A stretch of DNA of 64,000 nt from an uncultured SAR86 cluster bacterium (GTDB taxonomy: Bacteria; Pseudomonadota; Gammaproteobacteria; Magnimaribacterales; TMED112): positions 256,077 to 320,076 of the forward strand of contig CACATF010000001.1 in NCBI GenBank assembly GCA_902535365.1, written 5' to 3'. The translations under genes and the position numbers were made by a program. Each line of letters starts with the position of its first letter. Position 1 is the first letter of the stretch. This document shows positions 1 through 64,000 of this stretch, one piece after another. The notes beneath the pieces are model-generated. The model searched no databases. It was given only the letters and a program-made list of their open reading frames with translations, and was not told the DNA's origin.

Positions 1-756
1 AGCAAGAAGCTCCAAAATCCTAAGGAAAAAGTTTCCAAATACCTTGCAAATATTGGTTTTGCATCAAGAAGAGGTATTGCAAACTTATTCAGCGAAAAAA
101 CAATATTGCTGAATGGAAAAAAAGCGAAACAAACAGATCTTCTGACAGATGGCGATACCCTAACTATTGATGGTGAAGATCATATTGTTGACTTAAACCC
201 TGAAACTGAAGTTCTTATATATCATAAGCCGACTGGGCAAGTCTGCTCAAATGTGCCGACAGAAAAAAATGATAGTGTTTTCAGCCACATACCCCCACGC
301 AAAAAAGGCAAATGGATCATGGTGGGCCGTCTAGATGTAAATACTTCAGGTTTGTTAGTGTTTTCTAACAACGGTGATTTTGTGAATTTTCTATCTCATC
401 CAAGCAGCAGAATTGATAGAGAATACCTGTGCAGAGTCTATGGAGACATCACAGATAAAAAAATTGAAAACGTTATGAAAGGCGTGAATATCAATGGAGA
501 AAAATCTTCTTTTTCAGACGTAGTGGCTGTAAAAAAGATTTCAAAATCAAAAAACCATTGGTTCTATGTTTGTTTATTTACTGGAAAGAATAGAGAAGTT
601 AGAAAGATTTGGAGTTCCCAAAAATTAACTGTAAATAGACTAATGCGATTGAGATATGGGCCAATAATTATGCCAGAAAACTTAAAACCAGGCGGGTGGA
701 AAAAGTTTTCAAAAAATGAAGTTAATAAATTGCAAAACTTATTAAAAGTTCAATAA
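1..756 (+). CDS. rluB: 23S rRNA pseudouridine synthase, RluB/E/F family (5' end outside window)
   Basis: Isomerises a specific uridine of 23S rRNA to pseudouridine. The frame is open from base 1, and the residues encoded before the first possible internal start (TTG at 106) look like an S4 RNA-binding domain (KVSKYLANIGFASRRGIANL). The gene therefore starts upstream of the window, and the short version from 106 would be wrong. The catalytic motif GRLDVNTSGLL, with the active Asp, lies at about bases 328-360. The 3' end overlaps the convergent EEP gene by 7 bases. The family is clear; the choice of RluB over RluE or RluF rests on the S4 domain and is less certain. Confidence 0.85.
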   Translation, partial: SKKLQNPKEKVSKYLANIGFASRRGIANLFSEKTILLNGKKAKQTDLLTDGDTLTIDGEDHIVDLNPETEVLIYHKPTGQVCSNVPTEKNDSVFSHIPPRKKGKWIMVGRLDVNTSGLLVFSNNGDFVNFLSHPSSRIDREYLCRVYGDITDKKIENVMKGVNINGEKSSFSDVVAVKKISKSKNHWFYVCLFTGKNREVRKIWSSQKLTVNRLMRLRYGPIIMPENLKPGGWKKFSKNEVNKLQNLLKVQ

Positions 757-1757
757 ATTTTTATTTCTGCAACAACAGGAAAGTGGTCGGACACACCATA
801 AAGACCTTTTGCATTGAAACGTAATGGACTTCCATTATCTCTTGTTTGAATATCAGCTGTAATTATCTCAACACTGTCCTTAGTAAATTTTGAATTTCTA
901 TTTTTTTTGAGCATTACTGCATCAAGAAAAGACCATCTATCATCTTGGAAGTAATAATTTGTGCCTTTGCATCCCGCACATTGATCTAAATGCGAAATAT
1001 ACCAATTTTTATTAAGTTTTCCATACAGATTCGCTTCAGCATCTTCAAGAGAGGTTATATTAAAATCGCCAAGGGCAATGTTTACTCTATCATTGCTTGC
1101 TGATAGCTGGTTGAGAGTCGCCAAAGCATCTACCCTCATAAATCTTGGGTTGTAAGGAGCAGGAAAGTGAACATTGAAGATTGAAATTTCCTTATTACCA
1201 ACATTAAAAACGCCTTCAAGGATTGGGCGAGTATCTCCTATCTGTTCTTTAGTGCCTCCAGTAAATTTTATGGGGTGTAGCTGAGAGCTGAGGATTTCAT
1301 ATTTTGAAATGAATGCATTATCTATGCCTCGTTTATCATTCCCTTCCACAAGAGCATAATATTTATAACCATGCGGCTCTAGAAGCTCAAAGAGACGTTT
1401 GAGAATGTTTAGATTTTCTATTTCTTGGAACCCAATTATGTCAGGACCGTGATCATTGAAAGAGAGGATGACTTCTGCTGTTGCGTTGAGCTTGTAGTTA
1501 ATTACCTCATCATTCCAGTCCATTTGTAAGCAATCATCTCTCCATCTTTGATATCTCAATTTATTGCAATTGTTGATATGTGTCTTAGATGTTTTCATTG
1601 AAACTGGTAGGTAAGTTTCATCTTCTTTGTTGGGATCATCTAAATTGTCGAACATATTTTCGACATTAAATGTCATAACGGTAAATGTCTTGGCAGCCAA
1701 GTTATCAGATGAAAGCAATGCAAAAAATATGAAAAATGTTTTTAGAAATTTACTCAT
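750..1757 (-). CDS. Secreted endonuclease/exonuclease/phosphatase (EEP) family protein
   Basis: A 335-residue protein with a signal peptide (basic start, hydrophobic stretch, likely cut after LAA near residue 22), so it is probably periplasmic or secreted. EEP-fold hallmarks are visible in order: FNVENMFD, FQEIENL (metal-binding Glu), IFNVHFPAPYNP, LGDFN, and a C-terminal GVSDHFPVVAEI (catalytic Asp-His). This fold cleaves phosphodiesters, as in DNase I-like nucleases and some phosphatases, and the substrate cannot be read from sequence. A scavenging nuclease would suit phosphate-poor seawater, but that is inference. It is the last gene of the minus-strand run from ubiG. Confidence 0.8.
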   Translation of the reverse strand: MSKFLKTFFIFFALLSSDNLAAKTFTVMTFNVENMFDNLDDPNKEDETYLPVSMKTSKTHINNCNKLRYQRWRDDCLQMDWNDEVINYKLNATAEVILSFNDHGPDIIGFQEIENLNILKRLFELLEPHGYKYYALVEGNDKRGIDNAFISKYEILSSQLHPIKFTGGTKEQIGDTRPILEGVFNVGNKEISIFNVHFPAPYNPRFMRVDALATLNQLSASNDRVNIALGDFNITSLEDAEANLYGKLNKNWYISHLDQCAGCKGTNYYFQDDRWSFLDAVMLKKNRNSKFTKDSVEIITADIQTRDNGSPLRFNAKGLYGVSDHFPVVAEIKIY

Positions 1758-1989
1758 GTTCTATTTTCCACTCTGTAATTGTATCCGATCTTATATCACG
1801 CCATGCATTCTTATCTAATGACCAAACCATTATGGTATCGCTGGTAGAATCAACATTTAGTGGATTAGTTACATTTGGAATCAGTTCAGGGTTAAGAGTT
1901 GATGGCATTACGCGAATTTCACCTGAATCTATCTTTCTAAATGAAATGATTACGACCCCTTTTTTAAGCGCTTCAATAAGTTTATTCAT
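1750..1989 (-). CDS. Small SH3-like protein, WYL_2/DUF2693 type
   Basis: A 79-residue protein starting at ATG 1989 (an in-frame TTG at 1998 is possible). The pattern KGVVIISFRK-(S)GEIRVMPSTL near the N-terminus, followed by a C-terminal block VWSLDKNAWRDIRSDTI, matches my memory of the WYL_2, Sm-like SH3 beta-barrel family (PF10902), best known from T4-like and cyanophage genomes. It overlaps both neighbours by 8 bases, so it is built into this operon and not a loose phage remnant. The biochemical function is unknown. The family call is from motif memory only. Confidence 0.6.
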   Translation of the reverse strand: MNKLIEALKKGVVIISFRKIDSGEIRVMPSTLNPELIPNVTNPLNVDSTSDTIMVWSLDKNAWRDIRSDTITEWKIEHE

Positions 1990-2725
1990 GATAATCAAAC
2001 ATAATACCAGTTTCAGTGCAGTTATCAGAGAGCAACCATAGATAATCAGATGAAATTTCAGCAGGTGTTTTTAGAGACGCTGGATCCTCAGCAGGAAATG
2101 CTTGTGCTCGCATGTTTGTTCTTGTTGGGCCAGGATTGTAAGAATTTATTCGCATATCATTTTCGTACTCATCAGCAAGGCATTGCATGAGGCCTTCAAC
2201 AGCAAATTTAGATATGGAATAACTTGTCCAAAAAGCTCTACCTTTTCTTCCAACACCAGAAGAAGTAAACACTACAGATGGATTATCCGATTGAAAAAGT
2301 AGCGGCAGTAAAAGTTGAGTTAAAAGAAAGTTGCTTTCAAAATTTATTTCCATTACAGATTTAAGTTGTTGCAAAGAAGTATTTATCAACGGTGATAAGT
2401 AACCGAGCACGCCTGCGATGTGAGCAACACCATCAATACGATCATAGTTTTCATATAAGCTATCAGCTAATTGTTTGTAGTCTTTTTCTTTAGCTTTAGT
2501 GAAATCAAATTCTACAACAAGGGGTTCGATATTATTGTTTTGGACTATTTCATCTTGCAAGGCATACAATTTGTGAACATCTTTTGATAACAAAATAAGA
2601 TTTGCGCCTGCTTTTGCAGCATCGAGGGCAACTTGTTTTCCAATGCCTGAACCTGCACCAGTAATCAAGATGTTTTTACCTTTCAAGGTATCAGCATGGA
2701 ACTCAAAATCTGGAACTTTCTTCAT
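1982..2725 (-). CDS. yciK: Short-chain dehydrogenase, YciK family
   Basis: An SDR-family oxidoreductase of 247 residues. It has the Rossmann motif TGAGSGIGK (about residues 21-29), a segment resembling the family NNAG motif (HIAGVLG), and the catalytic Tyr-x3-Lys in YSISK. The gene order ubiG-phosphatase-this gene matches ubiG-mupP-yciK in Pseudomonas, which supports the YciK assignment. The substrate of YciK is not known to me. Its start overlaps the phosphatase stop by 4 bases, indicating translational coupling. Confidence 0.8.
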   Translation of the reverse strand: MKKVPDFEFHADTLKGKNILITGAGSGIGKQVALDAAKAGANLILLSKDVHKLYALQDEIVQNNNIEPLVVEFDFTKAKEKDYKQLADSLYENYDRIDGVAHIAGVLGYLSPLINTSLQQLKSVMEINFESNFLLTQLLLPLLFQSDNPSVVFTSSGVGRKGRAFWTSYSISKFAVEGLMQCLADEYENDMRINSYNPGPTRTNMRAQAFPAEDPASLKTPAEISSDYLWLLSDNCTETGIMFDYHE

Positions 2726-3369
2726 AAAATCTCAATAATGTCATCAATCTTATCAACTAAGAAATCAGCCTTCCAAAATTGAGGAGGTTTTTCGTAGTAT
2801 CCATAAGTGCACCCAATTGTTTTAAGGCCAGCATTTATGCCTGTTTGAATATCTCTTTCATGATCACCAACGTAAAACGAGCTCTCTGGACAACCATCTA
2901 GTATTTCTAATGCTTTATAAATTCCTTCAGGACTTGGTTTTGCCTGTTTCAGGTAATCAGGACAGATCACAGCATTTGTCATTTTGTCCCAACCTAACTT
3001 ATTAATGATAGGGTGGGTATATTTCTCTGGCTTGTTTGTCACAATCCCCCATGGAATTTCATTACTACCTAAAAACTCTATAAGTTCTTTAGCTCCGTCA
3101 TATAAAACTAAATCATTTGTAAAAACGTCATTATATATATCTAAAAATTGGGATTTTAGGCGATCAATATCATTTTCATCTCTATCTGGAAAACAATTTT
3201 TCAGTATTAAAGTTGCCCCACGGGAAGAAAATTCACGCACTGGTTCAAAATCCACCAAAGGCTCTCCCTCAGTTTCTTTGAGCTGATTCACAATTTTATA
3301 GAAAGTTAAACCAGAATGTAAAAGAGTACCATCCAGATCGAATAGGACTGATTTATTTTTTTGTTGCAT
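2722..3369 (-). CDS. mupP: HAD phosphatase, MupP/Gph type (N-acetylmuramate-6-phosphate phosphatase)
   Basis: A 215-residue HAD-superfamily phosphatase. Motif I is LFDLDGTLLHS (nucleophile Asp and acid/base Asp), motif II is the VTNKPE segment, and motif IV is YVGDHERD. By sequence alone it would be called phosphoglycolate phosphatase Gph. Its place between ubiG and yciK is that of mupP in Pseudomonas, where the enzyme dephosphorylates MurNAc-6-phosphate in the recycling route that bypasses early murein precursor synthesis. The MupP call therefore rests on synteny. AmgK and MurU, its usual partners, are not in the window. Confidence 0.7.
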   Translation of the reverse strand: MQQKNKSVLFDLDGTLLHSGLTFYKIVNQLKETEGEPLVDFEPVREFSSRGATLILKNCFPDRDENDIDRLKSQFLDIYNDVFTNDLVLYDGAKELIEFLGSNEIPWGIVTNKPEKYTHPIINKLGWDKMTNAVICPDYLKQAKPSPEGIYKALEILDGCPESSFYVGDHERDIQTGINAGLKTIGCTYGYYEKPPQFWKADFLVDKIDDIIEIL

Positions 3370-4045
3370 GAATTATGTAGTTTACAGACGAATCATCGGT
3401 TAATTTAACGATGTCAAAAAGTGGCAGATATGACATGCCTCTTACTTCTTCAAAATTAAGCGATGCATCATCTATGTATTTCTTTAACTCTGAAGGTTTG
3501 ATTAATTTATCGTAATCATGGGTTCCTTGAGGAAGGATATTCAATATATATTCTGCGCCTAGGATAGCAAACACAAAGGACTTAAGGTTTCTATTAATTG
3601 TGGAAAAGAATATATGGCCACCATCTTTAGTAAGCTTGGCACAATCCTTTACTATTTCCGCTGGGTCAGGAACATGTTCAAGCATTTCTAAGCAAGTAAC
3701 AACATCATATTGTTCGCCCTCTTGTGCAAGTTCGCCTGAGCTTACTTTGCGATAGTTAATGCCTAATTGAGATTTTGTTTCCCTAATTCTGGCTACACTT
3801 AAAGGTCCATCAGCAAGATCTATTGCAGTGACATTGGCACCTTTTTTAGCTAGAGCCTCTGAAAGTATTCCGCCACCGCATCCGATATCAAGTACCCTTG
3901 AATCTCTTAAAGCAACTTTTTTCTCAATATACTCTGCTCTAAGCGGGTTGATGAGATGCAATGGTTTAAATTTACCATTAGGATCCCACCACTGATCAGC
4001 AAGTTCAGTAAATTTATCTAATTCTAATTGATCAAAATTTTCCAT
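3353..4045 (-). CDS. ubiG: Ubiquinone biosynthesis O-methyltransferase UbiG
   Basis: A SAM-dependent methyltransferase that carries out both O-methylation steps of ubiquinone synthesis. The 230-residue length is usual for UbiG. The N-terminus has the family block ADQWWDPNGKFKPLHLINP, followed by the SAM motif VLDIGCGGGILSEALA (about residues 50-65) and the acidic AIDLAD. The post-I motif CLEMLEHVPDP is also typical. It is the first gene of the minus-strand operon and is divergent from pntAA. A -10-like TATACT lies 7 bases before the ATG. Confidence 0.95.
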   Translation of the reverse strand: MENFDQLELDKFTELADQWWDPNGKFKPLHLINPLRAEYIEKKVALRDSRVLDIGCGGGILSEALAKKGANVTAIDLADGPLSVARIRETKSQLGINYRKVSSGELAQEGEQYDVVTCLEMLEHVPDPAEIVKDCAKLTKDGGHIFFSTINRNLKSFVFAILGAEYILNILPQGTHDYDKLIKPSELKKYIDDASLNFEEVRGMSYLPLFDIVKLTDDSSVNYIIHATKK

Positions 4046-4094
4046 CAGTTAAAGTATATCTTTAGAACGTATTTATTGTGTTTAAAATAAAATT
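4046..4094. promoter_or_regulatory. Divergent promoter region ubiG / pntAA
   Basis: This 49-base gap must serve both directions. On the minus strand TATACT (4053-4058) ends 7 bases before the ubiG ATG. On the plus strand TAAAAT (4083-4088) ends 6 bases before the pntAA ATG. No Shine-Dalgarno sequence is seen on either side. Both transcripts would start at or next to the start codon. Confidence 0.4.
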
Positions 4095-5213
4095 ATGATT
4101 TTAGGGGCCATTTCACCAAAAAGCGACAAAGATCGCAGAACAACCTTACACCCAAACAGCATAAAACCATTAAAAGATATGGGTATAGAAATCTTTTTTG
4201 AAAGAGGTTTAGGAACAGGCATTGATATAAGTGATGAAGAAATGCAAAAAAATGGTGCACTGCCAGCAAGTAGGGAAGATTGTCTATCACGCTCGGATGT
4301 TATTTTTTCATCTGAACCTATTTCTTCTGACGAAATTGCAAGAATCAAAAAAAATGCCTTAGTTGTTGGGCTGCTTGAACCATTTTCAGAAAAAGAACAG
4401 CTTCATAATTTTGCTAAAGCAAATGTTTCTGCATTAAGCATGGAGTTTATTCCAAGAATAACCAGGGCTCAAAAAATGGATGTGCTTAGCAGTCAGTCAA
4501 ACTTAGCCGGGTACGTTTCAGTCATAGAGTCAGCCAAACATCTTAAATCAGCATTACCAATGATGATGACAGCTGCGGGCACATTAAAGCCTGCAACAGT
4601 ATTTGTTATTGGAGTCGGAGTAGCTGGCCTTCAAGCAATAGCAACAGCAAAAAGGCTGGGAGCAAAAGTAGAAGCTTTTGATACACGTCCTGTTGTGGAA
4701 GAACAGGTTAAATCCCTAGGCGCCAAGTTTGTAAAAATTGATCTTGGTGATACTGGTCAAACTGAACAAGGGTACGCGCAAGAATTGACGGAAGATCAAA
4801 TAAAAAAACAAAAAGATTTGCAAAGTGAAGTCTGCTCTAAATCAGATATTGTTATTACAACAGCGCAGCTCTTTGGCAGGCCTGCGCCACGATTGATAGA
4901 TAGCGCTACGATAAAAAAAATGAAACCAGGAAGTGTTATTTTTGATATGGCTGTTGAGAGTGGTGGAAATGTTGAAGGGTCGGTGCCTGATGAAATAGTA
5001 GAAACAAATGGCGTGAAAATTATTGGTTTAACTAACTTGGCTTCGTATGTTGCAGATCACGCCTCCTATGCTTTAAGCAATAACTTAGTTAATTTCATTA
5101 CTGATTTTTATGACCAAGAAAAAAAATCAATGAATTTAGATATGTCAGATGAAATAATTAGTTCGGCACTATTAGTGCAGAATGGAGAGGTCATTAAGGA
5201 GATGTTCAAGTAA
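4095..5213 (+). CDS. pntAA: Proton-translocating NAD(P) transhydrogenase, alpha-1 subunit (dI)
   Basis: The soluble NAD(H)-binding domain I of the membrane transhydrogenase, which couples hydride transfer from NADH to NADP+ with proton flow. At 372 residues it lacks the membrane part that is fused to it in E. coli PntA. That part is the next gene, as in Rhodospirillum rubrum. The NAD-binding motif is VIGVGVAGLQAIATAKRLGA, with AFDTRP after it. The dI RQD-loop region is near SLSMEFIPRITRAQKMDVLS. It overlaps pntAB by one base (TAATG). The complex supplies NADPH. Confidence 0.93.
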   Translation: MILGAISPKSDKDRRTTLHPNSIKPLKDMGIEIFFERGLGTGIDISDEEMQKNGALPASREDCLSRSDVIFSSEPISSDEIARIKKNALVVGLLEPFSEKEQLHNFAKANVSALSMEFIPRITRAQKMDVLSSQSNLAGYVSVIESAKHLKSALPMMMTAAGTLKPATVFVIGVGVAGLQAIATAKRLGAKVEAFDTRPVVEEQVKSLGAKFVKIDLGDTGQTEQGYAQELTEDQIKKQKDLQSEVCSKSDIVITTAQLFGRPAPRLIDSATIKKMKPGSVIFDMAVESGGNVEGSVPDEIVETNGVKIIGLTNLASYVADHASYALSNNLVNFITDFYDQEKKSMNLDMSDEIISSALLVQNGEVIKEMFK

Positions 5214-5485
5214 TGGAAATATATCTGCTTTTATTTTTTATTTTAATATTGGCAATTTTTTTAGGGTTGGAGTTAATCTCAAAAATACCTAGCACTCTAC
5301 ATACTCCTTTAATGTCAGGAGCAAACGCTATTAGCGGCATAACATTAGTTGGTGCTTTGACATTGCAGACTGATGGTACCTTGCAAATGGTTTTAGCTTT
5401 TTGCGCAATTGCATTCGCGTCGATAAATGTTTTTGGTGGTTATTTAGTGACGAACAGAATGTTAAAAATGTTTAAAAAGAAATGA
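5213..5485 (+). CDS. pntAB: NAD(P) transhydrogenase alpha-2 subunit (membrane part)
   Basis: A 90-residue, very hydrophobic protein with about three membrane helices (residues 1-20, about 38-55 and 58-78). The motif PLMSGANAISG is a hallmark of this subunit. Together with PntB it forms the proton channel. A GGAG sequence before the start (near 5196-5204) may serve as ribosome binding site. Its stop overlaps pntB by 4 bases. The separate gene confirms a three-subunit transhydrogenase. Confidence 0.92.
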   Translation: MEIYLLLFFILILAIFLGLELISKIPSTLHTPLMSGANAISGITLVGALTLQTDGTLQMVLAFCAIAFASINVFGGYLVTNRMLKMFKKK

Positions 5486-6879
5486 TGGATTTTGATTTCA
5501 CAATGCTACAACAGATAGGCTACATAGCTTCTGCAATCCTTTTTATTTATGGATTGAAGATGCTTTCTAGTGAATCATCTGCAGCTAAAGGGAATATGGT
5601 TTCTTCCTTTGGTATGTTGTTGGCGATTTTGGTTACCCTAATTGATGTAATTAATCCTGTGCTGATGTTAAGCGCTATATTGGTTGGTGGTTCAATAGGT
5701 GCGATCTTTGCTTTGCGAGTGAAAATGACATCGATACCAGAAATGGTGGCATTATTTAATGGCTTTGGAGGATTATCATCATATTTCTTAGCTTGGTCAG
5801 AGTTTAATAACCAAACTGAAATTTCATTAGTAATGACTCTTACCTATTTAACAATATTTATTGGCGGGATAACTTTTTCAGGTAGTTTAATTGCATTCTT
5901 TAAGTTGTCTGAAGTTTTAAAAAATACAAGCAACTTTGTCAACTCTGCTTCAAGATGGATGTTAATTTTTGGATGTTCATTTGCACTGCTATGCATTCTG
6001 CAGATAGTTCTTAACGTATCAGGTTTACTGATACTTGAGATGGATTTAATAAGAATAATTTTTGTCTGCTTTTTAATTGCTTCACTAATTACTGGTCTTG
6101 CATTTGTTTTACCAATTGGTGGTGGTGATATGCCAGTAGTCATATCCTTACTCAACTCATTATCAGGGATTGCTGCAGCACTAGCAGGTATTATCATCAC
6201 TAATACTGCGCTGATCGTTGCAGGTTGTCTGGTTGGAGCTTCAGGTCTAGTCCTAACTCTAATAATGGCCAAATCAATGAACAGAACACTCTATAATATT
6301 TTCTTCGTTGGATATGCAGCAAGCGGTAGCTCTGATGCAGAAATTGAGGGAGAAATTAAACCAATAACAGCTGAAGATGCGTTTCTTGTTATTGAAGCAG
6401 CTAGATCTGTATTAATCGTTCCAGGGTACGGAATGGCAGTTGCTCAAGCGCAACATGTTGTTAAAGAACTTGGTGATTTGCTTGAGAATAATGATTGCGA
6501 AGTCAGCTATGGAATTCACCCAGTTGCTGGAAGGATGCCAGGTCATATGAATGTGCTGCTTGCTGAAGCAAATGTCTCTTATGACAATCTACTTGAGCCT
6601 AAAGATATTAACCCAAAGATGGATATTGTTGATGTGGCAATTGTGATTGGAGCAAATGACGTTGTTAACCCTTCAGCTACTGAGCAACCAGGAAGTCCAA
6701 TATATGGAATGCCAATTCTGGAAGTCTACAAAGCTAAAACTGTGATGGTTTTAAAGCGTTCAATGTCATCTGGATTCGCTGGGGTACAAAACCCATTATT
6801 CTTTAAAGAAAATTCAAGAATGCTTTTTGGTGATGCCAAAGAAAGTATCTCCAAATTAGTTGCAGAATTTAAGGAATAA
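5482..6879 (+). CDS. pntB: NAD(P) transhydrogenase beta subunit
   Basis: A 465-residue protein with an N-terminal membrane domain of about nine helices (residues 5-275) and a C-terminal NADP-binding domain III (about 290-465). Domain III motifs are visible: VPGYGMAVAQAQH, YGIHPVAGRMPGHMNVLLAE and IGANDVVNPSA. Its length matches E. coli PntB (462). It closes the transhydrogenase operon. gyrA follows after 38 bases with its own -10-like box, so it is probably a separate transcription unit. Confidence 0.95.
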   Translation: MMDFDFTMLQQIGYIASAILFIYGLKMLSSESSAAKGNMVSSFGMLLAILVTLIDVINPVLMLSAILVGGSIGAIFALRVKMTSIPEMVALFNGFGGLSSYFLAWSEFNNQTEISLVMTLTYLTIFIGGITFSGSLIAFFKLSEVLKNTSNFVNSASRWMLIFGCSFALLCILQIVLNVSGLLILEMDLIRIIFVCFLIASLITGLAFVLPIGGGDMPVVISLLNSLSGIAAALAGIIITNTALIVAGCLVGASGLVLTLIMAKSMNRTLYNIFFVGYAASGSSDAEIEGEIKPITAEDAFLVIEAARSVLIVPGYGMAVAQAQHVVKELGDLLENNDCEVSYGIHPVAGRMPGHMNVLLAEANVSYDNLLEPKDINPKMDIVDVAIVIGANDVVNPSATEQPGSPIYGMPILEVYKAKTVMVLKRSMSSGFAGVQNPLFFKENSRMLFGDAKESISKLVAEFKE

Positions 6880-6905
6880 TAGGCGATTTCAGCAAGTTGC
6901 TGTGA

Positions 6906-6911
6906 TAAAAT
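6906..6911 (+). promoter_or_regulatory. -10-like box before gyrA
   Basis: TAAAAT, preceded by TG one base upstream in the run TGTGATAAAAT, ends 6 bases before the GTG start of gyrA. No clear -35 and no Shine-Dalgarno sequence are visible. The position implies a transcript starting at or very near the start codon. Confidence 0.35.
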
Positions 6912-6917
6912 ATCTCG

Positions 6918-9458
6918 GTGCAAGAGTTTGCTAAAGAAGTCCTTTCTGTTGACATCAAAGATGAGTTAAAAAAGTCCTATTTGGACTACGCTATGAGCGT
7001 GATCATCGGTCGTGCTTTGCCTGATGCAAGAGATGGAATGAAGCCAGTTCATCGAAGAATTCTTTATGCAATGCATAAACTTTCTAACACTTACAATAAA
7101 CCAAATAAAAAGTCCGCCAGAGTCGTTGGCGATGTCATTGGTAAATACCATCCACATGGTGATACTGCTGTGTATGATGCCATTGTTCGTATGACCCAAG
7201 ACTTCTCTTTGAGATACCCATTAATACAGGGACAAGGTAATTTTGGAAGCATTGATGGTGATTCAGCTGCTGCTATGAGATATACCGAAATCAGAATGCA
7301 AAAAATTACTGATCAAATCCTTGCTGACATTGAAAAAGAAACAGTTACATACTCACCTAATTATGATGGCACAGAAGATATACCCGATGTTCTTCCAACA
7401 AGGATACCCAACTTACTTATAAATGGTTCTTCAGGGATCGCAGTTGGAATGGCAACCAATATTCCTCCTCACAATCTAACCGAGGTCTTAGATGCATGTT
7501 TGCATATTCTCGATAATCCAGAAACCACAGTTGATGACTTGTTAAAAATAGTCAAAGGACCAGATTTTCCATTAGGTGGAATTATTACTGGGATCGATGG
7601 CATTGAGCAGGCATATAGAACTGGTCAAGGAAAAGTTTATGTAAGAGGAAAGACATCAATTGAAGAGGTAAAAGGGGGCAAAGAAGCCATCATAATTACC
7701 GAGATACCATTTATGGTAAACAAAGCCAGAATGCTTGAACGAATTGCAGAACAAGTCAAAGAGAAAAAACTTGAAGGAATAGGCGAAATAAGAGATGAGT
7801 CAGACAAAGACGGCATGAGAGTAGTTATAGAGCTAAAGAAAGGTGAAGTTGCAGAAGTTGTGCTTAACAACCTAATAAAAAATTCACAGCTTGAGCAGGT
7901 TTTTGGAATTAATAATGTTGTGCTGGTGGATGGGAAGCCTCAGATATGTAATCTACAACAACTATTAAATATTTTTCTTGATCATCGTAAGGATGTAATA
8001 ACTAATCGATCTCTTTATGAGTTAAGACAAGCAAAAGAAAGAGGGCATATTGTAGAAGGACTGATTGTAGCTATTGCAAATATTGATGAAGTGATAGAGA
8101 TAATTAAGAAATCTGAAAATACAAAAGTTGCAGCGGATAAGCTTTGTGAGCGCAATTGGTCTGCAGCAACAATCAAACCACTTCTAGATAAAGTTGCTGA
8201 TCCAGACATATGCAAACCTGAAGGCTTAGAAGATGGTTTTGGTCTTCAAGGAAAGGATTACAAGTTATCTCTTGTACAAGCAAAAGCAATTTTAGAATTA
8301 AGATTAAGCAGATTAACAGCACTAGAGACAGATAAACTAAACGAAGAATATCAAGAACTGGTTGAACAGATCAAAGCACTACAAGAAATTCTGTCTAATA
8401 AGGAGCGATTAACTGAAGTTGTCAAAGAAGAGCTTGAAGAAGTCAAAGAAAATTTTGGTGATGAAAGAAGAACTGAAATAATCGAAAAACGATTAACTAT
8501 CGATGACGCTGATCTGATCCCAGAAGAAGAAAGGGTCTTTACTATTTCTAATAATGGTTTTGTCAAAACCCAGCAGCTTGCTGAATACAGATCACAAAGA
8601 CGAGGTGGTGTAGGTAAAACAGCCTCCGCTCTTAGAGATGAAGACTTCATTAAACAAGTTTTAGTATTAAATACTCATGTTCAGGTGCTTTGTTTTACGA
8701 CAAAAGGAAAAGTTCATTGGTTAGAGATTTATAAATTACCTGTGATGTCCAGGACTGCCAAAGGCAGACCAATTTCAAATGTTTTGCCTTTAGATGAAGA
8801 TGAAAAAGTAACATCCTTCTTGCCAGTAGACGAATATAAGGATGGTCATTTCATAATTATGGCAACACGTAATGGCGTTGTGAAAAAGACAGCATTGAAA
8901 GCTTTTGAGAAGAGATATGCTCCTGGTTTAAGAGCAATTAATTTAGATGAAGGTGATAAGTTGATAGGAACGATCATTACAGATGGAAAAGATGAGGTAT
9001 GTCTCGCATCCGAGTCAGGAAAAGCAATAAGATTTTCAGAGGGTGACGTACGACCAATGGGAAGATCAACAAGAGGTGTTAGGGGAATGAATATTGGTAA
9101 AGAGGACAAAGTAATCTCTGTTATAAAAGTGAATCCAGAATCAAAACTTCTAACACTCAGTGCCAATGGCTATGGTAAAAGAACAAATATTTCTGAGTTT
9201 AGTGGGCAGAAAAGAGGTGGAAAGGGTGTTATTGCTCTAAATACCTCACCAAGGAATGGAAAAATGGTTGCGGCAGTTCAGGTAGTCGATGGAGACGAAG
9301 TAATGCTCATTGGAAACAGAGGCACACTAATTAGAACCCAAGTAGATCAAATAAGCGTTATTGGCAGAAACACACAGGGGGTCAAAGTTGTTTCACCTAG
9401 AGAGGATGAAAAATTGGTTGACGCCGTAGGCTTTAAAGAAAGTCTAGATGAAGAATAG
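6918..9458 (+). CDS. gyrA: DNA gyrase subunit A
   Basis: The DNA-cutting and rejoining subunit of gyrase. It has 846 residues, with E. coli at 875. The catalytic tyrosine is Tyr122 in the motif [10 protein letters not shown]. The quinolone-region residues are Thr83 and Asp87 ([11 protein letters not shown]), as in Pseudomonas. The GyrA-box appears as QKRGGKG near residue 763, which separates gyrase from topoisomerase IV ParC. The start is GTG 6918, with no ribosome binding site seen. serC overlaps the end by 11 bases. The gyrA-serC-pheA-tyrA-aroA-cmk-rpsA order matches Pseudomonas. Confidence 0.97.
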
Positions 9459-10530
9459 AGTTTTTAATTTTAGTGCTGGTCCAGCAACTTTGCCCGAAGA
9501 TATTCTTAATGAGATAAAAGACGAGCTTTTGGATTTCAATGGCATAGGTTCTTCTATTATTGAAATAAGTCATCGTGACAAGATCTTTATTGAGGTTGCT
9601 CAAAAAGCAGAACAGCAAGTCAGAAATCTCTTATCAGTGTCCGATGATTATGATGTTCTTTTCTTGCAGGGAGGGGCAACCTTACAATTCTCAATGATCC
9701 CATTAAATTTTAAACATTTAGGAGCAACAGCTAGTTATGCAGAAGTAGGATCTTGGTCAGCAAAAGCAATAAAAGAAGCATCAAAAATTTGTGATTTAAG
9801 AATCTGCTCTTCATCAAAAGCAAATAATTTTACAAACATTGATGACTTCTCAGAATGGAGCATAGATCAGAATGATGCCTATGTTCATTACTGCAAGAAT
9901 GAAACTATTCAAGGCATTCGTATTACTCAATCACCAAGCTTTGGAAAACCTGCATTTGTTGATATGTCATCTTGTCTTTTCTCTGAAAAAATTGATATTG
10001 ACCAATATGATTTTATTTACGCATGTGCACAAAAAAACTTTGGACCATCAGGCATTACCTTGGTTATTGCAAAAAAAGAGCTTCTAGCTCAATCAAGTAC
10101 AGAGCTCCCTAATATTCTGAAATACAATGCTCATGCGGCAGAAAATTCTATGCTTAATACTCCTAATACTTTTGGGTGGTATGTTGCCGGAAAAATGTTT
10201 GATTGGTATGAAGCCAATGGTGGCGTCGATAAAATGGAAGAAAGAAGTATCAACAGAACAAATTCAGTCTATAAAGTAATTGATGGAAGTGATTTCTATA
10301 CTAACCCAGTAAATCCAGAGCAAAGATCAATATGTAATGTTGTTTTCACCATTGATGATCCTGATTTGGAGACCAAGTTCATGAGTGAAGCGGCAGAACA
10401 TGGTCTTCAATATTTAAAAGGTCATAGATCAGTAGGTGGGATGCGAGCAAGTATATATAATGCACTACCAGATGATGCGGTTTCGACCTTAGTTGAATTT
10501 ATGAAAGACTTTGAGAAAAAAAATGGATGA
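9448..10530 (+). CDS. serC: Phosphoserine aminotransferase
   Basis: A PLP enzyme that converts 3-phosphohydroxypyruvate to phosphoserine (serine synthesis), and in many bacteria also works in pyridoxal phosphate synthesis. It is 360 residues, the usual length. The N-terminal FNFSAGPATLPE is the family signature, and QGGATLQF is in the cofactor region. The PLP lysine is expected in YACAQKNFGPSG. The C-terminal motif GHRSVGGMRASIYNA is intact. It overlaps gyrA by 11 bases and pheA by 8 bases. Confidence 0.97.
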   Translation: MKNRVFNFSAGPATLPEDILNEIKDELLDFNGIGSSIIEISHRDKIFIEVAQKAEQQVRNLLSVSDDYDVLFLQGGATLQFSMIPLNFKHLGATASYAEVGSWSAKAIKEASKICDLRICSSSKANNFTNIDDFSEWSIDQNDAYVHYCKNETIQGIRITQSPSFGKPAFVDMSSCLFSEKIDIDQYDFIYACAQKNFGPSGITLVIAKKELLAQSSTELPNILKYNAHAAENSMLNTPNTFGWYVAGKMFDWYEANGGVDKMEERSINRTNSVYKVIDGSDFYTNPVNPEQRSICNVVFTIDDPDLETKFMSEAAEHGLQYLKGHRSVGGMRASIYNALPDDAVSTLVEFMKDFEKKNG

Positions 10531-10786
10531 TGAGAAAGCTTTACTTTTTATTAGAGAGGAAATTGACTCAATTGATTCAGAACTGATATCTCTTTTGGAA
10601 TCAAGACTTAATCTCTCTCTTCAAATTGGAAAATTAAAGAAGAAAATGGACAAAGATCTCTATGATGAGGAAAGAGAAGCAGAAATATTAAAAAAAATAG
10701 ATGAGCTCGCTCTCATTTACCCAAAAGAAGATCTTAAATCTATTTTCATGGAAATAATGAAAACCTCACTTAATCAACAAAAATGA
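10523..10786 (+). CDS. pheA: Stand-alone chorismate mutase (PheA N-terminal domain only)
   Basis: An 87-residue AroQ-type chorismate mutase, converting chorismate to prephenate. The ATG at 10523 is chosen over an in-frame TTG at 10511. The helix pattern REEIDSIDSELISLLESRL-NLSLQIGKLKKK is typical. In Pseudomonas the gene at this locus encodes the bifunctional P-protein of about 365 residues, with a prephenate dehydratase domain after the mutase. Here the protein stops right after the mutase and tyrA starts with a 4-base overlap, so no dehydratase is encoded in the window. Confidence 0.85.
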   Translation: MDDEKALLFIREEIDSIDSELISLLESRLNLSLQIGKLKKKMDKDLYDEEREAEILKKIDELALIYPKEDLKSIFMEIMKTSLNQQK

Positions 10787-11508
10787 AAGTCTTAATTATT
10801 GGTTCCGGATTTATGGGAACATCTCTTGCGCTTAAATTAAAGCAAAAGAATAGTGAAGCTTCTGTATCATGTATTGAGCAGAATCCCTTAGCAAAAGCAG
10901 AAGTTGACCAAAGTGATATCTATGATGAGACTTACCATGAATTTAATGAAGTAAGCGACAGCTACGATGCAGTGATTGTTTGCACCAATATTGCAGAAGT
11001 AAAAAACAATGTTGAAAAGTGCCAAGAAAAATTTTCCTCTTCAACACTTATTACAGACATCTCTAGTACCAAAAAACATATATCAACACTGATAAATGAA
11101 GGATATGTTTCATCTCATCCAATTTGTGGAAGTGAACAATCTGGCCCAACAACAGCAAATGCAGATGTATTTGATGGTGCGCGGGTAGTTGTAGTGGGAC
11201 ATGATGCTGAGAGAGTTATAAACTTTTGGCAAAGTCTGGGCTGTTCTATATTTGAGATGGATGCTAAAACTCATGATAAGTTTTTTGGATATCTTAGCCA
11301 CCTGCCACACTTGATGGCATTTGCATTTGATAAATTAACCAAGTCAATACCTCATAGAGATGACCTTATGCCGGAGAGCTCACGCGAGCTGCTTCGTCTT
11401 GGAAAATCTAATGAAGATTTATGGAACGAAATATTTAAAGATAACAAAGAAATATTGGATGAGTCTGTAATTGAGTTTGTGAAGCACCTAACTAATATTA
11501 AAAATTAA
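10783..11508 (+). CDS. tyrA: Prephenate dehydrogenase
   Basis: Oxidatively decarboxylates prephenate to 4-hydroxyphenylpyruvate on the tyrosine branch. The 241-residue protein begins with a Rossmann motif (IIGSGFMGTSLALKLK). The prephenate-site motif SSHPICGSEQSGP lies near residues 109-121. It is shorter than many TyrA proteins (about 280-370) and lacks a C-terminal regulatory domain. In Pseudomonas this gene is fused to aroA. Here they are separate genes sharing one base. The family also includes arogenate dehydrogenases, and the substrate cannot be separated by eye. Confidence 0.88.
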   Translation: MKVLIIGSGFMGTSLALKLKQKNSEASVSCIEQNPLAKAEVDQSDIYDETYHEFNEVSDSYDAVIVCTNIAEVKNNVEKCQEKFSSSTLITDISSTKKHISTLINEGYVSSHPICGSEQSGPTTANADVFDGARVVVVGHDAERVINFWQSLGCSIFEMDAKTHDKFFGYLSHLPHLMAFAFDKLTKSIPHRDDLMPESSRELLRLGKSNEDLWNEIFKDNKEILDESVIEFVKHLTNIKN

Positions 11509-12755
11509 TGCCAGTAAAAGTCTCATTTAAAAGTAATCATGGAATTCAAGGCTCGTACGAAGTTCCGCTAGACAAATCAATTGCACAACGATCAGCTATT
11601 TTAGGTCTATCAACAAATCCTGGAGTTGAAGGTGAAGATATAGTTTCAACTAAAAAAGCAGCAAAGCAAATACTATCAGGTGCAGATAATTTATGTTTGG
11701 ATATGGGTAATTCAGGCACTGGGATGAGATTGATGGCTGGTTTTATAGCTGGTCTAGGTATTGATGCAGAACTTGTTGGCGATGAATCACTATCTAATCG
11801 TCCTATGGAAAGAATTGCTAAGCCTCTTAGAGAAATGGGTGCAGAAATTTATCTTAAAGAGGGCAAGCCTCCAATCAAAATAGCTAAAAGCGATATAGCA
11901 GATGAATTTATCTATGATTTAGAGATTCCTAGTGCACAAATAAAAAGTTGTTTGCTTCTTGCGGCTCTAAGTGCGGGAACCAAGATCAAAATCATCGAAA
12001 AGGAAACAACCAGAAATCATACCGAACTTTTACTGCAACATCTCGACGCGGATCTTGCAGTAAAAAAATCTAATGGAGAAACTGAAATCACTCTTGATGC
12101 CACAAAACCAATAACGGCAAAAGATGTTTTTGTTCCTGGTGATTTTTCTTCAGCAGCGTTTCTTATTGGTGCTGCATTAATTTCGAAAGATGCTGATATA
12201 TGCATAGAAAATGTTGGCATCAATCCCACAAGAATTGGATTTTTGGAAGTTTTAAAAGAAATGAATGCAAATATAAAAATAGAAAATGTAAGAGAAGCTA
12301 ACAATGAGCAAATTGGTGATATACATGTTAAATATTCTCCTTTAAAAAGCGTTATATTGGCTAAAGATATTATCCCTAACATTATCGATGAGCTTCCATT
12401 GCTATCAGTTCTGGCTTGTTTTGCCGAGGGTGAGACAAAAGTTTCTGGTGCAAAAGAATTAAGAGTAAAAGAATCAGACAGATTGTCAGCCATTGAGTTA
12501 ATGTTAAAAAATATAGGTGTTGAATTTGACGTCTTTGAAGATGGTTTCAACATCATTGGCAAGGGCGCTAACTATCAGTTTTCCTCAGGTAATTTTGTCT
12601 CCTTAGGAGACCATAGGATTGCTATGTGCTCAGCTCTTTGTGCATTAAAGGCAACTGAAAATATTTTCATTGATAACGTTCAAAGTGTTACGACCTCTTT
12701 TCCTAATTTTTTTGAAATTTTAGAACAAATGGGATTTACAATAGAAGAAGCATGA
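11508..12755 (+). CDS. aroA: 3-phosphoshikimate 1-carboxyvinyltransferase (EPSP synthase)
   Basis: Joins shikimate-3-phosphate and phosphoenolpyruvate in the sixth step of the shikimate pathway. The 415-residue protein is of normal length. Visible motifs are LDKSIAQRSAIL near the N-terminus, LDMGNSGTGMRLMAG (PEP region, residues 64-78), and KELRVKESDRLSAIE near residue 320. It overlaps tyrA by one base and cmk by four, within the aromatic amino acid operon. Confidence 0.96.
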   Translation: MPVKVSFKSNHGIQGSYEVPLDKSIAQRSAILGLSTNPGVEGEDIVSTKKAAKQILSGADNLCLDMGNSGTGMRLMAGFIAGLGIDAELVGDESLSNRPMERIAKPLREMGAEIYLKEGKPPIKIAKSDIADEFIYDLEIPSAQIKSCLLLAALSAGTKIKIIEKETTRNHTELLLQHLDADLAVKKSNGETEITLDATKPITAKDVFVPGDFSSAAFLIGAALISKDADICIENVGINPTRIGFLEVLKEMNANIKIENVREANNEQIGDIHVKYSPLKSVILAKDIIPNIIDELPLLSVLACFAEGETKVSGAKELRVKESDRLSAIELMLKNIGVEFDVFEDGFNIIGKGANYQFSSGNFVSLGDHRIAMCSALCALKATENIFIDNVQSVTTSFPNFFEILEQMGFTIEEA

Positions 12756-13393
12756 TTCCAGTTGTAACAATTGATGGCCCCTCAGGCTCTGGCAAAGGAA
12801 CAATATCAAAGGCATTAGCCATTCATTTAGGTTGGAATTATCTTGATAGTGGTCTTATCTATAGATGTTTTGCATATTTGACTATGATTGGGACAATCGA
12901 TATCCCAAAAGCTATTAAAGAAATTGAGCATAATTTTGATCTAAACAAAGAGGAAATTTTATTTAATGGCGAAAATATAACTTCAGCAATAAGAGGTACA
13001 GAAGTGACAATGTTATCTTCTGAATTATCGCAAAAACCTGAAGTAAGATCACAGTTAATTGAAATTCAAAAAACCTTCAGAGAACATCCAGGTTTAGTGG
13101 CTGAAGGAAGAGATATGTCTTCTAAACTATTTCCTGATTCATTGGTGAAAATTTATTTGACGGCAGACCTTGAAGAAAGAGTAAACAGAAGAGCAAATCA
13201 GTTGAGAAATGATGGACAAAAGGTTAATATCTCTGAACTTAAAAGCGAGATTGAAGAGAGAGACCTCCGAGATACACAAAGAGAACACTCCCCATTGGTC
13301 AAAACTGATGATTCAATCTTAATTGATAATACGGGAAAAGAAGTCAAAGAGACTTTAGAATTTATAGAAAAATTAGTAAATGAAAAATACTGA
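12752..13393 (+). CDS. cmk: Cytidylate kinase
   Basis: Phosphorylates CMP and dCMP. The 213-residue protein has the P-loop TIDGPSGSGKGTISKALA (about residues 6-23) and the conserved VAEGRDMSSKLFPDS segment, in which the family usually has GRD[IM]GT. The C-terminal RDLRDTQREHSPL is typical of Cmk. It overlaps aroA by 4 bases and rpsA by 14, as part of the conserved aroA-cmk-rpsA block. Confidence 0.95.
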   Translation: MIPVVTIDGPSGSGKGTISKALAIHLGWNYLDSGLIYRCFAYLTMIGTIDIPKAIKEIEHNFDLNKEEILFNGENITSAIRGTEVTMLSSELSQKPEVRSQLIEIQKTFREHPGLVAEGRDMSSKLFPDSLVKIYLTADLEERVNRRANQLRNDGQKVNISELKSEIEERDLRDTQREHSPLVKTDDSILIDNTGKEVKETLEFIEKLVNEKY

Positions 13394-14693
13394 CAATACA
13401 TTACAAGACTTACTAGATAAAAGCTTCACAGAGTTTAATCTAGTGCAAGGATCACTTATCAAAGCCAATGTTGTTGAAGTTGGAAAAAAATGGGTAACCT
13501 TAGATATTGGATTTAAATCAGATGGACTTGTCTCAATCGAAGAGTTTCAAGACCATGCCAATAAAGTAATTGTTACCGTAGGGGATGAAGTCGAAGTAAT
13601 CCTTGACGCACTTGATGATGGTTTTGGTGAAATTAGACTTTCTAGAGAAAAAGCAAGAAAACAAGAAACTTGGGACAGTCTTGAATCCGCTCACAGTGAT
13701 GGCACTTACGTTGAAGGCAAAGTAGTCAATAAGGTTAAAGGTGGCTTCACAGTATTTATTGATGTTGTGAAAGCATTTCTACCCGGCTCGCTAATTGATC
13801 CTAAGGGCGGCAAAGATTATCCAGACCTTACTGGTGAAACACTTGAATTCAAAGTGATGAAATTCGATAAGAAGAGATCAAACATTGTCCTTTCAAGAAA
13901 AGCAGTGCTTCAGGAGCAAAACTCTGAAGAACGCGAAAGATTGATGGGCATTATTAAAGAAGGTGAAAAGATCGAAGGTACAATCAAAAACCTAACAGAC
14001 TATGGGGCATTTGTTGATCTTGGTGGTCTTGATGGGCTCCTTCACATTACTGATCTTTCTTGGAAGCGAGTAATGCATCCAAAAGAAGTTCTTAATGTCG
14101 GCGATAAAATGGATTTCATGGTTCTATCCTTCGATGCTGAAAAAATGAGAGTATCACTGGGCTTAAAACAATTGTCTGAAGATCCATGGAAAGATATCGA
14201 AAGCAAATACCACGTTGGTCAGGTCGTCAACGGTGAAGTAGCCTTAACTACAGATTATGGTTGTTTCGTAAAACTTGATGATGATATTGAAGGTTTGGTC
14301 CACATTACAGATTTAGACTGGAAAAATAAAAACATTAACCCTGCGTCTATTCTGGAAAAGGGTGACAAAATTGATGTCAAAATCATGGAAATAGATCTTG
14401 AAGAAAGAAAAGTTTCCTTAAGTAAAAAACATACAACTGAAAATCCATGGAAAGAGTTCGAAGATAAGCATAACAATGGCGATATCCTCGAAGGCTTGAA
14501 AATCAAATCAGTTACAGATTTTGGTGTATTCGTTGAGTTAGATGGCGGTATTGACGGTCTTATCCATCATTCAGAAATCGATGTTGGCACACAGACCATT
14601 CAAGATATGTATCAAGTTGGCGAAGAAGTTACTGTATCAATAAGTGGGATGGATTCCGAAAGAGAAAGGATTTCATTGTCACTTGTCTCCTAG
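13380..14693 (+). CDS. rpsA: 30S ribosomal protein S1, five-domain form
   Basis: Binds mRNA and brings it to the 30S subunit. The 437-residue protein holds five S1 domains, at about residues 19-85, 103-168, 189-258, 275-343 and 362-430, each with the G(A/V/C)FV-x-L/DGL-H pattern or a degenerate form. E. coli S1 has 557 residues and six domains. This protein ends directly after the fifth, so the sixth is missing. It overlaps cmk by 14 bases. ihfB, which usually follows rpsA, is absent, and pyrF follows instead. Confidence 0.93.
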   Translation: MKNTDNTLQDLLDKSFTEFNLVQGSLIKANVVEVGKKWVTLDIGFKSDGLVSIEEFQDHANKVIVTVGDEVEVILDALDDGFGEIRLSREKARKQETWDSLESAHSDGTYVEGKVVNKVKGGFTVFIDVVKAFLPGSLIDPKGGKDYPDLTGETLEFKVMKFDKKRSNIVLSRKAVLQEQNSEERERLMGIIKEGEKIEGTIKNLTDYGAFVDLGGLDGLLHITDLSWKRVMHPKEVLNVGDKMDFMVLSFDAEKMRVSLGLKQLSEDPWKDIESKYHVGQVVNGEVALTTDYGCFVKLDDDIEGLVHITDLDWKNKNINPASILEKGDKIDVKIMEIDLEERKVSLSKKHTTENPWKEFEDKHNNGDILEGLKIKSVTDFGVFVELDGGIDGLIHHSEIDVGTQTIQDMYQVGEEVTVSISGMDSERERISLSLVS

Positions 14694-14713
14694 TAAAAAT
14701 AGACTGTTTTCAC

Positions 14714-14719
14714 TACAAT
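14714..14719 (+). promoter_or_regulatory. -10-like box before pyrF
   Basis: TACAAT ends 7 bases before the pyrF ATG in the 33-base gap after rpsA. No good -35 at 16-18 bases and no ribosome binding site are visible. It is another case of a -10-like box next to a start codon. Confidence 0.3.
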
Positions 14720-14726
14720 TTCTGAT

Positions 14727-15383
14727 ATGTCCACAAAAAAGCTAATAGTTGCTTTAGATTTCAGCAATTCTGAAGAAGTTTCTCAGATTATCAATTTCTT
14801 GAATCCAGAAAAATGTATTCTAAAAGTTGGGTTACAGCTTTACTTAGCAGAAGGGAAAAGTATTCTTGATCTGCTCACAAACAAGGGGTTTGAAATTTTC
14901 TTGGATCTCAAGCTGCATGACATCCCAAACACAGTCAATAAAGCAGTTGAAGAGATTGCTCAATTTAATATTTTGATGACAACTATCCACTTGCAAGGTG
15001 GTGCAGAAATGATTGAGGCAGCAAAATCAGCCGCAGGCAATACAAAAATCCTTGGTGTTAGTCTACTTACCAGTTTAGATGAAAATGATACATCAGAACT
15101 TTATGGCAATTCCTTTGATGACCAATTTATGAAACTCATAACCCTAGCAAAATCATCAAGTGTTGATGGCATTGTTTGCAGCCCAAAAGAATTAATATCT
15201 CTTCATGATCTCAACAAAATAAAAGTAGTCCCTGGCATCAGAAATACTCAAACCAATGATGATCAAAAAAGAACCATGACATCTCAAGAAGCTTATGCTC
15301 AAGGTGCTGATTACATAGTGGTCGGCAGACCTATTACGCAAGCAAACAATATTGAAGCTGCAATAGAGGAGTATCTAGTATGA
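14727..15383 (+). CDS. pyrF: Orotidine 5'-phosphate decarboxylase
   Basis: Makes UMP, the last step of pyrimidine synthesis. The 218-residue protein is of the short bacterial type. The active-site motif is FLDLKLHDIPNTV (about residues 57-69; Asp-x-Lys-x2-Asp). The N-terminal LIVALDFSN and the C-terminal DYIVVGRPIT phosphate loop are intact. It overlaps pgi by 4 bases (ATGA), which suggests the two are translated together. Confidence 0.96.
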   Translation: MSTKKLIVALDFSNSEEVSQIINFLNPEKCILKVGLQLYLAEGKSILDLLTNKGFEIFLDLKLHDIPNTVNKAVEEIAQFNILMTTIHLQGGAEMIEAAKSAAGNTKILGVSLLTSLDENDTSELYGNSFDDQFMKLITLAKSSSVDGIVCSPKELISLHDLNKIKVVPGIRNTQTNDDQKRTMTSQEAYAQGADYIVVGRPITQANNIEAAIEEYLV

Positions 15384-16711
15384 AATTTACTGATCTAATA
15401 ATGAAGGCGCAAAATATCTCGGCAAAGGGAAATAAAGATTTGCATATAAGTTGCAATAAATTATCTGCGGATCAGAGTGCGTTCAATTTTTCAGATCAGG
15501 CTATTAGTTTGTTTGAAACGTATATCGAGGAAAATAAGTTTATTAAAAAGTTTCAGAATATTCGCAATGGACAGCTATGCAACTTAACAGAAAATAGATC
15601 AGCATCACATTTCCAATATCGAGATCGTAAATCTAACCTTTATCAAAAAAATATTGAGGTCCTTAGCAATATCGTTGAGCAAATAAATAATAATTATGAG
15701 GAGGTAATCTTTTTTGGCATAGGAGGTTCATTTTTAGGTCCTATGCTGTTAAATGATGCCTTTAGTACCAATGGTAAAAAAGTTATTTTTGTTACAGGTA
15801 GCGACCCCAATGAATATATGGGATTAATGGATACTGATTTATCTAAAACCGCATTTGTGTTGGCCTCCAAGTCTTTTTCAACCATTGAAACACTTTCAAG
15901 CTATGAGCATATAACCTCTGGGCAGCATTTAGACAATACATTTGCAATAACTGCCTCAGCTACAAAGGCACAAGATTATGGCATCAAAGAAAACCATATA
16001 CTTCCTTTGGATGTTAATACAGGTGGTCGTTTCTCTATCTGGAGCGCTATTAATTTAGCATTTTGCTTGTGTCATGGGCTTGATGCATATAAAGCTTTCC
16101 TTGAAGGCGGGGCTGCTGCAGACAAGAATGCTACAAACAAGCTCTCAGAAAACTTAGCGCTATCTTTGTCTATGCAAGACGTATATGCCAACAATGTTCT
16201 GGGTATGGAAACATCATTGCTACTAAATTACGATTGGAACTTAAGAAATTTTTATCAATATGCCCAGCAGCTTGATATGGAATCTTTAGGCAAATCAGTC
16301 AATCAACATGATGGAACTGCTTTGGATTATCAAACCGGCATGATCGTCTGGGGTGGATATGGGCCTAGATCTCAGCATTCATTTTATCAGCACGTCTTTC
16401 AGGGCACGAAAGATAGTAATTTATACTTAATTTCCACAAAAAATGACCATTTAAACTACAAGCAGTTTCTTGGGCAAACAAAATCTTTGCGGGATGGTAA
16501 TGATTTTGAAAATGACACACACAAACAAGTTAATAAACGTAAATTTACTACTATTTTGCTTGATGATATCTCTCCTGAATCAATAGGTGAGCTAATCGCA
16601 GTTTGGGAGAATAAAACTATATTCAATAGTATGTTTTGGGATATTAATCCTTTTGACCAGTGGGGAGTTGAGCTCGGCAAGATAAATACCAAAGCTGAAC
16701 TTGAAAAATAA
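15380..16711 (+). CDS. pgi: Glucose-6-phosphate isomerase
   Basis: Interconverts glucose 6-phosphate and fructose 6-phosphate, linking glycolysis to the nucleotide-sugar supply for the surface polysaccharide. The 443 residues match the compact bacterial class, and not the 549-residue E. coli form. Motifs are FFGIGGSFLGPMLL, a GGRFSIWSA block, and GPRSQHSFYQHVFQGT near residue 330. A GAGGAG sequence at about 15366-15371 is a good ribosome binding site for the ATG at 15380. Confidence 0.95.
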   Translation: MKFTDLIMKAQNISAKGNKDLHISCNKLSADQSAFNFSDQAISLFETYIEENKFIKKFQNIRNGQLCNLTENRSASHFQYRDRKSNLYQKNIEVLSNIVEQINNNYEEVIFFGIGGSFLGPMLLNDAFSTNGKKVIFVTGSDPNEYMGLMDTDLSKTAFVLASKSFSTIETLSSYEHITSGQHLDNTFAITASATKAQDYGIKENHILPLDVNTGGRFSIWSAINLAFCLCHGLDAYKAFLEGGAAADKNATNKLSENLALSLSMQDVYANNVLGMETSLLLNYDWNLRNFYQYAQQLDMESLGKSVNQHDGTALDYQTGMIVWGGYGPRSQHSFYQHVFQGTKDSNLYLISTKNDHLNYKQFLGQTKSLRDGNDFENDTHKQVNKRKFTTILLDDISPESIGELIAVWENKTIFNSMFWDINPFDQWGVELGKINTKAELEK

Positions 16712-18446
16712 CTTAAAAGACCAAACCCTCCTTTTTCCTAACGACCCAGGAATTTATAAGTTCTTCAATGATGAAGAAATTCTATATATTGGCAAAGCCA
16801 AAAATCTAAAAAAAAGAATTAATAGCTATTTTTCTGGCCAACAAACTTACAAGACCCAAAGACTCATTTCATTAGCTAATAAACTTGAATATGTAACAAC
16901 CAACAATGAAGTGGATGCATTGTTGCTTGAGCAGAATCTCATTAAATCTGAAAAACCAAGGTTTAATATCCTTTTGCGTGATGATAAAAGCTATCCTTTT
17001 ATTCATTTAGACGAATCACATGCATATCCAAGAATAGCCTCAAAAAGAGTACTAAAAGGACATGATGGTTTGTATGGTCCCTATACCAGCGCCTACGCCA
17101 CACGCATAGCAGTTAATCAAATTCAAAAAGTATTTCAACTTCGAACTTGTACAGACAGTTTCTTCAAAAATAGGTCAAGGCCTTGTATGGAGCATCAAAT
17201 TGGCCGGTGCACAGCTCCTTGCGTTGGTGCAATTTCTGAAAGTGATTACAAGAAGGATGTGGATAGTGCAAAATCCATACTCAAAGGCAATTTCAAGAAG
17301 CTAGAGCAAAAAATGCATAGTGAGATGTTGATTGCTTCTGATAAAGAAGAATATGAACAAGCTGGCAATATCAGAGATCGCTTACAGCAACTAGAAAAAA
17401 TCAATCAAAAACAAATGGTCTTTTCCAAAGGCAGCAAAACTAGAGTTATAGCCATTGAGACCAATGAAAAAAATATTTCTGCTGCTGTTATACAAATTGA
17501 GTCCGACCGCTTTATAAATCTACAAAAATTTCTATTTAAAAATCATTTGCAAAAAGACAACTATGCTGCTTTTCTAGAATTCATTCCAAGTTTGATGCAA
17601 AAATATCCATCGGTGACGAAAATTGTTAGTGAATTTAATGTTGCAAGGAATGATATCTTTGGCAATGTTCAGTTTGAAAGGCCAAAACGAGGTAAGAAAT
17701 TAGATTGGGTAAAACTTGCTCAGAAAAATGCTTTAGAAGGCCTGCTTAAGCAAGAGCAAAAATATCAAAAATATGCTCAATCTCTAGATTTCTTAAACCG
17801 AAATTTAGAAATAGACAAGGAACCCATCGTTGTTGGGTTTGATGTGAGTGGCGCAGCAGGTGATATTAAGACTGTATCCTGCGTTAGTTTCAATTCTGAT
17901 GGTCCAGATAAGACCAAATATCGGTTTTTTAGAGTTCCTGTAGATGTTGCTAATTCAGATCTAGATTCGTTGGTCTTCGGTGTTAAGAAGTATCTAAAAT
18001 CAATAGGTGATGTGGATTTGCTTTTGATTGATGGCGGTAAAACACATATGAATTATGTCAGAGAGCATTTGCATGAGGACATCGAGTGTATTGCTGTCTC
18101 AAAAGGAGCTAAGCGTAAGTATGGTCTTGAAACTTTGCATACAAAACATGGTTCTTATGATTTTAGAAACTCTGAAGATATTTCTAAGCTATTTCTTGAT
18201 ATCAGGGACGAAGCTCACCGCTTTGCATTAAAAAACTATAGAACTAAAAAAAGCAAAGACCTTAAACAGCACTTTTTGTTGGACCTAAAAGGGGTTGGGC
18301 CAAAGATAGTGCAGAAGATCTATAAGGAATTTAAATCGCTTAAGCCATTAGCAAATCTAGAAATTAAAGAGATCTCAAAAACCATTTCAATCAATGAAGA
18401 TTTGGCAAAAAAAATACAAAAAGCCATCAAAGGTATTTATAATTGA
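16701..18446 (+). CDS. uvrC: UvrABC system protein C
   Basis: The nuclease subunit of nucleotide excision repair, cutting on both sides of a lesion. The 581-residue protein has an N-terminal GIY-YIG domain (PGIYKFFNDEEILYIGKAKNL), a UVR helix pair near residues 195-235 (KEEYEQAGNIRDRLQQLE), a Cys-rich segment (CTAPC), an RNase H-like domain (VGFDVSGAAG) and a C-terminal helix-hairpin-helix (LKGVGPKIVQKIYKEF). The TTG start at 16701 overlaps pgi by 11 bases and is the best available start. uvrC is not usually found next to pgi. Confidence 0.95.
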   Translation: MKNNLKDQTLLFPNDPGIYKFFNDEEILYIGKAKNLKKRINSYFSGQQTYKTQRLISLANKLEYVTTNNEVDALLLEQNLIKSEKPRFNILLRDDKSYPFIHLDESHAYPRIASKRVLKGHDGLYGPYTSAYATRIAVNQIQKVFQLRTCTDSFFKNRSRPCMEHQIGRCTAPCVGAISESDYKKDVDSAKSILKGNFKKLEQKMHSEMLIASDKEEYEQAGNIRDRLQQLEKINQKQMVFSKGSKTRVIAIETNEKNISAAVIQIESDRFINLQKFLFKNHLQKDNYAAFLEFIPSLMQKYPSVTKIVSEFNVARNDIFGNVQFERPKRGKKLDWVKLAQKNALEGLLKQEQKYQKYAQSLDFLNRNLEIDKEPIVVGFDVSGAAGDIKTVSCVSFNSDGPDKTKYRFFRVPVDVANSDLDSLVFGVKKYLKSIGDVDLLLIDGGKTHMNYVREHLHEDIECIAVSKGAKRKYGLETLHTKHGSYDFRNSEDISKLFLDIRDEAHRFALKNYRTKKSKDLKQHFLLDLKGVGPKIVQKIYKEFKSLKPLANLEIKEISKTISINEDLAKKIQKAIKGIYN

Positions 18447-18449
18447 TCA

Positions 18450-18875
18450 ATGAGTTCAACATTTCATCTTGCAATTCCAGTCACAAGTATTGAAGAAGCC
18501 GAGAAGTTTTATTGTGATCTACTGGGGTGCAAAAAAGGTAATTACGAAGAAGGCAAATGGCAGGACATCAACTTCTGGGGCAACGAACTAACTCTTCATG
18601 AAGCAGATCATGCTCTACCGAATGAAAGACATCACGTCGATATGGGGCAAGTTTGTGTTCCACATTTCGGCATTCACCTTACCAGAGATGTTTTTGACTC
18701 CATCAAAGAAAAAATTGAAACCCATGACGAGTTCAAATACCTAGATGAGCCTTACTTGCGTTTCAAAGATGATGAGCAAGAACAAGAGACATTCTTCATC
18801 AAAGATCCTTCCGGCAATGTCATTGAAATTAAAACAATGCGGACACCGGAACTTCTTTGGGCAGATAACTCTTGA
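18450..18875 (+). CDS. VOC-fold (glyoxalase/dioxygenase-like) protein
   Basis: A 141-residue protein of the vicinal oxygen chelate fold. The first beta-alpha-beta unit is recognisable (FHLAIPVTSIEEAEKFYCDLLGC), as is the C-terminal FFIKDPSGNVIEIKTM, whose Glu is the usual metal ligand. His at FHLAIP and the His cluster GIHLT could be further ligands. Substrate and reaction cannot be told from sequence. It begins 4 bases after uvrC and ends where the infC promoter begins. Confidence 0.75.
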   Translation: MSSTFHLAIPVTSIEEAEKFYCDLLGCKKGNYEEGKWQDINFWGNELTLHEADHALPNERHHVDMGQVCVPHFGIHLTRDVFDSIKEKIETHDEFKYLDEPYLRFKDDEQEQETFFIKDPSGNVIEIKTMRTPELLWADNS

Positions 18876-18899
18876 TAATCGCGCTTAATGGTATATTAT
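18872..18899 (+). promoter_or_regulatory. Putative sigma-70 promoter of the infC-rplT-pheST operon
   Basis: TTGATA (18872-18877) and TATTAT (18894-18899) are separated by 16 bases, one of the better -35/-10 pairs in the window. Transcription would start near 18906, leaving a leader of about 70 bases before the TTG start of infC. This operon lacks thrS upstream, unlike in E. coli, so it needs its own promoter. Confidence 0.5.
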
Positions 18900-18976
18900 T
18901 TGTGTTCTATGACTTTCAATAAAGATTTTTCACAGTGCTAATTCTATGCACCTAATATCTATTACCCAATTTTAAT

Positions 18977-19513
18977 TTGAGACCACAAAGAAGAAGAAGA
19001 CCACCTCAAGCGCCTGTTAATAAATGGGTTAAAGCTGCAAGATTAACTGTAATCTCTGAGACAGGGGAGAAGCTTGGCGAGTTTTCAAAAGAAGAAGCTC
19101 TTAATTTAGCAGGTGAAAAAGGTCTTGATCTATTGCAAATAACTTTTGATAAAGAACCATGCGTAGCCAAGATTCTTGATTATGGCAAACATAAATTTGA
19201 TATGAAGAAAAAACAATCTGCTGCAAAAAAGAAACAGCAGAAGATTGAGCAAAAAGAGATCAAAATGCGCCCAAATATCGATATTGGCGACATCAACACA
19301 AAATTAAAGAAAATAGCTAAATTTATTGAAAAGAGAGCAAACGTCAAAGTTTCTGTTACTTTCAGAGGAAGAGAGCTTGGAAACACTAGTTTTGGTAAAA
19401 CTTTACTTGACAGAATCATCAAAGAAACGGAAGATATTGCATCTGTGTTAGTGGAGCCAAAGTTCGAAAATAGAACATATAGCGCTCTGTTAACACCAAA
19501 GAAAATAAAATGA
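18977..19513 (+). CDS. infC: Translation initiation factor IF-3
   Basis: Keeps 30S and 50S subunits apart and checks start-codon pairing. The 178-residue protein carries both IF3 domains, with the lysine-rich linker (KKKQSAAKKKQQKIEQKE) between residues about 77 and 95. The only fitting start is TTG at 18977. The in-frame codons just upstream hold no ATT or ATG. E. coli infC uses the rare start ATT so that IF3 represses its own synthesis. A TTG here could act the same way, which is inference. rpmI overlaps the stop by 4 bases. Confidence 0.93.
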   Translation: MRPQRRRRPPQAPVNKWVKAARLTVISETGEKLGEFSKEEALNLAGEKGLDLLQITFDKEPCVAKILDYGKHKFDMKKKQSAAKKKQQKIEQKEIKMRPNIDIGDINTKLKKIAKFIEKRANVKVSVTFRGRELGNTSFGKTLLDRIIKETEDIASVLVEPKFENRTYSALLTPKKIK

Positions 19514-19701
19514 GCAAATTAAAAAATCACTCTGGTGCAAAAAAGAGATTTAAAGCTACTGGTTCTGGTCTTAAAATGAGATCAGCAAACAGAAGTCATA
19601 TATTGTCTAAACATACGACAAAGAAGAAAAGGCAAGCCAGAGGTACAAGCAACTTGGAAGGTGCAAACCTAAAAGTTGTTAATAAATTATTGGAGGCATA
19701 A
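19510..19701 (+). CDS. rpmI: 50S ribosomal protein L35
   Basis: A small basic ribosomal protein of 63 residues, usual for L35. The pattern [16 protein letters not shown] near the N-terminus and [14 protein letters not shown] in the middle is diagnostic. It lies in the standard infC-rpmI-rplT order, sharing 4 bases with infC and one base with rplT. Confidence 0.97.
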
Positions 19702-20048
19702 TGCCAAGAACAACAAAGGGTAACTTAGCTGCAAAAAAACATAAAGCTGTCTTAGCTAGAACAAAGGGCCATTATGGTGCTCGCTCTAGATTATTTAAAA
19801 CAGCTAAGCAATCTCTGATTAAATCTTTGCAGTACGCTTACAGGGACAGAAAAAATAGAAAAAGAGACTTCAGAAGACTTTGGATCACCAGAATTAATGC
19901 TGAAGTTAGAAACCTTGGATATACCTATTCTAAGTTCATAGCTGGGTTACATAAAAACAGCATAGAACTTGACAGAAAGATGTTGTCAGAGTTAGCTATA
20001 CAGGATAAAGCAGCTTTTGAAAAAGTTGTAAAAACTGCTATAGATTAA
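19701..20048 (+). CDS. rplT: 50S ribosomal protein L20
   Basis: An early-assembling 23S rRNA-binding protein. The 115-residue length and the motifs [15 protein letters not shown] and [20 protein letters not shown] are typical. A strong ribosome binding site, GGAGG at 19692-19696, precedes the ATG, showing that the organism still uses Shine-Dalgarno starts inside operons. The stop shares one base with the pheS start (TAATG), leaving no room for a longer PheS. Confidence 0.97.
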
Positions 20049-20770
20049 TGACGGCACCGAAAGATATTTTTTTACCACCACTGAACCGTGAAATTGGTTC
20101 AAGTCACCCTATCAATCAAGTTAAAGCAGAACTAACAGAACTTTTAACTTCGTTTGGCTTTTCTGTAGCTGAAGGCCCAGAAGTTGAGACCGAAGAGTAC
20201 AATTTTGATAAGCTCAATATCCCAGCAACGCACCCAGCGCGTGAAATGCATGACACATTCTATGTTAACAATAAGTCTCAAGTACTTCGGACACATACCT
20301 CACCAGTCCAGGTCAGAACTATGTTGGGATCTAAACCACCTATAGCTGTAGTTTCACCTGGTAAGGTATACCGCAAAGACGATGATGCTACGCACTTACC
20401 AATGTTTCATCAAATTGAAGGCTTATACGTCGATGAAGATGTAAATTTTGCGCATTTGAAAGACTTAATTTATAAAATTTGTCACTCATTGTTTGGTGAA
20501 GAGGCTCAACTGCGTTTTCGACCATCATATTTTCCATTTACTGAACCTTCAGCAGAAGTTGATGTCTTGTTTGGTGATAAATGGTTAGAGATACTGGGGT
20601 GTGGAGTGGTCAATCCAAAAGTTTTAGATAATTGTGGCATCGACCCAAAGCAATACTCAGGTTTGGCTTTTGGTTTAGGGATTGAAAGGATTGCTATGCT
20701 CAAATACAAAGTCAATGACATTAGAGATTTCTACAAATCTAACCTGGATTTCTTGAGGCAATTCAAATGA
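20048..20770 (+). CDS. pheS: Phenylalanyl-tRNA synthetase alpha subunit, lacking the N-terminal coiled coil
   Basis: The catalytic subunit that charges tRNA-Phe. It is 240 residues, against 327 in E. coli. It begins almost directly at the catalytic core (PLNREIGSSHPINQ), so the N-terminal coiled-coil arm of about 85 residues, which binds tRNA in the bacterial enzyme, is absent. Motif 2 (GKVYRKDDDATHLPMFHQIEGL region) and motif 3 (GLAFGLGIERIAMLKY) are intact. The start is fixed by the one-base overlap with rplT, so the missing part is not a start-choice error. pheT follows with a 4-base overlap. Confidence 0.95.
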   Translation: MTAPKDIFLPPLNREIGSSHPINQVKAELTELLTSFGFSVAEGPEVETEEYNFDKLNIPATHPAREMHDTFYVNNKSQVLRTHTSPVQVRTMLGSKPPIAVVSPGKVYRKDDDATHLPMFHQIEGLYVDEDVNFAHLKDLIYKICHSLFGEEAQLRFRPSYFPFTEPSAEVDVLFGDKWLEILGCGVVNPKVLDNCGIDPKQYSGLAFGLGIERIAMLKYKVNDIRDFYKSNLDFLRQFK

Positions 20771-22701
20771 AGATTGTTTACTCACATTTACTCAACCTCC
20801 TAGAGCAACAACCGAAGCTTGAAGAGCTATCAGAGTTATTGTTTCAATTAGGTCATGAGCATGAAATAGATGGCGAAGTGCTGAATATGGAAATCACTCC
20901 TAATCGCGGCGATTGTTTATCGCTCAAAGGCCTAGCTCGAGATCTTAATTATTTCTATCAGGCTAAAGAGTTGCCAAAAAGTGATATGGAAATGCCAGCA
21001 TTGGATCTGCAGTTTGACAATAAAGCTCAAGAACTATGTCCTAACATCTCTTTCATGGAGATTGAAATTGAAAAAGTGCCAACCAAATACAAACCATACT
21101 TGGAGTCATATTTTGCGGACTTAGGTATCAACAAAAATAATTTTTTCACTGACATTTCTAATTACTTAGCTTACGAATCAGGCCAACCCACGCACTGCTT
21201 TGATCAGAGCACTATGCAAGGTCATTTTACTTTGGCTAAGAAAGAGCTTAAAACAAAGTTCAAAACCTTGTTAGATACTGAAATTGAATTAACCGATGAA
21301 AATTTGGTTTTCTCATTAGATGATGAAGTTATCAGTCTAGCAGGCACTATGGGTGGGGCCAGCACTGCTTGTTCAGCGAACACAACTAAGGTGCTGGTTG
21401 AGTGTGCTTACTTCCAGCCAGAAGAAATTTTAGGTAAAGCTAGAAAATATAACTTAAGCTCAGAGGCAGCTTATAAGTTTGAGCGTGGCGCAGATTATCT
21501 CTGCCAAGAAGATGTCTTACGCAGATTTTTACACATTGTTTCTGAGCATACTGAAATTAAGACGGTTGCTTTTTATAGCGAACAAAATAAAACAACATTA
21601 GCAGAAGTGCCTTTTGATCCTAACAGACTTAATGCAGTGGTTGGGATCAACATTACTGAAAAAGAACAATTGGGCTACTTAAGTGCCTTAGGCTTTGTAG
21701 CTGGCAAAAACATGACTGTACCAGCCCATAGATCAGATGTAGATCAGCTCAATGATCTGGCCGAGGAAGTTACCAGAATGATTGGCTATAATAATATTCC
21801 ATCGCAAGTTCTGGCACTGCCTGTCATGGCCAAACAAAACAAACGCTCTATTGAAGATCAAGTTGGGCGTTACTTAATTAATCAAGGCTGCTTCGAAGTT
21901 ATCAACAACCCCTTCACTGATTTTGAAGGTAAGGATGCCATTGCTGTTGATAATCCCTTGGACAAACAACGTGCCATGTTACGTACCTGCTTGATGAATT
22001 CAATTAGAACTAATATTGCCTACAACCAAAATAGGCAAAAAGACTCTATCAAGTTTTTTGAGTTTTCTGATATTTATAAAACTTCTGGCACCGAACGACG
22101 CTTTGCTTTGGCCGTTTCAGGTCGCGTTAATAAAAATGCCAAAGAGTTCAATGCTCAGCTTGATTATGGTTACCTTAAAGGCTTGGTCAATAGTATTTGC
22201 ACTGACATCATAAAAATACAGCCAACTTACGAGTTAGCTGACAAGCGCGGTTACGATTTTTACGAGGCCTTAAAATTAAATGGTAGCAAAATTGGCGGTC
22301 TGGGTAAGATTAGTAAAGAGACCATTGATTCCAAGATAAAAACACCAGTTTTTGCGTGTGAATTGACTATTGGTGATCTTGAAGTACCTGACAATAGCTT
22401 TATTCCAATATCAGATTTTCCTGCCTCATATCGTGATTTGTCTTTTAGTTTAAGCAATCTAGATAAAGTTGGGATTTTGACAGAACTAGTAAATACGACC
22501 ACAGAGAACCATGACCTCTTAACAGAAAGTTTTATTTTTGATTTTTTTCAAAACAAAAAATTAAACCTCTTAAAACTTGGTTTCAGGTTTAAGTTCCAAG
22601 CTGCAGATAAAAGCTTAACTGATGAAGAGATTGATCAAATTATGGACAAGCTTATCAGTGATTCTATGGCATTGGATGGCATTTCCATTGAGGGTTTGTA
22701 A
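20767..22701 (+). CDS. pheT: Phenylalanyl-tRNA synthetase beta subunit, lacking the EMAPII-like tRNA-binding domain
   Basis: The 644-residue beta subunit, against about 795 in E. coli. After about 40 N-terminal residues it goes straight to [19 protein letters not shown] (residues 41-59). In E. coli the matching motif is near residue 160. The missing block of about 110 residues is where the EMAPII/OB-fold tRNA_bind domain normally sits. The B5 region and the C-terminal anticodon-binding FDX-ACB domain (from [10 protein letters not shown]) remain. A sampled line (21361-21420) has 30 G/C of 60, richer than lines sampled in gyrA. It shares one base with metK. Confidence 0.95.
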
Positions 22702-23822
22702 TGTCTTATATTTTTACATCTGAATCAGTATCAGCTGGCCATCCTGATAAAATCTGTGATCAGATTTCCGACGCAATCCTTGATGCTTGTCTTGGCCAAG
22801 ATAAAAACTCACGAGTGGCCTGTGAAACCATGGTTAAAAACAATAATGTTATCTTGGGAGGCGAAATTACCACTACTGCTAAAATTAATTATGAACAGAT
22901 TGCCCGCAGTGTGGTGAAAGACATTGGCTACGATCATGAGGCACTCGGTTTCAGTTACGATTCGTTTAATTTTACTAACTATATTTCAGAACAAAGCCAA
23001 GATATTAGGGAAGGGATTACTCAAGGGAACCAGTTGGGATCAGGTGACCAAGGTATTATGTTTGGCTATGCCTGTCGGGAAACTCCAGAGTTGATGCCAT
23101 TACCCATTGCTTTAGCTCATAAGCTGACACTCAAACATGAAGATCTGCGACAAGATAGAAGTCTCATGCTTAGACCAGATGCTAAATCTCAAGTGGCTGT
23201 TGAATACAATGATAACTACCAACCACAACGTATTGATTCTATTGTTTTTTCTAGCCAGCACGATCCAGATTTATCCCTAAAACAATTGCGTGAATTTATA
23301 CGAGAAGAAATTATTAATAAAACGCTTCCGGAAGATCTTATTGATAACAAAACAAAATTTTTTATAAACCCAGCTGGACGTTTTGAAATAGGTGGCCCGG
23401 TTGGTGACTGTGGTTTGACTGGTCGCAAAATTATAGTTGATACTTATGGTGGGATGGCGCGCCATGGTGGTGGAGCTTTTTCTGGTAAAGATCCAACCAA
23501 AGTTGATCGATCCGCAGCATATGCCTTAAGGCATGTAGCTAAATCTTTAGTAGCTGCAGATCTTTGTGATTACTGTGAGATTCAAGCATCCTATGCTATT
23601 GGTATTGCTAAGCCAACTTCAATTTTCATTAATAATTTTGAATCAGAAAAGAAATCAATAACAGAAATTGAGCAAACTGTAATAGAAAATTTTGATTTGA
23701 CACCCTATGGAATTATTCAATCTCTAGCATTATTAACTCCTAATTATAGAAAAACTTCATCATACGGTCATTTTGGCAGGGAAGATCAGGGGTTTACTTG
23801 GGAAAAATCAAAAAAACTTTAA
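22701..23822 (+). CDS. metK: S-adenosylmethionine synthetase
   Basis: Makes SAM from methionine and ATP. The 373-residue protein has the N-terminal [21 protein letters not shown], the [12 protein letters not shown] loop, and the phosphate-binding [16 protein letters not shown]. All are hallmarks of MetK. It begins in a TAATG overlap with pheT, where E. coli would have ihfA. With ahcY two genes downstream it forms part of an activated-methyl cycle group. Confidence 0.97.
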
Positions 23823-23845
23823 ACTATCCTGTTAAAATAAAACAC

Positions 23846-24622
23846 ATGAAAATTTCAGTAGTTAGTGGCGGTTTTGATCCTATCCATTCTGGCCACATTA
23901 GTTATATTAATGCTGCAAAAAAGTATGGTGAATATTTAATTATTGCTCTTAATAGTGATAAATGGCTTGTAGGAAAAAAAGGCAAAGCTTTTATGCCATT
24001 TGAAGAGCGCAAAGCTATTCTTGAAAATCTAAAGAGTGTAGATGAGGTGATTGATTTTGCTGATGATGGTAAGGGGAGTGCCATGAATGCACTTCACAAA
24101 GTAAAAGATAAATATCCAGACGCTCAAATTACATTTTGTAATGGGGGCGATCGAGGTAAGGACAACATTCCTGAAATGGAAGTTGAAGGCATTAATTTTG
24201 AGTTTAGTGTTGGTGGTGATGATAAGAAAAACTCAAGCAGTTGGATTCTTAAAGAATGGCAATATGAAAGTGAAGAGAGAATATGGGGAAAGTTTTATAA
24301 TCTATTCACTGATAACAAGGTTAAGCTTAAAGAACTGATTATCACTCCCGGCAAAGGCATGAGCTTGCAAAAGCATTTTTATAGAGATGAAATATGGTTT
24401 ATTTCACAAGGGGAATGCGTTGTTAATTTTTCTAAAGAAAGCCCAGAACAAATCAAAGAATTTCATTTGAAGAAACATGATAGTTTTAGTGTCAAAAAAA
24501 ATGAATGGCACCAGATTACTAATCCTTTTAATGAAGTATGCAAAATCATTGAAGTTCAGTATGGTGAAAAAACTGACGAGGACGATATTGAGAGGCATAG
24601 TTATTACAAAAACAATGAGTAA
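23846..24622 (+). CDS. Cytidylyltransferase-like domain fused to a sugar-isomerase-type cupin
   Basis: A 258-residue two-domain protein starting at ATG 23846. Residues 1-140 form a nucleotidyltransferase of the HxGH type ([14 protein letters not shown], then FEERKAIL), like RfaE2 and glycerol-3-phosphate cytidylyltransferase. Residues about 150-258 form a cupin resembling the C-terminal part of type II mannose-6-phosphate isomerases ([30 protein letters not shown]). The family suggests nucleotide-sugar or polyol activation, with the cupin acting on the sugar, but the substrate is unknown. A TAAAAT box lies 7 bases before the ATG. It lies between metK and ahcY and overlaps ahcY by 8 bases. Confidence 0.75.
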
Positions 24623-25973
24623 TTTTACAGATTATAAAGTCAAAGATATCTCTCTTGCAGAGTTTGGCAGACAAGAAATCCTGTTAGCACAAGATGAGAT
24701 GCCTGCACTTATGCAGCTTAGAGAAAAGTACCGAGCTGAGCAGCCTCTAAAAGGTGCAAAAATTATGGGGTGTATTCATATGACCATCCAAACAGCAGTG
24801 TTGATTGAAACCTTGATTGATCTTGGTGCTGAAGTAAGGTGGTCATCCTGCAATATCTTTTCAACTCAAGATCATGCTGCTGCAGCTATTGCTGCCAAAG
24901 GCATTTCTGTTTTTGCCTGGAAAGGCGAAACAGAAGAGGAATATGAGTGGTGTTTAGATCAAACCATCAATAAAGATGGTAAACCTTGGGATGCCAACAT
25001 GATTCTTGACGATGGCGGTGATTTAACCATTAAAGTACATAAAGAATACCCAGATATGCTTGAGCATATTCATGGGATTTCTGAAGAAACCACAACTGGC
25101 GTTAAACGCCTTAAAGAAATGCTTAATAATGGCGAGCTCAAAGTACCAGCTATTAATGTGAATGACTCTATTACTAAATCAAAAAATGATAATAAGTACG
25201 GATGCCGACACGGACTTGATGATGCAATTAAACGTGGTACAGATATGCTACTTTCAGGCAAGAAAGCTTTAGTAATTGGTTATGGGGATGTTGGTAAGGG
25301 CTCAGCAGATTCATTAATGCAGCAAAAAATGATTGTGGACGTAACAGAAGTAGATCCAATCTGTGCTATGCAAGCCTGTTTTGATGGATATTCAGTCGTT
25401 TCAGCTTACAAAGATGGAGATGTGGATGATAAAGGCAACAATATAGACTCAGAACTTCTTAAAAAATACGATCTTGTTGTCACAACTACAGGAAATGTAG
25501 ATGTTTTAGATAAGTTTATGCTTGATGCGCTTCGATCTGGATGTGTAGTCTGTAATATTGGTCACTTTGATAACGAAATTGACATCAAATACCTAAGAAC
25601 CTTTGATTGGTATGAAGTGAAACCTGGTGTTCACAAAGTTATTAAACCAAATGGAGATTATTTAATACTTTTGGGCGAGGGCCGTTTGGTTAATTTAGCC
25701 TTAGCAACAGGCCACCCAAGTAGAGTTATGGATGGTTCTTTCTGTAATCAGGTTTTAGCTCAAATTATGTTATTTAAAGATGGGTTCGCTAATAAACCAG
25801 AAGCTTACAAGAAACTTTATGTAAAAGTCTTGCCAAAAAAATTAGACGAAGAAGTGGCAACTCTAATGGTTAAGGGCTTTGGTGGAACGCTAACCAAACT
25901 TACAAAACAACAGCAAGACTATATATCTGTTGAAGAAGATGGCCCATTCAAAGGTGATTCTTATAGCTATTAG
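24615..25973 (+). CDS. ahcY: Adenosylhomocysteinase
   Basis: Hydrolyses S-adenosylhomocysteine to adenosine and homocysteine, relieving product inhibition of methyltransferases. The ATG at 24615 gives 452 residues starting [19 protein letters not shown], the normal N-terminus, whereas a longer reading from 24477 would add unrelated residues. The NAD motif [15 protein letters not shown], the ILDDGGD segment and the C-terminal YSY are typical. Its pairing with metK suggests a complete methyl cycle. No SAH or SAM riboswitch is visible upstream, where the preceding gene overlaps. Confidence 0.97.
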
Positions 25974-25991
25974 TTTAAAATAAAAAATTCA

Positions 25992-26065
25992 GGCTGAGTG
26001 GCAGAGTGGTTATGCAGCGGACTGCAACTCCGTGTACATCGGTTCGATTCCGTTCTCAGCCTCCA
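25992..26065 (+). tRNA. tRNA-Cys (GCA anticodon)
   Basis: A full cloverleaf can be drawn. The acceptor stem GGCTGAG pairs with CTCAGCC, the anticodon stem is CGGA/TCCG around the loop CTGCAAC, and the anticodon GCA is at 26024-26026. The T-loop is GGTTCGATTCC. The discriminator base is T, as expected for Cys, and the CCA end is encoded. It lies 18 bases after ahcY and 5 bases before the epimerase gene, marking the start of the polysaccharide region. Confidence 0.96.
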
Positions 26066-26070
26066 TTATT

Positions 26071-27015
26071 ATGAGAATTTTTGTTACAGGTTCTTCAGGT
26101 TTCATTGGTTTTCATTTAGTTAAAAAGTTACTAAATGATGGTCATAGTGTTGTTGGGATAGATGATCACAACGACTATTACAATCCAGCGTTAAAATTCA
26201 AAAGACTTTCTCTTCTAAATTCAAATAACTTTACATTTTATGAAACTGACATAAAAAGCCTCAATATAAAGGAATCTAATTTTGATTTAGCAATTAATTT
26301 AGCCGCCCAAGCCGGGGTTAGAGCACCACAAGAAAAACAACACCTATACAAACATTCAAATATTGATGGTTTTAAATCCTTTTGTAATTTTTGCAAAAAA
26401 AATAATATAAAAAAGATCTTATATGCATCCAGCAGTTCAGTATATTCAGAGATTAAAGAAGGGAAATTTTGTGAGGCAACAACTCCACTCAAACCTAAAT
26501 CAAAATATGGTGAATCAAAACTTTCAAATGAAATTTATGCCTCTAATTTTATTAAATCATACGATGCATCAATCATAGGTCTAAGGTTTTTTTCTGTTTA
26601 TGGGCCATTTGGTAGACCTGACATGGCGTATTATGCTTTTTCCAAAGCAATAAAAGACAAAGAAATAATTAATCTTAATAATAACGGCAACATGTACAGA
26701 GATATGACTTTCATAGATGATATTATTGACGGAATATTTGGAGCAATTGATTACGTTTATAGTGTTCAAAATAAAAATGAAATCTTTAATTTAGGCAATG
26801 ACAAACCAATTAAGACAAGTGACTTATTGAATAGAATTGAACAAATAATTGGCAAAAAAGCTTTAATTAAGCCTAATAAGACAGAAAACGAAGCATTTAA
26901 AACGCACGCTGATATTACTAAAGCAAAAAATTTATTAGGATATGACCCTAAAGTTTGTTTTGATGTAGGTATTGAAAGGTTTCTAGATTGGCATAGGCAT
27001 TATGAGAATATATAA
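26071..27015 (+). CDS. NAD-dependent nucleotide-sugar epimerase (UDP-glucuronate 4-epimerase-like)
   Basis: An extended SDR of 314 residues. The start is taken at ATG 26071, because a longer frame would run through the tRNA. It has the NAD motif TGSSGFIGFHLVKKLL, the segment DDHNDYYNPALKFKRL typical of CapI-like UDP-glucuronate 4-epimerases, a catalytic Ser in ASSSSVYS, and Tyr-x3-Lys in YGESK. It would supply UDP-galacturonate from UDP-glucuronate, which fits the dehydrogenase genes nearby. The exact sugar is inferred. It overlaps the next gene by 14 bases. Confidence 0.8.
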   Translation: MRIFVTGSSGFIGFHLVKKLLNDGHSVVGIDDHNDYYNPALKFKRLSLLNSNNFTFYETDIKSLNIKESNFDLAINLAAQAGVRAPQEKQHLYKHSNIDGFKSFCNFCKKNNIKKILYASSSSVYSEIKEGKFCEATTPLKPKSKYGESKLSNEIYASNFIKSYDASIIGLRFFSVYGPFGRPDMAYYAFSKAIKDKEIINLNNNGNMYRDMTFIDDIIDGIFGAIDYVYSVQNKNEIFNLGNDKPIKTSDLLNRIEQIIGKKALIKPNKTENEAFKTHADITKAKNLLGYDPKVCFDVGIERFLDWHRHYENI

Positions 27016-27865
27016 AAAATTAAAATTAGGAATAGTTGGCCATGGTTTTGTAGGGAAGGCTACAGATTGGGGATTTAATAAACGAATAAGTAAATTTATT
27101 GTGGATCCTTTGCTAGATACTAGTGTTAGTGATTTAAAAGATTTTGAACCAGAAATAGTATTTATATGTGTGCCAACACCCATGGGCGCTGATGGCAGTC
27201 AAGATTCATCAATTATTGAAAAGGTAATTAGAGAACTGATCCTGTATTGTCCAAATGCTATCAAGGTTGTAAAAAGCACAGTTTTGCCGTCTCTTCTAGG
27301 TAAGTTGCATAAATTAGATTCAAAACTAATTTATAACCCAGAATTTTTAAGAGAAAAACATGCGAACATCGATTTTATAAACTCTGATATGATTATTTTT
27401 GGTGGTGACAGAAATATTTCATCGCAAGTTTCAAATGCATACTTAAGACACTCAAGATGTAAAACAAAAGAGCATATTTTTACTGATCTTAAGACAGCAT
27501 CTCTGATTAAGTATTCCATCAATACTTTCTTAGCTTCAAAGGTGATATTTTTTAATGAGCTACATTCAATTTATGAAAAACTTGATGTAAAAGATAGTTG
27601 GGAATCAGTTGTTAATATAATTTCTCGTGATAATAGAGTAGGTGATAGTCATATGGATGTCCCTGGTCATGATGGTAGGAAAGGTTTTGGTGGTGCATGT
27701 TTCCCAAAAGATAGCTTAGCTTTAATTAAATTTGCTGAAAGCATGAATGTTGATTTAAATTCATTAATAGCGACTGTAAAGATAAATAATAAAATTAGAT
27801 CAGAATATGAGGAATTAGATTCAAGAGAATCAGAGCAAAATGTATCATTCGATGATAAAATTTGA
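27002..27865 (+). CDS. Short UDP-glucose/GDP-mannose dehydrogenase-like protein lacking the C-terminal domain
   Basis: A 287-residue relative of nucleotide-sugar 6-dehydrogenases. It keeps the NAD domain (GIVGHGFVGKATDWG, CVPTPMGADGSQD) and the central domain with catalytic cysteine (GFGGACFPKDS, about residues 229-239), but it stops where the C-terminal nucleotide-sugar-binding domain should begin. Full-length family members have about 390-420 residues, and one such gene is at 38103. The end is a clean TGA just before tRNA-Leu, so an independent short subfamily is as likely as truncation. Function as a dehydrogenase is unproven. Confidence 0.7.
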   Translation: MRIYKKLKLGIVGHGFVGKATDWGFNKRISKFIVDPLLDTSVSDLKDFEPEIVFICVPTPMGADGSQDSSIIEKVIRELILYCPNAIKVVKSTVLPSLLGKLHKLDSKLIYNPEFLREKHANIDFINSDMIIFGGDRNISSQVSNAYLRHSRCKTKEHIFTDLKTASLIKYSINTFLASKVIFFNELHSIYEKLDVKDSWESVVNIISRDNRVGDSHMDVPGHDGRKGFGGACFPKDSLALIKFAESMNVDLNSLIATVKINNKIRSEYEELDSRESEQNVSFDDKI

Positions 27866-27872
27866 CGCTATT

Positions 27873-27959
27873 GCCCAGGTGGTGAAATTGGTAGACACAA
27901 GGGACTTAAAATCCCTCGAAGGAAACTTCGTGCCGGTTCAAGTCCGGCCCTGGGCACCA
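27873..27959 (+). tRNA. tRNA-Leu (TAA anticodon)
   Basis: An 87-base class II tRNA with a variable arm. The acceptor stem GCCCAGG pairs with CCTGGGC, the anticodon stem is GGGA/TCCC around CTTAAAA, and TAA is at 27907-27909. The variable arm is CGAAGGAAACTTCG. The T-loop is GGTTCAAGTCC, the discriminator is A, and CCA is encoded. It sits 7 bases after one coding region and 4 bases before the next, inside the polysaccharide region and next to the RiPP cluster. Confidence 0.96.
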
Positions 27960-27963
27960 TGAT

Positions 27964-28440
27964 ATGAGAAAACAGCAAAATTTAGTTAAATTACAAAGAA
28001 TAGCTCATATGTTTTATAAAATTAGATATTTGCGCTTCATTGCAAGATTAATCGAAATTTTTATAAGGATAATTTTTTCAGCAAGAATACCTGCAAAAAT
28101 TGATTTGCCGAAAACAACCTTTTTTGCCCATAGTGCTCTAGGTGTAGTTATTAATGATAATTGTGAAATAAGAGATAATGTTTATATTGGAACTCATGTT
28201 GTAATTGGAGGTAACTCAAAAAGCATTGATGTTCCAATAATCAAGAGCAACTCAATAATTCATACTGGCTCAAATATCCTTGGACCTATAACTATTGGTG
28301 AGGGTTCGGTAATTGCTCCAAATTCAGTAGTTACTAATAATGTTGCGGCCAGTTGTCTAATGGCTGGTTCCCCAGCAATTATAAAAAAAGAAAACATTAA
28401 ATATGAGGACTACAGCCCATTTAGACAAATTGAGATTTAA
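27964..28440 (+). CDS. Hexapeptide-repeat acetyltransferase (serine O-acetyltransferase-like)
   Basis: A 158-residue protein with a left-handed beta-helix. Hexapeptide repeats such as VVINDNCEIRDNVYIGTHVVIGG and IIHTGSNILGPITIGEGSVIAPNSVVTNNV run from about residue 55 to 140. A basic, hydrophobic N-terminal segment of about 50 residues precedes them. The arrangement resembles serine acetyltransferase (CysE) and sugar O-acetyltransferases. The location favours acetylation of a sugar or lipid-linked intermediate. The gene starts 4 bases after tRNA-Leu. Confidence 0.7.
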   Translation: MRKQQNLVKLQRIAHMFYKIRYLRFIARLIEIFIRIIFSARIPAKIDLPKTTFFAHSALGVVINDNCEIRDNVYIGTHVVIGGNSKSIDVPIIKSNSIIHTGSNILGPITIGEGSVIAPNSVVTNNVAASCLMAGSPAIIKKENIKYEDYSPFRQIEI

Positions 28441-28446
28441 ATTTGT

Positions 28447-29640
28447 ATGAATGTTAGTTTCAAGTTAAAGTGCTTCATAATCAAAATCCTTAGTAATTCA
28501 GAAAGCATTGAGGATATAAGTTCATTCTCCAAACAAGAAATTAAAGACTTAATTAAAATCATTGTATTCAACAGGCTGGAAAGCTATTTTTATAATTATC
28601 TGAGTATTACTGAGGCTTGTAAAAATTCAATCTTAATAAAAAAAGAAATAAAAAAACCCCTTTTCAAAAGAAATATATGTACATTTAAAACCCTTGGTGC
28701 ATCTATAGGTATTTATAAACAGCTTAATAATGAAGGTATCAATTTTAGAATATTGAAGGGAGCATATTTGATAAATAAATTTAATTTAAAGCACAGGCAA
28801 ATTAGAGATTTAGATATCTTGGTTGATCCTTCAGATTTAGAGCAAACAATTTCTTGTGCAAAAAAAGCTGGGTATTATTTTTATGAAAAACAATCAAAGG
28901 ATGAATACCTTGATTTAGACCATAGGTATGCTTTACCTATGATGATTGATAAAGAAAACAACATTTTGGAAATTCACCATAGAATTACAGATCCTAAGAT
29001 ATTTCAAAAATGCAGCATTTCTGAACTAATTATGAAGGATCGAGAATGCCTTAGATTTAAAGATTATGAAATTCAGCATTCATCAATAGAGGCAAATTTT
29101 TGTCATATTCTATACCATGGCATCGGTAAGCAATTTATGGATTGCGGACCACAGTTTATAAATGATTTGATTCTACTATCTGGAGGCATCAATGATGGCG
29201 GTAAAAAACTTCAAAAGTTCATTCATCATGCAAAATTAGAAAAAGAGTTTTCATTGTTTGGTGCAATCTTGCAAAGATTTTCTGGATTAAAAATGGATTT
29301 GTATATGTCTCAATCAAATGTGCCAAAGCAAATCCTTGATGATGCCGCAAGTTTACTTATTTATAACGACTATAATCATAAAATGCTTGACTTATTTTTA
29401 AATAGATCAAACAAAGGCATCATTTTTCAAACTGCTCAAAAAATTTTCTCCAAATCATCAACCCAATCTCGTTATATGGTTAAATTAGATAAAAGAAATT
29501 ATTTTAGCTTTACAATCAAAAGGGTATTAGAACAAATAAAACACTATTCAATACCTTTTTTAAGATTATTTATGATGAATTTAACAACCAACAAAATAAA
29601 AAAATATTCTCTAATTAAACATTTTTTAAATAATGATTGA
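28447..29640 (+). CDS. PF14907-type nucleotidyltransferase linked to the lasso cluster
   Basis: A 397-residue protein. The core motif ILKGAYLINKFNLKHRQIRDLDILVDP (about residues 97-123) carries the Asp-x-Asp of the nucleotidyltransferase fold and matches the family NTP_transf_5, as I remember it. Members are common in lasso peptide and exopolysaccharide loci of Firmicutes and Proteobacteria. In the pseudomycoidin system, as I recall, a member adds sugar to the phosphorylated C-terminus of the peptide. That role here is inference. It overlaps the ABC ATPase gene by 8 bases. Confidence 0.72.
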   Translation: MNVSFKLKCFIIKILSNSESIEDISSFSKQEIKDLIKIIVFNRLESYFYNYLSITEACKNSILIKKEIKKPLFKRNICTFKTLGASIGIYKQLNNEGINFRILKGAYLINKFNLKHRQIRDLDILVDPSDLEQTISCAKKAGYYFYEKQSKDEYLDLDHRYALPMMIDKENNILEIHHRITDPKIFQKCSISELIMKDRECLRFKDYEIQHSSIEANFCHILYHGIGKQFMDCGPQFINDLILLSGGINDGGKKLQKFIHHAKLEKEFSLFGAILQRFSGLKMDLYMSQSNVPKQILDDAASLLIYNDYNHKMLDLFLNRSNKGIIFQTAQKIFSKSSTQSRYMVKLDKRNYFSFTIKRVLEQIKHYSIPFLRLFMMNLTTNKIKKYSLIKHFLNND

Positions 29641-30283
29641 ACTAGTTAATGTAAAAAAAAGTTTTGTAGATTTTAAGCTAAAAAATATTCTCATTGCACC
29701 AAAACAAAGAACCATACTTTCAAATATCAGTATAAAAATTGAAAACAATAAAGCTTATATTTTGCAAGGTAAAAATGGATCTGGCAAAACCACTCTTCTC
29801 AAATTAATAGCTGGTTTATTAAAGCCTGATGATGGAACTATTGAAACAGATAAAGATTATATATCTTCATATGTTTCTACTTCTGAACGTAGTTTTTTTT
29901 GGAGATTAACAGTTCTTGAAAACTTAATTTTTTTTAACAACCTAAATAAAAATGAAAACGTACAAAAAGAAATTATTTATGAACATTTAAACAAATATGG
30001 GTTGTCAAAATATTCAAATATTGAATTTATGAAATTGTCATCTGGCCAAAAAAGAAAAGTTTCAATCATAAGAGCATTGCTAAAAGATCCAGATTTATAT
30101 TTATTTGATGAAGTCTCAAATTCGCTCGATAAAGAATCAAAAGAAGACCTTATGCAATTTGTTAATGAAGCTTTAATTATTAATCAAAAGAAAACAATAA
30201 TTTGGGCCACACACGACTCCCAAGAAGAAAAAATAATTAATGGTGAAATTATCAAAATAAAGAAGGGATTTATACAACAATGA
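29633..30283 (+). CDS. ABC transporter ATP-binding protein of the RiPP cluster
   Basis: A 216-residue ABC ATPase: Walker A GKNGSGKTT (residues 46-54), signature LSSGQ (135-139), Walker B LYLFDE near residue 157, and switch His in WATHDS. It pairs with the permease gene downstream (4-base overlap). The position between the nucleotidyltransferase and the PqqD gene suggests export of the modified peptide. It differs from microcin J25 McjD, in which ATPase and membrane parts form one polypeptide. Confidence 0.88.
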   Translation: MIELVNVKKSFVDFKLKNILIAPKQRTILSNISIKIENNKAYILQGKNGSGKTTLLKLIAGLLKPDDGTIETDKDYISSYVSTSERSFFWRLTVLENLIFFNNLNKNENVQKEIIYEHLNKYGLSKYSNIEFMKLSSGQKRKVSIIRALLKDPDLYLFDEVSNSLDKESKEDLMQFVNEALIINQKKTIIWATHDSQEEKIINGEIIKIKKGFIQQ

Positions 30284-31116
30284 AGCTAGATATTAAAAGA
30301 GAGACAAATGAGTTATTTGCATTTCTTAAAAAAGACATGCTTATTTCAATAAGTTATAAAGCAAATATATTAAATTTTATTATATTTAGTATTTTTATAA
30401 TAAGTTTTATTTCTTTTTTTTCATCGGGTATTGAAACCTTGATTCCTTTTGAAACTTCAAACCAAAAAATAAGTATTTTTGGTTTCTTCTTAAGTGGAGC
30501 AATTATAGTTGAAACCTCACTCAGGTTAGTGAGCAGCATGACAGCTACAGTCCGTTTTTATCAAATGAGTGGAATAGTGGAAGAAATATTTTCTGAGAAA
30601 GATAGAAATGTGAGAAGAATCATTTATTCATCAACTTATAGTTCTTTGATAGCTCTCTCAAGAGTTATTTTTTATCTTTTGCTTGCAATTTTTATTGAAA
30701 AAGAGCTTTTTTCAAGTTTGGATCTTTACTCTTTATTAGCTAGCTGCTTATTTATAGTTGTTACATATTTTGGGCTAACTGGTATAGGCCTTATTGCTTG
30801 TAGTTATACAATATTATTCAAGCAAGGTAATTTAGTAATAACTATGTTCTTGATCGTCTCATTATTCTTTTCAAATAGTTTTTTTCTTGTTGATCAACTC
30901 CCGCCACAAATACAATTTGTTAGATACTTAAGCCCAATTTCATACCTACTTGATTATTTTAGAGATATAGATAAATTTGTTAGTATTCCGGCTAATTTCA
31001 ATGAAATATTTTTTCAAATCTTATTCATGAATATGATTTATTTTATTTTTGGAGTTATTAGTGTTAAAAAGGCAATTAATATTGCAAAAGTAAGAGGCAA
31101 CTTAATTTTTTATTAA
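30280..31116 (+). CDS. ABC-2 type permease of the RiPP cluster
   Basis: A 278-residue membrane protein with about six predicted helices (near residues 25-45, 63-85, 110-137, 145-172, 180-200 and 245-268). The fold looks like the ABC-2 permeases that export lipids, polysaccharides, drugs or peptides. No substrate motif can be read. It is translationally coupled to the ATPase and is followed after 6 bases by the PqqD-like gene, so it is most simply the peptide exporter. Confidence 0.8.
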   Translation: MKLDIKRETNELFAFLKKDMLISISYKANILNFIIFSIFIISFISFFSSGIETLIPFETSNQKISIFGFFLSGAIIVETSLRLVSSMTATVRFYQMSGIVEEIFSEKDRNVRRIIYSSTYSSLIALSRVIFYLLLAIFIEKELFSSLDLYSLLASCLFIVVTYFGLTGIGLIACSYTILFKQGNLVITMFLIVSLFFSNSFFLVDQLPPQIQFVRYLSPISYLLDYFRDIDKFVSIPANFNEIFFQILFMNMIYFIFGVISVKKAINIAKVRGNLIFY

Positions 31117-31122
31117 TACATT

Positions 31123-31383
31123 ATGAAATATAAAATATCTCCACAAATATTAATGACCAGTATGGATGGTGAGTCTATTATTTTAAATCGAGATACTGGG
31201 CAATATATAGCGCTAAATATTACAGCATCAACAATTTTTGAATGTATAAATGATGGCGTATCTGAGACCGCGTTATTAGAAAAATTAAAAAAAATATTTA
31301 AAGTTTCTAATAGCGATATCGAACAAGATACAAAAAACTTCCTAAAAGAATGTATCGAAAAAAAGATAGTATTTGTTGAATGA
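31123..31383 (+). CDS. PqqD-like RiPP recognition element (lasso B1 protein)
   Basis: An 86-residue PqqD-family protein: a beta-hairpin with GESIILNRDTGQYIALN, the ASTIFECINDG helix, and an acidic C-terminal helix with IEQDTKNFLKECIEKKIV. In lasso peptide systems the stand-alone PqqD domain (B1) binds the leader of the precursor and presents it to the peptidase. It is followed by a 4-base overlap with the B2-like gene, the usual B1-B2 order. Confidence 0.85.
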   Translation: MKYKISPQILMTSMDGESIILNRDTGQYIALNITASTIFECINDGVSETALLEKLKKIFKVSNSDIEQDTKNFLKECIEKKIVFVE

Positions 31384-31757
31384 ATGTATTTTTAATTAAA
31401 ATACAAATTTTTTTATATATTATTCTTACATCAATTTTTTTACGCATTCTCAGTTACCAACAATTAAATAAATTTATCAAAGGAAGTCCTTTTTTTATGA
31501 GTAGATCCAACCTATGTCAAAATGAATACTCAAAAATAGTTGAAAGACTTTCAAAAAAAATTAATGTAAACAAATGCTTTGTTAAGAGCATTGTTCTTTT
31601 TAAAGCACTAAAAAAAAATGGTTTTTGTCCACGTCTTATTGTTGGTGGCAGGTTTGTTGATTCAATTTACCATTCGCACTCATGGGTTGAACTGAAAGAG
31701 CAAAACTTGATATATCAAAACAAAGATGATTTTAAAGAAGTAATCAGATATACATGA
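31380..31757 (+). CDS. Transglutaminase-like leader peptidase (lasso B2 protein)
   Basis: A 125-residue protein of the Transglut_core3 type. The likely catalytic Cys66 lies in NKCFVKSIVLFKALKKNG, matching the C-x-x-x-S-x-x-L-x-x-x-L-x-x-x-G pattern of lasso B2 enzymes, and the catalytic His100 is in YHSHSWVEL, like the family HAWVE. An N-terminal hydrophobic stretch (residues 4-24) could anchor it. B2 cuts the leader after the residue following the conserved Thr and hands the core to the cyclase. It overlaps the next gene by 4 bases. Confidence 0.83.
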   Translation: MNVFLIKIQIFLYIILTSIFLRILSYQQLNKFIKGSPFFMSRSNLCQNEYSKIVERLSKKINVNKCFVKSIVLFKALKKNGFCPRLIVGGRFVDSIYHSHSWVELKEQNLIYQNKDDFKEVIRYT

Positions 31758-33676
31758 ACACCTTTTTCTTACATAGATCAAAAAATAGCCATCCGAATAA
31801 AGAAAGTTTTGATATTGAGCAGAAAAAAATCTTTGCTTATAGGGAGTATGATGAATTCTTCTCGTTTACACACAAAAAAACTTATGCATCATCATTTAAA
31901 AATTTAACAAAGAATAATGACAAAAAAAGATCAATTAATCAGATCTATAAGAGTGAAAATCTCATAGTTTTTTGCGATGCAGTTATAGAAAATTTAGATT
32001 TTATACTTGAACTTTTAAAGATTGATAAGTTGCTATCAAATGAAGAAATCTTTTTTTTGTTGTATAAAAAATATGACCAAGATTTTATAAAATATATTAA
32101 GGGTTCGTTTAATTTTCTAATAGCTGATCTCAAAAAAGATGAATATATTTTTGGGTCTGACAGGTTTTGCACTAAACCATTATTTTTCTCAGTTCAAAAT
32201 AATAATTTTTTTATTTCAACAGAAATTAAATCTTTCAAAAACCTAAGTATTTTTAATAAGTCACTTAATTATAAGACACTCTACAACCAGCTAGTGGTAT
32301 CATTTCAAAAGCCAGGGGAAACCTATTTCAAAGATATTTCTAAAGTTGAAAAAGCAACAGTATATGTATATAAAGATGGATTATTAAATTCAAAAAAATA
32401 CTACAAGCTTTCCTCCTTGGGAAAAACACAATTACCCTACAAGCAAACAATTGATAAAACTAGGGAATTATTTTTAAAAAGTGTCAAAGCAAATTGTTAC
32501 AGCAATACAAATGTAATTTCATCTATCACTAGTGGTGGCCTAGACTCATCGTCAATTACTGCTGCGTTATCTTATATTGACAGCAAAGAAATTAATTCTT
32601 ATTCGGTAAACTTCTCAGGCATTAGTAAGGAGGACTTTTTAAAAAGTGATGAAAGAAAATACATAAATGAAATAGCAAAATTTAAAAATGTATATCATGA
32701 ATTTTGTATTGCACATGAGGATGGTCCTTTTAGCTTTCAAGAGAGATTTGATCATGATCTTGACCAGCCACTTTTAAACGGCAATTATTTTTTTACAGAT
32801 TATATTTACCCTAAGGTCCGCCAAAATGGTGGAAGAATATTACTTGAAGGAATAGATGGAGACACTGTCCTCTCATATGGATTTGGTCATTTGATCGAAT
32901 TGGGTAGAAGATTAGAATTTTTTTCGGCATTCAAAAATTATCAAAAACTTTGCAAAGGAAGAAAAAGAAAGCCTACTGTATATGACTTTTTAAAAAGCAT
33001 AATTATAAAGCCAAATTTGCCTAGAAATGTAAATCAATTTCTAAGAAAAATTTTTGGGAAAGATACTTGGGAAGAAAGAAACCTTAAAAGGCTAAAAAAA
33101 TCATATCATCCAAAAAATTTACAATCATTAATTGACCATACATATGGTTATAAAAGAGGAATATTTATAAATTCTCAACAAAATCATTTAAACGAGATTA
33201 ATTCAAATATATGGGAATATATATTTTCATTCTCGTATGAAATTGCATGCTCATATGGTATTGAAGTAAGATTACCTTATTTCAATCAAGATTTAATTGA
33301 GCTTTCATTATCCCTTCCTTCAAATCTAAAATTTTCAGATGGTGTTGATAGGTATATTTTTAGAGAAGCGATGAAAGGTATTGTGCCTTTAAGTATTTTG
33401 AAAAAAACATCGAAGGCAGATTTAAGCTCATTAGGCAGAAATGATTTAAGAAAACATTCTAAAACCCTAATGAATTATTTTTCGAGCAACTCTTATAAAT
33501 TATATGGTGTAGTAGATAAAATATATATTGATAAATGCCTAAAATTTTTAACAAATGACAAGAATGGACATTTATATACATCTGTTTTGGCAGATCTTTA
33601 TGCAATTGAAAAGTGGCTTTCCAAAGAGGGTTTTGATATTGATATAGAAGAATTTTCAAAGTGCTCAAAAATATGA
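31754..33676 (+). CDS. Asparagine-synthetase-like lasso cyclase (C protein)
   Basis: A 640-residue relative of AsnB. Its N-terminal glutaminase-like domain begins MNTFFLH, so the nucleophile Cys2 of true asparagine synthetases is missing. The ATP pyrophosphatase loop SGGLDSSS (about residues 260-267) is intact, with DQPLLNGNYF and LLEGIDGDTVLSYG further on. Loss of Cys2 with a kept PP-loop is what lasso cyclases show: they adenylate the side chain of a core Asp/Glu and close a ring onto the peptide N-terminus. Its place right after B1-B2 and before the precursor supports this. Confidence 0.82.
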   Translation: MNTFFLHRSKNSHPNKESFDIEQKKIFAYREYDEFFSFTHKKTYASSFKNLTKNNDKKRSINQIYKSENLIVFCDAVIENLDFILELLKIDKLLSNEEIFFLLYKKYDQDFIKYIKGSFNFLIADLKKDEYIFGSDRFCTKPLFFSVQNNNFFISTEIKSFKNLSIFNKSLNYKTLYNQLVVSFQKPGETYFKDISKVEKATVYVYKDGLLNSKKYYKLSSLGKTQLPYKQTIDKTRELFLKSVKANCYSNTNVISSITSGGLDSSSITAALSYIDSKEINSYSVNFSGISKEDFLKSDERKYINEIAKFKNVYHEFCIAHEDGPFSFQERFDHDLDQPLLNGNYFFTDYIYPKVRQNGGRILLEGIDGDTVLSYGFGHLIELGRRLEFFSAFKNYQKLCKGRKRKPTVYDFLKSIIIKPNLPRNVNQFLRKIFGKDTWEERNLKRLKKSYHPKNLQSLIDHTYGYKRGIFINSQQNHLNEINSNIWEYIFSFSYEIACSYGIEVRLPYFNQDLIELSLSLPSNLKFSDGVDRYIFREAMKGIVPLSILKKTSKADLSSLGRNDLRKHSKTLMNYFSSNSYKLYGVVDKIYIDKCLKFLTNDKNGHLYTSVLADLYAIEKWLSKEGFDIDIEEFSKCSKI

Positions 33677-33683
33677 GTTTTTC

Positions 33684-33711
33684 TTGCACTTTTCTTAAAT
33701 TGCTGTAACAT
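33684..33711 (+). promoter_or_regulatory. Possible promoter for the lasso precursor gene
   Basis: In the only real gap of the cluster, TTGCAC (33684-33689) and TAACAT (33706-33711) are separated by 16 bases. The precursor ATG is 8 bases further on, and no ribosome binding site is visible. A separate promoter would allow the peptide to be made in excess over its enzymes. Confidence 0.35.
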
Positions 33712-33719
33712 TTGACAAT

Positions 33720-33860
33720 ATGAAATGGGAAAAACCAGAAATTAGTTATTTAGGAAGTCTGCAAGAGCTCACAAACATGCCATCTGGCGAGGGCGACACA
33801 AAAGACTTCGGATTCAATGATGGAGAAGTATTTTCAGGTAATCCTATTGGTTCAACATAA
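33720..33860 (+). CDS. Lasso-type RiPP precursor peptide
   Basis: A 46-codon gene between the cyclase and the kinase. The leader fits the lasso pattern without a gap: Trp3-x2-Pro6-x-Ile8-x3-Gly12-x5-Thr18. By the rule that Thr is at position -2, the core starts at Met20 and has 27 residues. Asp26 would then be core residue 7 and is the only acidic residue at positions 7-9, giving a seven-membered ring. Cleavage at another site (Asn19, Pro21 or Ser22) would give rings of 8 (Asp26), 9 (Asp29) or 8 (Asp29) residues. The core is rich in Gly, Asp/Glu and Phe, and it ends Gly-Ser-Thr, a fitting target for the kinase encoded next. Confidence 0.8.
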   Translation: MKWEKPEISYLGSLQELTNMPSGEGDTKDFGFNDGEVFSGNPIGST

Positions 33861-34748
33861 TTGCTAAACCATCATTATAGGCACCTCGGTTTAAAAATAA
33901 CCTCAGATTCAAAGCTTCTTTTTCTTGAAGAAGGCAATCATTGTAGTTCAGGTGCTCAAATCATCATATTAAATAAGGAAAATCTTAAAAGTAAAAGAAA
34001 AAACAATACATCTACGTGGGTATTCACTGCAAATCACAAAAAGATAGAAATTTACAAGAAGGGCATATGCTTTATAGAAATAATTAATGGCAGGGAGATC
34101 CACTACAAAAAATTAGGCAAATTTAATAATATTGATTTTTCTAAATTTATAGCAAATTTAGTTTTTGGCTATCTTCTTTTTCAAAGAAAAGAAATTGTAC
34201 TGCATGCATCATGTGTTTCTAAAAATGGAAAAGCAATATTATTTTGTGGTCCTAGTGGAAGTGGAAAGTCAACTTTGGCTGCCCAACTTTTGTCAAAATT
34301 CAGTTTTATGTCTGAAGACTTATCATATTTAATAAAAAAGAAGAACCAAATTTATGTATCATCTTCTATCCCGTTCATAAAATTGGACCCTAAAATCTCT
34401 AGCTTCATAGAATGTCAAAATAAGTATATTTTGCAGAGCGATCAGTATAAAAGAGATTTTTGTGAAGTTTCTAGCCATCATTCAAAAAATACTGCAGAAG
34501 TAAATAAAATTATTTTCTTAAAATGGGGAACAAAAGACAAATTTTATAAACCGTCAATTAAGGAAGCTTTAATACTCTTCATTAATAATACATTTAAAAA
34601 AATTCCCTATTCCCCAAGTTCTGAACATTCCATAAAAATATTTCACTTCTTCAAAAAACTGAATGAATCATCTGAACTTTATGTTCTAATGCGAAAAAAG
34701 GAAGAAAAAATAGCAAATGGAAATGATTTTTTTGATACAATGATTTAA
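33861..34748 (+). CDS. HPr-kinase-like protein, candidate lasso peptide C-terminal kinase
   Basis: A 295-residue protein starting at TTG immediately after the precursor stop. It has the HprK-type P-loop CGPSGSGKSTLAAQLL (core Gly130-Thr138), preceded by LHASCVSKNGKAILF, the usual context in this family. In paeninodin-type lasso clusters an HprK-like kinase phosphorylates the C-terminal Ser of the precursor. Here the precursor ends Ser45-Thr46. The N-terminal 115 residues are unlike HPr kinase itself. No ribosome binding site is visible, so translation may depend on reading through the precursor gene. Confidence 0.75.
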   Translation: MLNHHYRHLGLKITSDSKLLFLEEGNHCSSGAQIIILNKENLKSKRKNNTSTWVFTANHKKIEIYKKGICFIEIINGREIHYKKLGKFNNIDFSKFIANLVFGYLLFQRKEIVLHASCVSKNGKAILFCGPSGSGKSTLAAQLLSKFSFMSEDLSYLIKKKNQIYVSSSIPFIKLDPKISSFIECQNKYILQSDQYKRDFCEVSSHHSKNTAEVNKIIFLKWGTKDKFYKPSIKEALILFINNTFKKIPYSPSSEHSIKIFHFFKKLNESSELYVLMRKKEEKIANGNDFFDTMI

Positions 34749-34759
34749 CCTAAGGTATC

Positions 34760-34790
34760 CTAAAACATGTTTTTAATAAAAACATTTTAG
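34760..34790 (+). terminator. AT-rich hairpin after the lasso cluster
   Basis: The arms CTAAAA(CA)TGTTTTT and AAAAACATTTTAG pair over 13 bases with a 2-base bulge and a short loop. No U-run follows beyond the stem, so it is at best a weak terminator or a processing site between the RiPP cluster and the Wzc gene. Confidence 0.4.
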
Positions 34791-34808
34791 AGAAGAAATT
34801 TAAAATTA

Positions 34809-36872
34809 ATGAATGTTCACCAAATCTCTAGTTCAAATGAAAAGAGTAGTCTTAAAATACTAGTTAAAACCCTTCTTACAAATATCTATTTTATCTGTGC
34901 TTCACTATTTATTGCAGGTAGTCTTTGGGCTATTTATTACTTCTACTCACCAAAGGTATATAGATTAGAATCAATTATACAGATAGATAAATCCAACAGC
35001 TCCAGCAGTCCACTTGATTCATCAATATTTGGTGGCCAGCAAAATATAATTTTAGAAGAAGAGGTAAAAATAATCATGTCAAGATCAAGTCTTGATAAGT
35101 TAATTGATGACCTTCAAATAGATATTTCTGTAAATAATAATCAACTTAATCTAAGTGAAAATAAAAATATTGAATTTAGCTTCTATGAAAAGAAATTTGA
35201 TACAGAAGAAGAAGATATAGATATTTATCTCAAAAAATCAGGAAAAAATATTGAGTTATATGATTCTGAAAAAAATTTTATTAAAAACGTAAATTTAGAT
35301 GAGTCGGTAAATTATAAAGGCTCTCAGTTTGCCATATCAAACATCAAAGCTGAGGAAAATAAATATGTATATGTCAGTTTTAAAAATAGAAAAAATTTAT
35401 ATCAATATTTAAGTAATATGGTAGATGTAAAGGAATATATTACAGCACGAAATATGTATCAAAAGCTTTCTCTGGTGTCTTTGACTTATGATTCAGCAAA
35501 TATTGATTTTGCAAAAAAACTCCTGGATTCGCTAACATCAATTTACATACAAAGAAGTATTGAAACTAACATAAAGGAAGCCTCACAATCCCTATTATTC
35601 ATCACTGAGCAAACGAAGAATGTGCAAGAAAAATTAGCACAGAGTGAAATAAATTTAAATGATTTCAAAAGTGAAAACATTTCTATAGACATAGATTTAG
35701 AGGTCGAGTCTTATTTTAATGAATTAAATTTTCTTTCGTCTGAGATAAAGAAAATAGAACTTAAGTTAGCAGAAGCAAGTCAATTATATAGCAGCTCAAA
35801 CCCACTAGTTAAATCACTAGAATCGCAAAGAAATACACTTATAACTGAACAAAGAGGCCTGCAAGAAAGTGTGTCTTTACTTCCAACTGAACAGCAAAAG
35901 TATATCGCACTGTACCGAGATTTTGAGGTTAATCAAGGCCTTTATGAAGACTTATTAAGAAGGCAGCTAGAATTGGCTCTTTTAGAAGCTTCAACTATCT
36001 CTGATATTTCAACAATTGACAAGGCTTACGTAACTAAAAAAGTCTCTCCAAGAGGTTTTTCGGCTCTGCTTTCCATGTTATTTATTTTTGGGGCACTTGC
36101 ATATTCTATTGCTTTAGTTAGGACTTTATTCTTTTCTCCAGTGAGGGTTCCAACAGATATACATGAAATGACAGATGCAAAAATTCTAGGATTTATTCCC
36201 AAAGTCGAGACTGAAGAAGACATATCCGAGGGAAATTTAGACATGATTGAGAGCCTTGTTACAAATTTTCTAATTACAGTAGAAAGCAAAAAGGTTGTAA
36301 TGGTAACAGGACCTGTCCCTTTAGTCGGAAAATCATTTTCTTCATCAATGCTAGCAAAATATTCTGCTAGTCGTGGAAAAAAAGTTTTATTAATTGACTT
36401 GGATTACAAAAGGGGCGATCTCCATAAGAGATTTAATATTGAAAGAGTAAATTTTAAGGAAATTCTACAAAGCGACTTTAGTAAATTTAATGTGGAAGAG
36501 AACCTGTTTGTTATTCCAAGGGCTAAAAAAAGCTCGCGCTCATCTTTAACTTTATTTGATTCTGAAGCTTTTGCAGAATTTTTAGAACGGGCAAAGAATG
36601 AATTTGATTTAATAATATTTGATACACCACCAATATTATCTGTTTCAGACGCAATTCTTCTATCCAAATATAGTGACATGTGTTTTGTTGTTGTGAGACA
36701 AGATTTTTCAGTTGAAAGAGACATACTTTCAACACTAGAAATTATGCAAAATATCCAAAAAGGCAATCAGATAATATTCAATTGTTTTTCAAAACCACGA
36801 GGATATTACTACGACTACTACACTTACAAATACTATGGAAACTATAAATATTATCAATATGAAACTGACTAA
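34809..36872 (+). CDS. wzc: Polysaccharide co-polymerase and tyrosine autokinase, Wzc type
   Basis: A 687-residue inner-membrane protein controlling chain length and export. The N-terminal Wzz domain has a first membrane helix near residues 28-46 and a second near 420-440, with a coiled-coil periplasmic part between. The cytoplasmic BY-kinase has Walker A GPVPLVGKSFSSS, Walker A' VLLIDLDYKRGDLH and Walker B LIIFDTPP. The C-terminal tail is full of tyrosines (YYYDYYTYKYYGNYKYYQY), the autophosphorylation cluster. It overlaps wza by 14 bases. Confidence 0.93.
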   Translation: MNVHQISSSNEKSSLKILVKTLLTNIYFICASLFIAGSLWAIYYFYSPKVYRLESIIQIDKSNSSSSPLDSSIFGGQQNIILEEEVKIIMSRSSLDKLIDDLQIDISVNNNQLNLSENKNIEFSFYEKKFDTEEEDIDIYLKKSGKNIELYDSEKNFIKNVNLDESVNYKGSQFAISNIKAEENKYVYVSFKNRKNLYQYLSNMVDVKEYITARNMYQKLSLVSLTYDSANIDFAKKLLDSLTSIYIQRSIETNIKEASQSLLFITEQTKNVQEKLAQSEINLNDFKSENISIDIDLEVESYFNELNFLSSEIKKIELKLAEASQLYSSSNPLVKSLESQRNTLITEQRGLQESVSLLPTEQQKYIALYRDFEVNQGLYEDLLRRQLELALLEASTISDISTIDKAYVTKKVSPRGFSALLSMLFIFGALAYSIALVRTLFFSPVRVPTDIHEMTDAKILGFIPKVETEEDISEGNLDMIESLVTNFLITVESKKVVMVTGPVPLVGKSFSSSMLAKYSASRGKKVLLIDLDYKRGDLHKRFNIERVNFKEILQSDFSKFNVEENLFVIPRAKKSSRSSLTLFDSEAFAEFLERAKNEFDLIIFDTPPILSVSDAILLSKYSDMCFVVVRQDFSVERDILSTLEIMQNIQKGNQIIFNCFSKPRGYYYDYYTYKYYGNYKYYQYETD

Positions 36873-37671
36873 AATATCTTGCTTTCTAATTGCCTATTTG
36901 TTGTCAGGATGTTCAATAATTCCAGGCATGGGAATGCCCGGAGAATATTCTTTTTCGGAAGGCCGAATATTTGAAACACAAACAGGAAAATACATAAATG
37001 TTGAAAAGGTTGATTTTGAGAAAATCAAAACATTGAACAATCGGAAAATACAAAAGCAATATACTGTGTCTCCTGGCGATGTTATAACAGTCGTAATTTG
37101 GGGTCAGCAAGAATTTTTCTCAATGCAAAGCTATTACAATTCAAACAACCCTATGAATTCTCGAACAATAGATGCAGATGGGACAATATTTTTCCCGTTT
37201 GTTGGAATTATAAATGTAGAGGGCTTCACAGTCAGTGAAGTTCGAGATGTTATAACATCAAAACTTTCTGAAAATTTTATAGATCCACAGGTTGATGTAA
37301 CTGTTACTAAATATAATAAGAATAGGAATATTTATCTTGTTGGAGAGTTTGTTCAACCAAAAACCATGACTATCGGCATAGAAGAAATAACACTTGCAGA
37401 TGCAATTGCAGATGCAAAAGGGCTAAGAGAAACGACTGCAAGATCTGATAAAGTATTTATCATACGTCTTAAGGATCCTAGTGAACCTAAGATTTATGAA
37501 ATAGATCTTAGCAAAGGTGATAAAATGATACTTGCCAGTGAGTTTTTTCTAGAGCCTAAAGATATAATTTATGTAGGCCCAGCAGATGTCACAAAATGGA
37601 ATCGAGTAATAAGTCAATTCTTTCCATTTGCCTCATTCTTAAATCAGGTTGAGCAGATTGGAACAAATTAA
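36859..37671 (+). CDS. wza: Outer-membrane polysaccharide export lipoprotein, Wza type
   Basis: A 270-residue lipoprotein that forms the outer-membrane exit pore. The start ATG 36859 gives a signal peptide ending in the lipobox LSGC (Cys near residue 18). A longer start at 36835 would add residues before the signal. The polysaccharide export domain is seen in YTVSPGDVITVVIWGQ and the SLBB domain in RNIYLVGEFVQPKTM. The end, ADVTKWNRVISQFFPFASFL, could be the amphipathic helix that lines the pore. E. coli Wza has 379 residues, so one SLBB-like repeat appears to be missing. Confidence 0.88.
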   Translation: MKLTKISCFLIAYLLSGCSIIPGMGMPGEYSFSEGRIFETQTGKYINVEKVDFEKIKTLNNRKIQKQYTVSPGDVITVVIWGQQEFFSMQSYYNSNNPMNSRTIDADGTIFFPFVGIINVEGFTVSEVRDVITSKLSENFIDPQVDVTVTKYNKNRNIYLVGEFVQPKTMTIGIEEITLADAIADAKGLRETTARSDKVFIIRLKDPSEPKIYEIDLSKGDKMILASEFFLEPKDIIYVGPADVTKWNRVISQFFPFASFLNQVEQIGTN

Positions 37672-38101
37672 ATCAGTACTATTTGTTTGCATTGGTAATC
37701 ATTGTCGTAGTCCTGTAGCTCAACATCTTTTAATGAGCTTGAACAATAACATTAATGTTAGTTCTGCAGGGATAAGCCCTTTATTTTCAAATGATATGCA
37801 TCCTTTATCAAGAGAATTTCTTGACTCTAAAAATATAAATCATGCAGTACATCATCCTAGGAAATTTGATGTTAGTGATTTTGATAAATTTAATTACATT
37901 ATTGTGCTTGACGATATAATTGGTGCGCAGCTTTTAAGAAAATATAGTCAGCATTCATCAAAAATATTTAAAATAAATCACTTTACACCCTCGATTTATA
38001 CTCCTGACCCTTTTAAATTAAGTGAGATAAAATATAATCAAATTATGTGTAATATTGATACATTAGTGAGTAATTGGAATAATTTTTTAGTAGGGAAGTG
38101 A
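37649..38101 (+). CDS. wzb: Low-molecular-weight protein tyrosine phosphatase, Wzb type
   Basis: Removes phosphate from the tyrosine tail of Wzc. The catalytic loop is VCIGNHCRSP (Cys-x5-Arg, about residues 14-23), and the general-acid Asp is in YTPDPF near the C-terminus. The length of 150 residues fits the family. It starts at TTG (37649 or 37658), overlapping the wza stop. The three genes wzc-wza-wzb form the phosphorylation-controlled export unit. Confidence 0.92.
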   Translation: MSRLEQIKSVLFVCIGNHCRSPVAQHLLMSLNNNINVSSAGISPLFSNDMHPLSREFLDSKNINHAVHHPRKFDVSDFDKFNYIIVLDDIIGAQLLRKYSQHSSKIFKINHFTPSIYTPDPFKLSEIKYNQIMCNIDTLVSNWNNFLVGK

Positions 38102-38102
38102 A

Positions 38103-39347
38103 GTGAATATTGGAGTTGTTGGATTAGGTTATGTAGGCATTGTGTCTTTAGCTTGTTTGTCAAAAATGGGGTTTAAGGTAACAGGAATTGATACTGATCA
38201 AAAAAAAGTTGATGCATTGAAAAATGGATGCTCGTATATTTATGAACCAGGGGTAGATAAGCTAATTAAAGATGGATTAAAAAAGGGCAAAATTTTTTCA
38301 TCAAATAAAATTAATAGTTCGATAAATGATTTAGATTTATTCTTAGTTTGTGTTGGCACGCCAAGCAAAGCAGATGGCTCCCATGATTACTCTTACATTG
38401 AAAATGTAACAAAAGAAATTGCAATTTGCTCCAAAAAACTCAAACATAAAAAAGTTACAGTTGCGTTTCGATCAACATTTCAACCAGGTACGATTGATAA
38501 AGTAATATTGCCAATTCTTGATAAGTATAAGGCCACAAATGTTGATGTTGTTTATAATCCAGAATTTTTAAGGGAATCCACTGCGATTGATGATTTTTTT
38601 ATGCCCTCCAGGATTGTTGTAGGAACATCTGATGGTTCAGCATCAAAACATATGAATCAAATATATAAATCATTTGATGCAAAAATATTTCTTACAAAAT
38701 TCAAGGAAGCAGAAATAACTAAACTTATTGATAACACTTGGCATGCGCTTAAAGTTTCATTTATGAATGAAATTGCTCGAATCTCAGAAACCAATGAAAT
38801 TAATATATCCAAGATATATGATATTTTTGTTGCAGATAATATTTTGAATATTTCAAAACATTATTTGAGGCCTGGAGGTCCGTTTGGGGGCTCTTGTTTG
38901 CCAAAAGATCTCAGGGCATTAGAGTCTCTTTCAAAGCTTCATAAATTAAATAACCCAATTATAGAAAACATATCTTTATCAAATGCCAACCATCAGGAAT
39001 ATTTAGTGAATAAAATTTTACATAGAACTGGTAAAAATAAAAAAATACTTTTTTGCGGTGTTACGTTCAAAAGAAATACTGATGATCTCAGAGAAAGCCC
39101 ATGGTTATCAATTGCTAACGTTCTAAAAGAACAAAATTTAGACTTTGATATTTATGATTCATATTATTCATCGAATAAAACCAACAAAGAAAAAAATACT
39201 TTTCTCGGTCCAATAAGTGAGAATATCGTATCTATTAATGATGTAAGAAACTCAAAATATGATCTTTACATAAATGCAAACAACTCAATTGTTGATCTGG
39301 GCTTAAAATCAACAAATACTGTATTAGATCTTAATAGATTAGATTAA
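38103..39347 (+). CDS. Nucleotide-sugar 6-dehydrogenase (UDP-glucose or GDP-mannose)
   Basis: A full-length, 414-residue NAD-dependent dehydrogenase oxidising a nucleotide sugar to its uronic acid. It has the NAD motif VVGLGYVGIVSLACLSKMG, the substrate motif VVYNPEFLRESTAIDDF, and the catalytic Cys in RPGGPFGGSCLPKDLRAL. The last motif resembles GDP-mannose dehydrogenase AlgD as much as UDP-glucose dehydrogenase, so the substrate is left open. The start is GTG 38103. The C-terminal nucleotide-binding domain absent from the 27002 gene is present here (CGVTFKRNTDDLRESP). Confidence 0.88.
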   Translation: MNIGVVGLGYVGIVSLACLSKMGFKVTGIDTDQKKVDALKNGCSYIYEPGVDKLIKDGLKKGKIFSSNKINSSINDLDLFLVCVGTPSKADGSHDYSYIENVTKEIAICSKKLKHKKVTVAFRSTFQPGTIDKVILPILDKYKATNVDVVYNPEFLRESTAIDDFFMPSRIVVGTSDGSASKHMNQIYKSFDAKIFLTKFKEAEITKLIDNTWHALKVSFMNEIARISETNEINISKIYDIFVADNILNISKHYLRPGGPFGGSCLPKDLRALESLSKLHKLNNPIIENISLSNANHQEYLVNKILHRTGKNKKILFCGVTFKRNTDDLRESPWLSIANVLKEQNLDFDIYDSYYSSNKTNKEKNTFLGPISENIVSINDVRNSKYDLYINANNSIVDLGLKSTNTVLDLNRLD

Positions 39348-39351
39348 TTTG

Positions 39352-40548
39352 ATGGCATCTCTAAACAAAAAAAAAGTTCTTATCATAGTTGAGAATTTGC
39401 CAGTACCTTTTGATAGGCGTGTTTGGCTAGAGGCAAATACATTAAAAAAAAATGGAGCGTCTGTTTGTGTTATTTGTCCAAAAAAACCTGGATATGAAAA
39501 ATCATACGAGGAAATTAATGGAATTAAAGTTTATAGACATAGTCTTCGAGAAGCATCATCTAAATTAGGATATTTCTTTGAATACTCTCAAGCGCTACTG
39601 AATCAGTTTTTTCTATCTTGGAAAATTTTCTTTAAGCATGGATTTCACATCATTCATGCTTGCAATCCTCCAGACCTAATTTTTCTTGTGGCTATCCCAT
39701 TTAAACTCTTTGGAGTGAAATTTATATTCGATCACCATGACATAAATCCAGAATTATATTTTGCTAAGTTTGGGAAACAAGGCGTTTTTTGGCATTTATT
39801 AATCTTTTTTGAAAAGATGTCTTTCCTTTTTTCCGATATAGTAATTTCCACAAACGAAAGTTATAAAGAGATAGCTATAACTAGAGGGAGAAAAAATGAC
39901 AAATCTGTCTTTGTTGTCAGATCTGGTCCTGATGTTAACAAGCTAATATATAGTTATAATGAAAAGCATAAGAATAAAAAGGCATACCTGGTTTCATACG
40001 TAGGGGTAATGGGTGAGCAGGAAGGAATTGACTTATTGCTTCAATCAATACAATTTATAATTACCACTAAGAAAAGAACGGATATCCATTTTAAGATTAT
40101 TGGAGGTGGGCCTGCATATCAAAGCCTAGTGAAAACTGCTAGAGATATGAATCTTACTGAGCATGTTGAATTTACAGGCCGTGTTTCTGATGAAGAATTA
40201 TTTGAGACATTAAATTCCTCAGATGTATGTGTTAATCCTGATAAGCCTAATGAGATGAATGATAAATCTACTATGAACAAAATTTTAGAGTATATGGCCT
40301 TTTCAAAACCAATCGTTCAGTATGATCTATTGGAGGGCAGAAGATCAGCAAGTTCGAGCTCTTTGTATGCTATAAATGGTGATACAGAAGATTTTGGAGC
40401 AAAGATATTGCAACTATTAGATAATAGAGAACTCCGTATATCAATGGGTAAAATAGGTAAAGAAAGGTTATATAATGAACTTTCTTGGGAACATCAGGAA
40501 GACTCACTATTAGCAGCTTACAAAGCAGCTTTAAAAAATTATTTATGA
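39352..40548 (+). CDS. Glycosyltransferase family 4 protein
   Basis: A 398-residue GT-B enzyme. The start is taken at ATG 39352 instead of the TTG one codon before. The N-terminal domain carries VENLPVPFDRRVWLEANTL, typical of WbuB/ExoE-like GT4 proteins, and FDHHDINPELYFAKFG. The C-terminal domain has the donor-binding region SYVGVMGEQEGIDLLLQSI and KILEYMAFSKPIV. It adds one sugar to the lipid-linked repeat unit. The sugar cannot be predicted. It overlaps the flippase gene by 4 bases. Confidence 0.85.
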   Translation: MASLNKKKVLIIVENLPVPFDRRVWLEANTLKKNGASVCVICPKKPGYEKSYEEINGIKVYRHSLREASSKLGYFFEYSQALLNQFFLSWKIFFKHGFHIIHACNPPDLIFLVAIPFKLFGVKFIFDHHDINPELYFAKFGKQGVFWHLLIFFEKMSFLFSDIVISTNESYKEIAITRGRKNDKSVFVVRSGPDVNKLIYSYNEKHKNKKAYLVSYVGVMGEQEGIDLLLQSIQFIITTKKRTDIHFKIIGGGPAYQSLVKTARDMNLTEHVEFTGRVSDEELFETLNSSDVCVNPDKPNEMNDKSTMNKILEYMAFSKPIVQYDLLEGRRSASSSSLYAINGDTEDFGAKILQLLDNRELRISMGKIGKERLYNELSWEHQEDSLLAAYKAALKNYL

Positions 40549-41762
40549 ATATAGCTAATTCAGCAATTAGCTTAACATTGGCAAAAATTATTGGCATTGG
40601 GTGTCAATTCATCTCAATATCTATAATCACTAAAAATTTATCTTTAGATAATGTAGGAACCTTCCTCCTTTTCTTAACATTCACTTTATTAGCAAGGTTT
40701 TTATCAAGTTTTGGGTTTGATCAAATATTAATTCGGGAAATATCTAGAGAAAAAGAAAACAAAAAATCCTTTGGCAATACCTTTATTGTTTCACTAATAT
40801 TCAATTGTTTGATTTCATCAATAATCTATTTGATTTATATAAATTTCTTCGATTTTAGCCTTCAAATAAATAACTTATTAATATTTTTGAGTTTTATTAT
40901 GCAAGGAATTTTTGGCTCTTGTATTGGTTTGATAAGAGGGTTTGGAAAAAATCTAAAGGCACAAATTCCTGAAGGGTTGTTAATGCATTTATTTTTTCTG
41001 GTTTTAATAATTATTCATAGCAACATAGAAATAATCAGTCTAAAAACATTATTTTTAAATTATTTTTTATCCTCAACAGTTGTATTTTTAGTTTATTTTT
41101 CTTTGATAAAAGATATGAGGTTGAATTTTAAAGGTTCGCTAAAAAAAGATTTTGTAAAGTATTTTAAATCAGCAGGGCAAATTATTATTATACTTGCATC
41201 CACCTATGCAATTATAAAAAGCCCAACACTAATAGCAGCAATTTTTTTAGATATTCAAGAGGTCGCTTTAATAGACATCGCGTTAAAAGTAGCAAGTATC
41301 CCAATTATTCTAATTTCTAGCATTGGAGCAACTTATGCTGGTGTCTTTTCGAATTTAAAGGGAATGGGTTTTAAATCTAATTTTAATGCCTTGTCTCAGG
41401 CGGTTCTTTTAGGATTTATTCCATCATTGATATGGACAATCTGCTTAGTTTTTTTTGGAAAAGACATTATTAAAATTCTTTTTGGTGATCTATATCTAGA
41501 GGCGTATCCTAGTTTGATAATTTTATCTATATCATATTTATTAATATCGATAGGATCTGTATCAAGTGTTATGTTAATTCATCAAGATAACGAATCAATC
41601 CTTTTAAAATTGAGTACTTTTTCAATTCTGGTGTTATCATTTTCAGCGGCATTGTTAGACCTCAATTTAATTAAAATATCTTTGATATTTATGATTAGCA
41701 TCATAATCAGAGATATTGGCAGTTTACTTTATGCCATGAATATACATTTGAGAGCTTCATGA
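40545..41762 (+). CDS. wzx: Polysaccharide flippase, Wzx type
   Basis: A 405-residue membrane protein with about 12 helices, belonging to the MATE-like polysaccharide transporter family. The start is set at ATG 40545, which overlaps the glycosyltransferase stop (ATGA). The longer frame from 40485 reads glycosyltransferase sequence. The N-terminus, SLTLAKIIGIGCQFISISIITKNLSLDNVGTFLL, is the usual first repeat. It flips the undecaprenyl-linked repeat unit across the inner membrane for the polymerase encoded next. Confidence 0.85.
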   Translation: MNIANSAISLTLAKIIGIGCQFISISIITKNLSLDNVGTFLLFLTFTLLARFLSSFGFDQILIREISREKENKKSFGNTFIVSLIFNCLISSIIYLIYINFFDFSLQINNLLIFLSFIMQGIFGSCIGLIRGFGKNLKAQIPEGLLMHLFFLVLIIIHSNIEIISLKTLFLNYFLSSTVVFLVYFSLIKDMRLNFKGSLKKDFVKYFKSAGQIIIILASTYAIIKSPTLIAAIFLDIQEVALIDIALKVASIPIILISSIGATYAGVFSNLKGMGFKSNFNALSQAVLLGFIPSLIWTICLVFFGKDIIKILFGDLYLEAYPSLIILSISYLLISIGSVSSVMLIHQDNESILLKLSTFSILVLSFSAALLDLNLIKISLIFMISIIIRDIGSLLYAMNIHLRAS

Positions 41763-43018
41763 TTAAAAGTTTTGATTTAAAAAATATTCTCTTTACTTAC
41801 TTTTTAGGCATATTTATTTTTGGGGCATTAAATAAAATCTTCACAGCACAAAACTCAAGTTATTTTGATGAAATTTTTATTCTTATTGTGGTCCCTTTTG
41901 CCCTCTATTTTTTAATACGTAATATTTTTAATTTTAAACTAGCAATAATATTCCTAATACTTCATATAGCAGTGTATTTAATTTCATCCTTGCAAACTAT
42001 TTACGATGGTAGAATTACCGCTCAACTTACATTATTAAGCCTTTTCCTTGAGTTTAAATACTTCTTATTATTTCTCTTTTTAGCCCTCTCAATCCAAAAA
42101 AGTAAAATCTCTTTTGAATCACTTCATAAGGCATTAAGTAATTTATTTATTTATATAACAATCCTAAATGCTCCATTTGTTTTTTTTGATATCCTGATTA
42201 GCGATTATTCAATTTTAGGATTTCCATTGCAGTCAAATAACTTCTTAAACATTAATGCTGCACAGGGGCTTTTTGTGCATAAGTTCTATCTCGCTTTATG
42301 TTCTGTACTTTCAGCAATATTTTGCTGCATAAATTATCTAGTAACAAATTCAAAAAAATATCTCACTCTTTTCCTTCTTAGTTTATTAATTCTCTTTTTG
42401 TCATATAGTCTCAAAGAGCTAGCAATCGGGCTCTTTTGCCTCGCATTAATTATTTATCAAAAACTAAGGAATCATAGAATCTTTTCATTAATCATTTTTG
42501 TAGCTACTATTTTAATAATACCTTTAGGCTTAATATTTTTTTTAGGAGAAAGATCATATTACTTTACTGATATTACAGTTCGTGGTCTCTTTTATTCTTC
42601 ATCAGTTGATATTGCAAATAACTATTTTCCTTTTGGAGCTGGGACAGGAAAATTTGGAAGCACAGTAGCATCTGATTATGCATACAGTGAGCTATATTTC
42701 CAGTATGGGATTGCATATATATATGGAGGAACAACAACCTATGGACAATATTTGACTGATGTTGGATATGCAAAGTATCTCGGTGAATCAGGCTGGATTG
42801 GCATTGCTTTTTTATTGTTTGCATTTATAACTCCAATTTTTTCAGCATATGAAAAGTCTCACCTGTTTTCATTGAAGTTTCTTACAATATTGCTTCTTGG
42901 GCTCCTTATTATTACCAATAATTTTGCTTCAACTATTCAGAACTCTGATTTTGGTTCCATGCTCGTTGCATTATACTTCGCAATATATAGCTCCACATTC
43001 CAACCTCATGAAAAATAA
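41759..43018 (+). CDS. O-antigen/EPS polymerase-like membrane protein, Wzy type
   Basis: A 419-residue protein with about ten membrane helices. Near residues 265-335 it has a large, likely periplasmic loop, with GAGTGKFGSTVA followed by GESGWIGIAFLLFAF. This arrangement is seen in Wzy polymerases and WaaL-type ligases. Location next to Wzx favours polymerase. Sequence conservation in this family is very low, so this is a fold- and context-based call. It overlaps the next gene by 11 bases. Confidence 0.72.
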   Translation: MIKSFDLKNILFTYFLGIFIFGALNKIFTAQNSSYFDEIFILIVVPFALYFLIRNIFNFKLAIIFLILHIAVYLISSLQTIYDGRITAQLTLLSLFLEFKYFLLFLFLALSIQKSKISFESLHKALSNLFIYITILNAPFVFFDILISDYSILGFPLQSNNFLNINAAQGLFVHKFYLALCSVLSAIFCCINYLVTNSKKYLTLFLLSLLILFLSYSLKELAIGLFCLALIIYQKLRNHRIFSLIIFVATILIIPLGLIFFLGERSYYFTDITVRGLFYSSSVDIANNYFPFGAGTGKFGSTVASDYAYSELYFQYGIAYIYGGTTTYGQYLTDVGYAKYLGESGWIGIAFLLFAFITPIFSAYEKSHLFSLKFLTILLLGLLIITNNFASTIQNSDFGSMLVALYFAIYSSTFQPHEK

Positions 43019-44087
43019 TAGTAGAAGTAGCCTCATATTTATTGGTCCTATAGCATTAAAGGGTAAAGCAGCTCTTGGTGGTTTCGAGAGTGCTAATCGG
43101 AATATGATTGATTTTTTAGAAAGAAATAATATCGAAGTCAAAGAAAAAAGGTATCCTGATGCAAGAAGCAATATTCTTAAAAAATTAAGCCAATATTTGC
43201 TTAGGTACCTTAATATCTATATAAGTTGCATCCTGATGAGAAAGAAGGATATCTTGTGCGCAACTCCTATGAATAGAAGATTTATTTTTTTGGAATTGAT
43301 TTATTTCATAATTGCAAAATTTAAGAAAAATAAAATAATTATAATAATGAAAGGTGGTAGACAGATTGATGATTACAATAGGTTTAGCTCAATTTACAAA
43401 TTACTTTATAGGTTTATCATAAGGTCTGCCAACTTAGTTTTTTATGAAATAAAAGATTATTCATATTTTGAAAAATACAAAAGTAATGGTGCAAAATTTA
43501 TCTACCTTCCAAATTGTTCAGAGCACATACACCATAAAAACAATAAACAAAGCCATTCCTTCTTATACGTGGGCTTGATAAATGAAGACAAAGGTTGCCT
43601 TCATGCAATAAATACCTTCAAAAAAATAAAGAATTCATTAATAAATGCTGAATTAAATTTTGTTGGAAGATGCAGTAGAGGTATGCAAGAAAAAATAAAT
43701 CAAAATAAACATCTTGATATAAATTATCTTGGAGAAAAAAGTGTGCATGAGCTTAAAGATATTTATGCAAAACATCAGTTCTTTATTTTTTTATCAAAGT
43801 ACTATGGAGAAGGCCAGTCAGTAGCTCTTACTGAATCACTAAACTATGGCTGCATACCAATTGTAACAATCCATAGAGGAAATGCTGATGTTATAGGAGA
43901 ATATGGAATTGCATTTGAGGATAGAGATAATTTTGAACAAAATTCAAAACAAATAATAAATTATATAAAGACTAGTAATTTACATGAACAAAAAGAATAT
44001 TACATTAACCATTTTAAAAAAAATTACTCTAATGATTTCGTATTAAAAAGATTCTTGGATGGCTATAAAATATTAGTTAAAGATTGA
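43008..44087 (+). CDS. Glycosyltransferase (GT4-like)
   Basis: A 359-residue GT-B glycosyltransferase starting at ATG 43008. The longer frame from 42897 is a shadow of the polymerase gene. The N-terminus IFIGPIALKGKAALGGFESANRNM looks like a GT4 acceptor domain. The C-terminal domain has FLYVGLINEDKG and the E-x7-E motif in EGQSVALTESLNYGCIP. The sugar donor is unknown. It is the second glycosyltransferase of the cluster, so the repeat unit may be small, perhaps three sugars including the first one. Confidence 0.82.
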   Translation: MKNNSRSSLIFIGPIALKGKAALGGFESANRNMIDFLERNNIEVKEKRYPDARSNILKKLSQYLLRYLNIYISCILMRKKDILCATPMNRRFIFLELIYFIIAKFKKNKIIIIMKGGRQIDDYNRFSSIYKLLYRFIIRSANLVFYEIKDYSYFEKYKSNGAKFIYLPNCSEHIHHKNNKQSHSFLYVGLINEDKGCLHAINTFKKIKNSLINAELNFVGRCSRGMQEKINQNKHLDINYLGEKSVHELKDIYAKHQFFIFLSKYYGEGQSVALTESLNYGCIPIVTIHRGNADVIGEYGIAFEDRDNFEQNSKQIINYIKTSNLHEQKEYYINHFKKNYSNDFVLKRFLDGYKILVKD

Positions 44088-44096
44088 GATAATGTG

Positions 44097-45893
44097 ATGA
44101 AAAAAGTTCTTTGGTATTTATACAGAATAAGATCCATGTCTTTTTTTGAAATAATTCACAGATTCAAAGAAATTGCTTTTAGGCAGTTATTTAAATCGAA
44201 CTTCATGAGAAAGAATCTTTCATCTTCTTTTGTGTTCATTAATAATGCGAAATTTAGGGATTTATTTGTTTCACTCCCATTAGAAAAAAAAAATAAATTA
44301 ATAGAACGGGCTGAGGGAATTATAGAGGGTAAATTTGATTTTCTTGGCATTGATATTGATTTAAACAGTTATGAAAGCTTAGAAGTAAATGATTTGTGGT
44401 TCTATGATTTTATCCATAATAAAAAACACACTCATCAGACGGCAACTAATAAGATAAATTATAAAAATAGAGATGACATATGTGATATGAAGTTTATCTG
44501 GGAAGTGCATCGCCTTTATATTGTTCAAGATTTAAGTGTTGCCTATTTTCTAACAGGCAATGAAAAATTTTTAAAAAATGCTACAACATATGTAAAAAGC
44601 TGGTTATCAAATAATAAAGTAAATTTTGGACCAGGATGGAATTCAGGCATTGAGATCTCAATCAGATCAGTTTCACTCCTCATTTTTTTATCATTATGTG
44701 AGAAAAAAATTGAAAAAAAACTTTTAACTAAAGTTTTTAACTGCTTAGAATATTCAAGATTATATCTTAACTTATTCCCCTCTCTTTTTTCTTCAGCTAA
44801 TAATCATTTAGTTGCTGAAATTGTCGGCAAGTTAGCAATTGAAAGCTTTACAGATTATGATCAGCTTAAAACAAAAAAACTGTTTTGTGATTTAGATAAT
44901 GAAATTTCTAAACAAATACTATGTGATGGTGTCCCAGCTGAACAATCGCCTACTTATGGAGCATTCACATTAGAGTTTTATTGGTTGGCTCATCACTTAT
45001 TCGGAAAAAATATATCTGTTAAGAACAATATAGTTAACTTCAAGAATTTTATTTTTAACATTCGGCAAGGAAGTAAAACAGCATCAATTGGAGATGATGA
45101 TGAGGGATATGTTCTTTCTTTTAACAGGTCAACAGATTATGCTGCTGAAATTTGTAATTTATTCAGTACGGAAACGAAAAAATCATCCATAAAGACTTTT
45201 GAGGAAGGGGGTTATTCTGTAGTTCATAATCAAGGTTGGGATATCATTTTTGATCATGGACCACTTGGTTACTTGTCAATTTGTGCTCATGGTCATTCTG
45301 ATGCTCTTTCACTACTAATGAGTTATAACCATAAAAATGTACTCATTGATGCGGGGACATATCTTTACCATGGTGGCGGGAATATTCGTAATAAATATAG
45401 AAGTACCGCAATGCATAATACCTTAAATATAAATAATGAAAGTCAAAGCACAATATCAGGACATTTTAATTGGAGTAAAAAAGCAAAATCGTTTTTAGTA
45501 GCGTCTAAAGCTATGGAAGATGATTGGTTTTTTGTTGCTCAGCAAAATGGCTATAAAAAGAAATTTAAAGTTACCCATGAAAGAAAGCTGAGCATGCAAA
45601 ATAACTCTATTTTCGTTGAAGATAGGTTTCTGGAGGATATTGATGTAACAAGCAATATTAATTGGTTATTATCACCGGAAGTTATTATTGAAAAGCATAC
45701 AGACTTTCTTATCCTCATTATTGAGGGAGGTCAGAAAATAAAGGTAGAATTTCCAAATTCTGGAACAATAAATATCAATAAAACTTATTTCTCACCATCC
45801 TTCAATAAACAAGTCTCCACCACTCAAATTTCATGGACAGGACAGGTAGGATCCACATATATTTCTACAAAATTCACTCCTATATATGAATAA
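44097..45893 (+). CDS. Heparinase II/III and alginate-lyase-like protein
   Basis: A 598-residue protein with an alpha/alpha toroid N-terminal half (MKFIWEVHRL, NSGIEISIRSVSLL, NNHLVAEIVGKLAIE) and a heparinase II/III C-terminal half (CAHGHSDALSLLMSYNHK, VLIDAGTYLYHGGG, RSTAMHNTLNIN). Such genes are common in Wzy-type clusters of polymers containing uronic acids, where they may trim or modify the polymer. No signal peptide is obvious, which is odd for a lyase acting outside the cytoplasm. The start is ATG 44097, one codon after a possible GTG. Confidence 0.82.
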   Translation: MKKVLWYLYRIRSMSFFEIIHRFKEIAFRQLFKSNFMRKNLSSSFVFINNAKFRDLFVSLPLEKKNKLIERAEGIIEGKFDFLGIDIDLNSYESLEVNDLWFYDFIHNKKHTHQTATNKINYKNRDDICDMKFIWEVHRLYIVQDLSVAYFLTGNEKFLKNATTYVKSWLSNNKVNFGPGWNSGIEISIRSVSLLIFLSLCEKKIEKKLLTKVFNCLEYSRLYLNLFPSLFSSANNHLVAEIVGKLAIESFTDYDQLKTKKLFCDLDNEISKQILCDGVPAEQSPTYGAFTLEFYWLAHHLFGKNISVKNNIVNFKNFIFNIRQGSKTASIGDDDEGYVLSFNRSTDYAAEICNLFSTETKKSSIKTFEEGGYSVVHNQGWDIIFDHGPLGYLSICAHGHSDALSLLMSYNHKNVLIDAGTYLYHGGGNIRNKYRSTAMHNTLNINNESQSTISGHFNWSKKAKSFLVASKAMEDDWFFVAQQNGYKKKFKVTHERKLSMQNNSIFVEDRFLEDIDVTSNINWLLSPEVIIEKHTDFLILIIEGGQKIKVEFPNSGTININKTYFSPSFNKQVSTTQISWTGQVGSTYISTKFTPIYE

Positions 45894-45930
45894 AAATTAC
45901 ACCTAAATAGTATTGAGATCAAAAGCGCTT

Positions 45931-45936
45931 TATAAT
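45931..45936 (+). promoter_or_regulatory. Consensus -10 box before the initiating sugar transferase
   Basis: A perfect TATAAT lies 7 bases before the GTG start at 45944, in the 50-base gap after the heparinase gene. No matching -35 at 16-18 bases is seen. TTGAGA is present but only 12 bases away. Confidence 0.4.
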
Positions 45937-45943
45937 TAAAGCT

Positions 45944-47203
45944 GTGCGATTGTTTGGTGTCATTCATTTCTTTAGTGTTTTGCTAGTTTTTGGGTTGGTG
46001 CTGTATGCCTATGTTGAGTTAAACAATTTTTACATTCTTTTGCTTTCATTAATGTTCCCAGTAATGTTCACAGCCCATATTTTCTTTCAACCTTACAAGA
46101 CTTCTCATGCGGTTGGTAATAAATTATTACGTGCAATATCATCATGGGCCACTATATACCTTTTCATTGTTCTAGTATTCTTCTTATCAAAGACAGGATC
46201 AGAGTTTTCAAGAATTGGTGTTACAACAAGTTTTATTTTTGCCGCTTTTTTTGATTTTGTTTTAATTATTCTGCGAGATTATATAGGCAAACATAATTTA
46301 GATTCTGTTTTAATTATTTCTAATGATAAAGAAAAGTATCAAAGACTAAATAAATCTTTTTATGGTTTAAAGGTTTTGGATATTCTTGAGCCAGATGAAG
46401 AACTAAATATTGAAAATATTGTAAGTAGCTATGCGCCGGATAAGTTAATTATAGATGCCAAAAAAAACTTCCTTAATAGGGTTTCTCACGATCTTCTTGA
46501 TTTAAGGTGCGAAGTAATTGTTGTCCCAAGCTTTCTTGATGATATTTATACAAACAATAGAACAACAAAAATTTTTGGCATGTTTGCTTTCCAAACAACT
46601 AAACCAAGTTACAGAAATGTAGACGAACTTTTGTTGAAGAGGTTTTTTGATATTTTAACAGCTCTAGTGCTTTTAATTCTTTTTTCACCCTTATTTGTTC
46701 TTGTATCTTTCCTGATAAAAATTACCTCTTATGGCCCCATATTGTTTATTCAACAAAGGCATGGAAAAAATGGAAGAATTTTTAATTTATATAAGTTTAG
46801 ATCAATGAAAGTTGAGAAGGATGATAAATTTTCACAAGCTAGGCGCCATGATCCAAGAGTAACTCTAGTTGGAAGGTTCATTAGAAGAACATCCATTGAT
46901 GAATTGCCACAATTATTCAATATCTTAAAAGGCGATATGTCATTGGTTGGTCCAAGACCACATGCAATTGAACATAATCAGATGTATGCAAATAAGATAA
47001 GGAATTTTATGAGTAGACATAATGTAGTTCCAGGAATGACCGGCCTTGCACAAATACGAGGGCAAAGAGGAGAAGCCAATGAAGAGAATATGAAGAATAG
47101 ATTTAATTCTGACATGGAATACATTCAGAATTGGTCACTATTCCAAGATATCAAAATACTATTTTTAACAATACCATCGCTTTTTAACAAAAATATATAT
47201 TAA
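45944..47203 (+). CDS. Undecaprenyl-phosphate sugar-1-phosphate transferase
   Basis: Starts each repeat unit by moving a sugar-1-phosphate onto undecaprenyl phosphate. The 419-residue protein has four N-terminal helices, a CoA_binding_3-like middle domain, and the C-terminal transferase domain with FFDILTALVLLILFSPLF, QQRHGKNGRIFNLYKFRSM, RRTSIDELPQLFNILKGDMS, LVGPRP and PGMTGLAQIRGQRG. It belongs to the WcaJ/WbaP class. The sugar is unknown. The GTG start at 45944 gives a basic residue followed by the first helix. Confidence 0.92.
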   Translation: MRLFGVIHFFSVLLVFGLVLYAYVELNNFYILLLSLMFPVMFTAHIFFQPYKTSHAVGNKLLRAISSWATIYLFIVLVFFLSKTGSEFSRIGVTTSFIFAAFFDFVLIILRDYIGKHNLDSVLIISNDKEKYQRLNKSFYGLKVLDILEPDEELNIENIVSSYAPDKLIIDAKKNFLNRVSHDLLDLRCEVIVVPSFLDDIYTNNRTTKIFGMFAFQTTKPSYRNVDELLLKRFFDILTALVLLILFSPLFVLVSFLIKITSYGPILFIQQRHGKNGRIFNLYKFRSMKVEKDDKFSQARRHDPRVTLVGRFIRRTSIDELPQLFNILKGDMSLVGPRPHAIEHNQMYANKIRNFMSRHNVVPGMTGLAQIRGQRGEANEENMKNRFNSDMEYIQNWSLFQDIKILFLTIPSLFNKNIY

Positions 47204-47214
47204 ATAAATTCAAT

Positions 47215-49179
47215 ATGAGTATCAGATCATTTTTTACTTCTAGGAATTTTACAGTCTTAGTTCTTTTATTGAGCAAAATTATATTTGGTAATGCAGAAAC
47301 CATTAACAATATGGGGACTGTGGGGCTTTCAAATAATCCCACTGCAAGATTTCACTCTGAAGGTTCAGTATCCATGCATCTTGTTAGACAGCAGGAATTC
47401 TCAAGAATAAACATTGTTGCACAACCTTATGAATGGGCGGAATTCTCCATATTTTATGCAGATGTATTTGAAGGAGAATATCCAGCATCTATAAATCAAT
47501 CTTACAAAGATAAGGGCTTTAACATGAAATTAAGACTTTATGAAGAGACTGAAAATATGCCACAAATTGCTCTAGGATTTTCAGATTTTGCAGGAACAGG
47601 ACTGTTTTCAGGTGAATATATTGTCGCGAGCAAGAGATTTGGTAATTTTGATATATCTGGGGGTATTGGATGGGGCATATATGCCAATGGAATTAAATTT
47701 GATAATCCACTAATTGAGCTTAGCAAGAGTTTTAAGACAAGAAATTTTTTATATGACTCAGTTGGAGAATTTGATGCCGATGATTACTTTTCTGGCAGTG
47801 ATAGTTCAATATTTCTATCAGCCTCTTATCATTTTGGTAAAAACCTTATTTTTGTTGAATTAGATTCTGTAGGGTATAAGTTCAATAAACTTAACGAGCT
47901 ACAAGATTACTCTGATTATAAATTTGGATATAAAAACACTGATTTTTTTGGAGCAATTTTGGGCCTAGAAGTTGATGACAAAGGTAAAGTTAACTTTCAA
48001 ATTGAATCTACCTTCAATATATCTAAATTAAATACTAATGCACCCAACATAAGCAAAAAAAATGATTCAAGGCTTATTAATTTTTTAATTAATACCCAGG
48101 ATAATAATATTTCTGTCAATGAAATAGAATCAAATGCTAAAGATCAACTAATTGTATCTATCAGGCAAAAATCTTATTCAAATATAAGTGATGCAAATGA
48201 TGTTATTTTAAAGTCACTTGAAAATTCGAACATTCATGAATTTAACGAAATAATTGTAAAAAACTATCTCTTAGGGAAAGAAATAACAAAAGACTTCTAT
48301 ACAGACGAAACTAAAGGTTTTTATGAACAGGCTGTTTTAGGCAAAAATAAAATATTTAAGAGACCAAATGAATATCCATTTTTTACTGGAAGATTTTCTC
48401 CTGATCTAAGGTTGTTATTGGGTGCAAGAGAAGGTTTTTTATACCAAGGCCTATTTTTAAAATATGACTCAGAATTATTTTTTAATGAAAATACCTTTAT
48501 TGACACAACTTTAAGACTATCTTTATCTAATAATTTTGATGGTCTGTTTATACCACCTGTCACAACTTATCCTGAACAGGTAAGATCAGATGTTAAAGAG
48601 TATCTAAAAGGATTTAATGATGGTTTAGCAGTTTCAAAGTTATTAATATCAAATTTCCAAAAATATCAAGATAACTACTTTCTTTTTAATGCAGGGCTTT
48701 ATGAAGAAATGTTTGGTGGATTTGGTTTTGAATACCTTAATTTTTCTAGAAAAAGAACTTTTGCATATGGTTTAGAAATACATAAAGTAAAAAAAAGAGC
48801 ATATGACCATAGATTTGAGTTTTTAGATTACAAGACAACAACAGGGCATTTAAATCTTTACCATCATTACCAACCCCTCAATCTTGTAACACATATTTCT
48901 TGGGGGCAGTATTTAGCTGGCGATGAAGGCCTAACATTTGACATGCATAAAAGATTTAAAAATGGAGCCAAGATTGGAGCATACTTCTCTTTAACAGACG
49001 TAAGTTTTGAAGATTATGGAGAAGGCTCTTTCACAAAAGGGGTTTACATTTCAGTACCATTTGATCCATTTGGTTTTGGCACTTCTACAAATTTTAATTG
49101 GACACCTTTAACAAAAGATCCTGCACAAAAGCTATTAGTCAATAGAATCTTTAATTATATAGATAGATATGCTTTTTAA
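47215..49179 (+). CDS. yjbH: YjbH-like outer-membrane exopolysaccharide protein
   Basis: A 654-residue, likely outer-membrane beta-barrel protein. A signal sequence covers residues 1-28. It is followed by NNMGTVGLSNNPTARFHSEG-(S)VS, the start typical of the YjbH/GfcD family, and by alternating aromatic beta strands through to the end. In E. coli, YjbH and GfcD are needed for secretion of a capsule-like polymer and act beside Wza-type exporters. YjbF and YjbG partners are not in the window. A strong terminator follows. Confidence 0.85.
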   Translation: MSIRSFFTSRNFTVLVLLLSKIIFGNAETINNMGTVGLSNNPTARFHSEGSVSMHLVRQQEFSRINIVAQPYEWAEFSIFYADVFEGEYPASINQSYKDKGFNMKLRLYEETENMPQIALGFSDFAGTGLFSGEYIVASKRFGNFDISGGIGWGIYANGIKFDNPLIELSKSFKTRNFLYDSVGEFDADDYFSGSDSSIFLSASYHFGKNLIFVELDSVGYKFNKLNELQDYSDYKFGYKNTDFFGAILGLEVDDKGKVNFQIESTFNISKLNTNAPNISKKNDSRLINFLINTQDNNISVNEIESNAKDQLIVSIRQKSYSNISDANDVILKSLENSNIHEFNEIIVKNYLLGKEITKDFYTDETKGFYEQAVLGKNKIFKRPNEYPFFTGRFSPDLRLLLGAREGFLYQGLFLKYDSELFFNENTFIDTTLRLSLSNNFDGLFIPPVTTYPEQVRSDVKEYLKGFNDGLAVSKLLISNFQKYQDNYFLFNAGLYEEMFGGFGFEYLNFSRKRTFAYGLEIHKVKKRAYDHRFEFLDYKTTTGHLNLYHHYQPLNLVTHISWGQYLAGDEGLTFDMHKRFKNGAKIGAYFSLTDVSFEDYGEGSFTKGVYISVPFDPFGFGTSTNFNWTPLTKDPAQKLLVNRIFNYIDRYAF

Positions 49180-49182
49180 TCA

Positions 49183-49216
49183 TTAAAAAAATGGGCATGA
49201 ATGCCCATTTTTTTAA
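49183..49216. terminator. Bidirectional intrinsic terminator
   Basis: A perfect 16-base-pair stem: TTAAAAAAATGGGCAT and its complement around a GA loop, with A-runs on one side and T-runs on the other, so it can work for both converging genes (yjbH from the left, the small gene at 49229-49483 from the right). It is the clearest terminator in the window. Confidence 0.9.
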
Positions 49217-49228
49217 GTAATTGATTGT

Positions 49229-49483
49229 TTAATTAGTTGTTGCTGTTCCAGTTCCTGAATCTGATGAGACAGATGATAACAAGGCTATGCCTACACCCCA
49301 TACTAAAAAAGGAGTTAAATCTTCTGCTTCCAATTCATCAAAGTCTATTAGCACTCCATCATCTTCAGATTCTTGAGTCATAGATTCGGTTTCAATTTCC
49401 TGAGATTCAACTGTTTCAGCTTCTTCTGAAAACATGAAAAAACTCAGTAGAAATACAACTGGTATTAAAAGTAATTTATTCAT
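49229..49483 (-). CDS. Small secreted YjbE/GfcA-like protein
   Basis: An 84-residue protein with a signal peptide (residues 1-19, MNKLLLIPVVFLLSFFMFS), an acidic middle (many Glu and Asp), and a hydrophobic segment with a small-residue tail, VWGVGIALLSSVSSDSGTGT, ending ATTN. E. coli YjbE and GfcA are similar small secreted proteins with a hydrophobic patch and a Gly/Thr-rich end, encoded next to YjbH/GfcD. Here the gene converges on yjbH instead of leading the operon. The match is by shape, not alignment, so the family call is tentative. Confidence 0.6.
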   Translation of the reverse strand: MNKLLLIPVVFLLSFFMFSEEAETVESQEIETESMTQESEDDGVLIDFDELEAEDLTPFLVWGVGIALLSSVSSDSGTGTATTN

Positions 49484-49604
49484 AACATAATAGTAAGCAT
49501 CTTTTTAAGCAATTTCAAATAAAAAACTAATGTCTAGCAGCATTTATCTTCTATTAAAACAAACTAAAAACACTTCATTTAAACATAAACATTTATATTT
49601 TTAA

Positions 49605-49610
49605 TATAAT
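49605..49610 (+). promoter_or_regulatory. Consensus -10 box before aceE
   Basis: A perfect TATAAT ends 6 bases before the aceE ATG, within the 133-base divergent gap (49484-49616). The rest of this gap is AT-rich with no clear -35. No ribosome binding site is present, so the aceE message may be leaderless. On the other strand a weak TACTAT (plus-strand 49490-49495) ends 6 bases before the small gene's ATG. Confidence 0.45.
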
Positions 49611-49616
49611 GCTCCT

Positions 49617-52226
49617 ATGAAACATCAACCAGATAAACAAGATGACCTTATTGATTGGATTGATGCGCTAGAAAACTTAATCCTGTTCAATGGTGAAAAA
49701 GATGCAAGCAGAATAGTTAATGAATTCATTTCTTATGCTAGCAACCAAGGTCTTGTTGATAACCAAAGTCAATATTTGCCATTTGAGAATACGATATCTT
49801 CTAGCTCTGAGGTTCCCTATCCTGGTGATTTTGACATTGAAACAAAGATAAGGCATTACATTCGATGGAATGCTTTAATAACAGTTCTTAAGGCTAACAA
49901 TAACGATGATTTAGGTGGGCATATTTCAACTTATTCATCAGCTGCAACCTTATATGAAACAGGATTCAACCATTTTTTTAAAGGTTATGGAAAAGGATTG
50001 GGAGATTTAATCTATTATCAAGGCCACTCTTCTCCAGGGATATATGCACGTTCTTTTCTTGAAGGAAATTTAACCGAAGAGAATTTAGATAATTTTAGGA
50101 GAGAGATAAATGGAAATGGATTGTCATCTTACCCTCATCCCTGGTTGATGCCAAAATATTGGCAATTCCCAACAGTTTCTATGGGTTTGGGTCCAATAAT
50201 GTCAATTTATCAGGCACATGTAATGAAGTATCTTGAATCGAGAAAATTATTAAAATATGAAAATCGTAAAATATGGATGTTCTGTGGTGATGGAGAAATG
50301 GATGAACCAGAGTCACTTGGAGCAATATCTTTGGCAGCTAGAGAAAACTTAGATAATCTAATTTTTGTTATAAATTGCAATTTACAACGTTTAGATGGGC
50401 CTGTAAGAGGCAATTCAAGAATTGTTACTGAATTGGGAGAGATTTTTCAAGCTGCTGGCTGGAATGTAATAAATCTCATATGGGGAAGAAAATGGGATGA
50501 TTTGTTGGAGCGAGATGTAACTGGAGCTCTTAGATGGGTAATGAATAATACTGTAGATGGGGAATATCAAAACTTCAAAGCAAAGGGAGGAGCATATACT
50601 AGGAAACATTTCTTTGGTAAACATCCAGAGGCATTGAAGCTTGTAGAGCATATGACAGACAAAGAAATTGAAGAACTTAATAGGGGTGGACATGACCCAA
50701 TCAAAGTTTTTAACGCATATAAAAAAGCTTATGAAACAAAAGGCAAGCCTTCGGTTATTCTTGCCTTCACGATTAAAGGTTATGGTATCGGCTCAAGGCA
50801 AGCTGACAATACGACTCATCAAGTAAAAAAATTGAGTCAAGAAAATTTAAAATCCTTCATCAATAACTTTAATTTGCCAATTGAAGAAAATGATCTTGAT
50901 GATTTGCCATATTTAAAATTCGAAAAGGATTCAGCTGAGTTTAAATATCTTATTAGACAAAGACAAAATCTTGGAGGCTTCTTACCAATACGACCTAATG
51001 AAAATAAGACGCTGTCATTAAACAGCAATGAACATTTCAAAGAATTTAATACTGAAACCAAAAGAGAAATGTCCACAACAATGGTTTTTGTTCGTTTATT
51101 AACTTCTTTATTACGAGATAAGAATTTAGGCCAATATGTTGTTCCAATTGTTCCCGATGAGGCGCGAACATTTGGGATGGATGGTCTTTTTAGACAATTT
51201 GGTATTTATAGCTCTGAGGGGCAAAAATATACTCCAGAGGATGCTGATAAGGTTATGTGGTATCGTGAATCAAAAGATGGAGTAATGTTAGAAGAGGGTA
51301 TAAATGAGGCAGGGGCCTTTTCTGCATGGCTTGCATTAGCAACGTCTTATTCAACAAATAAGTTGCCAATGATCCCTTTTTATATTTATTACTCAATGTT
51401 TGGTTTTCAAAGGATTCACGACTTAGCATGGGCAGCAGGAGATGCGCGAGCAAGAGGTTTTTTGCTTGGAGCAACATCAGGCAGAACGACATTGAACGGT
51501 GAGGGCTTGCAGCATCAAGATGGACATAGTCACTTGCTAGCTCAAACTATACCCAATTGTAAATCTTATGATCCATGCTTTTCGTATGAGCTAGCAACAA
51601 TAGTGCAAGAAGGCATAGAAGACATGTATGGTAAAAATAACGATAACTATTATTACTTGACATTAATGAATGAAAACTATCATCACCCTGAAAGACCAAA
51701 AAAAGCTACAAATGAAGCAATTATGTCTGGAGGTTATAAGTTTCTAGATGCAAAAAAACCTTCAGTAAGATTGCTAGCTTCTGGTGTAACTTTGAGATTT
51801 GCATTGGAAGCATCAGTAATTTTAGAAAAAATGGATATTAGTTGCGAAGTTTGGAGTATAACAAGTTTTAATGAGCTTGCTAGAGGGGGCTTAGCTGCTG
51901 AAAGAAGCCGTTACATGAATAATAGTAATGATTTATCATACGTTGAGAAGTGCTTCTCAGATGAATTGCCAACAATAGCTGTATCTGAATATATGAGAAA
52001 TTATCCAGAACAAATTAGAAGATTTATTAATGGGAATTATATATGCCTTGGAACTGATGGTTTTGGCAGAAGCGACACCAGAGAAAACCTAAGGCAGTTT
52101 TTTGAAATCGATAAAGACAATATTGTGTATGCATCATTAATTGCTTTGAGAAATACGAAATTGGCAAAAAGTTATGCTGAAGAGAATGAATTGGCTTTAA
52201 ATAAGGACCATCCATGGCAGAAATAA
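49617..52226 (+). CDS. aceE: Pyruvate dehydrogenase E1 component
   Basis: The thiamine-diphosphate-dependent enzyme that decarboxylates pyruvate. The 869-residue protein is the homodimeric gammaproteobacterial type (E. coli 887). The ThDP/Mg motif runs from CGDGEMDEPES to NCNLQRLDGPVRGN (about residues 222-262). HPWLMPKYWQFPTVSMGLGP, the DEARTFGMDGLF region and LQHQDGHSH are family landmarks. It overlaps aceF by 13 bases. The E3 gene lpd is not in the window. Confidence 0.97.
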   Translation: MKHQPDKQDDLIDWIDALENLILFNGEKDASRIVNEFISYASNQGLVDNQSQYLPFENTISSSSEVPYPGDFDIETKIRHYIRWNALITVLKANNNDDLGGHISTYSSAATLYETGFNHFFKGYGKGLGDLIYYQGHSSPGIYARSFLEGNLTEENLDNFRREINGNGLSSYPHPWLMPKYWQFPTVSMGLGPIMSIYQAHVMKYLESRKLLKYENRKIWMFCGDGEMDEPESLGAISLAARENLDNLIFVINCNLQRLDGPVRGNSRIVTELGEIFQAAGWNVINLIWGRKWDDLLERDVTGALRWVMNNTVDGEYQNFKAKGGAYTRKHFFGKHPEALKLVEHMTDKEIEELNRGGHDPIKVFNAYKKAYETKGKPSVILAFTIKGYGIGSRQADNTTHQVKKLSQENLKSFINNFNLPIEENDLDDLPYLKFEKDSAEFKYLIRQRQNLGGFLPIRPNENKTLSLNSNEHFKEFNTETKREMSTTMVFVRLLTSLLRDKNLGQYVVPIVPDEARTFGMDGLFRQFGIYSSEGQKYTPEDADKVMWYRESKDGVMLEEGINEAGAFSAWLALATSYSTNKLPMIPFYIYYSMFGFQRIHDLAWAAGDARARGFLLGATSGRTTLNGEGLQHQDGHSHLLAQTIPNCKSYDPCFSYELATIVQEGIEDMYGKNNDNYYYLTLMNENYHHPERPKKATNEAIMSGGYKFLDAKKPSVRLLASGVTLRFALEASVILEKMDISCEVWSITSFNELARGGLAAERSRYMNNSNDLSYVEKCFSDELPTIAVSEYMRNYPEQIRRFINGNYICLGTDGFGRSDTRENLRQFFEIDKDNIVYASLIALRNTKLAKSYAEENELALNKDHPWQK

Positions 52227-53413
52227 AAGAGATTGAATTAAAAATACCAAACCTAGGAGAAGCTGATGATACTGAAATTATTGAACTGTCAGTAAAGCCT
52301 GGTGACATAGTCAAAACAAATGATCCCTTAATTGTTCTTGAATCAGAAAAGGCAGCTATGGAAGTACCATCCGATTTTGATGGTGAAATAATCTCGTTAA
52401 ATGTTTCTGAGGGCGATAGCGTCAAAGAGGGCATGGTTTTTGCAACAATAAAAACTGAGACTAAAGATATAAAAGTCTCAAATCCAGAGCCTGAGATTCC
52501 AGAGCCAACCAAAGTTAATGAGACTTCTCCAAAAAATGAGAGAGTTTTAAATTTTGATGGTATAAATGCTGGTCCAGCTGTCCGAAAAATAGCTCGTGAA
52601 CTTGAAATTGATTTACATAAAATAAGTGGCACTGGCAAAAATAGCTTAATAACCAAAGAAGATTTAAAAAACTTTGTACATTCTTCAAAACCACCATCTG
52701 AAGATTATTATCCTCAAGAGAAGTTAATTGAATTTGGCGATTATGAACTAGTCAAGCAGACAAAAATCCGTGCTCTTGGTGCAAAAAATTTGCAACAATC
52801 ATGGCAAACCATACCGCATGTTACCCATTTCGAAGAGGCTGATTTAACAAATATTGAACTTTCAAGGAAAATAATTAATGAGAGTTCTCAGGTTAAAGTC
52901 ACGCCGCTAGCTTTCATTATCAAATCTGTATCTGAAGCTCTAAAAGAATTCCCTATCTTTAACTCATCCTTAGTTGGTGATGGTGAGATATTCATGAGGA
53001 AATATATAAATATTGGTGTGGCAGTGGATACTGATGCTGGGCTTATAGTGCCGGTGATAAAAGATGCAGATAAATTATCAATTACAGATATTGCCTCAAA
53101 TATTATAGATTTGTCCACAAAAGCTAAAAGTAAAAAACTTTTGGCAAAAGATCTTGCTGGGGCCACTTTTACCATCTCAAGTCTTGGCCCAATGGGTGGA
53201 ACGGGCTTCACGCCAATTATCAATCCTCCTGAAGTTGGCATAATAGGTGTTTCAAGATCAAAAGAAGAGATTTATCTTGATGAGGGAAATGTATTAACTA
53301 AAAAGGTACTTCCACTGACTCTATCTTATGACCACAGAGTGATTAATGGTGCAGATGCAGGAAAATTTATGCTCTTCCTAAAGAATCATTTGGAACAAAA
53401 CAGCAAGAAATGA
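52214..53413 (+). CDS. aceF: Pyruvate dehydrogenase E2 (dihydrolipoamide acetyltransferase), one lipoyl domain
   Basis: A 399-residue core enzyme of the pyruvate dehydrogenase complex. It has a single lipoyl domain (residues about 5-80, lipoyl Lys46 in ESEKAAMEVP), a subunit-binding domain (about 118-155) and the acetyltransferase domain (about 170-399). E. coli AceF has three lipoyl domains and about 630 residues. The catalytic motif reads SYDHRVINGADAG, with Asn where E. coli has Asp, as in Azotobacter and Pseudomonas AceF, so it is not a defect. It overlaps galE by 4 bases. Confidence 0.95.
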   Translation: MAEIKEIELKIPNLGEADDTEIIELSVKPGDIVKTNDPLIVLESEKAAMEVPSDFDGEIISLNVSEGDSVKEGMVFATIKTETKDIKVSNPEPEIPEPTKVNETSPKNERVLNFDGINAGPAVRKIARELEIDLHKISGTGKNSLITKEDLKNFVHSSKPPSEDYYPQEKLIEFGDYELVKQTKIRALGAKNLQQSWQTIPHVTHFEEADLTNIELSRKIINESSQVKVTPLAFIIKSVSEALKEFPIFNSSLVGDGEIFMRKYINIGVAVDTDAGLIVPVIKDADKLSITDIASNIIDLSTKAKSKKLLAKDLAGATFTISSLGPMGGTGFTPIINPPEVGIIGVSRSKEEIYLDEGNVLTKKVLPLTLSYDHRVINGADAGKFMLFLKNHLEQNSKK

Positions 53414-54408
53414 AAAAAATACTTATAACAGGGTGTGCTGGATATATTGGAGGCACATTTTGCTATGAGGCACTAAAAAAGAATTATGAGGTTTTAGGTA
53501 TTGATAATTTCATTAACTCTACAGACAAAAATATTAAATATTTTAAAAAAAACTTTTCAAAATTTAGGTTTGTTGATTTAGATCTCTCAATTTCGGGTGA
53601 AAAAGTAAAAGACATCTTTAATGATTTTGCGCCAGATTATGTCGTTCATTTTGCCGGTTTAAAAGCAGTTGGCGAATCTGAAACTAAACCAGATCTTTAT
53701 TGGCAGAATAATGTTTTATCAACAATGAATATTATGGAAGCATGTTTGTCAGGCACAAGGTTAATATTTTCATCATCAGCAACTGTGTATGGTGAAAGCG
53801 TAATACAACCTATTAGTGAAAAATGCGCGATTAAATCAGAATCAGTTTATGGAAGTACAAAAATTTCTTCTGAGTTGTTAATCAAAGACTATTCAAGGAC
53901 AAAGAATATAGAAGCTATTTGCCTGAGATACTTTAACCCAGTTGGCAGTCATAAAGATGGTATTGTTGTTGAGGACTATACAAACAAACCTAATAACTTG
54001 ATGCCTAAACTAATTGAGGTAATAAAAAATAAAAGCAACGAAATATCAGTTTTTGGAAACGACTATAACACCCAAGATGGGACTGGCGAGCGAGATTATA
54101 TACATATCTCAGATTTAGTAGCGGGACATTTTTCTGCTATTGAGTACATATATGATAATGAAGAAAACCTTTTTAAAACATATAACCTTGGCACTGGTAA
54201 GGCGACCAGTGTTCTTGAATTGGTAGAATCATTTAATAGGGTAAACAGTACAAACATAAAGATTGATTTTACTGACAGAAGAAAGGGAGATGTTGAGGTA
54301 TGTTATGCCGACCCACATCTGGCAAATTGTGAATTAAAATGGAAAGCAGTTTACAGTATTGACGAAATGTGTAGAGACGCATGGAATGCAGTTAAAAATG
54401 ATACTTGA
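53410..54408 (+). CDS. galE: UDP-glucose 4-epimerase
   Basis: Interconverts UDP-glucose and UDP-galactose. The 332-residue protein has the NAD motif ITGCAGYIGGTFCYEALK, HFAGLKAVGESE, the catalytic Ser in FSSSATVYG, Tyr-x3-Lys in YGSTK, and RYFNPVGSH, all typical of GalE. It may supply UDP-galactose for the surface polymer encoded upstream. It is translationally coupled to aceF, an unusual neighbour, and overlaps the next gene by 11 bases. Confidence 0.95.
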   Translation: MKKILITGCAGYIGGTFCYEALKKNYEVLGIDNFINSTDKNIKYFKKNFSKFRFVDLDLSISGEKVKDIFNDFAPDYVVHFAGLKAVGESETKPDLYWQNNVLSTMNIMEACLSGTRLIFSSSATVYGESVIQPISEKCAIKSESVYGSTKISSELLIKDYSRTKNIEAICLRYFNPVGSHKDGIVVEDYTNKPNNLMPKLIEVIKNKSNEISVFGNDYNTQDGTGERDYIHISDLVAGHFSAIEYIYDNEENLFKTYNLGTGKATSVLELVESFNRVNSTNIKIDFTDRRKGDVEVCYADPHLANCELKWKAVYSIDEMCRDAWNAVKNDT

Positions 54409-55117
54409 AGATTTAAGTAAGATTGCCATCTTAGCAGCAAAAAAAGCTGGCACCTTTTTGATCTCAAAACAAAAAGAGAAAAAGGAGATCCTCTCAGAAG
54501 TTGGAAGAGATATAAAGCTTGAGATTGATAGGGATGCGGAGCTTATTATACGAAAAGAGCTTGAAGCTACTGATATTACAATAATGGGTGAAGAATATGG
54601 CGGCAAGATTATTGATGATTCTTTTTGGGTTGTTGATCCACTGGATGGAACGGCCAATTATTTTCGTGGCCTGGATCAATGTTGTATTTCTATAGGACTA
54701 ATGAAAGATAATGAAAGCGTTATTGGGGTTATTTATAATTTTAATAGTGATGAACTTTATACTGCAGTTAAAGAAAAAGGAGCATATTTAAATGGAGAGA
54801 GGATCACTGTCTCAAGTATAAATTCAAAGAATAAAGCTTCTTTAACTACGGGATTTCCTGCTTCCGAGACCATAGACTCTTCATTTAAATATCTTGATAG
54901 TTTGAGAGAGTGGAAAAAAATCAGAATGTTTGGAAGTGCTGCTTTATCATGTGCGTACATTGCATCAGGAAAATGCGATTGCTATGCTGAGAAAGGCGTT
55001 TATCTTTGGGACTTTGCTGCTGGAATTTGCTTGGTAAATGAGGCTGGAGGAAAAGCAAATTATAAAAGAATTTCAGATCAAACTTATGAAGTAAATTTCA
55101 CAAATAATTTACTATGA
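54398..55117 (+). CDS. Inositol-monophosphatase-family phosphatase
   Basis: A 239-residue metal-dependent sugar phosphatase. The start ATG 54398 overlaps the galE stop. ATG 54386 is possible. Motifs: a GEEYGG glutamate ligand, the DPLDGTANYFRG metal site, and YLWDFAAGICLVNEAGG. The family includes inositol, fructose-1,6-bisphosphate, histidinol-phosphate and PAP (CysQ) phosphatases, and the substrate cannot be assigned. A sugar-phosphate role fits the galE neighbour. Confidence 0.85.
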   Translation: MILEDLSKIAILAAKKAGTFLISKQKEKKEILSEVGRDIKLEIDRDAELIIRKELEATDITIMGEEYGGKIIDDSFWVVDPLDGTANYFRGLDQCCISIGLMKDNESVIGVIYNFNSDELYTAVKEKGAYLNGERITVSSINSKNKASLTTGFPASETIDSSFKYLDSLREWKKIRMFGSAALSCAYIASGKCDCYAEKGVYLWDFAAGICLVNEAGGKANYKRISDQTYEVNFTNNLL

Positions 55118-56061
55118 AAATAGCAATTGTTGCAGATAAAAAAGCGGGCCACTTAAGTCAGTGTTTAGGTCTTCGAGAAATTATTCAAAAATATAATAAA
55201 GAAAAAGATGTATTTATTCTTGGAAAGGATCTCTATTTTTTACCTGGTTTCATTGAACGTATATTTACCCTGATTTCTGAGAAGCTTTATTTATTTTTAA
55301 TGAAGTTAATGAATCCAAGTGTGGTGGATTTTAACTATGATTTTGTTTTATGTTCAGGCTCACGAACTGTAATCCCAGCTTATCTGTTAGCAAAATCATC
55401 AGGAGCTAAAGTAATTTATATTGGCACACCAAAATTTAGATTAATGAAAAAATTTGATGGCATTGTTTCCACAAAAAAAGATATAAGCAATGTGTACAAG
55501 ATCATATCAACGGATTTACCACCAACCAAATTTTCACCATACAGTGAGAAAAAATCAGCTATAAAGCAAAGCCTGATTTTGATTGGCGGCGATGGAAGTG
55601 GGTACGATTATGGCGAAAGTGACTGGTACAGGTTGGCCTTTGAGTTTAAAAATATTAATACTACATTTGTAAACTCTAGACGAACACCAAAATTTGCATG
55701 GGATAACCTCAAAGAAAATTCTGGACCAAACCAGACCTTTCTTGATTTAGAGGATACGCCTTTCGAAAAACTACAAGATGCAATTGATACGCATAGCCAC
55801 ATCTTTGTTACCGCTGACAGCACCAGTATGATTGTTGAGATTCTAACTAGAGGGTATTTTGTTAATGTCATTGAGCTTCGTGGTCCAATTAAAAGGGAGC
55901 ACCACCATGAAATTATCTCTTCATTCGAGGATAAAGGTCTGTTGAGAATCCTTAGGCTTAATCAACTTCATTTATCAGAAGACAAATACCAAGAAAAAGT
56001 TAAAGAATTTGTTGTAGCTGAGCGAGATGCCCTTAAATCAAAGGTACTAGATTTATTATGA
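55114..56061 (+). CDS. ELM1-like (DUF1022) protein
   Basis: A 315-residue protein of the mitochondrial fission ELM1 family. It begins KIAIVADKKAGHLSQCLGL, and also shows IGGDGSGYDYGESDWY and FVTADSTSMIVEILTRGYFV, segments I associate with this family. The fold looks like a GT-B glycosyltransferase. The bacterial function is, to my knowledge, not established. A role in surface glycan synthesis would fit the galE and phosphatase neighbours, but is inference. It overlaps both neighbours by 4 bases. Confidence 0.7.
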   Translation: MKIAIVADKKAGHLSQCLGLREIIQKYNKEKDVFILGKDLYFLPGFIERIFTLISEKLYLFLMKLMNPSVVDFNYDFVLCSGSRTVIPAYLLAKSSGAKVIYIGTPKFRLMKKFDGIVSTKKDISNVYKIISTDLPPTKFSPYSEKKSAIKQSLILIGGDGSGYDYGESDWYRLAFEFKNINTTFVNSRRTPKFAWDNLKENSGPNQTFLDLEDTPFEKLQDAIDTHSHIFVTADSTSMIVEILTRGYFVNVIELRGPIKREHHHEIISSFEDKGLLRILRLNQLHLSEDKYQEKVKEFVVAERDALKSKVLDLL

Positions 56062-57461
56062 GATCAATTTGTTGGTTTAGGAACGATTTGCGTGTCCTTG
56101 ATAATCCTGCTTTGCATAATGCCTGCTTGAATAGTCAGGAAGTTATAGGCGTATATTTAACAACATTCAAGCAATGGGAAATGCAGAATGATGCTAAAAC
56201 AAAAATTAATTTCTGGTTTCGTAATTTAGAGAATCTTAAAACTGAATTGGAAAAACTTAATATTCCGCTTGTTGTGCTTGATGCTGAGACTTTTGCTAAT
56301 TCCCCAAAGGTTTTATGGAATTTTATTCAAGAAAATGATGTTAAGTCGCTTTACTTTAATAACGAATACCCTTTCTATGAATTAGAGCGTGATAGACAGA
56401 TATATCATGATTTTAGAGAAAATGGCGTTGGCATTTTTAACTACCATGATCAGGTCATTCACCAACCAGGCAGCTTAAAAACTACAACCGGTAACAATTT
56501 TTCTGTTTATAGCCCATTCAAGAAAAAATGGTTTGCTGAATTAGATGATAAGCAGCTTGAACTTCTGCCTATTCCCGAGCCTAAGTCTGAATTAAGTATT
56601 AAAAGTTCTGATCTTGGCAAATACTTGGCTGAAACTAAAGTCAGTCAAGCAAAATATTGGGAATCAGGTGAAGACTTTATCAGGAATCATATTAATGAAT
56701 TCTTAAAGACTAAAGGCTCTGCATACAAAGAAGAGAGAAACTTTCCAAACATTAAAGCAACCTCAATGCTGTCGCCATATTTAAATTCTGGAGTTGTATC
56801 CTCAAAATGGTGTCTTCTAAAAGCTATGGAATTCAATAATGGCTTATTAGATGATGGAGACAAGGGAATAGTGCACTGGGTTTCAGAAATTCTTTGGCGT
56901 GAATTTTACCGACACATTCTTTATAACTTTCCAAAAGTATCAAGAGACCAGCCATTTATTAGTTACACAAAAAATATTCCATGGCGGGATGACCAAGATG
57001 ATTTAAATAAGTGGAAAGAGGGCAAAACTGGTATTCCAATTGTCGATGCGGGTATGAGAGAAATGCTTGCTACAGGGTGGATGCACAACCGAACTAGAAT
57101 GATAGTAGCTATGTTTTTAAGCAAGAACTTATTGATCAATTGGCAAGAGGGTGAAAAGTACTTTATGGAACATTTAGTTGATGGTGATTTAGCTTCCAAC
57201 AATGGCGGCTGGCAATGGAGCGCATCCACTGGAACGGATGCAGCACCGTATTTTCGTATTATGAACCCGGAAACACAATCAATGCGGTTCGATCCTGAAG
57301 GCAAATACATAAAAAAATGGATTCCTGAATTAAAAGATTGCCCAATCTCACAAATTCATATGCCAGAAAATCCTGAACAGTATGGTTATCCAAAAGCAAT
57401 GGTTGATTTAAAAGAATCAAGAAAAAAAGCTATTGATGTTTTCTCAGAGATCAAAGGTTAA
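56058..57461 (+). CDS. phrB: Deoxyribodipyrimidine photolyase (class I CPD type)
   Basis: Repairs UV-made pyrimidine dimers using light and FADH-. The 467-residue protein has the N-terminal antenna domain (ICWFRNDLRVLDNPAL) and the FAD domain with ILWREFYRHILYNFP, GIPIVDAGMREMLATGWMHNRTRMIVAMFL and GGWQWSASTGTDAAPYFRI. The tryptophans and the WMHNR motif are those of photolyases. It fits life in sunlit surface water. The ATG overlaps the preceding stop. Confidence 0.95.
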   Translation: MRSICWFRNDLRVLDNPALHNACLNSQEVIGVYLTTFKQWEMQNDAKTKINFWFRNLENLKTELEKLNIPLVVLDAETFANSPKVLWNFIQENDVKSLYFNNEYPFYELERDRQIYHDFRENGVGIFNYHDQVIHQPGSLKTTTGNNFSVYSPFKKKWFAELDDKQLELLPIPEPKSELSIKSSDLGKYLAETKVSQAKYWESGEDFIRNHINEFLKTKGSAYKEERNFPNIKATSMLSPYLNSGVVSSKWCLLKAMEFNNGLLDDGDKGIVHWVSEILWREFYRHILYNFPKVSRDQPFISYTKNIPWRDDQDDLNKWKEGKTGIPIVDAGMREMLATGWMHNRTRMIVAMFLSKNLLINWQEGEKYFMEHLVDGDLASNNGGWQWSASTGTDAAPYFRIMNPETQSMRFDPEGKYIKKWIPELKDCPISQIHMPENPEQYGYPKAMVDLKESRKKAIDVFSEIKG

Positions 57462-57464
57462 AAT
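57459..57464 (+). promoter_or_regulatory. -10-like box before the aldehyde dehydrogenase gene
   Basis: TAAAAT, partly inside the photolyase stop region, ends 6 bases before the ATG at 57471. The spacing is the same as at pntAA and gyrA. AAGAG between the box and the ATG could instead be a weak ribosome binding site. Confidence 0.25.
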
Positions 57465-57470
57465 AAGAGT

Positions 57471-58889
57471 ATGGAAATTGGGACATTTTATATCAATGGT
57501 GAGTTTGTAGCTCCAAAGGGCACTGAAAAAATTGCATTAATAAATCCAGCATCTGAAGAAGAGATAGGTTTCGTTGTTGCTGGCAACGAAGAAGACGTTG
57601 ATCTTGCAGTTGCGGCAGCCAATAAGGCATTTTTACAAGCAAGCTCTCTTACTTTGGAACAAAGAAAAACAATTCTTACCGAAATCTTAGAGGGGATGGC
57701 TGCACGTAGGGATGATTTTGCTAAAGCCATATCTGAGGAAATGGGCGCGCCATTAAAGATGGCCGGTAGTGCTCAATATGGTGCAGGCACAATCCATTTT
57801 AAAAACACCTTAGCAATAATTGATCAATTTAAATTCACAGAAGAGCATGGCAATATTACATTAAATCGATTGCCTATCGGTCCTGTGGGTATGATTACTC
57901 CCTGGAACTGGCCACTTAACCAAATATGTACAAAAATTGCATCGGCAATTGCTGCAGGGACAAGTTTTGTTGTTAAACCCAGTGAAATCACACCTGGTGC
58001 TGCTCATATTCTGGCTGAAGTAATACACGAAACAAGTATGCCAAAGGGCATGTTCAATATGATTCATGGCCATGGAGCCGTTGTAGGCAGAGCAATGAGC
58101 ACTCATCCTGATCTTGAAATGATTTCATTCACAGGATCAACTAGAGCAGGCATTGATATACAGAAACATGCTGCTGATAACATAAAAAGAGTTTCTTTAG
58201 AGCTGGGTGGTAAATCGCCAAATTTAATTTTAGATGATGTTGATCTAGAAGCTGCTGTCACAATGGGTATGAAACAATGCTTTTTTAATACCGGTCAGTC
58301 ATGCTCTTCACCAACAAGAATGCTTGTGCCTCAGCATATGTTGAAAGATGCCACAGAAATTGCGGTCAATGCTGCTGAAGCTATGTTAACTGGTGATCCA
58401 AATAGTGAAGAAACTTTCCTTGGTCCGATATCTAATAAAACTCAATATGAAAAAGTTCAAACACTTATACAAGATGGTATCGATGAAGGCGCTGACTTAG
58501 CATGCGGCGGAGTTGGTAGGCCAGATGGTTTAGATAAAGGTTTTTTTGTCAAACCAACTGTATTTACCAATGTTCAAAATGATATGACCATTGCGCAAGA
58601 AGAGATTTTTGGGCCTGTTATTTGCCTGATTCCCTATAATGATATTGATGAGGCCATTGAGATTGCCAATGATACACAATATGGTCTCTCAAGTATGATT
58701 TCTTGCTCTGATCCACAAAGGGGACAAGAGTTAGCAAAGAAAATAAGAGCAGGACAAGTAATTATTAACAGAATTTCTCGAGGCGATTATCCAGCACCGT
58801 TTGGTGGTTTCAAAATGTCAGGCAATGGACGAGAGCATGGTCATTTTGGTATTGATGAATATCTAGAAGTTCAAGCAGTGATAACTTAA
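57471..58889 (+). CDS. NAD(P)-dependent aldehyde dehydrogenase
   Basis: A 472-residue ALDH-superfamily enzyme oxidising an aldehyde to its acid. Motifs: TPWNWPLNQICTK, KPSEITPGAAH, FTGSTRAGIDI (cofactor site), the general base Glu in LELGGKSPNLI, and catalytic Cys in NTGQSCSSPTRM (near residue 281). The substrate is unknown. It converges on the class II aldolase gene with a 4-base overlap of the two stop codons. Confidence 0.92.
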   Translation: MEIGTFYINGEFVAPKGTEKIALINPASEEEIGFVVAGNEEDVDLAVAAANKAFLQASSLTLEQRKTILTEILEGMAARRDDFAKAISEEMGAPLKMAGSAQYGAGTIHFKNTLAIIDQFKFTEEHGNITLNRLPIGPVGMITPWNWPLNQICTKIASAIAAGTSFVVKPSEITPGAAHILAEVIHETSMPKGMFNMIHGHGAVVGRAMSTHPDLEMISFTGSTRAGIDIQKHAADNIKRVSLELGGKSPNLILDDVDLEAAVTMGMKQCFFNTGQSCSSPTRMLVPQHMLKDATEIAVNAAEAMLTGDPNSEETFLGPISNKTQYEKVQTLIQDGIDEGADLACGGVGRPDGLDKGFFVKPTVFTNVQNDMTIAQEEIFGPVICLIPYNDIDEAIEIANDTQYGLSSMISCSDPQRGQELAKKIRAGQVIINRISRGDYPAPFGGFKMSGNGREHGHFGIDEYLEVQAVIT

Positions 58890-59707
58890 TCAAGAAAATC
58901 TGGCTCTTCTTCCCACAAAACATCTAGCATTGGTTGCAAGCTTGCAAATGCAGATAAATCATTGGCAACGTAATCTCTAGTAGAGCAGGCTGTTTCATGT
59001 GGTATAGCAATAGGCTCACCCACAGCTTCTGCTAGTAATTGTGATTTACAGGCTTCCTCCATATTTAGGAAATACCAAACAGTAGTATCCACCATTGAAC
59101 CAGTGGTTAAGATGCCATGATTTTGAAGAATAACAAAATCCTTATCAGCTAACGCTTTCGCAATATTTATACCTTCATCAGGCCCATTAGCAACGCCATC
59201 ATAATCATTGAACATTGCTGTTCTCTCATAAAAAGCACAGGAATCTTGTGAAATAGGCAATAACTCTTTGCCTAGTGCTGAAAAGGTTTTGCCGTACATT
59301 GGATGAGCATGAGCAATTGATTTGATGTCTTCCCTGGATTTGTAAATCTCAGAATGAATACAAAATGCTGCATCACCAGTCCTCTCTTTGCCAAAGACAA
59401 GCTCACCATCAAAATTCATAAGCACAAGATCACTCACCTTCATCTGGCCAAAATGATATCCAAGCGGGTTTATCCAGAAATGGTCACTAAACTCCGGGTC
59501 ACGAAAAGATATGTGGCCAACCAAGCCTAGGTCGAAACCTTTGCGGGCAAATATTCGGTATGCAGCTGCTAGTTTTTCAAGCCCATGTCGTCTTTGTTCT
59601 TCAAATGATTTTGAGTTTATGTCTATACATCCAGAGAGGCCACGTCCTTTGTATGAAAGTTTGCCCTTATTGATATCAATTTTTTCTCCAACACCCATAA
59701 TAGACAT
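58886..59707 (-). CDS. Class II aldolase/adducin family protein
   Basis: A 273-residue zinc-fold protein. The likely zinc histidines are in SIAHAHPMYG and LQNHGILTTG, with GHISFRDPE near residue 64. It has an N-terminal extension of about 40 residues. The family includes fuculose and rhamnulose aldolases and methylthioribulose phosphate dehydratase, but also many uncharacterised marine members. The motif DYDGVANGPDEG is one I recall from the uncharacterised group. The reaction is therefore left open. Confidence 0.8.
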   Translation of the reverse strand: MSIMGVGEKIDINKGKLSYKGRGLSGCIDINSKSFEEQRRHGLEKLAAAYRIFARKGFDLGLVGHISFRDPEFSDHFWINPLGYHFGQMKVSDLVLMNFDGELVFGKERTGDAAFCIHSEIYKSREDIKSIAHAHPMYGKTFSALGKELLPISQDSCAFYERTAMFNDYDGVANGPDEGINIAKALADKDFVILQNHGILTTGSMVDTTVWYFLNMEEACKSQLLAEAVGEPIAIPHETACSTRDYVANDLSAFASLQPMLDVLWEEEPDFLD

Positions 59708-59735
59708 ATAATATACCTGTTAAAAAAAAATTGAT

Positions 59736-61133
59736 ATGACAAAAAAACAATCTTTTCGAATCGAGCAGGATAGTCTGGGAGATGTTAAAGTCCCAAAAAA
59801 AGCACTTTGGGGCGCACAAACCCAAAGAGCTATTGAAAACTTTCCAATTAGTGGAATCAAGTTCAAATTTCCATTTGGCAGATCTTTTATTAAGGCATTA
59901 GGTGCCATCAAGTATTCAGCTGCCTCAGCAAACCATGACCTTGGTTTAATGACGGCAAAGAAAGCTAATGCCATTAAAGCATCTGCAAAGATGGTAATGG
60001 TTGGGGATTTTGATGATCATTTTCCTTTGGATGTATTCCAGACAGGATCTGGTACTAGCACCAACATGAATGCAAATGAGGTTATTGCAAACTTAGCTAC
60101 AGAAAAGCTTGGCCAAGACGTCAACGCCAATGATGACGTTAATATGAGCCAAAGTAGCAATGATACTATTCCAACAGCCATATGCATGAGCGCATTATTT
60201 GATATGGATGAGTTCTTATTTCCTGGCCTAGATCTACTTATTGAAGAGGTTGAAAAGAAAGCTAAAAACTTACAAGGCCAAATTAAAACAGGCAGAACCC
60301 ATATGATGGATGCTATGCCTCTTGATTTTCACCAAGAACTCATGGGTTGGTCAGCTCAACTAAAAAGTTGCAAAACATCATTGACTACCGCAACCAAAAG
60401 AATGATGCAATTACCCCAAGGCGGAACAGCAATTGGGACTGGTGTTAATTCACATAAAGGTTTTCCAAAAGCATTTTGTCAGACAATGGAGAAGGTTTCA
60501 GGTTTTAAAGTTAAGCCAACTCCAAACTTTTTCCAGGGATTAAGCTCACAAGACAACTCGGCAGAATTATCAAGCGCAGTAAAGAACCTCGCCTTAGTTT
60601 TAATGAAAATATCGAATGATCTAAGGTTGATGAACAGCGGGCCGCTGACTGGTCTATCTGATATAGAGCTCGAGGCATTACAGCCTGGGAGCAGTATCAT
60701 GCCAGGCAAGGTAAATCCTGTAATTCCTGAGGCAGTATCAATGGCTTGTGCTGACGTTATTGGTAATGATGTATCTATTTCAGTTGCAGTGCAAAGTGGA
60801 AATTTCCAACTAAATGTCATGTTGCCGCTAATTGCTTACAATCTTCTTAAAAGTATTAACCTGATGGGAAATGCTATGCCATTGTTAGCTAAAAAATGCA
60901 TTAAAACATTTAAAGTTAATACAAAAAACGTTGAGGAGAATTTAAACAGAAACCCAATATTAGTGACAGCTCTAAATTCAAGAATTGGGTATAAGAAAGC
61001 AGCTGAAATTGCTAAAAAAGCCTATAAAGAGAAACGACCAATTATTGATGTAGCTGAGGAAATGACTACGATTGAACGTAAAGAGCTAGAAAGTTTGCTA
61101 GATCCAAAAAACTTAACCAAACCTTATTTTTAA
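59736..61133 (+). CDS. fumC: Fumarate hydratase class II
   Basis: The iron-free fumarase of the TCA cycle. The 465-residue protein has the standard TGSGTSTNMNANEVIAN-like segment (QTGSGTSTNMNANEVIA), SSNDTIPTA, KTGRTHMMDAMPL and the signature GSSIMPGKVNP. Aspartase is a close relative, but length, GVNSHKGFP and the overall pattern favour FumC. A TATAAT box at 59707-59712 lies 23 bases upstream of the ATG, a normal leader distance. It shares one base with phhB. Confidence 0.9.
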   Translation: MTKKQSFRIEQDSLGDVKVPKKALWGAQTQRAIENFPISGIKFKFPFGRSFIKALGAIKYSAASANHDLGLMTAKKANAIKASAKMVMVGDFDDHFPLDVFQTGSGTSTNMNANEVIANLATEKLGQDVNANDDVNMSQSSNDTIPTAICMSALFDMDEFLFPGLDLLIEEVEKKAKNLQGQIKTGRTHMMDAMPLDFHQELMGWSAQLKSCKTSLTTATKRMMQLPQGGTAIGTGVNSHKGFPKAFCQTMEKVSGFKVKPTPNFFQGLSSQDNSAELSSAVKNLALVLMKISNDLRLMNSGPLTGLSDIELEALQPGSSIMPGKVNPVIPEAVSMACADVIGNDVSISVAVQSGNFQLNVMLPLIAYNLLKSINLMGNAMPLLAKKCIKTFKVNTKNVEENLNRNPILVTALNSRIGYKKAAEIAKKAYKEKRPIIDVAEEMTTIERKELESLLDPKNLTKPYF

Positions 61134-61462
61134 TGTCTCTTCAAGAAAGCAAATGTGAAGCATGCAGAATAGATGCTCCTCTAGTTACTGAAAATGAAAA
61201 AGTTGAATTTATGTCAGAACTTAATGGTTGGGAAATCAATAATATTGATGGTATAGATCAGCTAGCCAAAGTATTCAATTTTGACAGTTACTTACAAGCC
61301 TTAGATTTTGCAAAAGCTGTAGCTTTGCTTGCTGAAGAGGAAGATCATCATCCTAAGATTGTTTTAGAGTGGGGTAGAGTTGAGGTTCACTGGTGGAGCC
61401 ATAAAATTAAAGGCTTACATAAAAACGATTTTATCTGTGCTGCAAAAACAGACCATATTTAA
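61133..61462 (+). CDS. phhB: Pterin-4a-carbinolamine dehydratase
   Basis: A 109-residue dehydratase that regenerates the pterin cofactor after aromatic hydroxylation. The signature EEEDHHPKIVLEWGRVEVHWWSH, with its catalytic His pair, is clear near residues 64-86. Phenylalanine hydroxylase (phhA), the usual partner, is not in the window. It is coupled to fumC (TAATG) and followed directly by queC, without an intergenic base. Other roles, such as in molybdopterin metabolism, have been proposed for stand-alone members. Confidence 0.9.
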   Translation: MSLQESKCEACRIDAPLVTENEKVEFMSELNGWEINNIDGIDQLAKVFNFDSYLQALDFAKAVALLAEEEDHHPKIVLEWGRVEVHWWSHKIKGLHKNDFICAAKTDHI

Positions 61463-62113
61463 ATGAAGAGTGTATTAGTTGTCTATTCAGGAGGCTTAGA
61501 TTCCTATACCTTGCTAAATAAGGCTCTGAGTTCGTTCGAGAAAGTGGAAGCCATTACTTTCAACTATGGTCAAAAACATAAAATTGAAATTGAATATGCC
61601 AAAGCAGCATGTGAGAAGTTGGGTATTGCTCACGAAATAGTAAATTTAGATCTACAAAAAATTTTAGCTGGGTCAGCTTTAGTAGGTGATAGCGATATTC
61701 CAGAAGGCAACTATGACAAAGAAAAAATGAAACAAACAGTTGTCCCAAATAGAAATATGGTAATGATTTCAGTGGCAGCTTCACTAGCAATAAAAAATGA
61801 ACTCGATTACTTATGGTACGCAGCACATTCTGGTGATCATGAAATCTATCCGGACTGTCGGCCTGAGTTTATTGCGAAAATGGCTGAGGTTCTTTCAATC
61901 TGCGATTACCATAAGATCAATTTTGAAGCACCTTTTCAAGATCTTTCAAAAGCTGAAATTATCAAAGTTGGTTTAGATATGAATCTAGATTACAGCAAGG
62001 CTTGGACTTGCTATGAGGGCAAAGAAAAACCTTGTGGTAAATGCAGTGCCTGTTTAGAGAGAGCAGCTTCATTTCAGGCAATCCAGGTTAACGATCCACT
62101 AGATGAGCTATAG
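61463..62113 (+). CDS. queC: 7-cyano-7-deazaguanine synthase
   Basis: Converts carboxydeazaguanine to preQ0 with ATP and ammonia, in the queuosine pathway. The 216-residue protein has the PP-loop VYSGGLDSYTLL at its N-terminus, VPNRNMVMISVA in the middle and the zinc cysteines in CYEGKEKPCGKCSACLERA near the C-terminus. It overlaps queE by 11 bases. queD and queF are not in the window. Confidence 0.96.
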   Translation: MKSVLVVYSGGLDSYTLLNKALSSFEKVEAITFNYGQKHKIEIEYAKAACEKLGIAHEIVNLDLQKILAGSALVGDSDIPEGNYDKEKMKQTVVPNRNMVMISVAASLAIKNELDYLWYAAHSGDHEIYPDCRPEFIAKMAEVLSICDYHKINFEAPFQDLSKAEIIKVGLDMNLDYSKAWTCYEGKEKPCGKCSACLERAASFQAIQVNDPLDEL

Positions 62114-62732
62114 AATCAAAGAAATTTATTTCACACAACAAGGTGAGGGCAGCAACACAGGAAGAGATTTTGTTTTCGTTCGATTTTCAGGCTGCAACCT
62201 ATGGAGTGGCAAAGAAAAAAATAGAAAATCAGCAATTTGCCAGTTCTGCGATACTGATTTTTATGGCACCGATGGTATTAATGGTGGTGTCTATTCTGCG
62301 AATCAACTAATTGAAAAAATTAAATCTTTATGGGTTAGTAGAGATGACAACATAGCAGTTGTTTTAACAGGCGGTGAGCCTTTATTGCAAGTAAACGACG
62401 AATTAGTGGCTGCACTTAAGCAGGAACAGATCTATATTGCAGTGGAAACCAATGGAACCTTAGATGCGCCGGATCATATTGACTGGATTTGCATGAGCCC
62501 AAAGGCTAATACTGAAATTAAGTTGAAGAAAGGTAATGAAATTAAGGTTATTTTCCCGCAAGAATCGTTAGACCCAGAAAAATTCTTGTTATTCGACTAT
62601 AGTGAGTTTTATCTTCAACCAATGGACTCGAATAAATATCAAGAAAATTTAAATGCAACAATAACTTATTGTCAAAAAAATCCTAAATGGAAGCTAAGCC
62701 TGCAAACCCATAAAATTCTTGGTATAAGGTAA
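62103..62732 (+). CDS. queE: 7-carboxy-7-deazaguanine synthase (radical SAM)
   Basis: A radical SAM enzyme making the deazaguanine ring for queuosine. The 209-residue protein carries the cluster motif as Cys-x14-Cys-x2-Cys (GCNLWSG...CQFCDTDF), the form found in the longer QueE type, with QGEGSNTG before it and VLTGGEPLLQ after it. The 3' end overlaps the prepilin peptidase gene on the other strand by 50 bases. Confidence 0.95.
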   Translation: MSYRIKEIYFTQQGEGSNTGRDFVFVRFSGCNLWSGKEKNRKSAICQFCDTDFYGTDGINGGVYSANQLIEKIKSLWVSRDDNIAVVLTGGEPLLQVNDELVAALKQEQIYIAVETNGTLDAPDHIDWICMSPKANTEIKLKKGNEIKVIFPQESLDPEKFLLFDYSEFYLQPMDSNKYQENLNATITYCQKNPKWKLSLQTHKILGIR

Positions 62733-63441
62733 TAACTAAAAAAGAACCACCAAGCCACGACCCAAAGGCATGCTGTTCCTTGTAACGCTTAACCCACAAT
62801 ATTTTTACCAACAAACCAAGTGAGGCCAAAGTTATAGCATAAATGCCAAGAGGAAGTCCTAAATGCAAGCAGATGGAAAAGATTAATATGGCATCACCCA
62901 ATCCAAAACCAGCGTAACCCTTAACTTTTAAAAATATAAAATAAAGCAAAAGCAATGCAGCAAATACTATGAGTGCAAACATGAAATTATTTTGCATCAT
63001 CTCAAAACTAGAATTATTTTGATGGTAATTTAGCACCCAAACTAGCATGGCAATATTGATCCAGAGTGGTATTTCTAGATAACGCTCATCGAAAATAACT
63101 AATGCCAAAACTAGAAGCGCAATAATCCCAAGATAGATACTATTTAGAGAAAAGCTTAGAAGCAAAATAACTCCAGCAAAGCCTTCAAGTGCTAAATATT
63201 TAAAATTAATCTGCTTATTACAGCAAGTAGATTTTCCATTTTGAAAAAGATAGGAAAAAACAGGAAAAAGGTTGTACCACTTTAGTTTTTCCCCACAGTG
63301 ATCGCACTTTGATCTTTTAAAAAGTTTATTTCTAAGGGATGTGTCTATCTCGTAATTATCAAATTCATATGTAATCCAGCTGCACAAACTTGCTCCAATC
63401 ATAAAAACAAGAAAAAAATTTACGAAAATTAGAATATCCAT
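62683..63441 (-). CDS. pilD: Prepilin peptidase (A24 family), PilD/GspO type
   Basis: Cuts and N-methylates type IV prepilins and related proteins. The start ATG 63441 gives 252 residues, beginning with a membrane helix. The longer frame to 63558 reads into the guaB gene on the other strand. The cytoplasmic Cys motif is CDHCGEKLKWYNLFPVFSYL followed by a Cys-Cys pair, where most members have Cys-x2-Cys. The catalytic aspartates are in IFDERYLEIPLW and GFGLGDA. About seven helices are predicted. No pilus genes are nearby. Confidence 0.85.
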   Translation of the reverse strand: MDILIFVNFFLVFMIGASLCSWITYEFDNYEIDTSLRNKLFKRSKCDHCGEKLKWYNLFPVFSYLFQNGKSTCCNKQINFKYLALEGFAGVILLLSFSLNSIYLGIIALLVLALVIFDERYLEIPLWINIAMLVWVLNYHQNNSSFEMMQNNFMFALIVFAALLLLYFIFLKVKGYAGFGLGDAILIFSICLHLGLPLGIYAITLASLGLLVKILWVKRYKEQHAFGSWLGGSFLVITLYQEFYGFAGLASI

Positions 63442-63466
63442 CGTGGAAACAAAAACACTGTTGCTA

Positions 63467-63472
63467 TATACT
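63467..63472 (+). promoter_or_regulatory. -10-like box before guaB
   Basis: TATACT ends 5 bases before the guaB ATG in the 36-base divergent gap between pilD and guaB. No ribosome binding site and no clear -35 are seen. Confidence 0.35.
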
Positions 63473-63477
63473 ATATT

Positions 63478-64000
63478 ATGGAAAAGGTTCTGACAGAAGC
63501 TCTCACATTTGACGATGTATTGGTCTTGCCAATGCATTCTGACGTCCTGCCAAAGCAAGTATCGCTTAAAACAAAATTCACTAAAAACATAGATTTAAAC
63601 CTACCGTTTTGCTCAGCAGCAATGGATACTGTAACTGAAGCTAAAATGGCTATCGCCTTAGCATCACTTGGTGGCATTGGCATCATCCATAAAAATAATT
63701 CACCAGAAGAACAGGCCGCTCAAGTTTTGCAGGTCAAAAAATTTGAAAGTGGCATTGTTCGTGATCCTATAACAATCAAATCAACCAACACACTAAAAGA
63801 ATTGGTACAGCTAACAAGAGAATTGAAGATCTCTGGTATGCCTGTGGTCGATGATGAAGAGTTAAAAGGTATCGTGACTAGTAGGGACTTTCGATATGCA
63901 CGAGATGAGGAGCAGCTAGTTTCTGAAATTATGACTCCTAAAGACAAACTAATTACAGTTCATGAAGGTGAAACACAAGATAACGTCAAAGCCTTAATGT
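63478..64000 (+). CDS. guaB: IMP dehydrogenase, N-terminal part (runs off the window)
   Basis: The first 174 residues of the enzyme that commits IMP to GMP synthesis. The start EKVLTEALTFDDVLVLPMHSDVLP and the block NLPFCSAAMDTVTEAKMAIALASLGGIGIIH are hallmarks of GuaB. The first CBS domain (GIVRDPITIKS onward) and the start of the second (MTPKDKLITVHEGE) are also visible. The catalytic Cys loop lies beyond the window. The gene is open at base 64000, so its 3' end is unseen. Confidence 0.95.
   Translation, partial: MEKVLTEALTFDDVLVLPMHSDVLPKQVSLKTKFTKNIDLNLPFCSAAMDTVTEAKMAIALASLGGIGIIHKNNSPEEQAAQVLQVKKFESGIVRDPITIKSTNTLKELVQLTRELKISGMPVVDDEELKGIVTSRDFRYARDEEQLVSEIMTPKDKLITVHEGETQDNVKALM

Follow-up and report, generated by a model that had tools for sequence, protein, structure and literature searches.

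In Bradymonas, a set of A, B1, B2, C, D, K and N genes makes a phosphorylated precursor (PMC10368454), and in the pseudomycoidin system the N protein adds a hexose to the phosphate (PMC8498205). Phosphate-tailored lasso peptides are poorly understood even among the Bacillota, where they are also found in capsule loci (PMC13381572). We analysed a stretch of 64,000 nucleotides (the window) from an uncultured SAR86 cluster bacterium (Gammaproteobacteria; Magnimaribacterales), in which eight same-strand (+) genes at 28447–34748 comprise seven enzyme or transport genes and an ORF for a 46-aa precursor (Table 1). Natural-product operons are unexpected in streamlined ocean bacteria with genomes of ∼1 Mb. 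We put at about 0.8 the probability that the eight genes form a functional operon of the paeninodin/Bsf type, making a lasso peptide with phosphate-based tailoring. The locus has the gene set, the catalytic motifs and a conserved precursor, and purifying selection is seen among close relatives.

A preliminary description of the window had proposed seven consecutive same-strand genes plus a short precursor, and every feature was found where it had been placed. Four joints overlap, by 8 nt (N/ATPase) or by 4 nt each (ATPase/permease, B1/B2 and B2/C), in keeping with the overlaps of 4–8 bases described for most joints; the gaps are 6 nt from permease to B1, 43 nt from C to precursor, 0 nt from precursor to kinase and 60 nt from kinase to wzc. 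All frames are open and the catalytic residues are retained. No terminator-like sites were found within the operon, and a promoter scan gave a result at chance level. The cassette lies on a 454-kb contig and its left flank is collinear with congeners; tRNA-Leu (27873–27959) is located upstream and wzc, starting at 34809, downstream. We weighed a serine-acetyltransferase-like (EpsC-like) gene between tRNA-Leu and the cassette (27964–28440) as a possible tailoring enzyme and discounted it, since such a neighbour was seen beside none of the other cassettes.

Table 1. Positions of the cassette features in the window, with the evidence for each
Feature	Position	Strand	Evidence
N: PF14907 nucleotidyltransferase	28447..29640	+	Pfam NTP_transf_5, E 2.9e-20; homologue in 11/11 cassettes
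D1: ABC exporter ATPase	29633..30283	+	PF00005, E 1.6e-25; homologue in 10/10 full-context cassettes
D2: ABC-2 type permease of split exporter	30280..31116	+	PF01061, E 4.8e-9; homologue in 10/10 full-context cassettes
B1: PqqD-like RiPP recognition element	31123..31383	+	PF05402, E 1.1e-11; best NCBIfam match lasso_PqqD NF033536
B2: transglutaminase-like leader protease	31380..31757	+	PF13471 and NF033537, sub-threshold; invariant residues in homologues
C: AsnB-like lasso macrolactam cyclase	31754..33676	+	PF00733, E 6e-30; best NCBIfam match NF033535
A: precursor MKWEKPEISYLGSLQELTN/MPSGEGDTKDFGFNDGEVFSGNPIGST	33720..33860	+	Leader motif WxxPxI; homologues in 11/11 cassettes
Predicted core of precursor A	33777..33857	+	Boundary inferred from the distance to the leader motif and from an alignment of 10 homologues
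K: HprK-like peptide kinase, TTG start	33861..34748	+	PDB profile match, AF2 fold, alignment

For B1, B2 and C alike, lasso families came out nearest in HMM searches, which had been suggested as a check on the lasso reading. For B1, the lasso RRE TbiB1 (5v1u) was the best PDB sequence match, with TfuB1 also among the best; these matches, with those to PF05402 and NF033536, identify the discrete RRE of PqqD fold expected of a lasso cluster. The window B2 falls under both curated cut-offs (Pfam, 23.5 versus 26; NCBIfam, 27 versus 33). Nine of its relatives exceed the PF13471 (Pfam) cut-off, however, and the assignment is therefore supported despite the sub-threshold score. The Cys66 (31575–31577) and His100 (31677–31679) previously noted for a transglutaminase-like enzyme are both present, and in an alignment C66, G89, H100 and W102 are invariant in 10/10 homologues, as for a transglutaminase-like Cys protease. 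The AF2 model (pLDDT 87.7) has a consistent fold, with Cys-protease/transglutaminase-like neighbours at Z 4–6 in VIA-align, values that may be taken as supportive only; Foldseek returned no PDB match to the model at E ≤ 0.001. B2 was found only in MAGs less than 90% complete and in 0 of 40 more complete ones, which could be chance. In G050, a B2-like sequence with three stops matched weakly (E 5e-4) and was rejected.

The C protein begins MNTFF, without Cys2, and its PP-loop (SGGLDSS) is intact, as the preliminary description had it. Cys2 is absent from all ten complete homologues, and SGG(L/I)DSS is kept. C thus combines the PP-loop and dead glutaminase of an AsnB-like cyclase; against the lasso cyclase family NF033535 it scored 235 bits, under that family's narrow cut-off of 525. 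The C proteins of the order form one clade of 11 (support 96), as do its kinases a clade of their own (support 99), and the two halves of the C tree correspond to long and short cores (support 85/94). C matches in other genera of the order (L022–L024) have no B1, B2 or K and were discounted as ordinary AsnB-like genes.

Precursor A has a WxxPxI leader motif, its Pro at −14, and a Thr at −2, and is the sole small ORF of the window bearing the motif; 0.05 such ORFs are expected in Markov windows. In all 11 cassettes of the order a precursor with the leader [W/Y]xxPx[I/V] lies between C and the kinase. Being unique in the window and having a homologue in the same place in every cassette, precursor A is not a chance ORF, and the loss of precursor-like genes from relatives that keep the enzymes, named beforehand as grounds for abandoning the lasso reading, does not occur. 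All 11 leaders combine [YW]xxP, its Pro at −14, with Thr or Ile/Val at −2; ten have Ile/Val, and the window precursor alone has the classical Thr.

The candidate ring acceptors in the window core are Asp7 (33795–33797) and Asp15 (33819–33821). An acidic residue is found at core positions 7–9 in the window and L015 (Asp7), in L021 (Glu7) and in five short cores (Asp9); the canonical cut does not suit L016–L018, giving Asp6 in L017 and L018 and leaving L016 without an acidic residue at 7–9. Six cores, including that of the window, carry 3–8 extra residues ahead of a conserved ring-like 9-mer, which makes the ring size uncertain. For these six, the first ring residue and the acceptor are uncertain as well; the window core is predicted to start with Met, or with Asp if trimmed. 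The last conserved Asp of each of the six long cores follows a Gly and is 12–17 residues from the canonical cleavage site, with a Lys 6 (five cores) or 7 (one core) residues before it. Ser or Thr is among the last three residues of all 11 precursors and is the very last residue in six. In the window, Ser45 and the terminal Thr46 are possible phosphorylation sites, and such a hydroxyl residue at or near the C-terminus is a trait of the paeninodin/Bsf-type subfamily. So is a PF14907 gene within the cluster, which all 11 cassettes have; its motif, LKG...R..D(I/L/V)D(I/V)L, is mostly conserved.

The kinase has a profile match to HprK in the PDB (E 1.6e-7), and its AF2 model has the HprK/PEPCK fold. 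The motif published and tested by mutation is His-Lys-Asp-Asp, which also marks the paeninodin/Bsf-type subfamily. In contrast, the window kinase has His115, GKS at 135–137 (Lys136) and Glu152-Asp153 (34314–34319); in the alignment, His-Lys-Glu-Asp is found in 11/11 kinases of the order and Asp-Asp in 14/14 outside relatives. Because Glu replaces the Asp of the tested motif and of the 14 outside relatives, kinase activity is not assured. With this motif the window kinase is taken to work like those of the paeninodin/Bsf-type subfamily, without being counted as a member. The exporter is a split ABC-2 pair (ATPase and permease) in 10/10 full-context cassettes of the order; outside the order, most cassettes examined carry a fused ABC exporter of ∼600 aa. 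The preliminary description had not mentioned the split exporter, the Glu-Asp kinase, the Thr/Ile contrast at −2 or the unclear ring residue.

Divergent versions of the cassette occur in 11 of 203 genomes (species) of the order, the window included, each of ∼1 Mb. The enzymes fall to 20–30% identity within a genus while the precursors are still recognizable. The cassette, a rapidly diverging accessory module of the order, varies between species in its place within a conserved tRNA-Cys/tRNA-Leu frame, with flanks collinear in congeners. This pattern of divergence, rarity and varied placement in shared frames is what one would expect of a product used in conflict or in interactions at the cell surface. 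In the close pair L017/L018, dN is well below dS for every cassette gene, and in L036/L037 the precursors are 81% identical and the enzymes 45–62%, showing that the product is under selection. A single-protein search of viral contigs with C gave no match; 16 viral-contig matches from a profile search were set aside, none having a B1, B2, kinase or nucleotidyltransferase profile match. Plasmids gave only distant AsnB relatives, at 21–22% identity among the matches listed. The surface-polysaccharide setting first described holds for the window, between tRNA-Leu and wzc, but not as a general rule (∼5 of 11 cassettes). A small marine gammaproteobacterial genome is plausible, given the ∼1-Mb genomes of the order and a rhodopsin gene, and the claim that the cluster is unreported stands insofar as no description of lasso clusters in SAR86 was found in the open-access literature.

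The spacing of Asp and Lys in the six long cores, and the match of core length to the C tree, would suit a lasso-related cyclase that forms a branched-cyclic or enlarged macrolactam in the long group, window included, through rings of 12–17 residues or the Lys side-chain amine, with no classical 7–9 ring. However, ring closure in lasso peptides is described at position 7–9 (PMC10368454), the window core offers an ordinary Asp7, and a second trimming step or a displaced cut would yield a normal ring of nine residues with Asp as its first; we consider such products decidedly improbable. A broader scheme for the long-core half is speculative and on balance unlikely: either a 12–17-residue macrolactam would close at the conserved Asp, or two-step leader removal would trim the 3–8-residue spacer before a nine-residue ring, and the Glu-Asp kinase and nucleotidyltransferase would then add a phospho-sugar, perhaps linking the peptide to surface polysaccharide.

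It is very unlikely that B1, kinase, N and exporter make a linear polyphosphorylated peptide, with the cyclase dispensable or otherwise employed. LPP clusters do share these four components and the capsule-locus setting (PMC13381572), and several cores have no clear ring residue, but LPP clusters have neither cyclase nor B2 and rely on a SipW-like signal peptidase (PMC13381572). All ten complete cassettes of the order contain B2 and C, with catalytic residues kept and under purifying selection, and no signal peptidase is found among the cassette genes, which places the locus outside the LPP class. The neighbouring EpsC-like gene, tRNA-Leu and wzc, and weaker matches to the HprK-rel A/B and PEP-CTERM amidotransferase families, could instead suggest a part in the surface-polysaccharide pathway, in which the kinase, the PqqD protein, the AsnB-like protein and the acetyltransferase act on a polysaccharide or on a peptide linked to it and no lasso is secreted. 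This is highly improbable: 6 of 11 cassettes adjoin unrelated genes (S41 protease, DUF305, amidohydrolases, CysS, Fpg) with the full set kept, lasso families are the best NCBIfam matches for B1 and C, and the precursor is universal. A decayed or mis-binned cluster without present function might account for the divergent, sub-threshold B2, the Glu of the kinase and the occurrence in MAGs only; the open frames, retained catalytic residues, low dN in close pairs and collinear congener flanks make it scarcely credible.

For the favoured lasso operon, we infer every reaction step from studied relatives. B1 would bind the leader motif of the precursor, and the HprK-like kinase would act on the linear precursor, phosphorylating a Ser or Thr that most likely lies close to the C-terminus (Ser45/Thr46), with core Ser3 a weaker candidate. 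B2 would cleave after Asn19, with Thr at −2, and C would adenylate an Asp side chain and couple it to the newly exposed N-terminus, enclosing the threaded tail. By analogy, the PF14907 protein is a putative transferase of a sugar or nucleotidyl group to the peptide phosphate, probably a sugar, and the split exporter would secrete the product. Calculated monoisotopic masses for the canonical core are 2761.181 Da (linear), 2743.171 Da (lasso), 2823.137 Da (lasso with one phosphate) and 2985.190 Da (lasso with phosphate and hexose); a lasso from a cut ahead of core Asp7 would have 2184.960 Da, and one from a cut ahead of Lys9 1968.885 Da. A phosphate-tailored, poorly understood lasso type would thus reach abundant ocean plankton, at varying sites that include a surface-polysaccharide island. 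Because it is distant from the Bacillota and shares their setting, this second lineage offers an independent comparison, and small synthetic genes would allow direct tests of the altered kinase motif and the puzzling core boundary.

The Bsf cluster of Bradymonas sediminis has the same A, B1, B2, C, D, K and N set as the window, with a phosphorylating HprK-like kinase whose target, Ser3, is also present in the window core (PMC10368454). It differs in its Asp-Asp kinase, in its exporter, which is not split into ATPase and ABC-2 permease genes, and in the Ile at leader −2, which most precursors of the order share and the window precursor does not; BsfA is predicted to close at Asp8 (PMC10368454). 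Metanodin, compared by residue 1 and host only, is a gammaproteobacterial lasso peptide of an uncultivated host and the first with Asn as ring residue 1, as is predicted for three short cores of the order (PMC12670498). The paeninodin and pseudomycoidin clusters belong to another phylum and differ in kinase motif, but share with the window the WxxP leader, the kinase and PF14907-type nucleotidyltransferase, a frequent location in capsular polysaccharide loci and a patchy spread (PMC8498205, PMC9266682, PMC13381572).

The complete lasso gene set claimed in the preliminary description was found in the window, with all eight genes in place. Pfam and NCBIfam searches assigned the nucleotidyltransferase (N) to PF14907, D1 and D2 to an ABC ATPase and an ABC-2 permease, B1 to PqqD and C to Asn_synthase. 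In the HMM check proposed earlier, lasso models (RRE and cyclase, respectively) scored best for B1 and C, and B2 fell just below the lasso B2 cut-offs. The kinase (K) matched HprK-related kinases weakly; among all solved-structure sequences it matched HprK, and B1 matched the lasso RREs TbiB1 and TfuB1. AlphaFold models gave K an HprK/PEPCK fold and B2 a Cys-protease/transglutaminase-like arrangement. The host genome (0.93 Mb, 16 contigs, rhodopsin present) has a single PqqD-family gene and a single Transglut_core3 gene, both inside the cassette. Its size and rhodopsin, together with the size of the order, suggest that the host belongs to SAR86.

B2 was present in 10 of 203 genomes from the order (the window's included), all <90% complete; an eleventh cassette is interrupted by a contig end. 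C, K, B1 and N occur in all 11 cassettes, as does a 42–50 aa precursor between C and K, so that relatives keeping the enzymes also keep the precursor, in line with the lasso reading. B2 and a split ABC-2 exporter are present in 10/10 cassettes with full context. Gene order is not constant, with N at either side and the ABC pair relocated in one cassette (L016).

Locations of features in the window and in related loci
Feature	Location	Remarks
Conserved tRNA-Cys/tRNA-Leu frame	window 24477-27959	Genes inserted on its two sides differ greatly between congeners
Acetyltransferase gene	window 27964-28440	Serine acetyltransferase-like (EpsC-type); 6 nt upstream of cassette
Lasso cassette	window 28447-34748	
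Second short Asn_synthase-type match	window 61472-61660	Inside 216-aa ORF; another just past window end; probably polysaccharide amidotransferases
Second-site cassette	L016:5769-7718	Same junction as L017, different species
Second-site cassette	L017:10887-12836	Same junction as L016, different species
Precursor	L036:11215-11346	
Precursor	L037:7201-7332	
Scytonematopsis cassette	L038:9770-12030	Between C and kinase, a pair of near-identical lasso precursors and a large ORF

The 11 precursors share the leader motif [W/Y]xxPx[I/V], usually followed by xxLG. Counted from the canonical cut (the predicted B2 cleavage site), Pro lies at −14, and ten have Ile (eight) or Val (two) at −2; only the window precursor has Thr at −2. 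Since Ile(−2) has been demonstrated experimentally in BsfA, the Bradymonas sediminis precursor (PMC10368454), both leader types occur within one enzyme clade.

Five short cores read [N/D]Vxxx-G-x-G-D, then a 9–12 residue tail, and fit a nine-residue ring closing at Asp9. In L020, Asp9 is the sole acidic residue of the core. Metanodin is the one precedent for Asn at ring position 1 (PMC12670498). The six long cores, including the window's, have 3–8 additional residues ahead of a nine-mer of similar type, which reads D-T-K-D-F-G-F-N-D in the window's core, DPKIIGTGD in that of L015 and DPKVPGGGD in that of L017. This register was aligned by eye from six sequences, of which two are near-copies. 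Counted from the canonical cut, the acidic candidates of the window core are Asp7 and Asp15, and its SGEGD at 3–7 resembles the ring end of the short group. Ahead of Asp14, L017 has only Glu5/Asp6 and L018 only Asp6; L016 lacks an acidic residue at 7–9. Given these several acceptor options and the by-eye register, Asp7, with a seven-residue ring, is proposed for the window only as a conservative choice. The two core types match the two halves of the C tree (support 85/94).

K retains His115, Lys136 and Ser137 (window numbering). The Asp-Asp pair of HprK itself, also seen in kinases of six named cassettes (cyanobacteria, Rokubacteria, Rubrobacter, Omnitrophota) and in eight same-class kinases outside the order, is replaced by Glu-Asp in the alignment of all 11 kinases of the order, which form one clade (99% SH-aLRT). 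In a published study, each residue of His-Lys-Asp-Asp proved essential (PMC9266682). The kinase is under purifying selection (L017/L018: dN 0.13, dS 0.80), and the order's kinases are probably active with an altered catalytic acid. Ser/Thr occurs among the last three residues of every precursor, as expected for the predicted C-terminal phosphorylation. The window core, unlike some of the others, also has Ser3, which corresponds to the BsfK site.

The surface-polysaccharide setting described earlier held for about 5 of the 11 cassettes, including the window's; the rest lie beside other genes. Congeners conserve the frame SAHH–tRNA-Cys–epimerase–UDP-sugar dehydrogenase–tRNA-Leu (dehydrogenase identity to the four closest, 69–86%), and this region is a hypervariable surface-polysaccharide island. 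The window cassette follows tRNA-Leu and the acetyltransferase gene; genome G008 has at that position an equal-length ORF without detectable similarity to this gene. The G008 cassette lies between SAHH and tRNA-Cys, and that of G027, from another family, adjoins tRNA-Cys. G019 has no cassette, and in G007 it is on a different contig. The junction beside the S41 tail-specific protease and DUF305 locus, common to G007, G018 and probably G004, is a second integration site. Three further cassettes adjoin amidohydrolase, CysS or Fpg/OEP genes.

Same-genus C proteins are only about 22–28% identical to the window C, except that L017 and L018 are a near pair with each other. Members of the window's family do not group together in the C tree (three changes required), where L035 falls firmly with another family (100/100); this pattern points to transfer or to differential loss. 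The precursors of L036 and L037 are 81% identical and their enzymes 45–62%, the opposite of usual core-peptide variability; this argues that the predicted lasso product itself is under selection.

The preliminary description called the cluster unreported, which stands only for the open-access literature, where no link between SAR86 and lasso clusters was found. The Bsf gene set is identical to that of the cassette (PMC10368454), and paeninodin/pseudomycoidin clusters are similar (PMC8498205); paeninodins and LPPs of Bacillota also show patchy spread and a capsule-locus setting (PMC13381572). Most outside cassettes examined have fused exporters, whereas those of the order have a split ABC-2 exporter; actinobacterial lasso clusters such as sviceucin have multi-gene transporters (PMC9266682).
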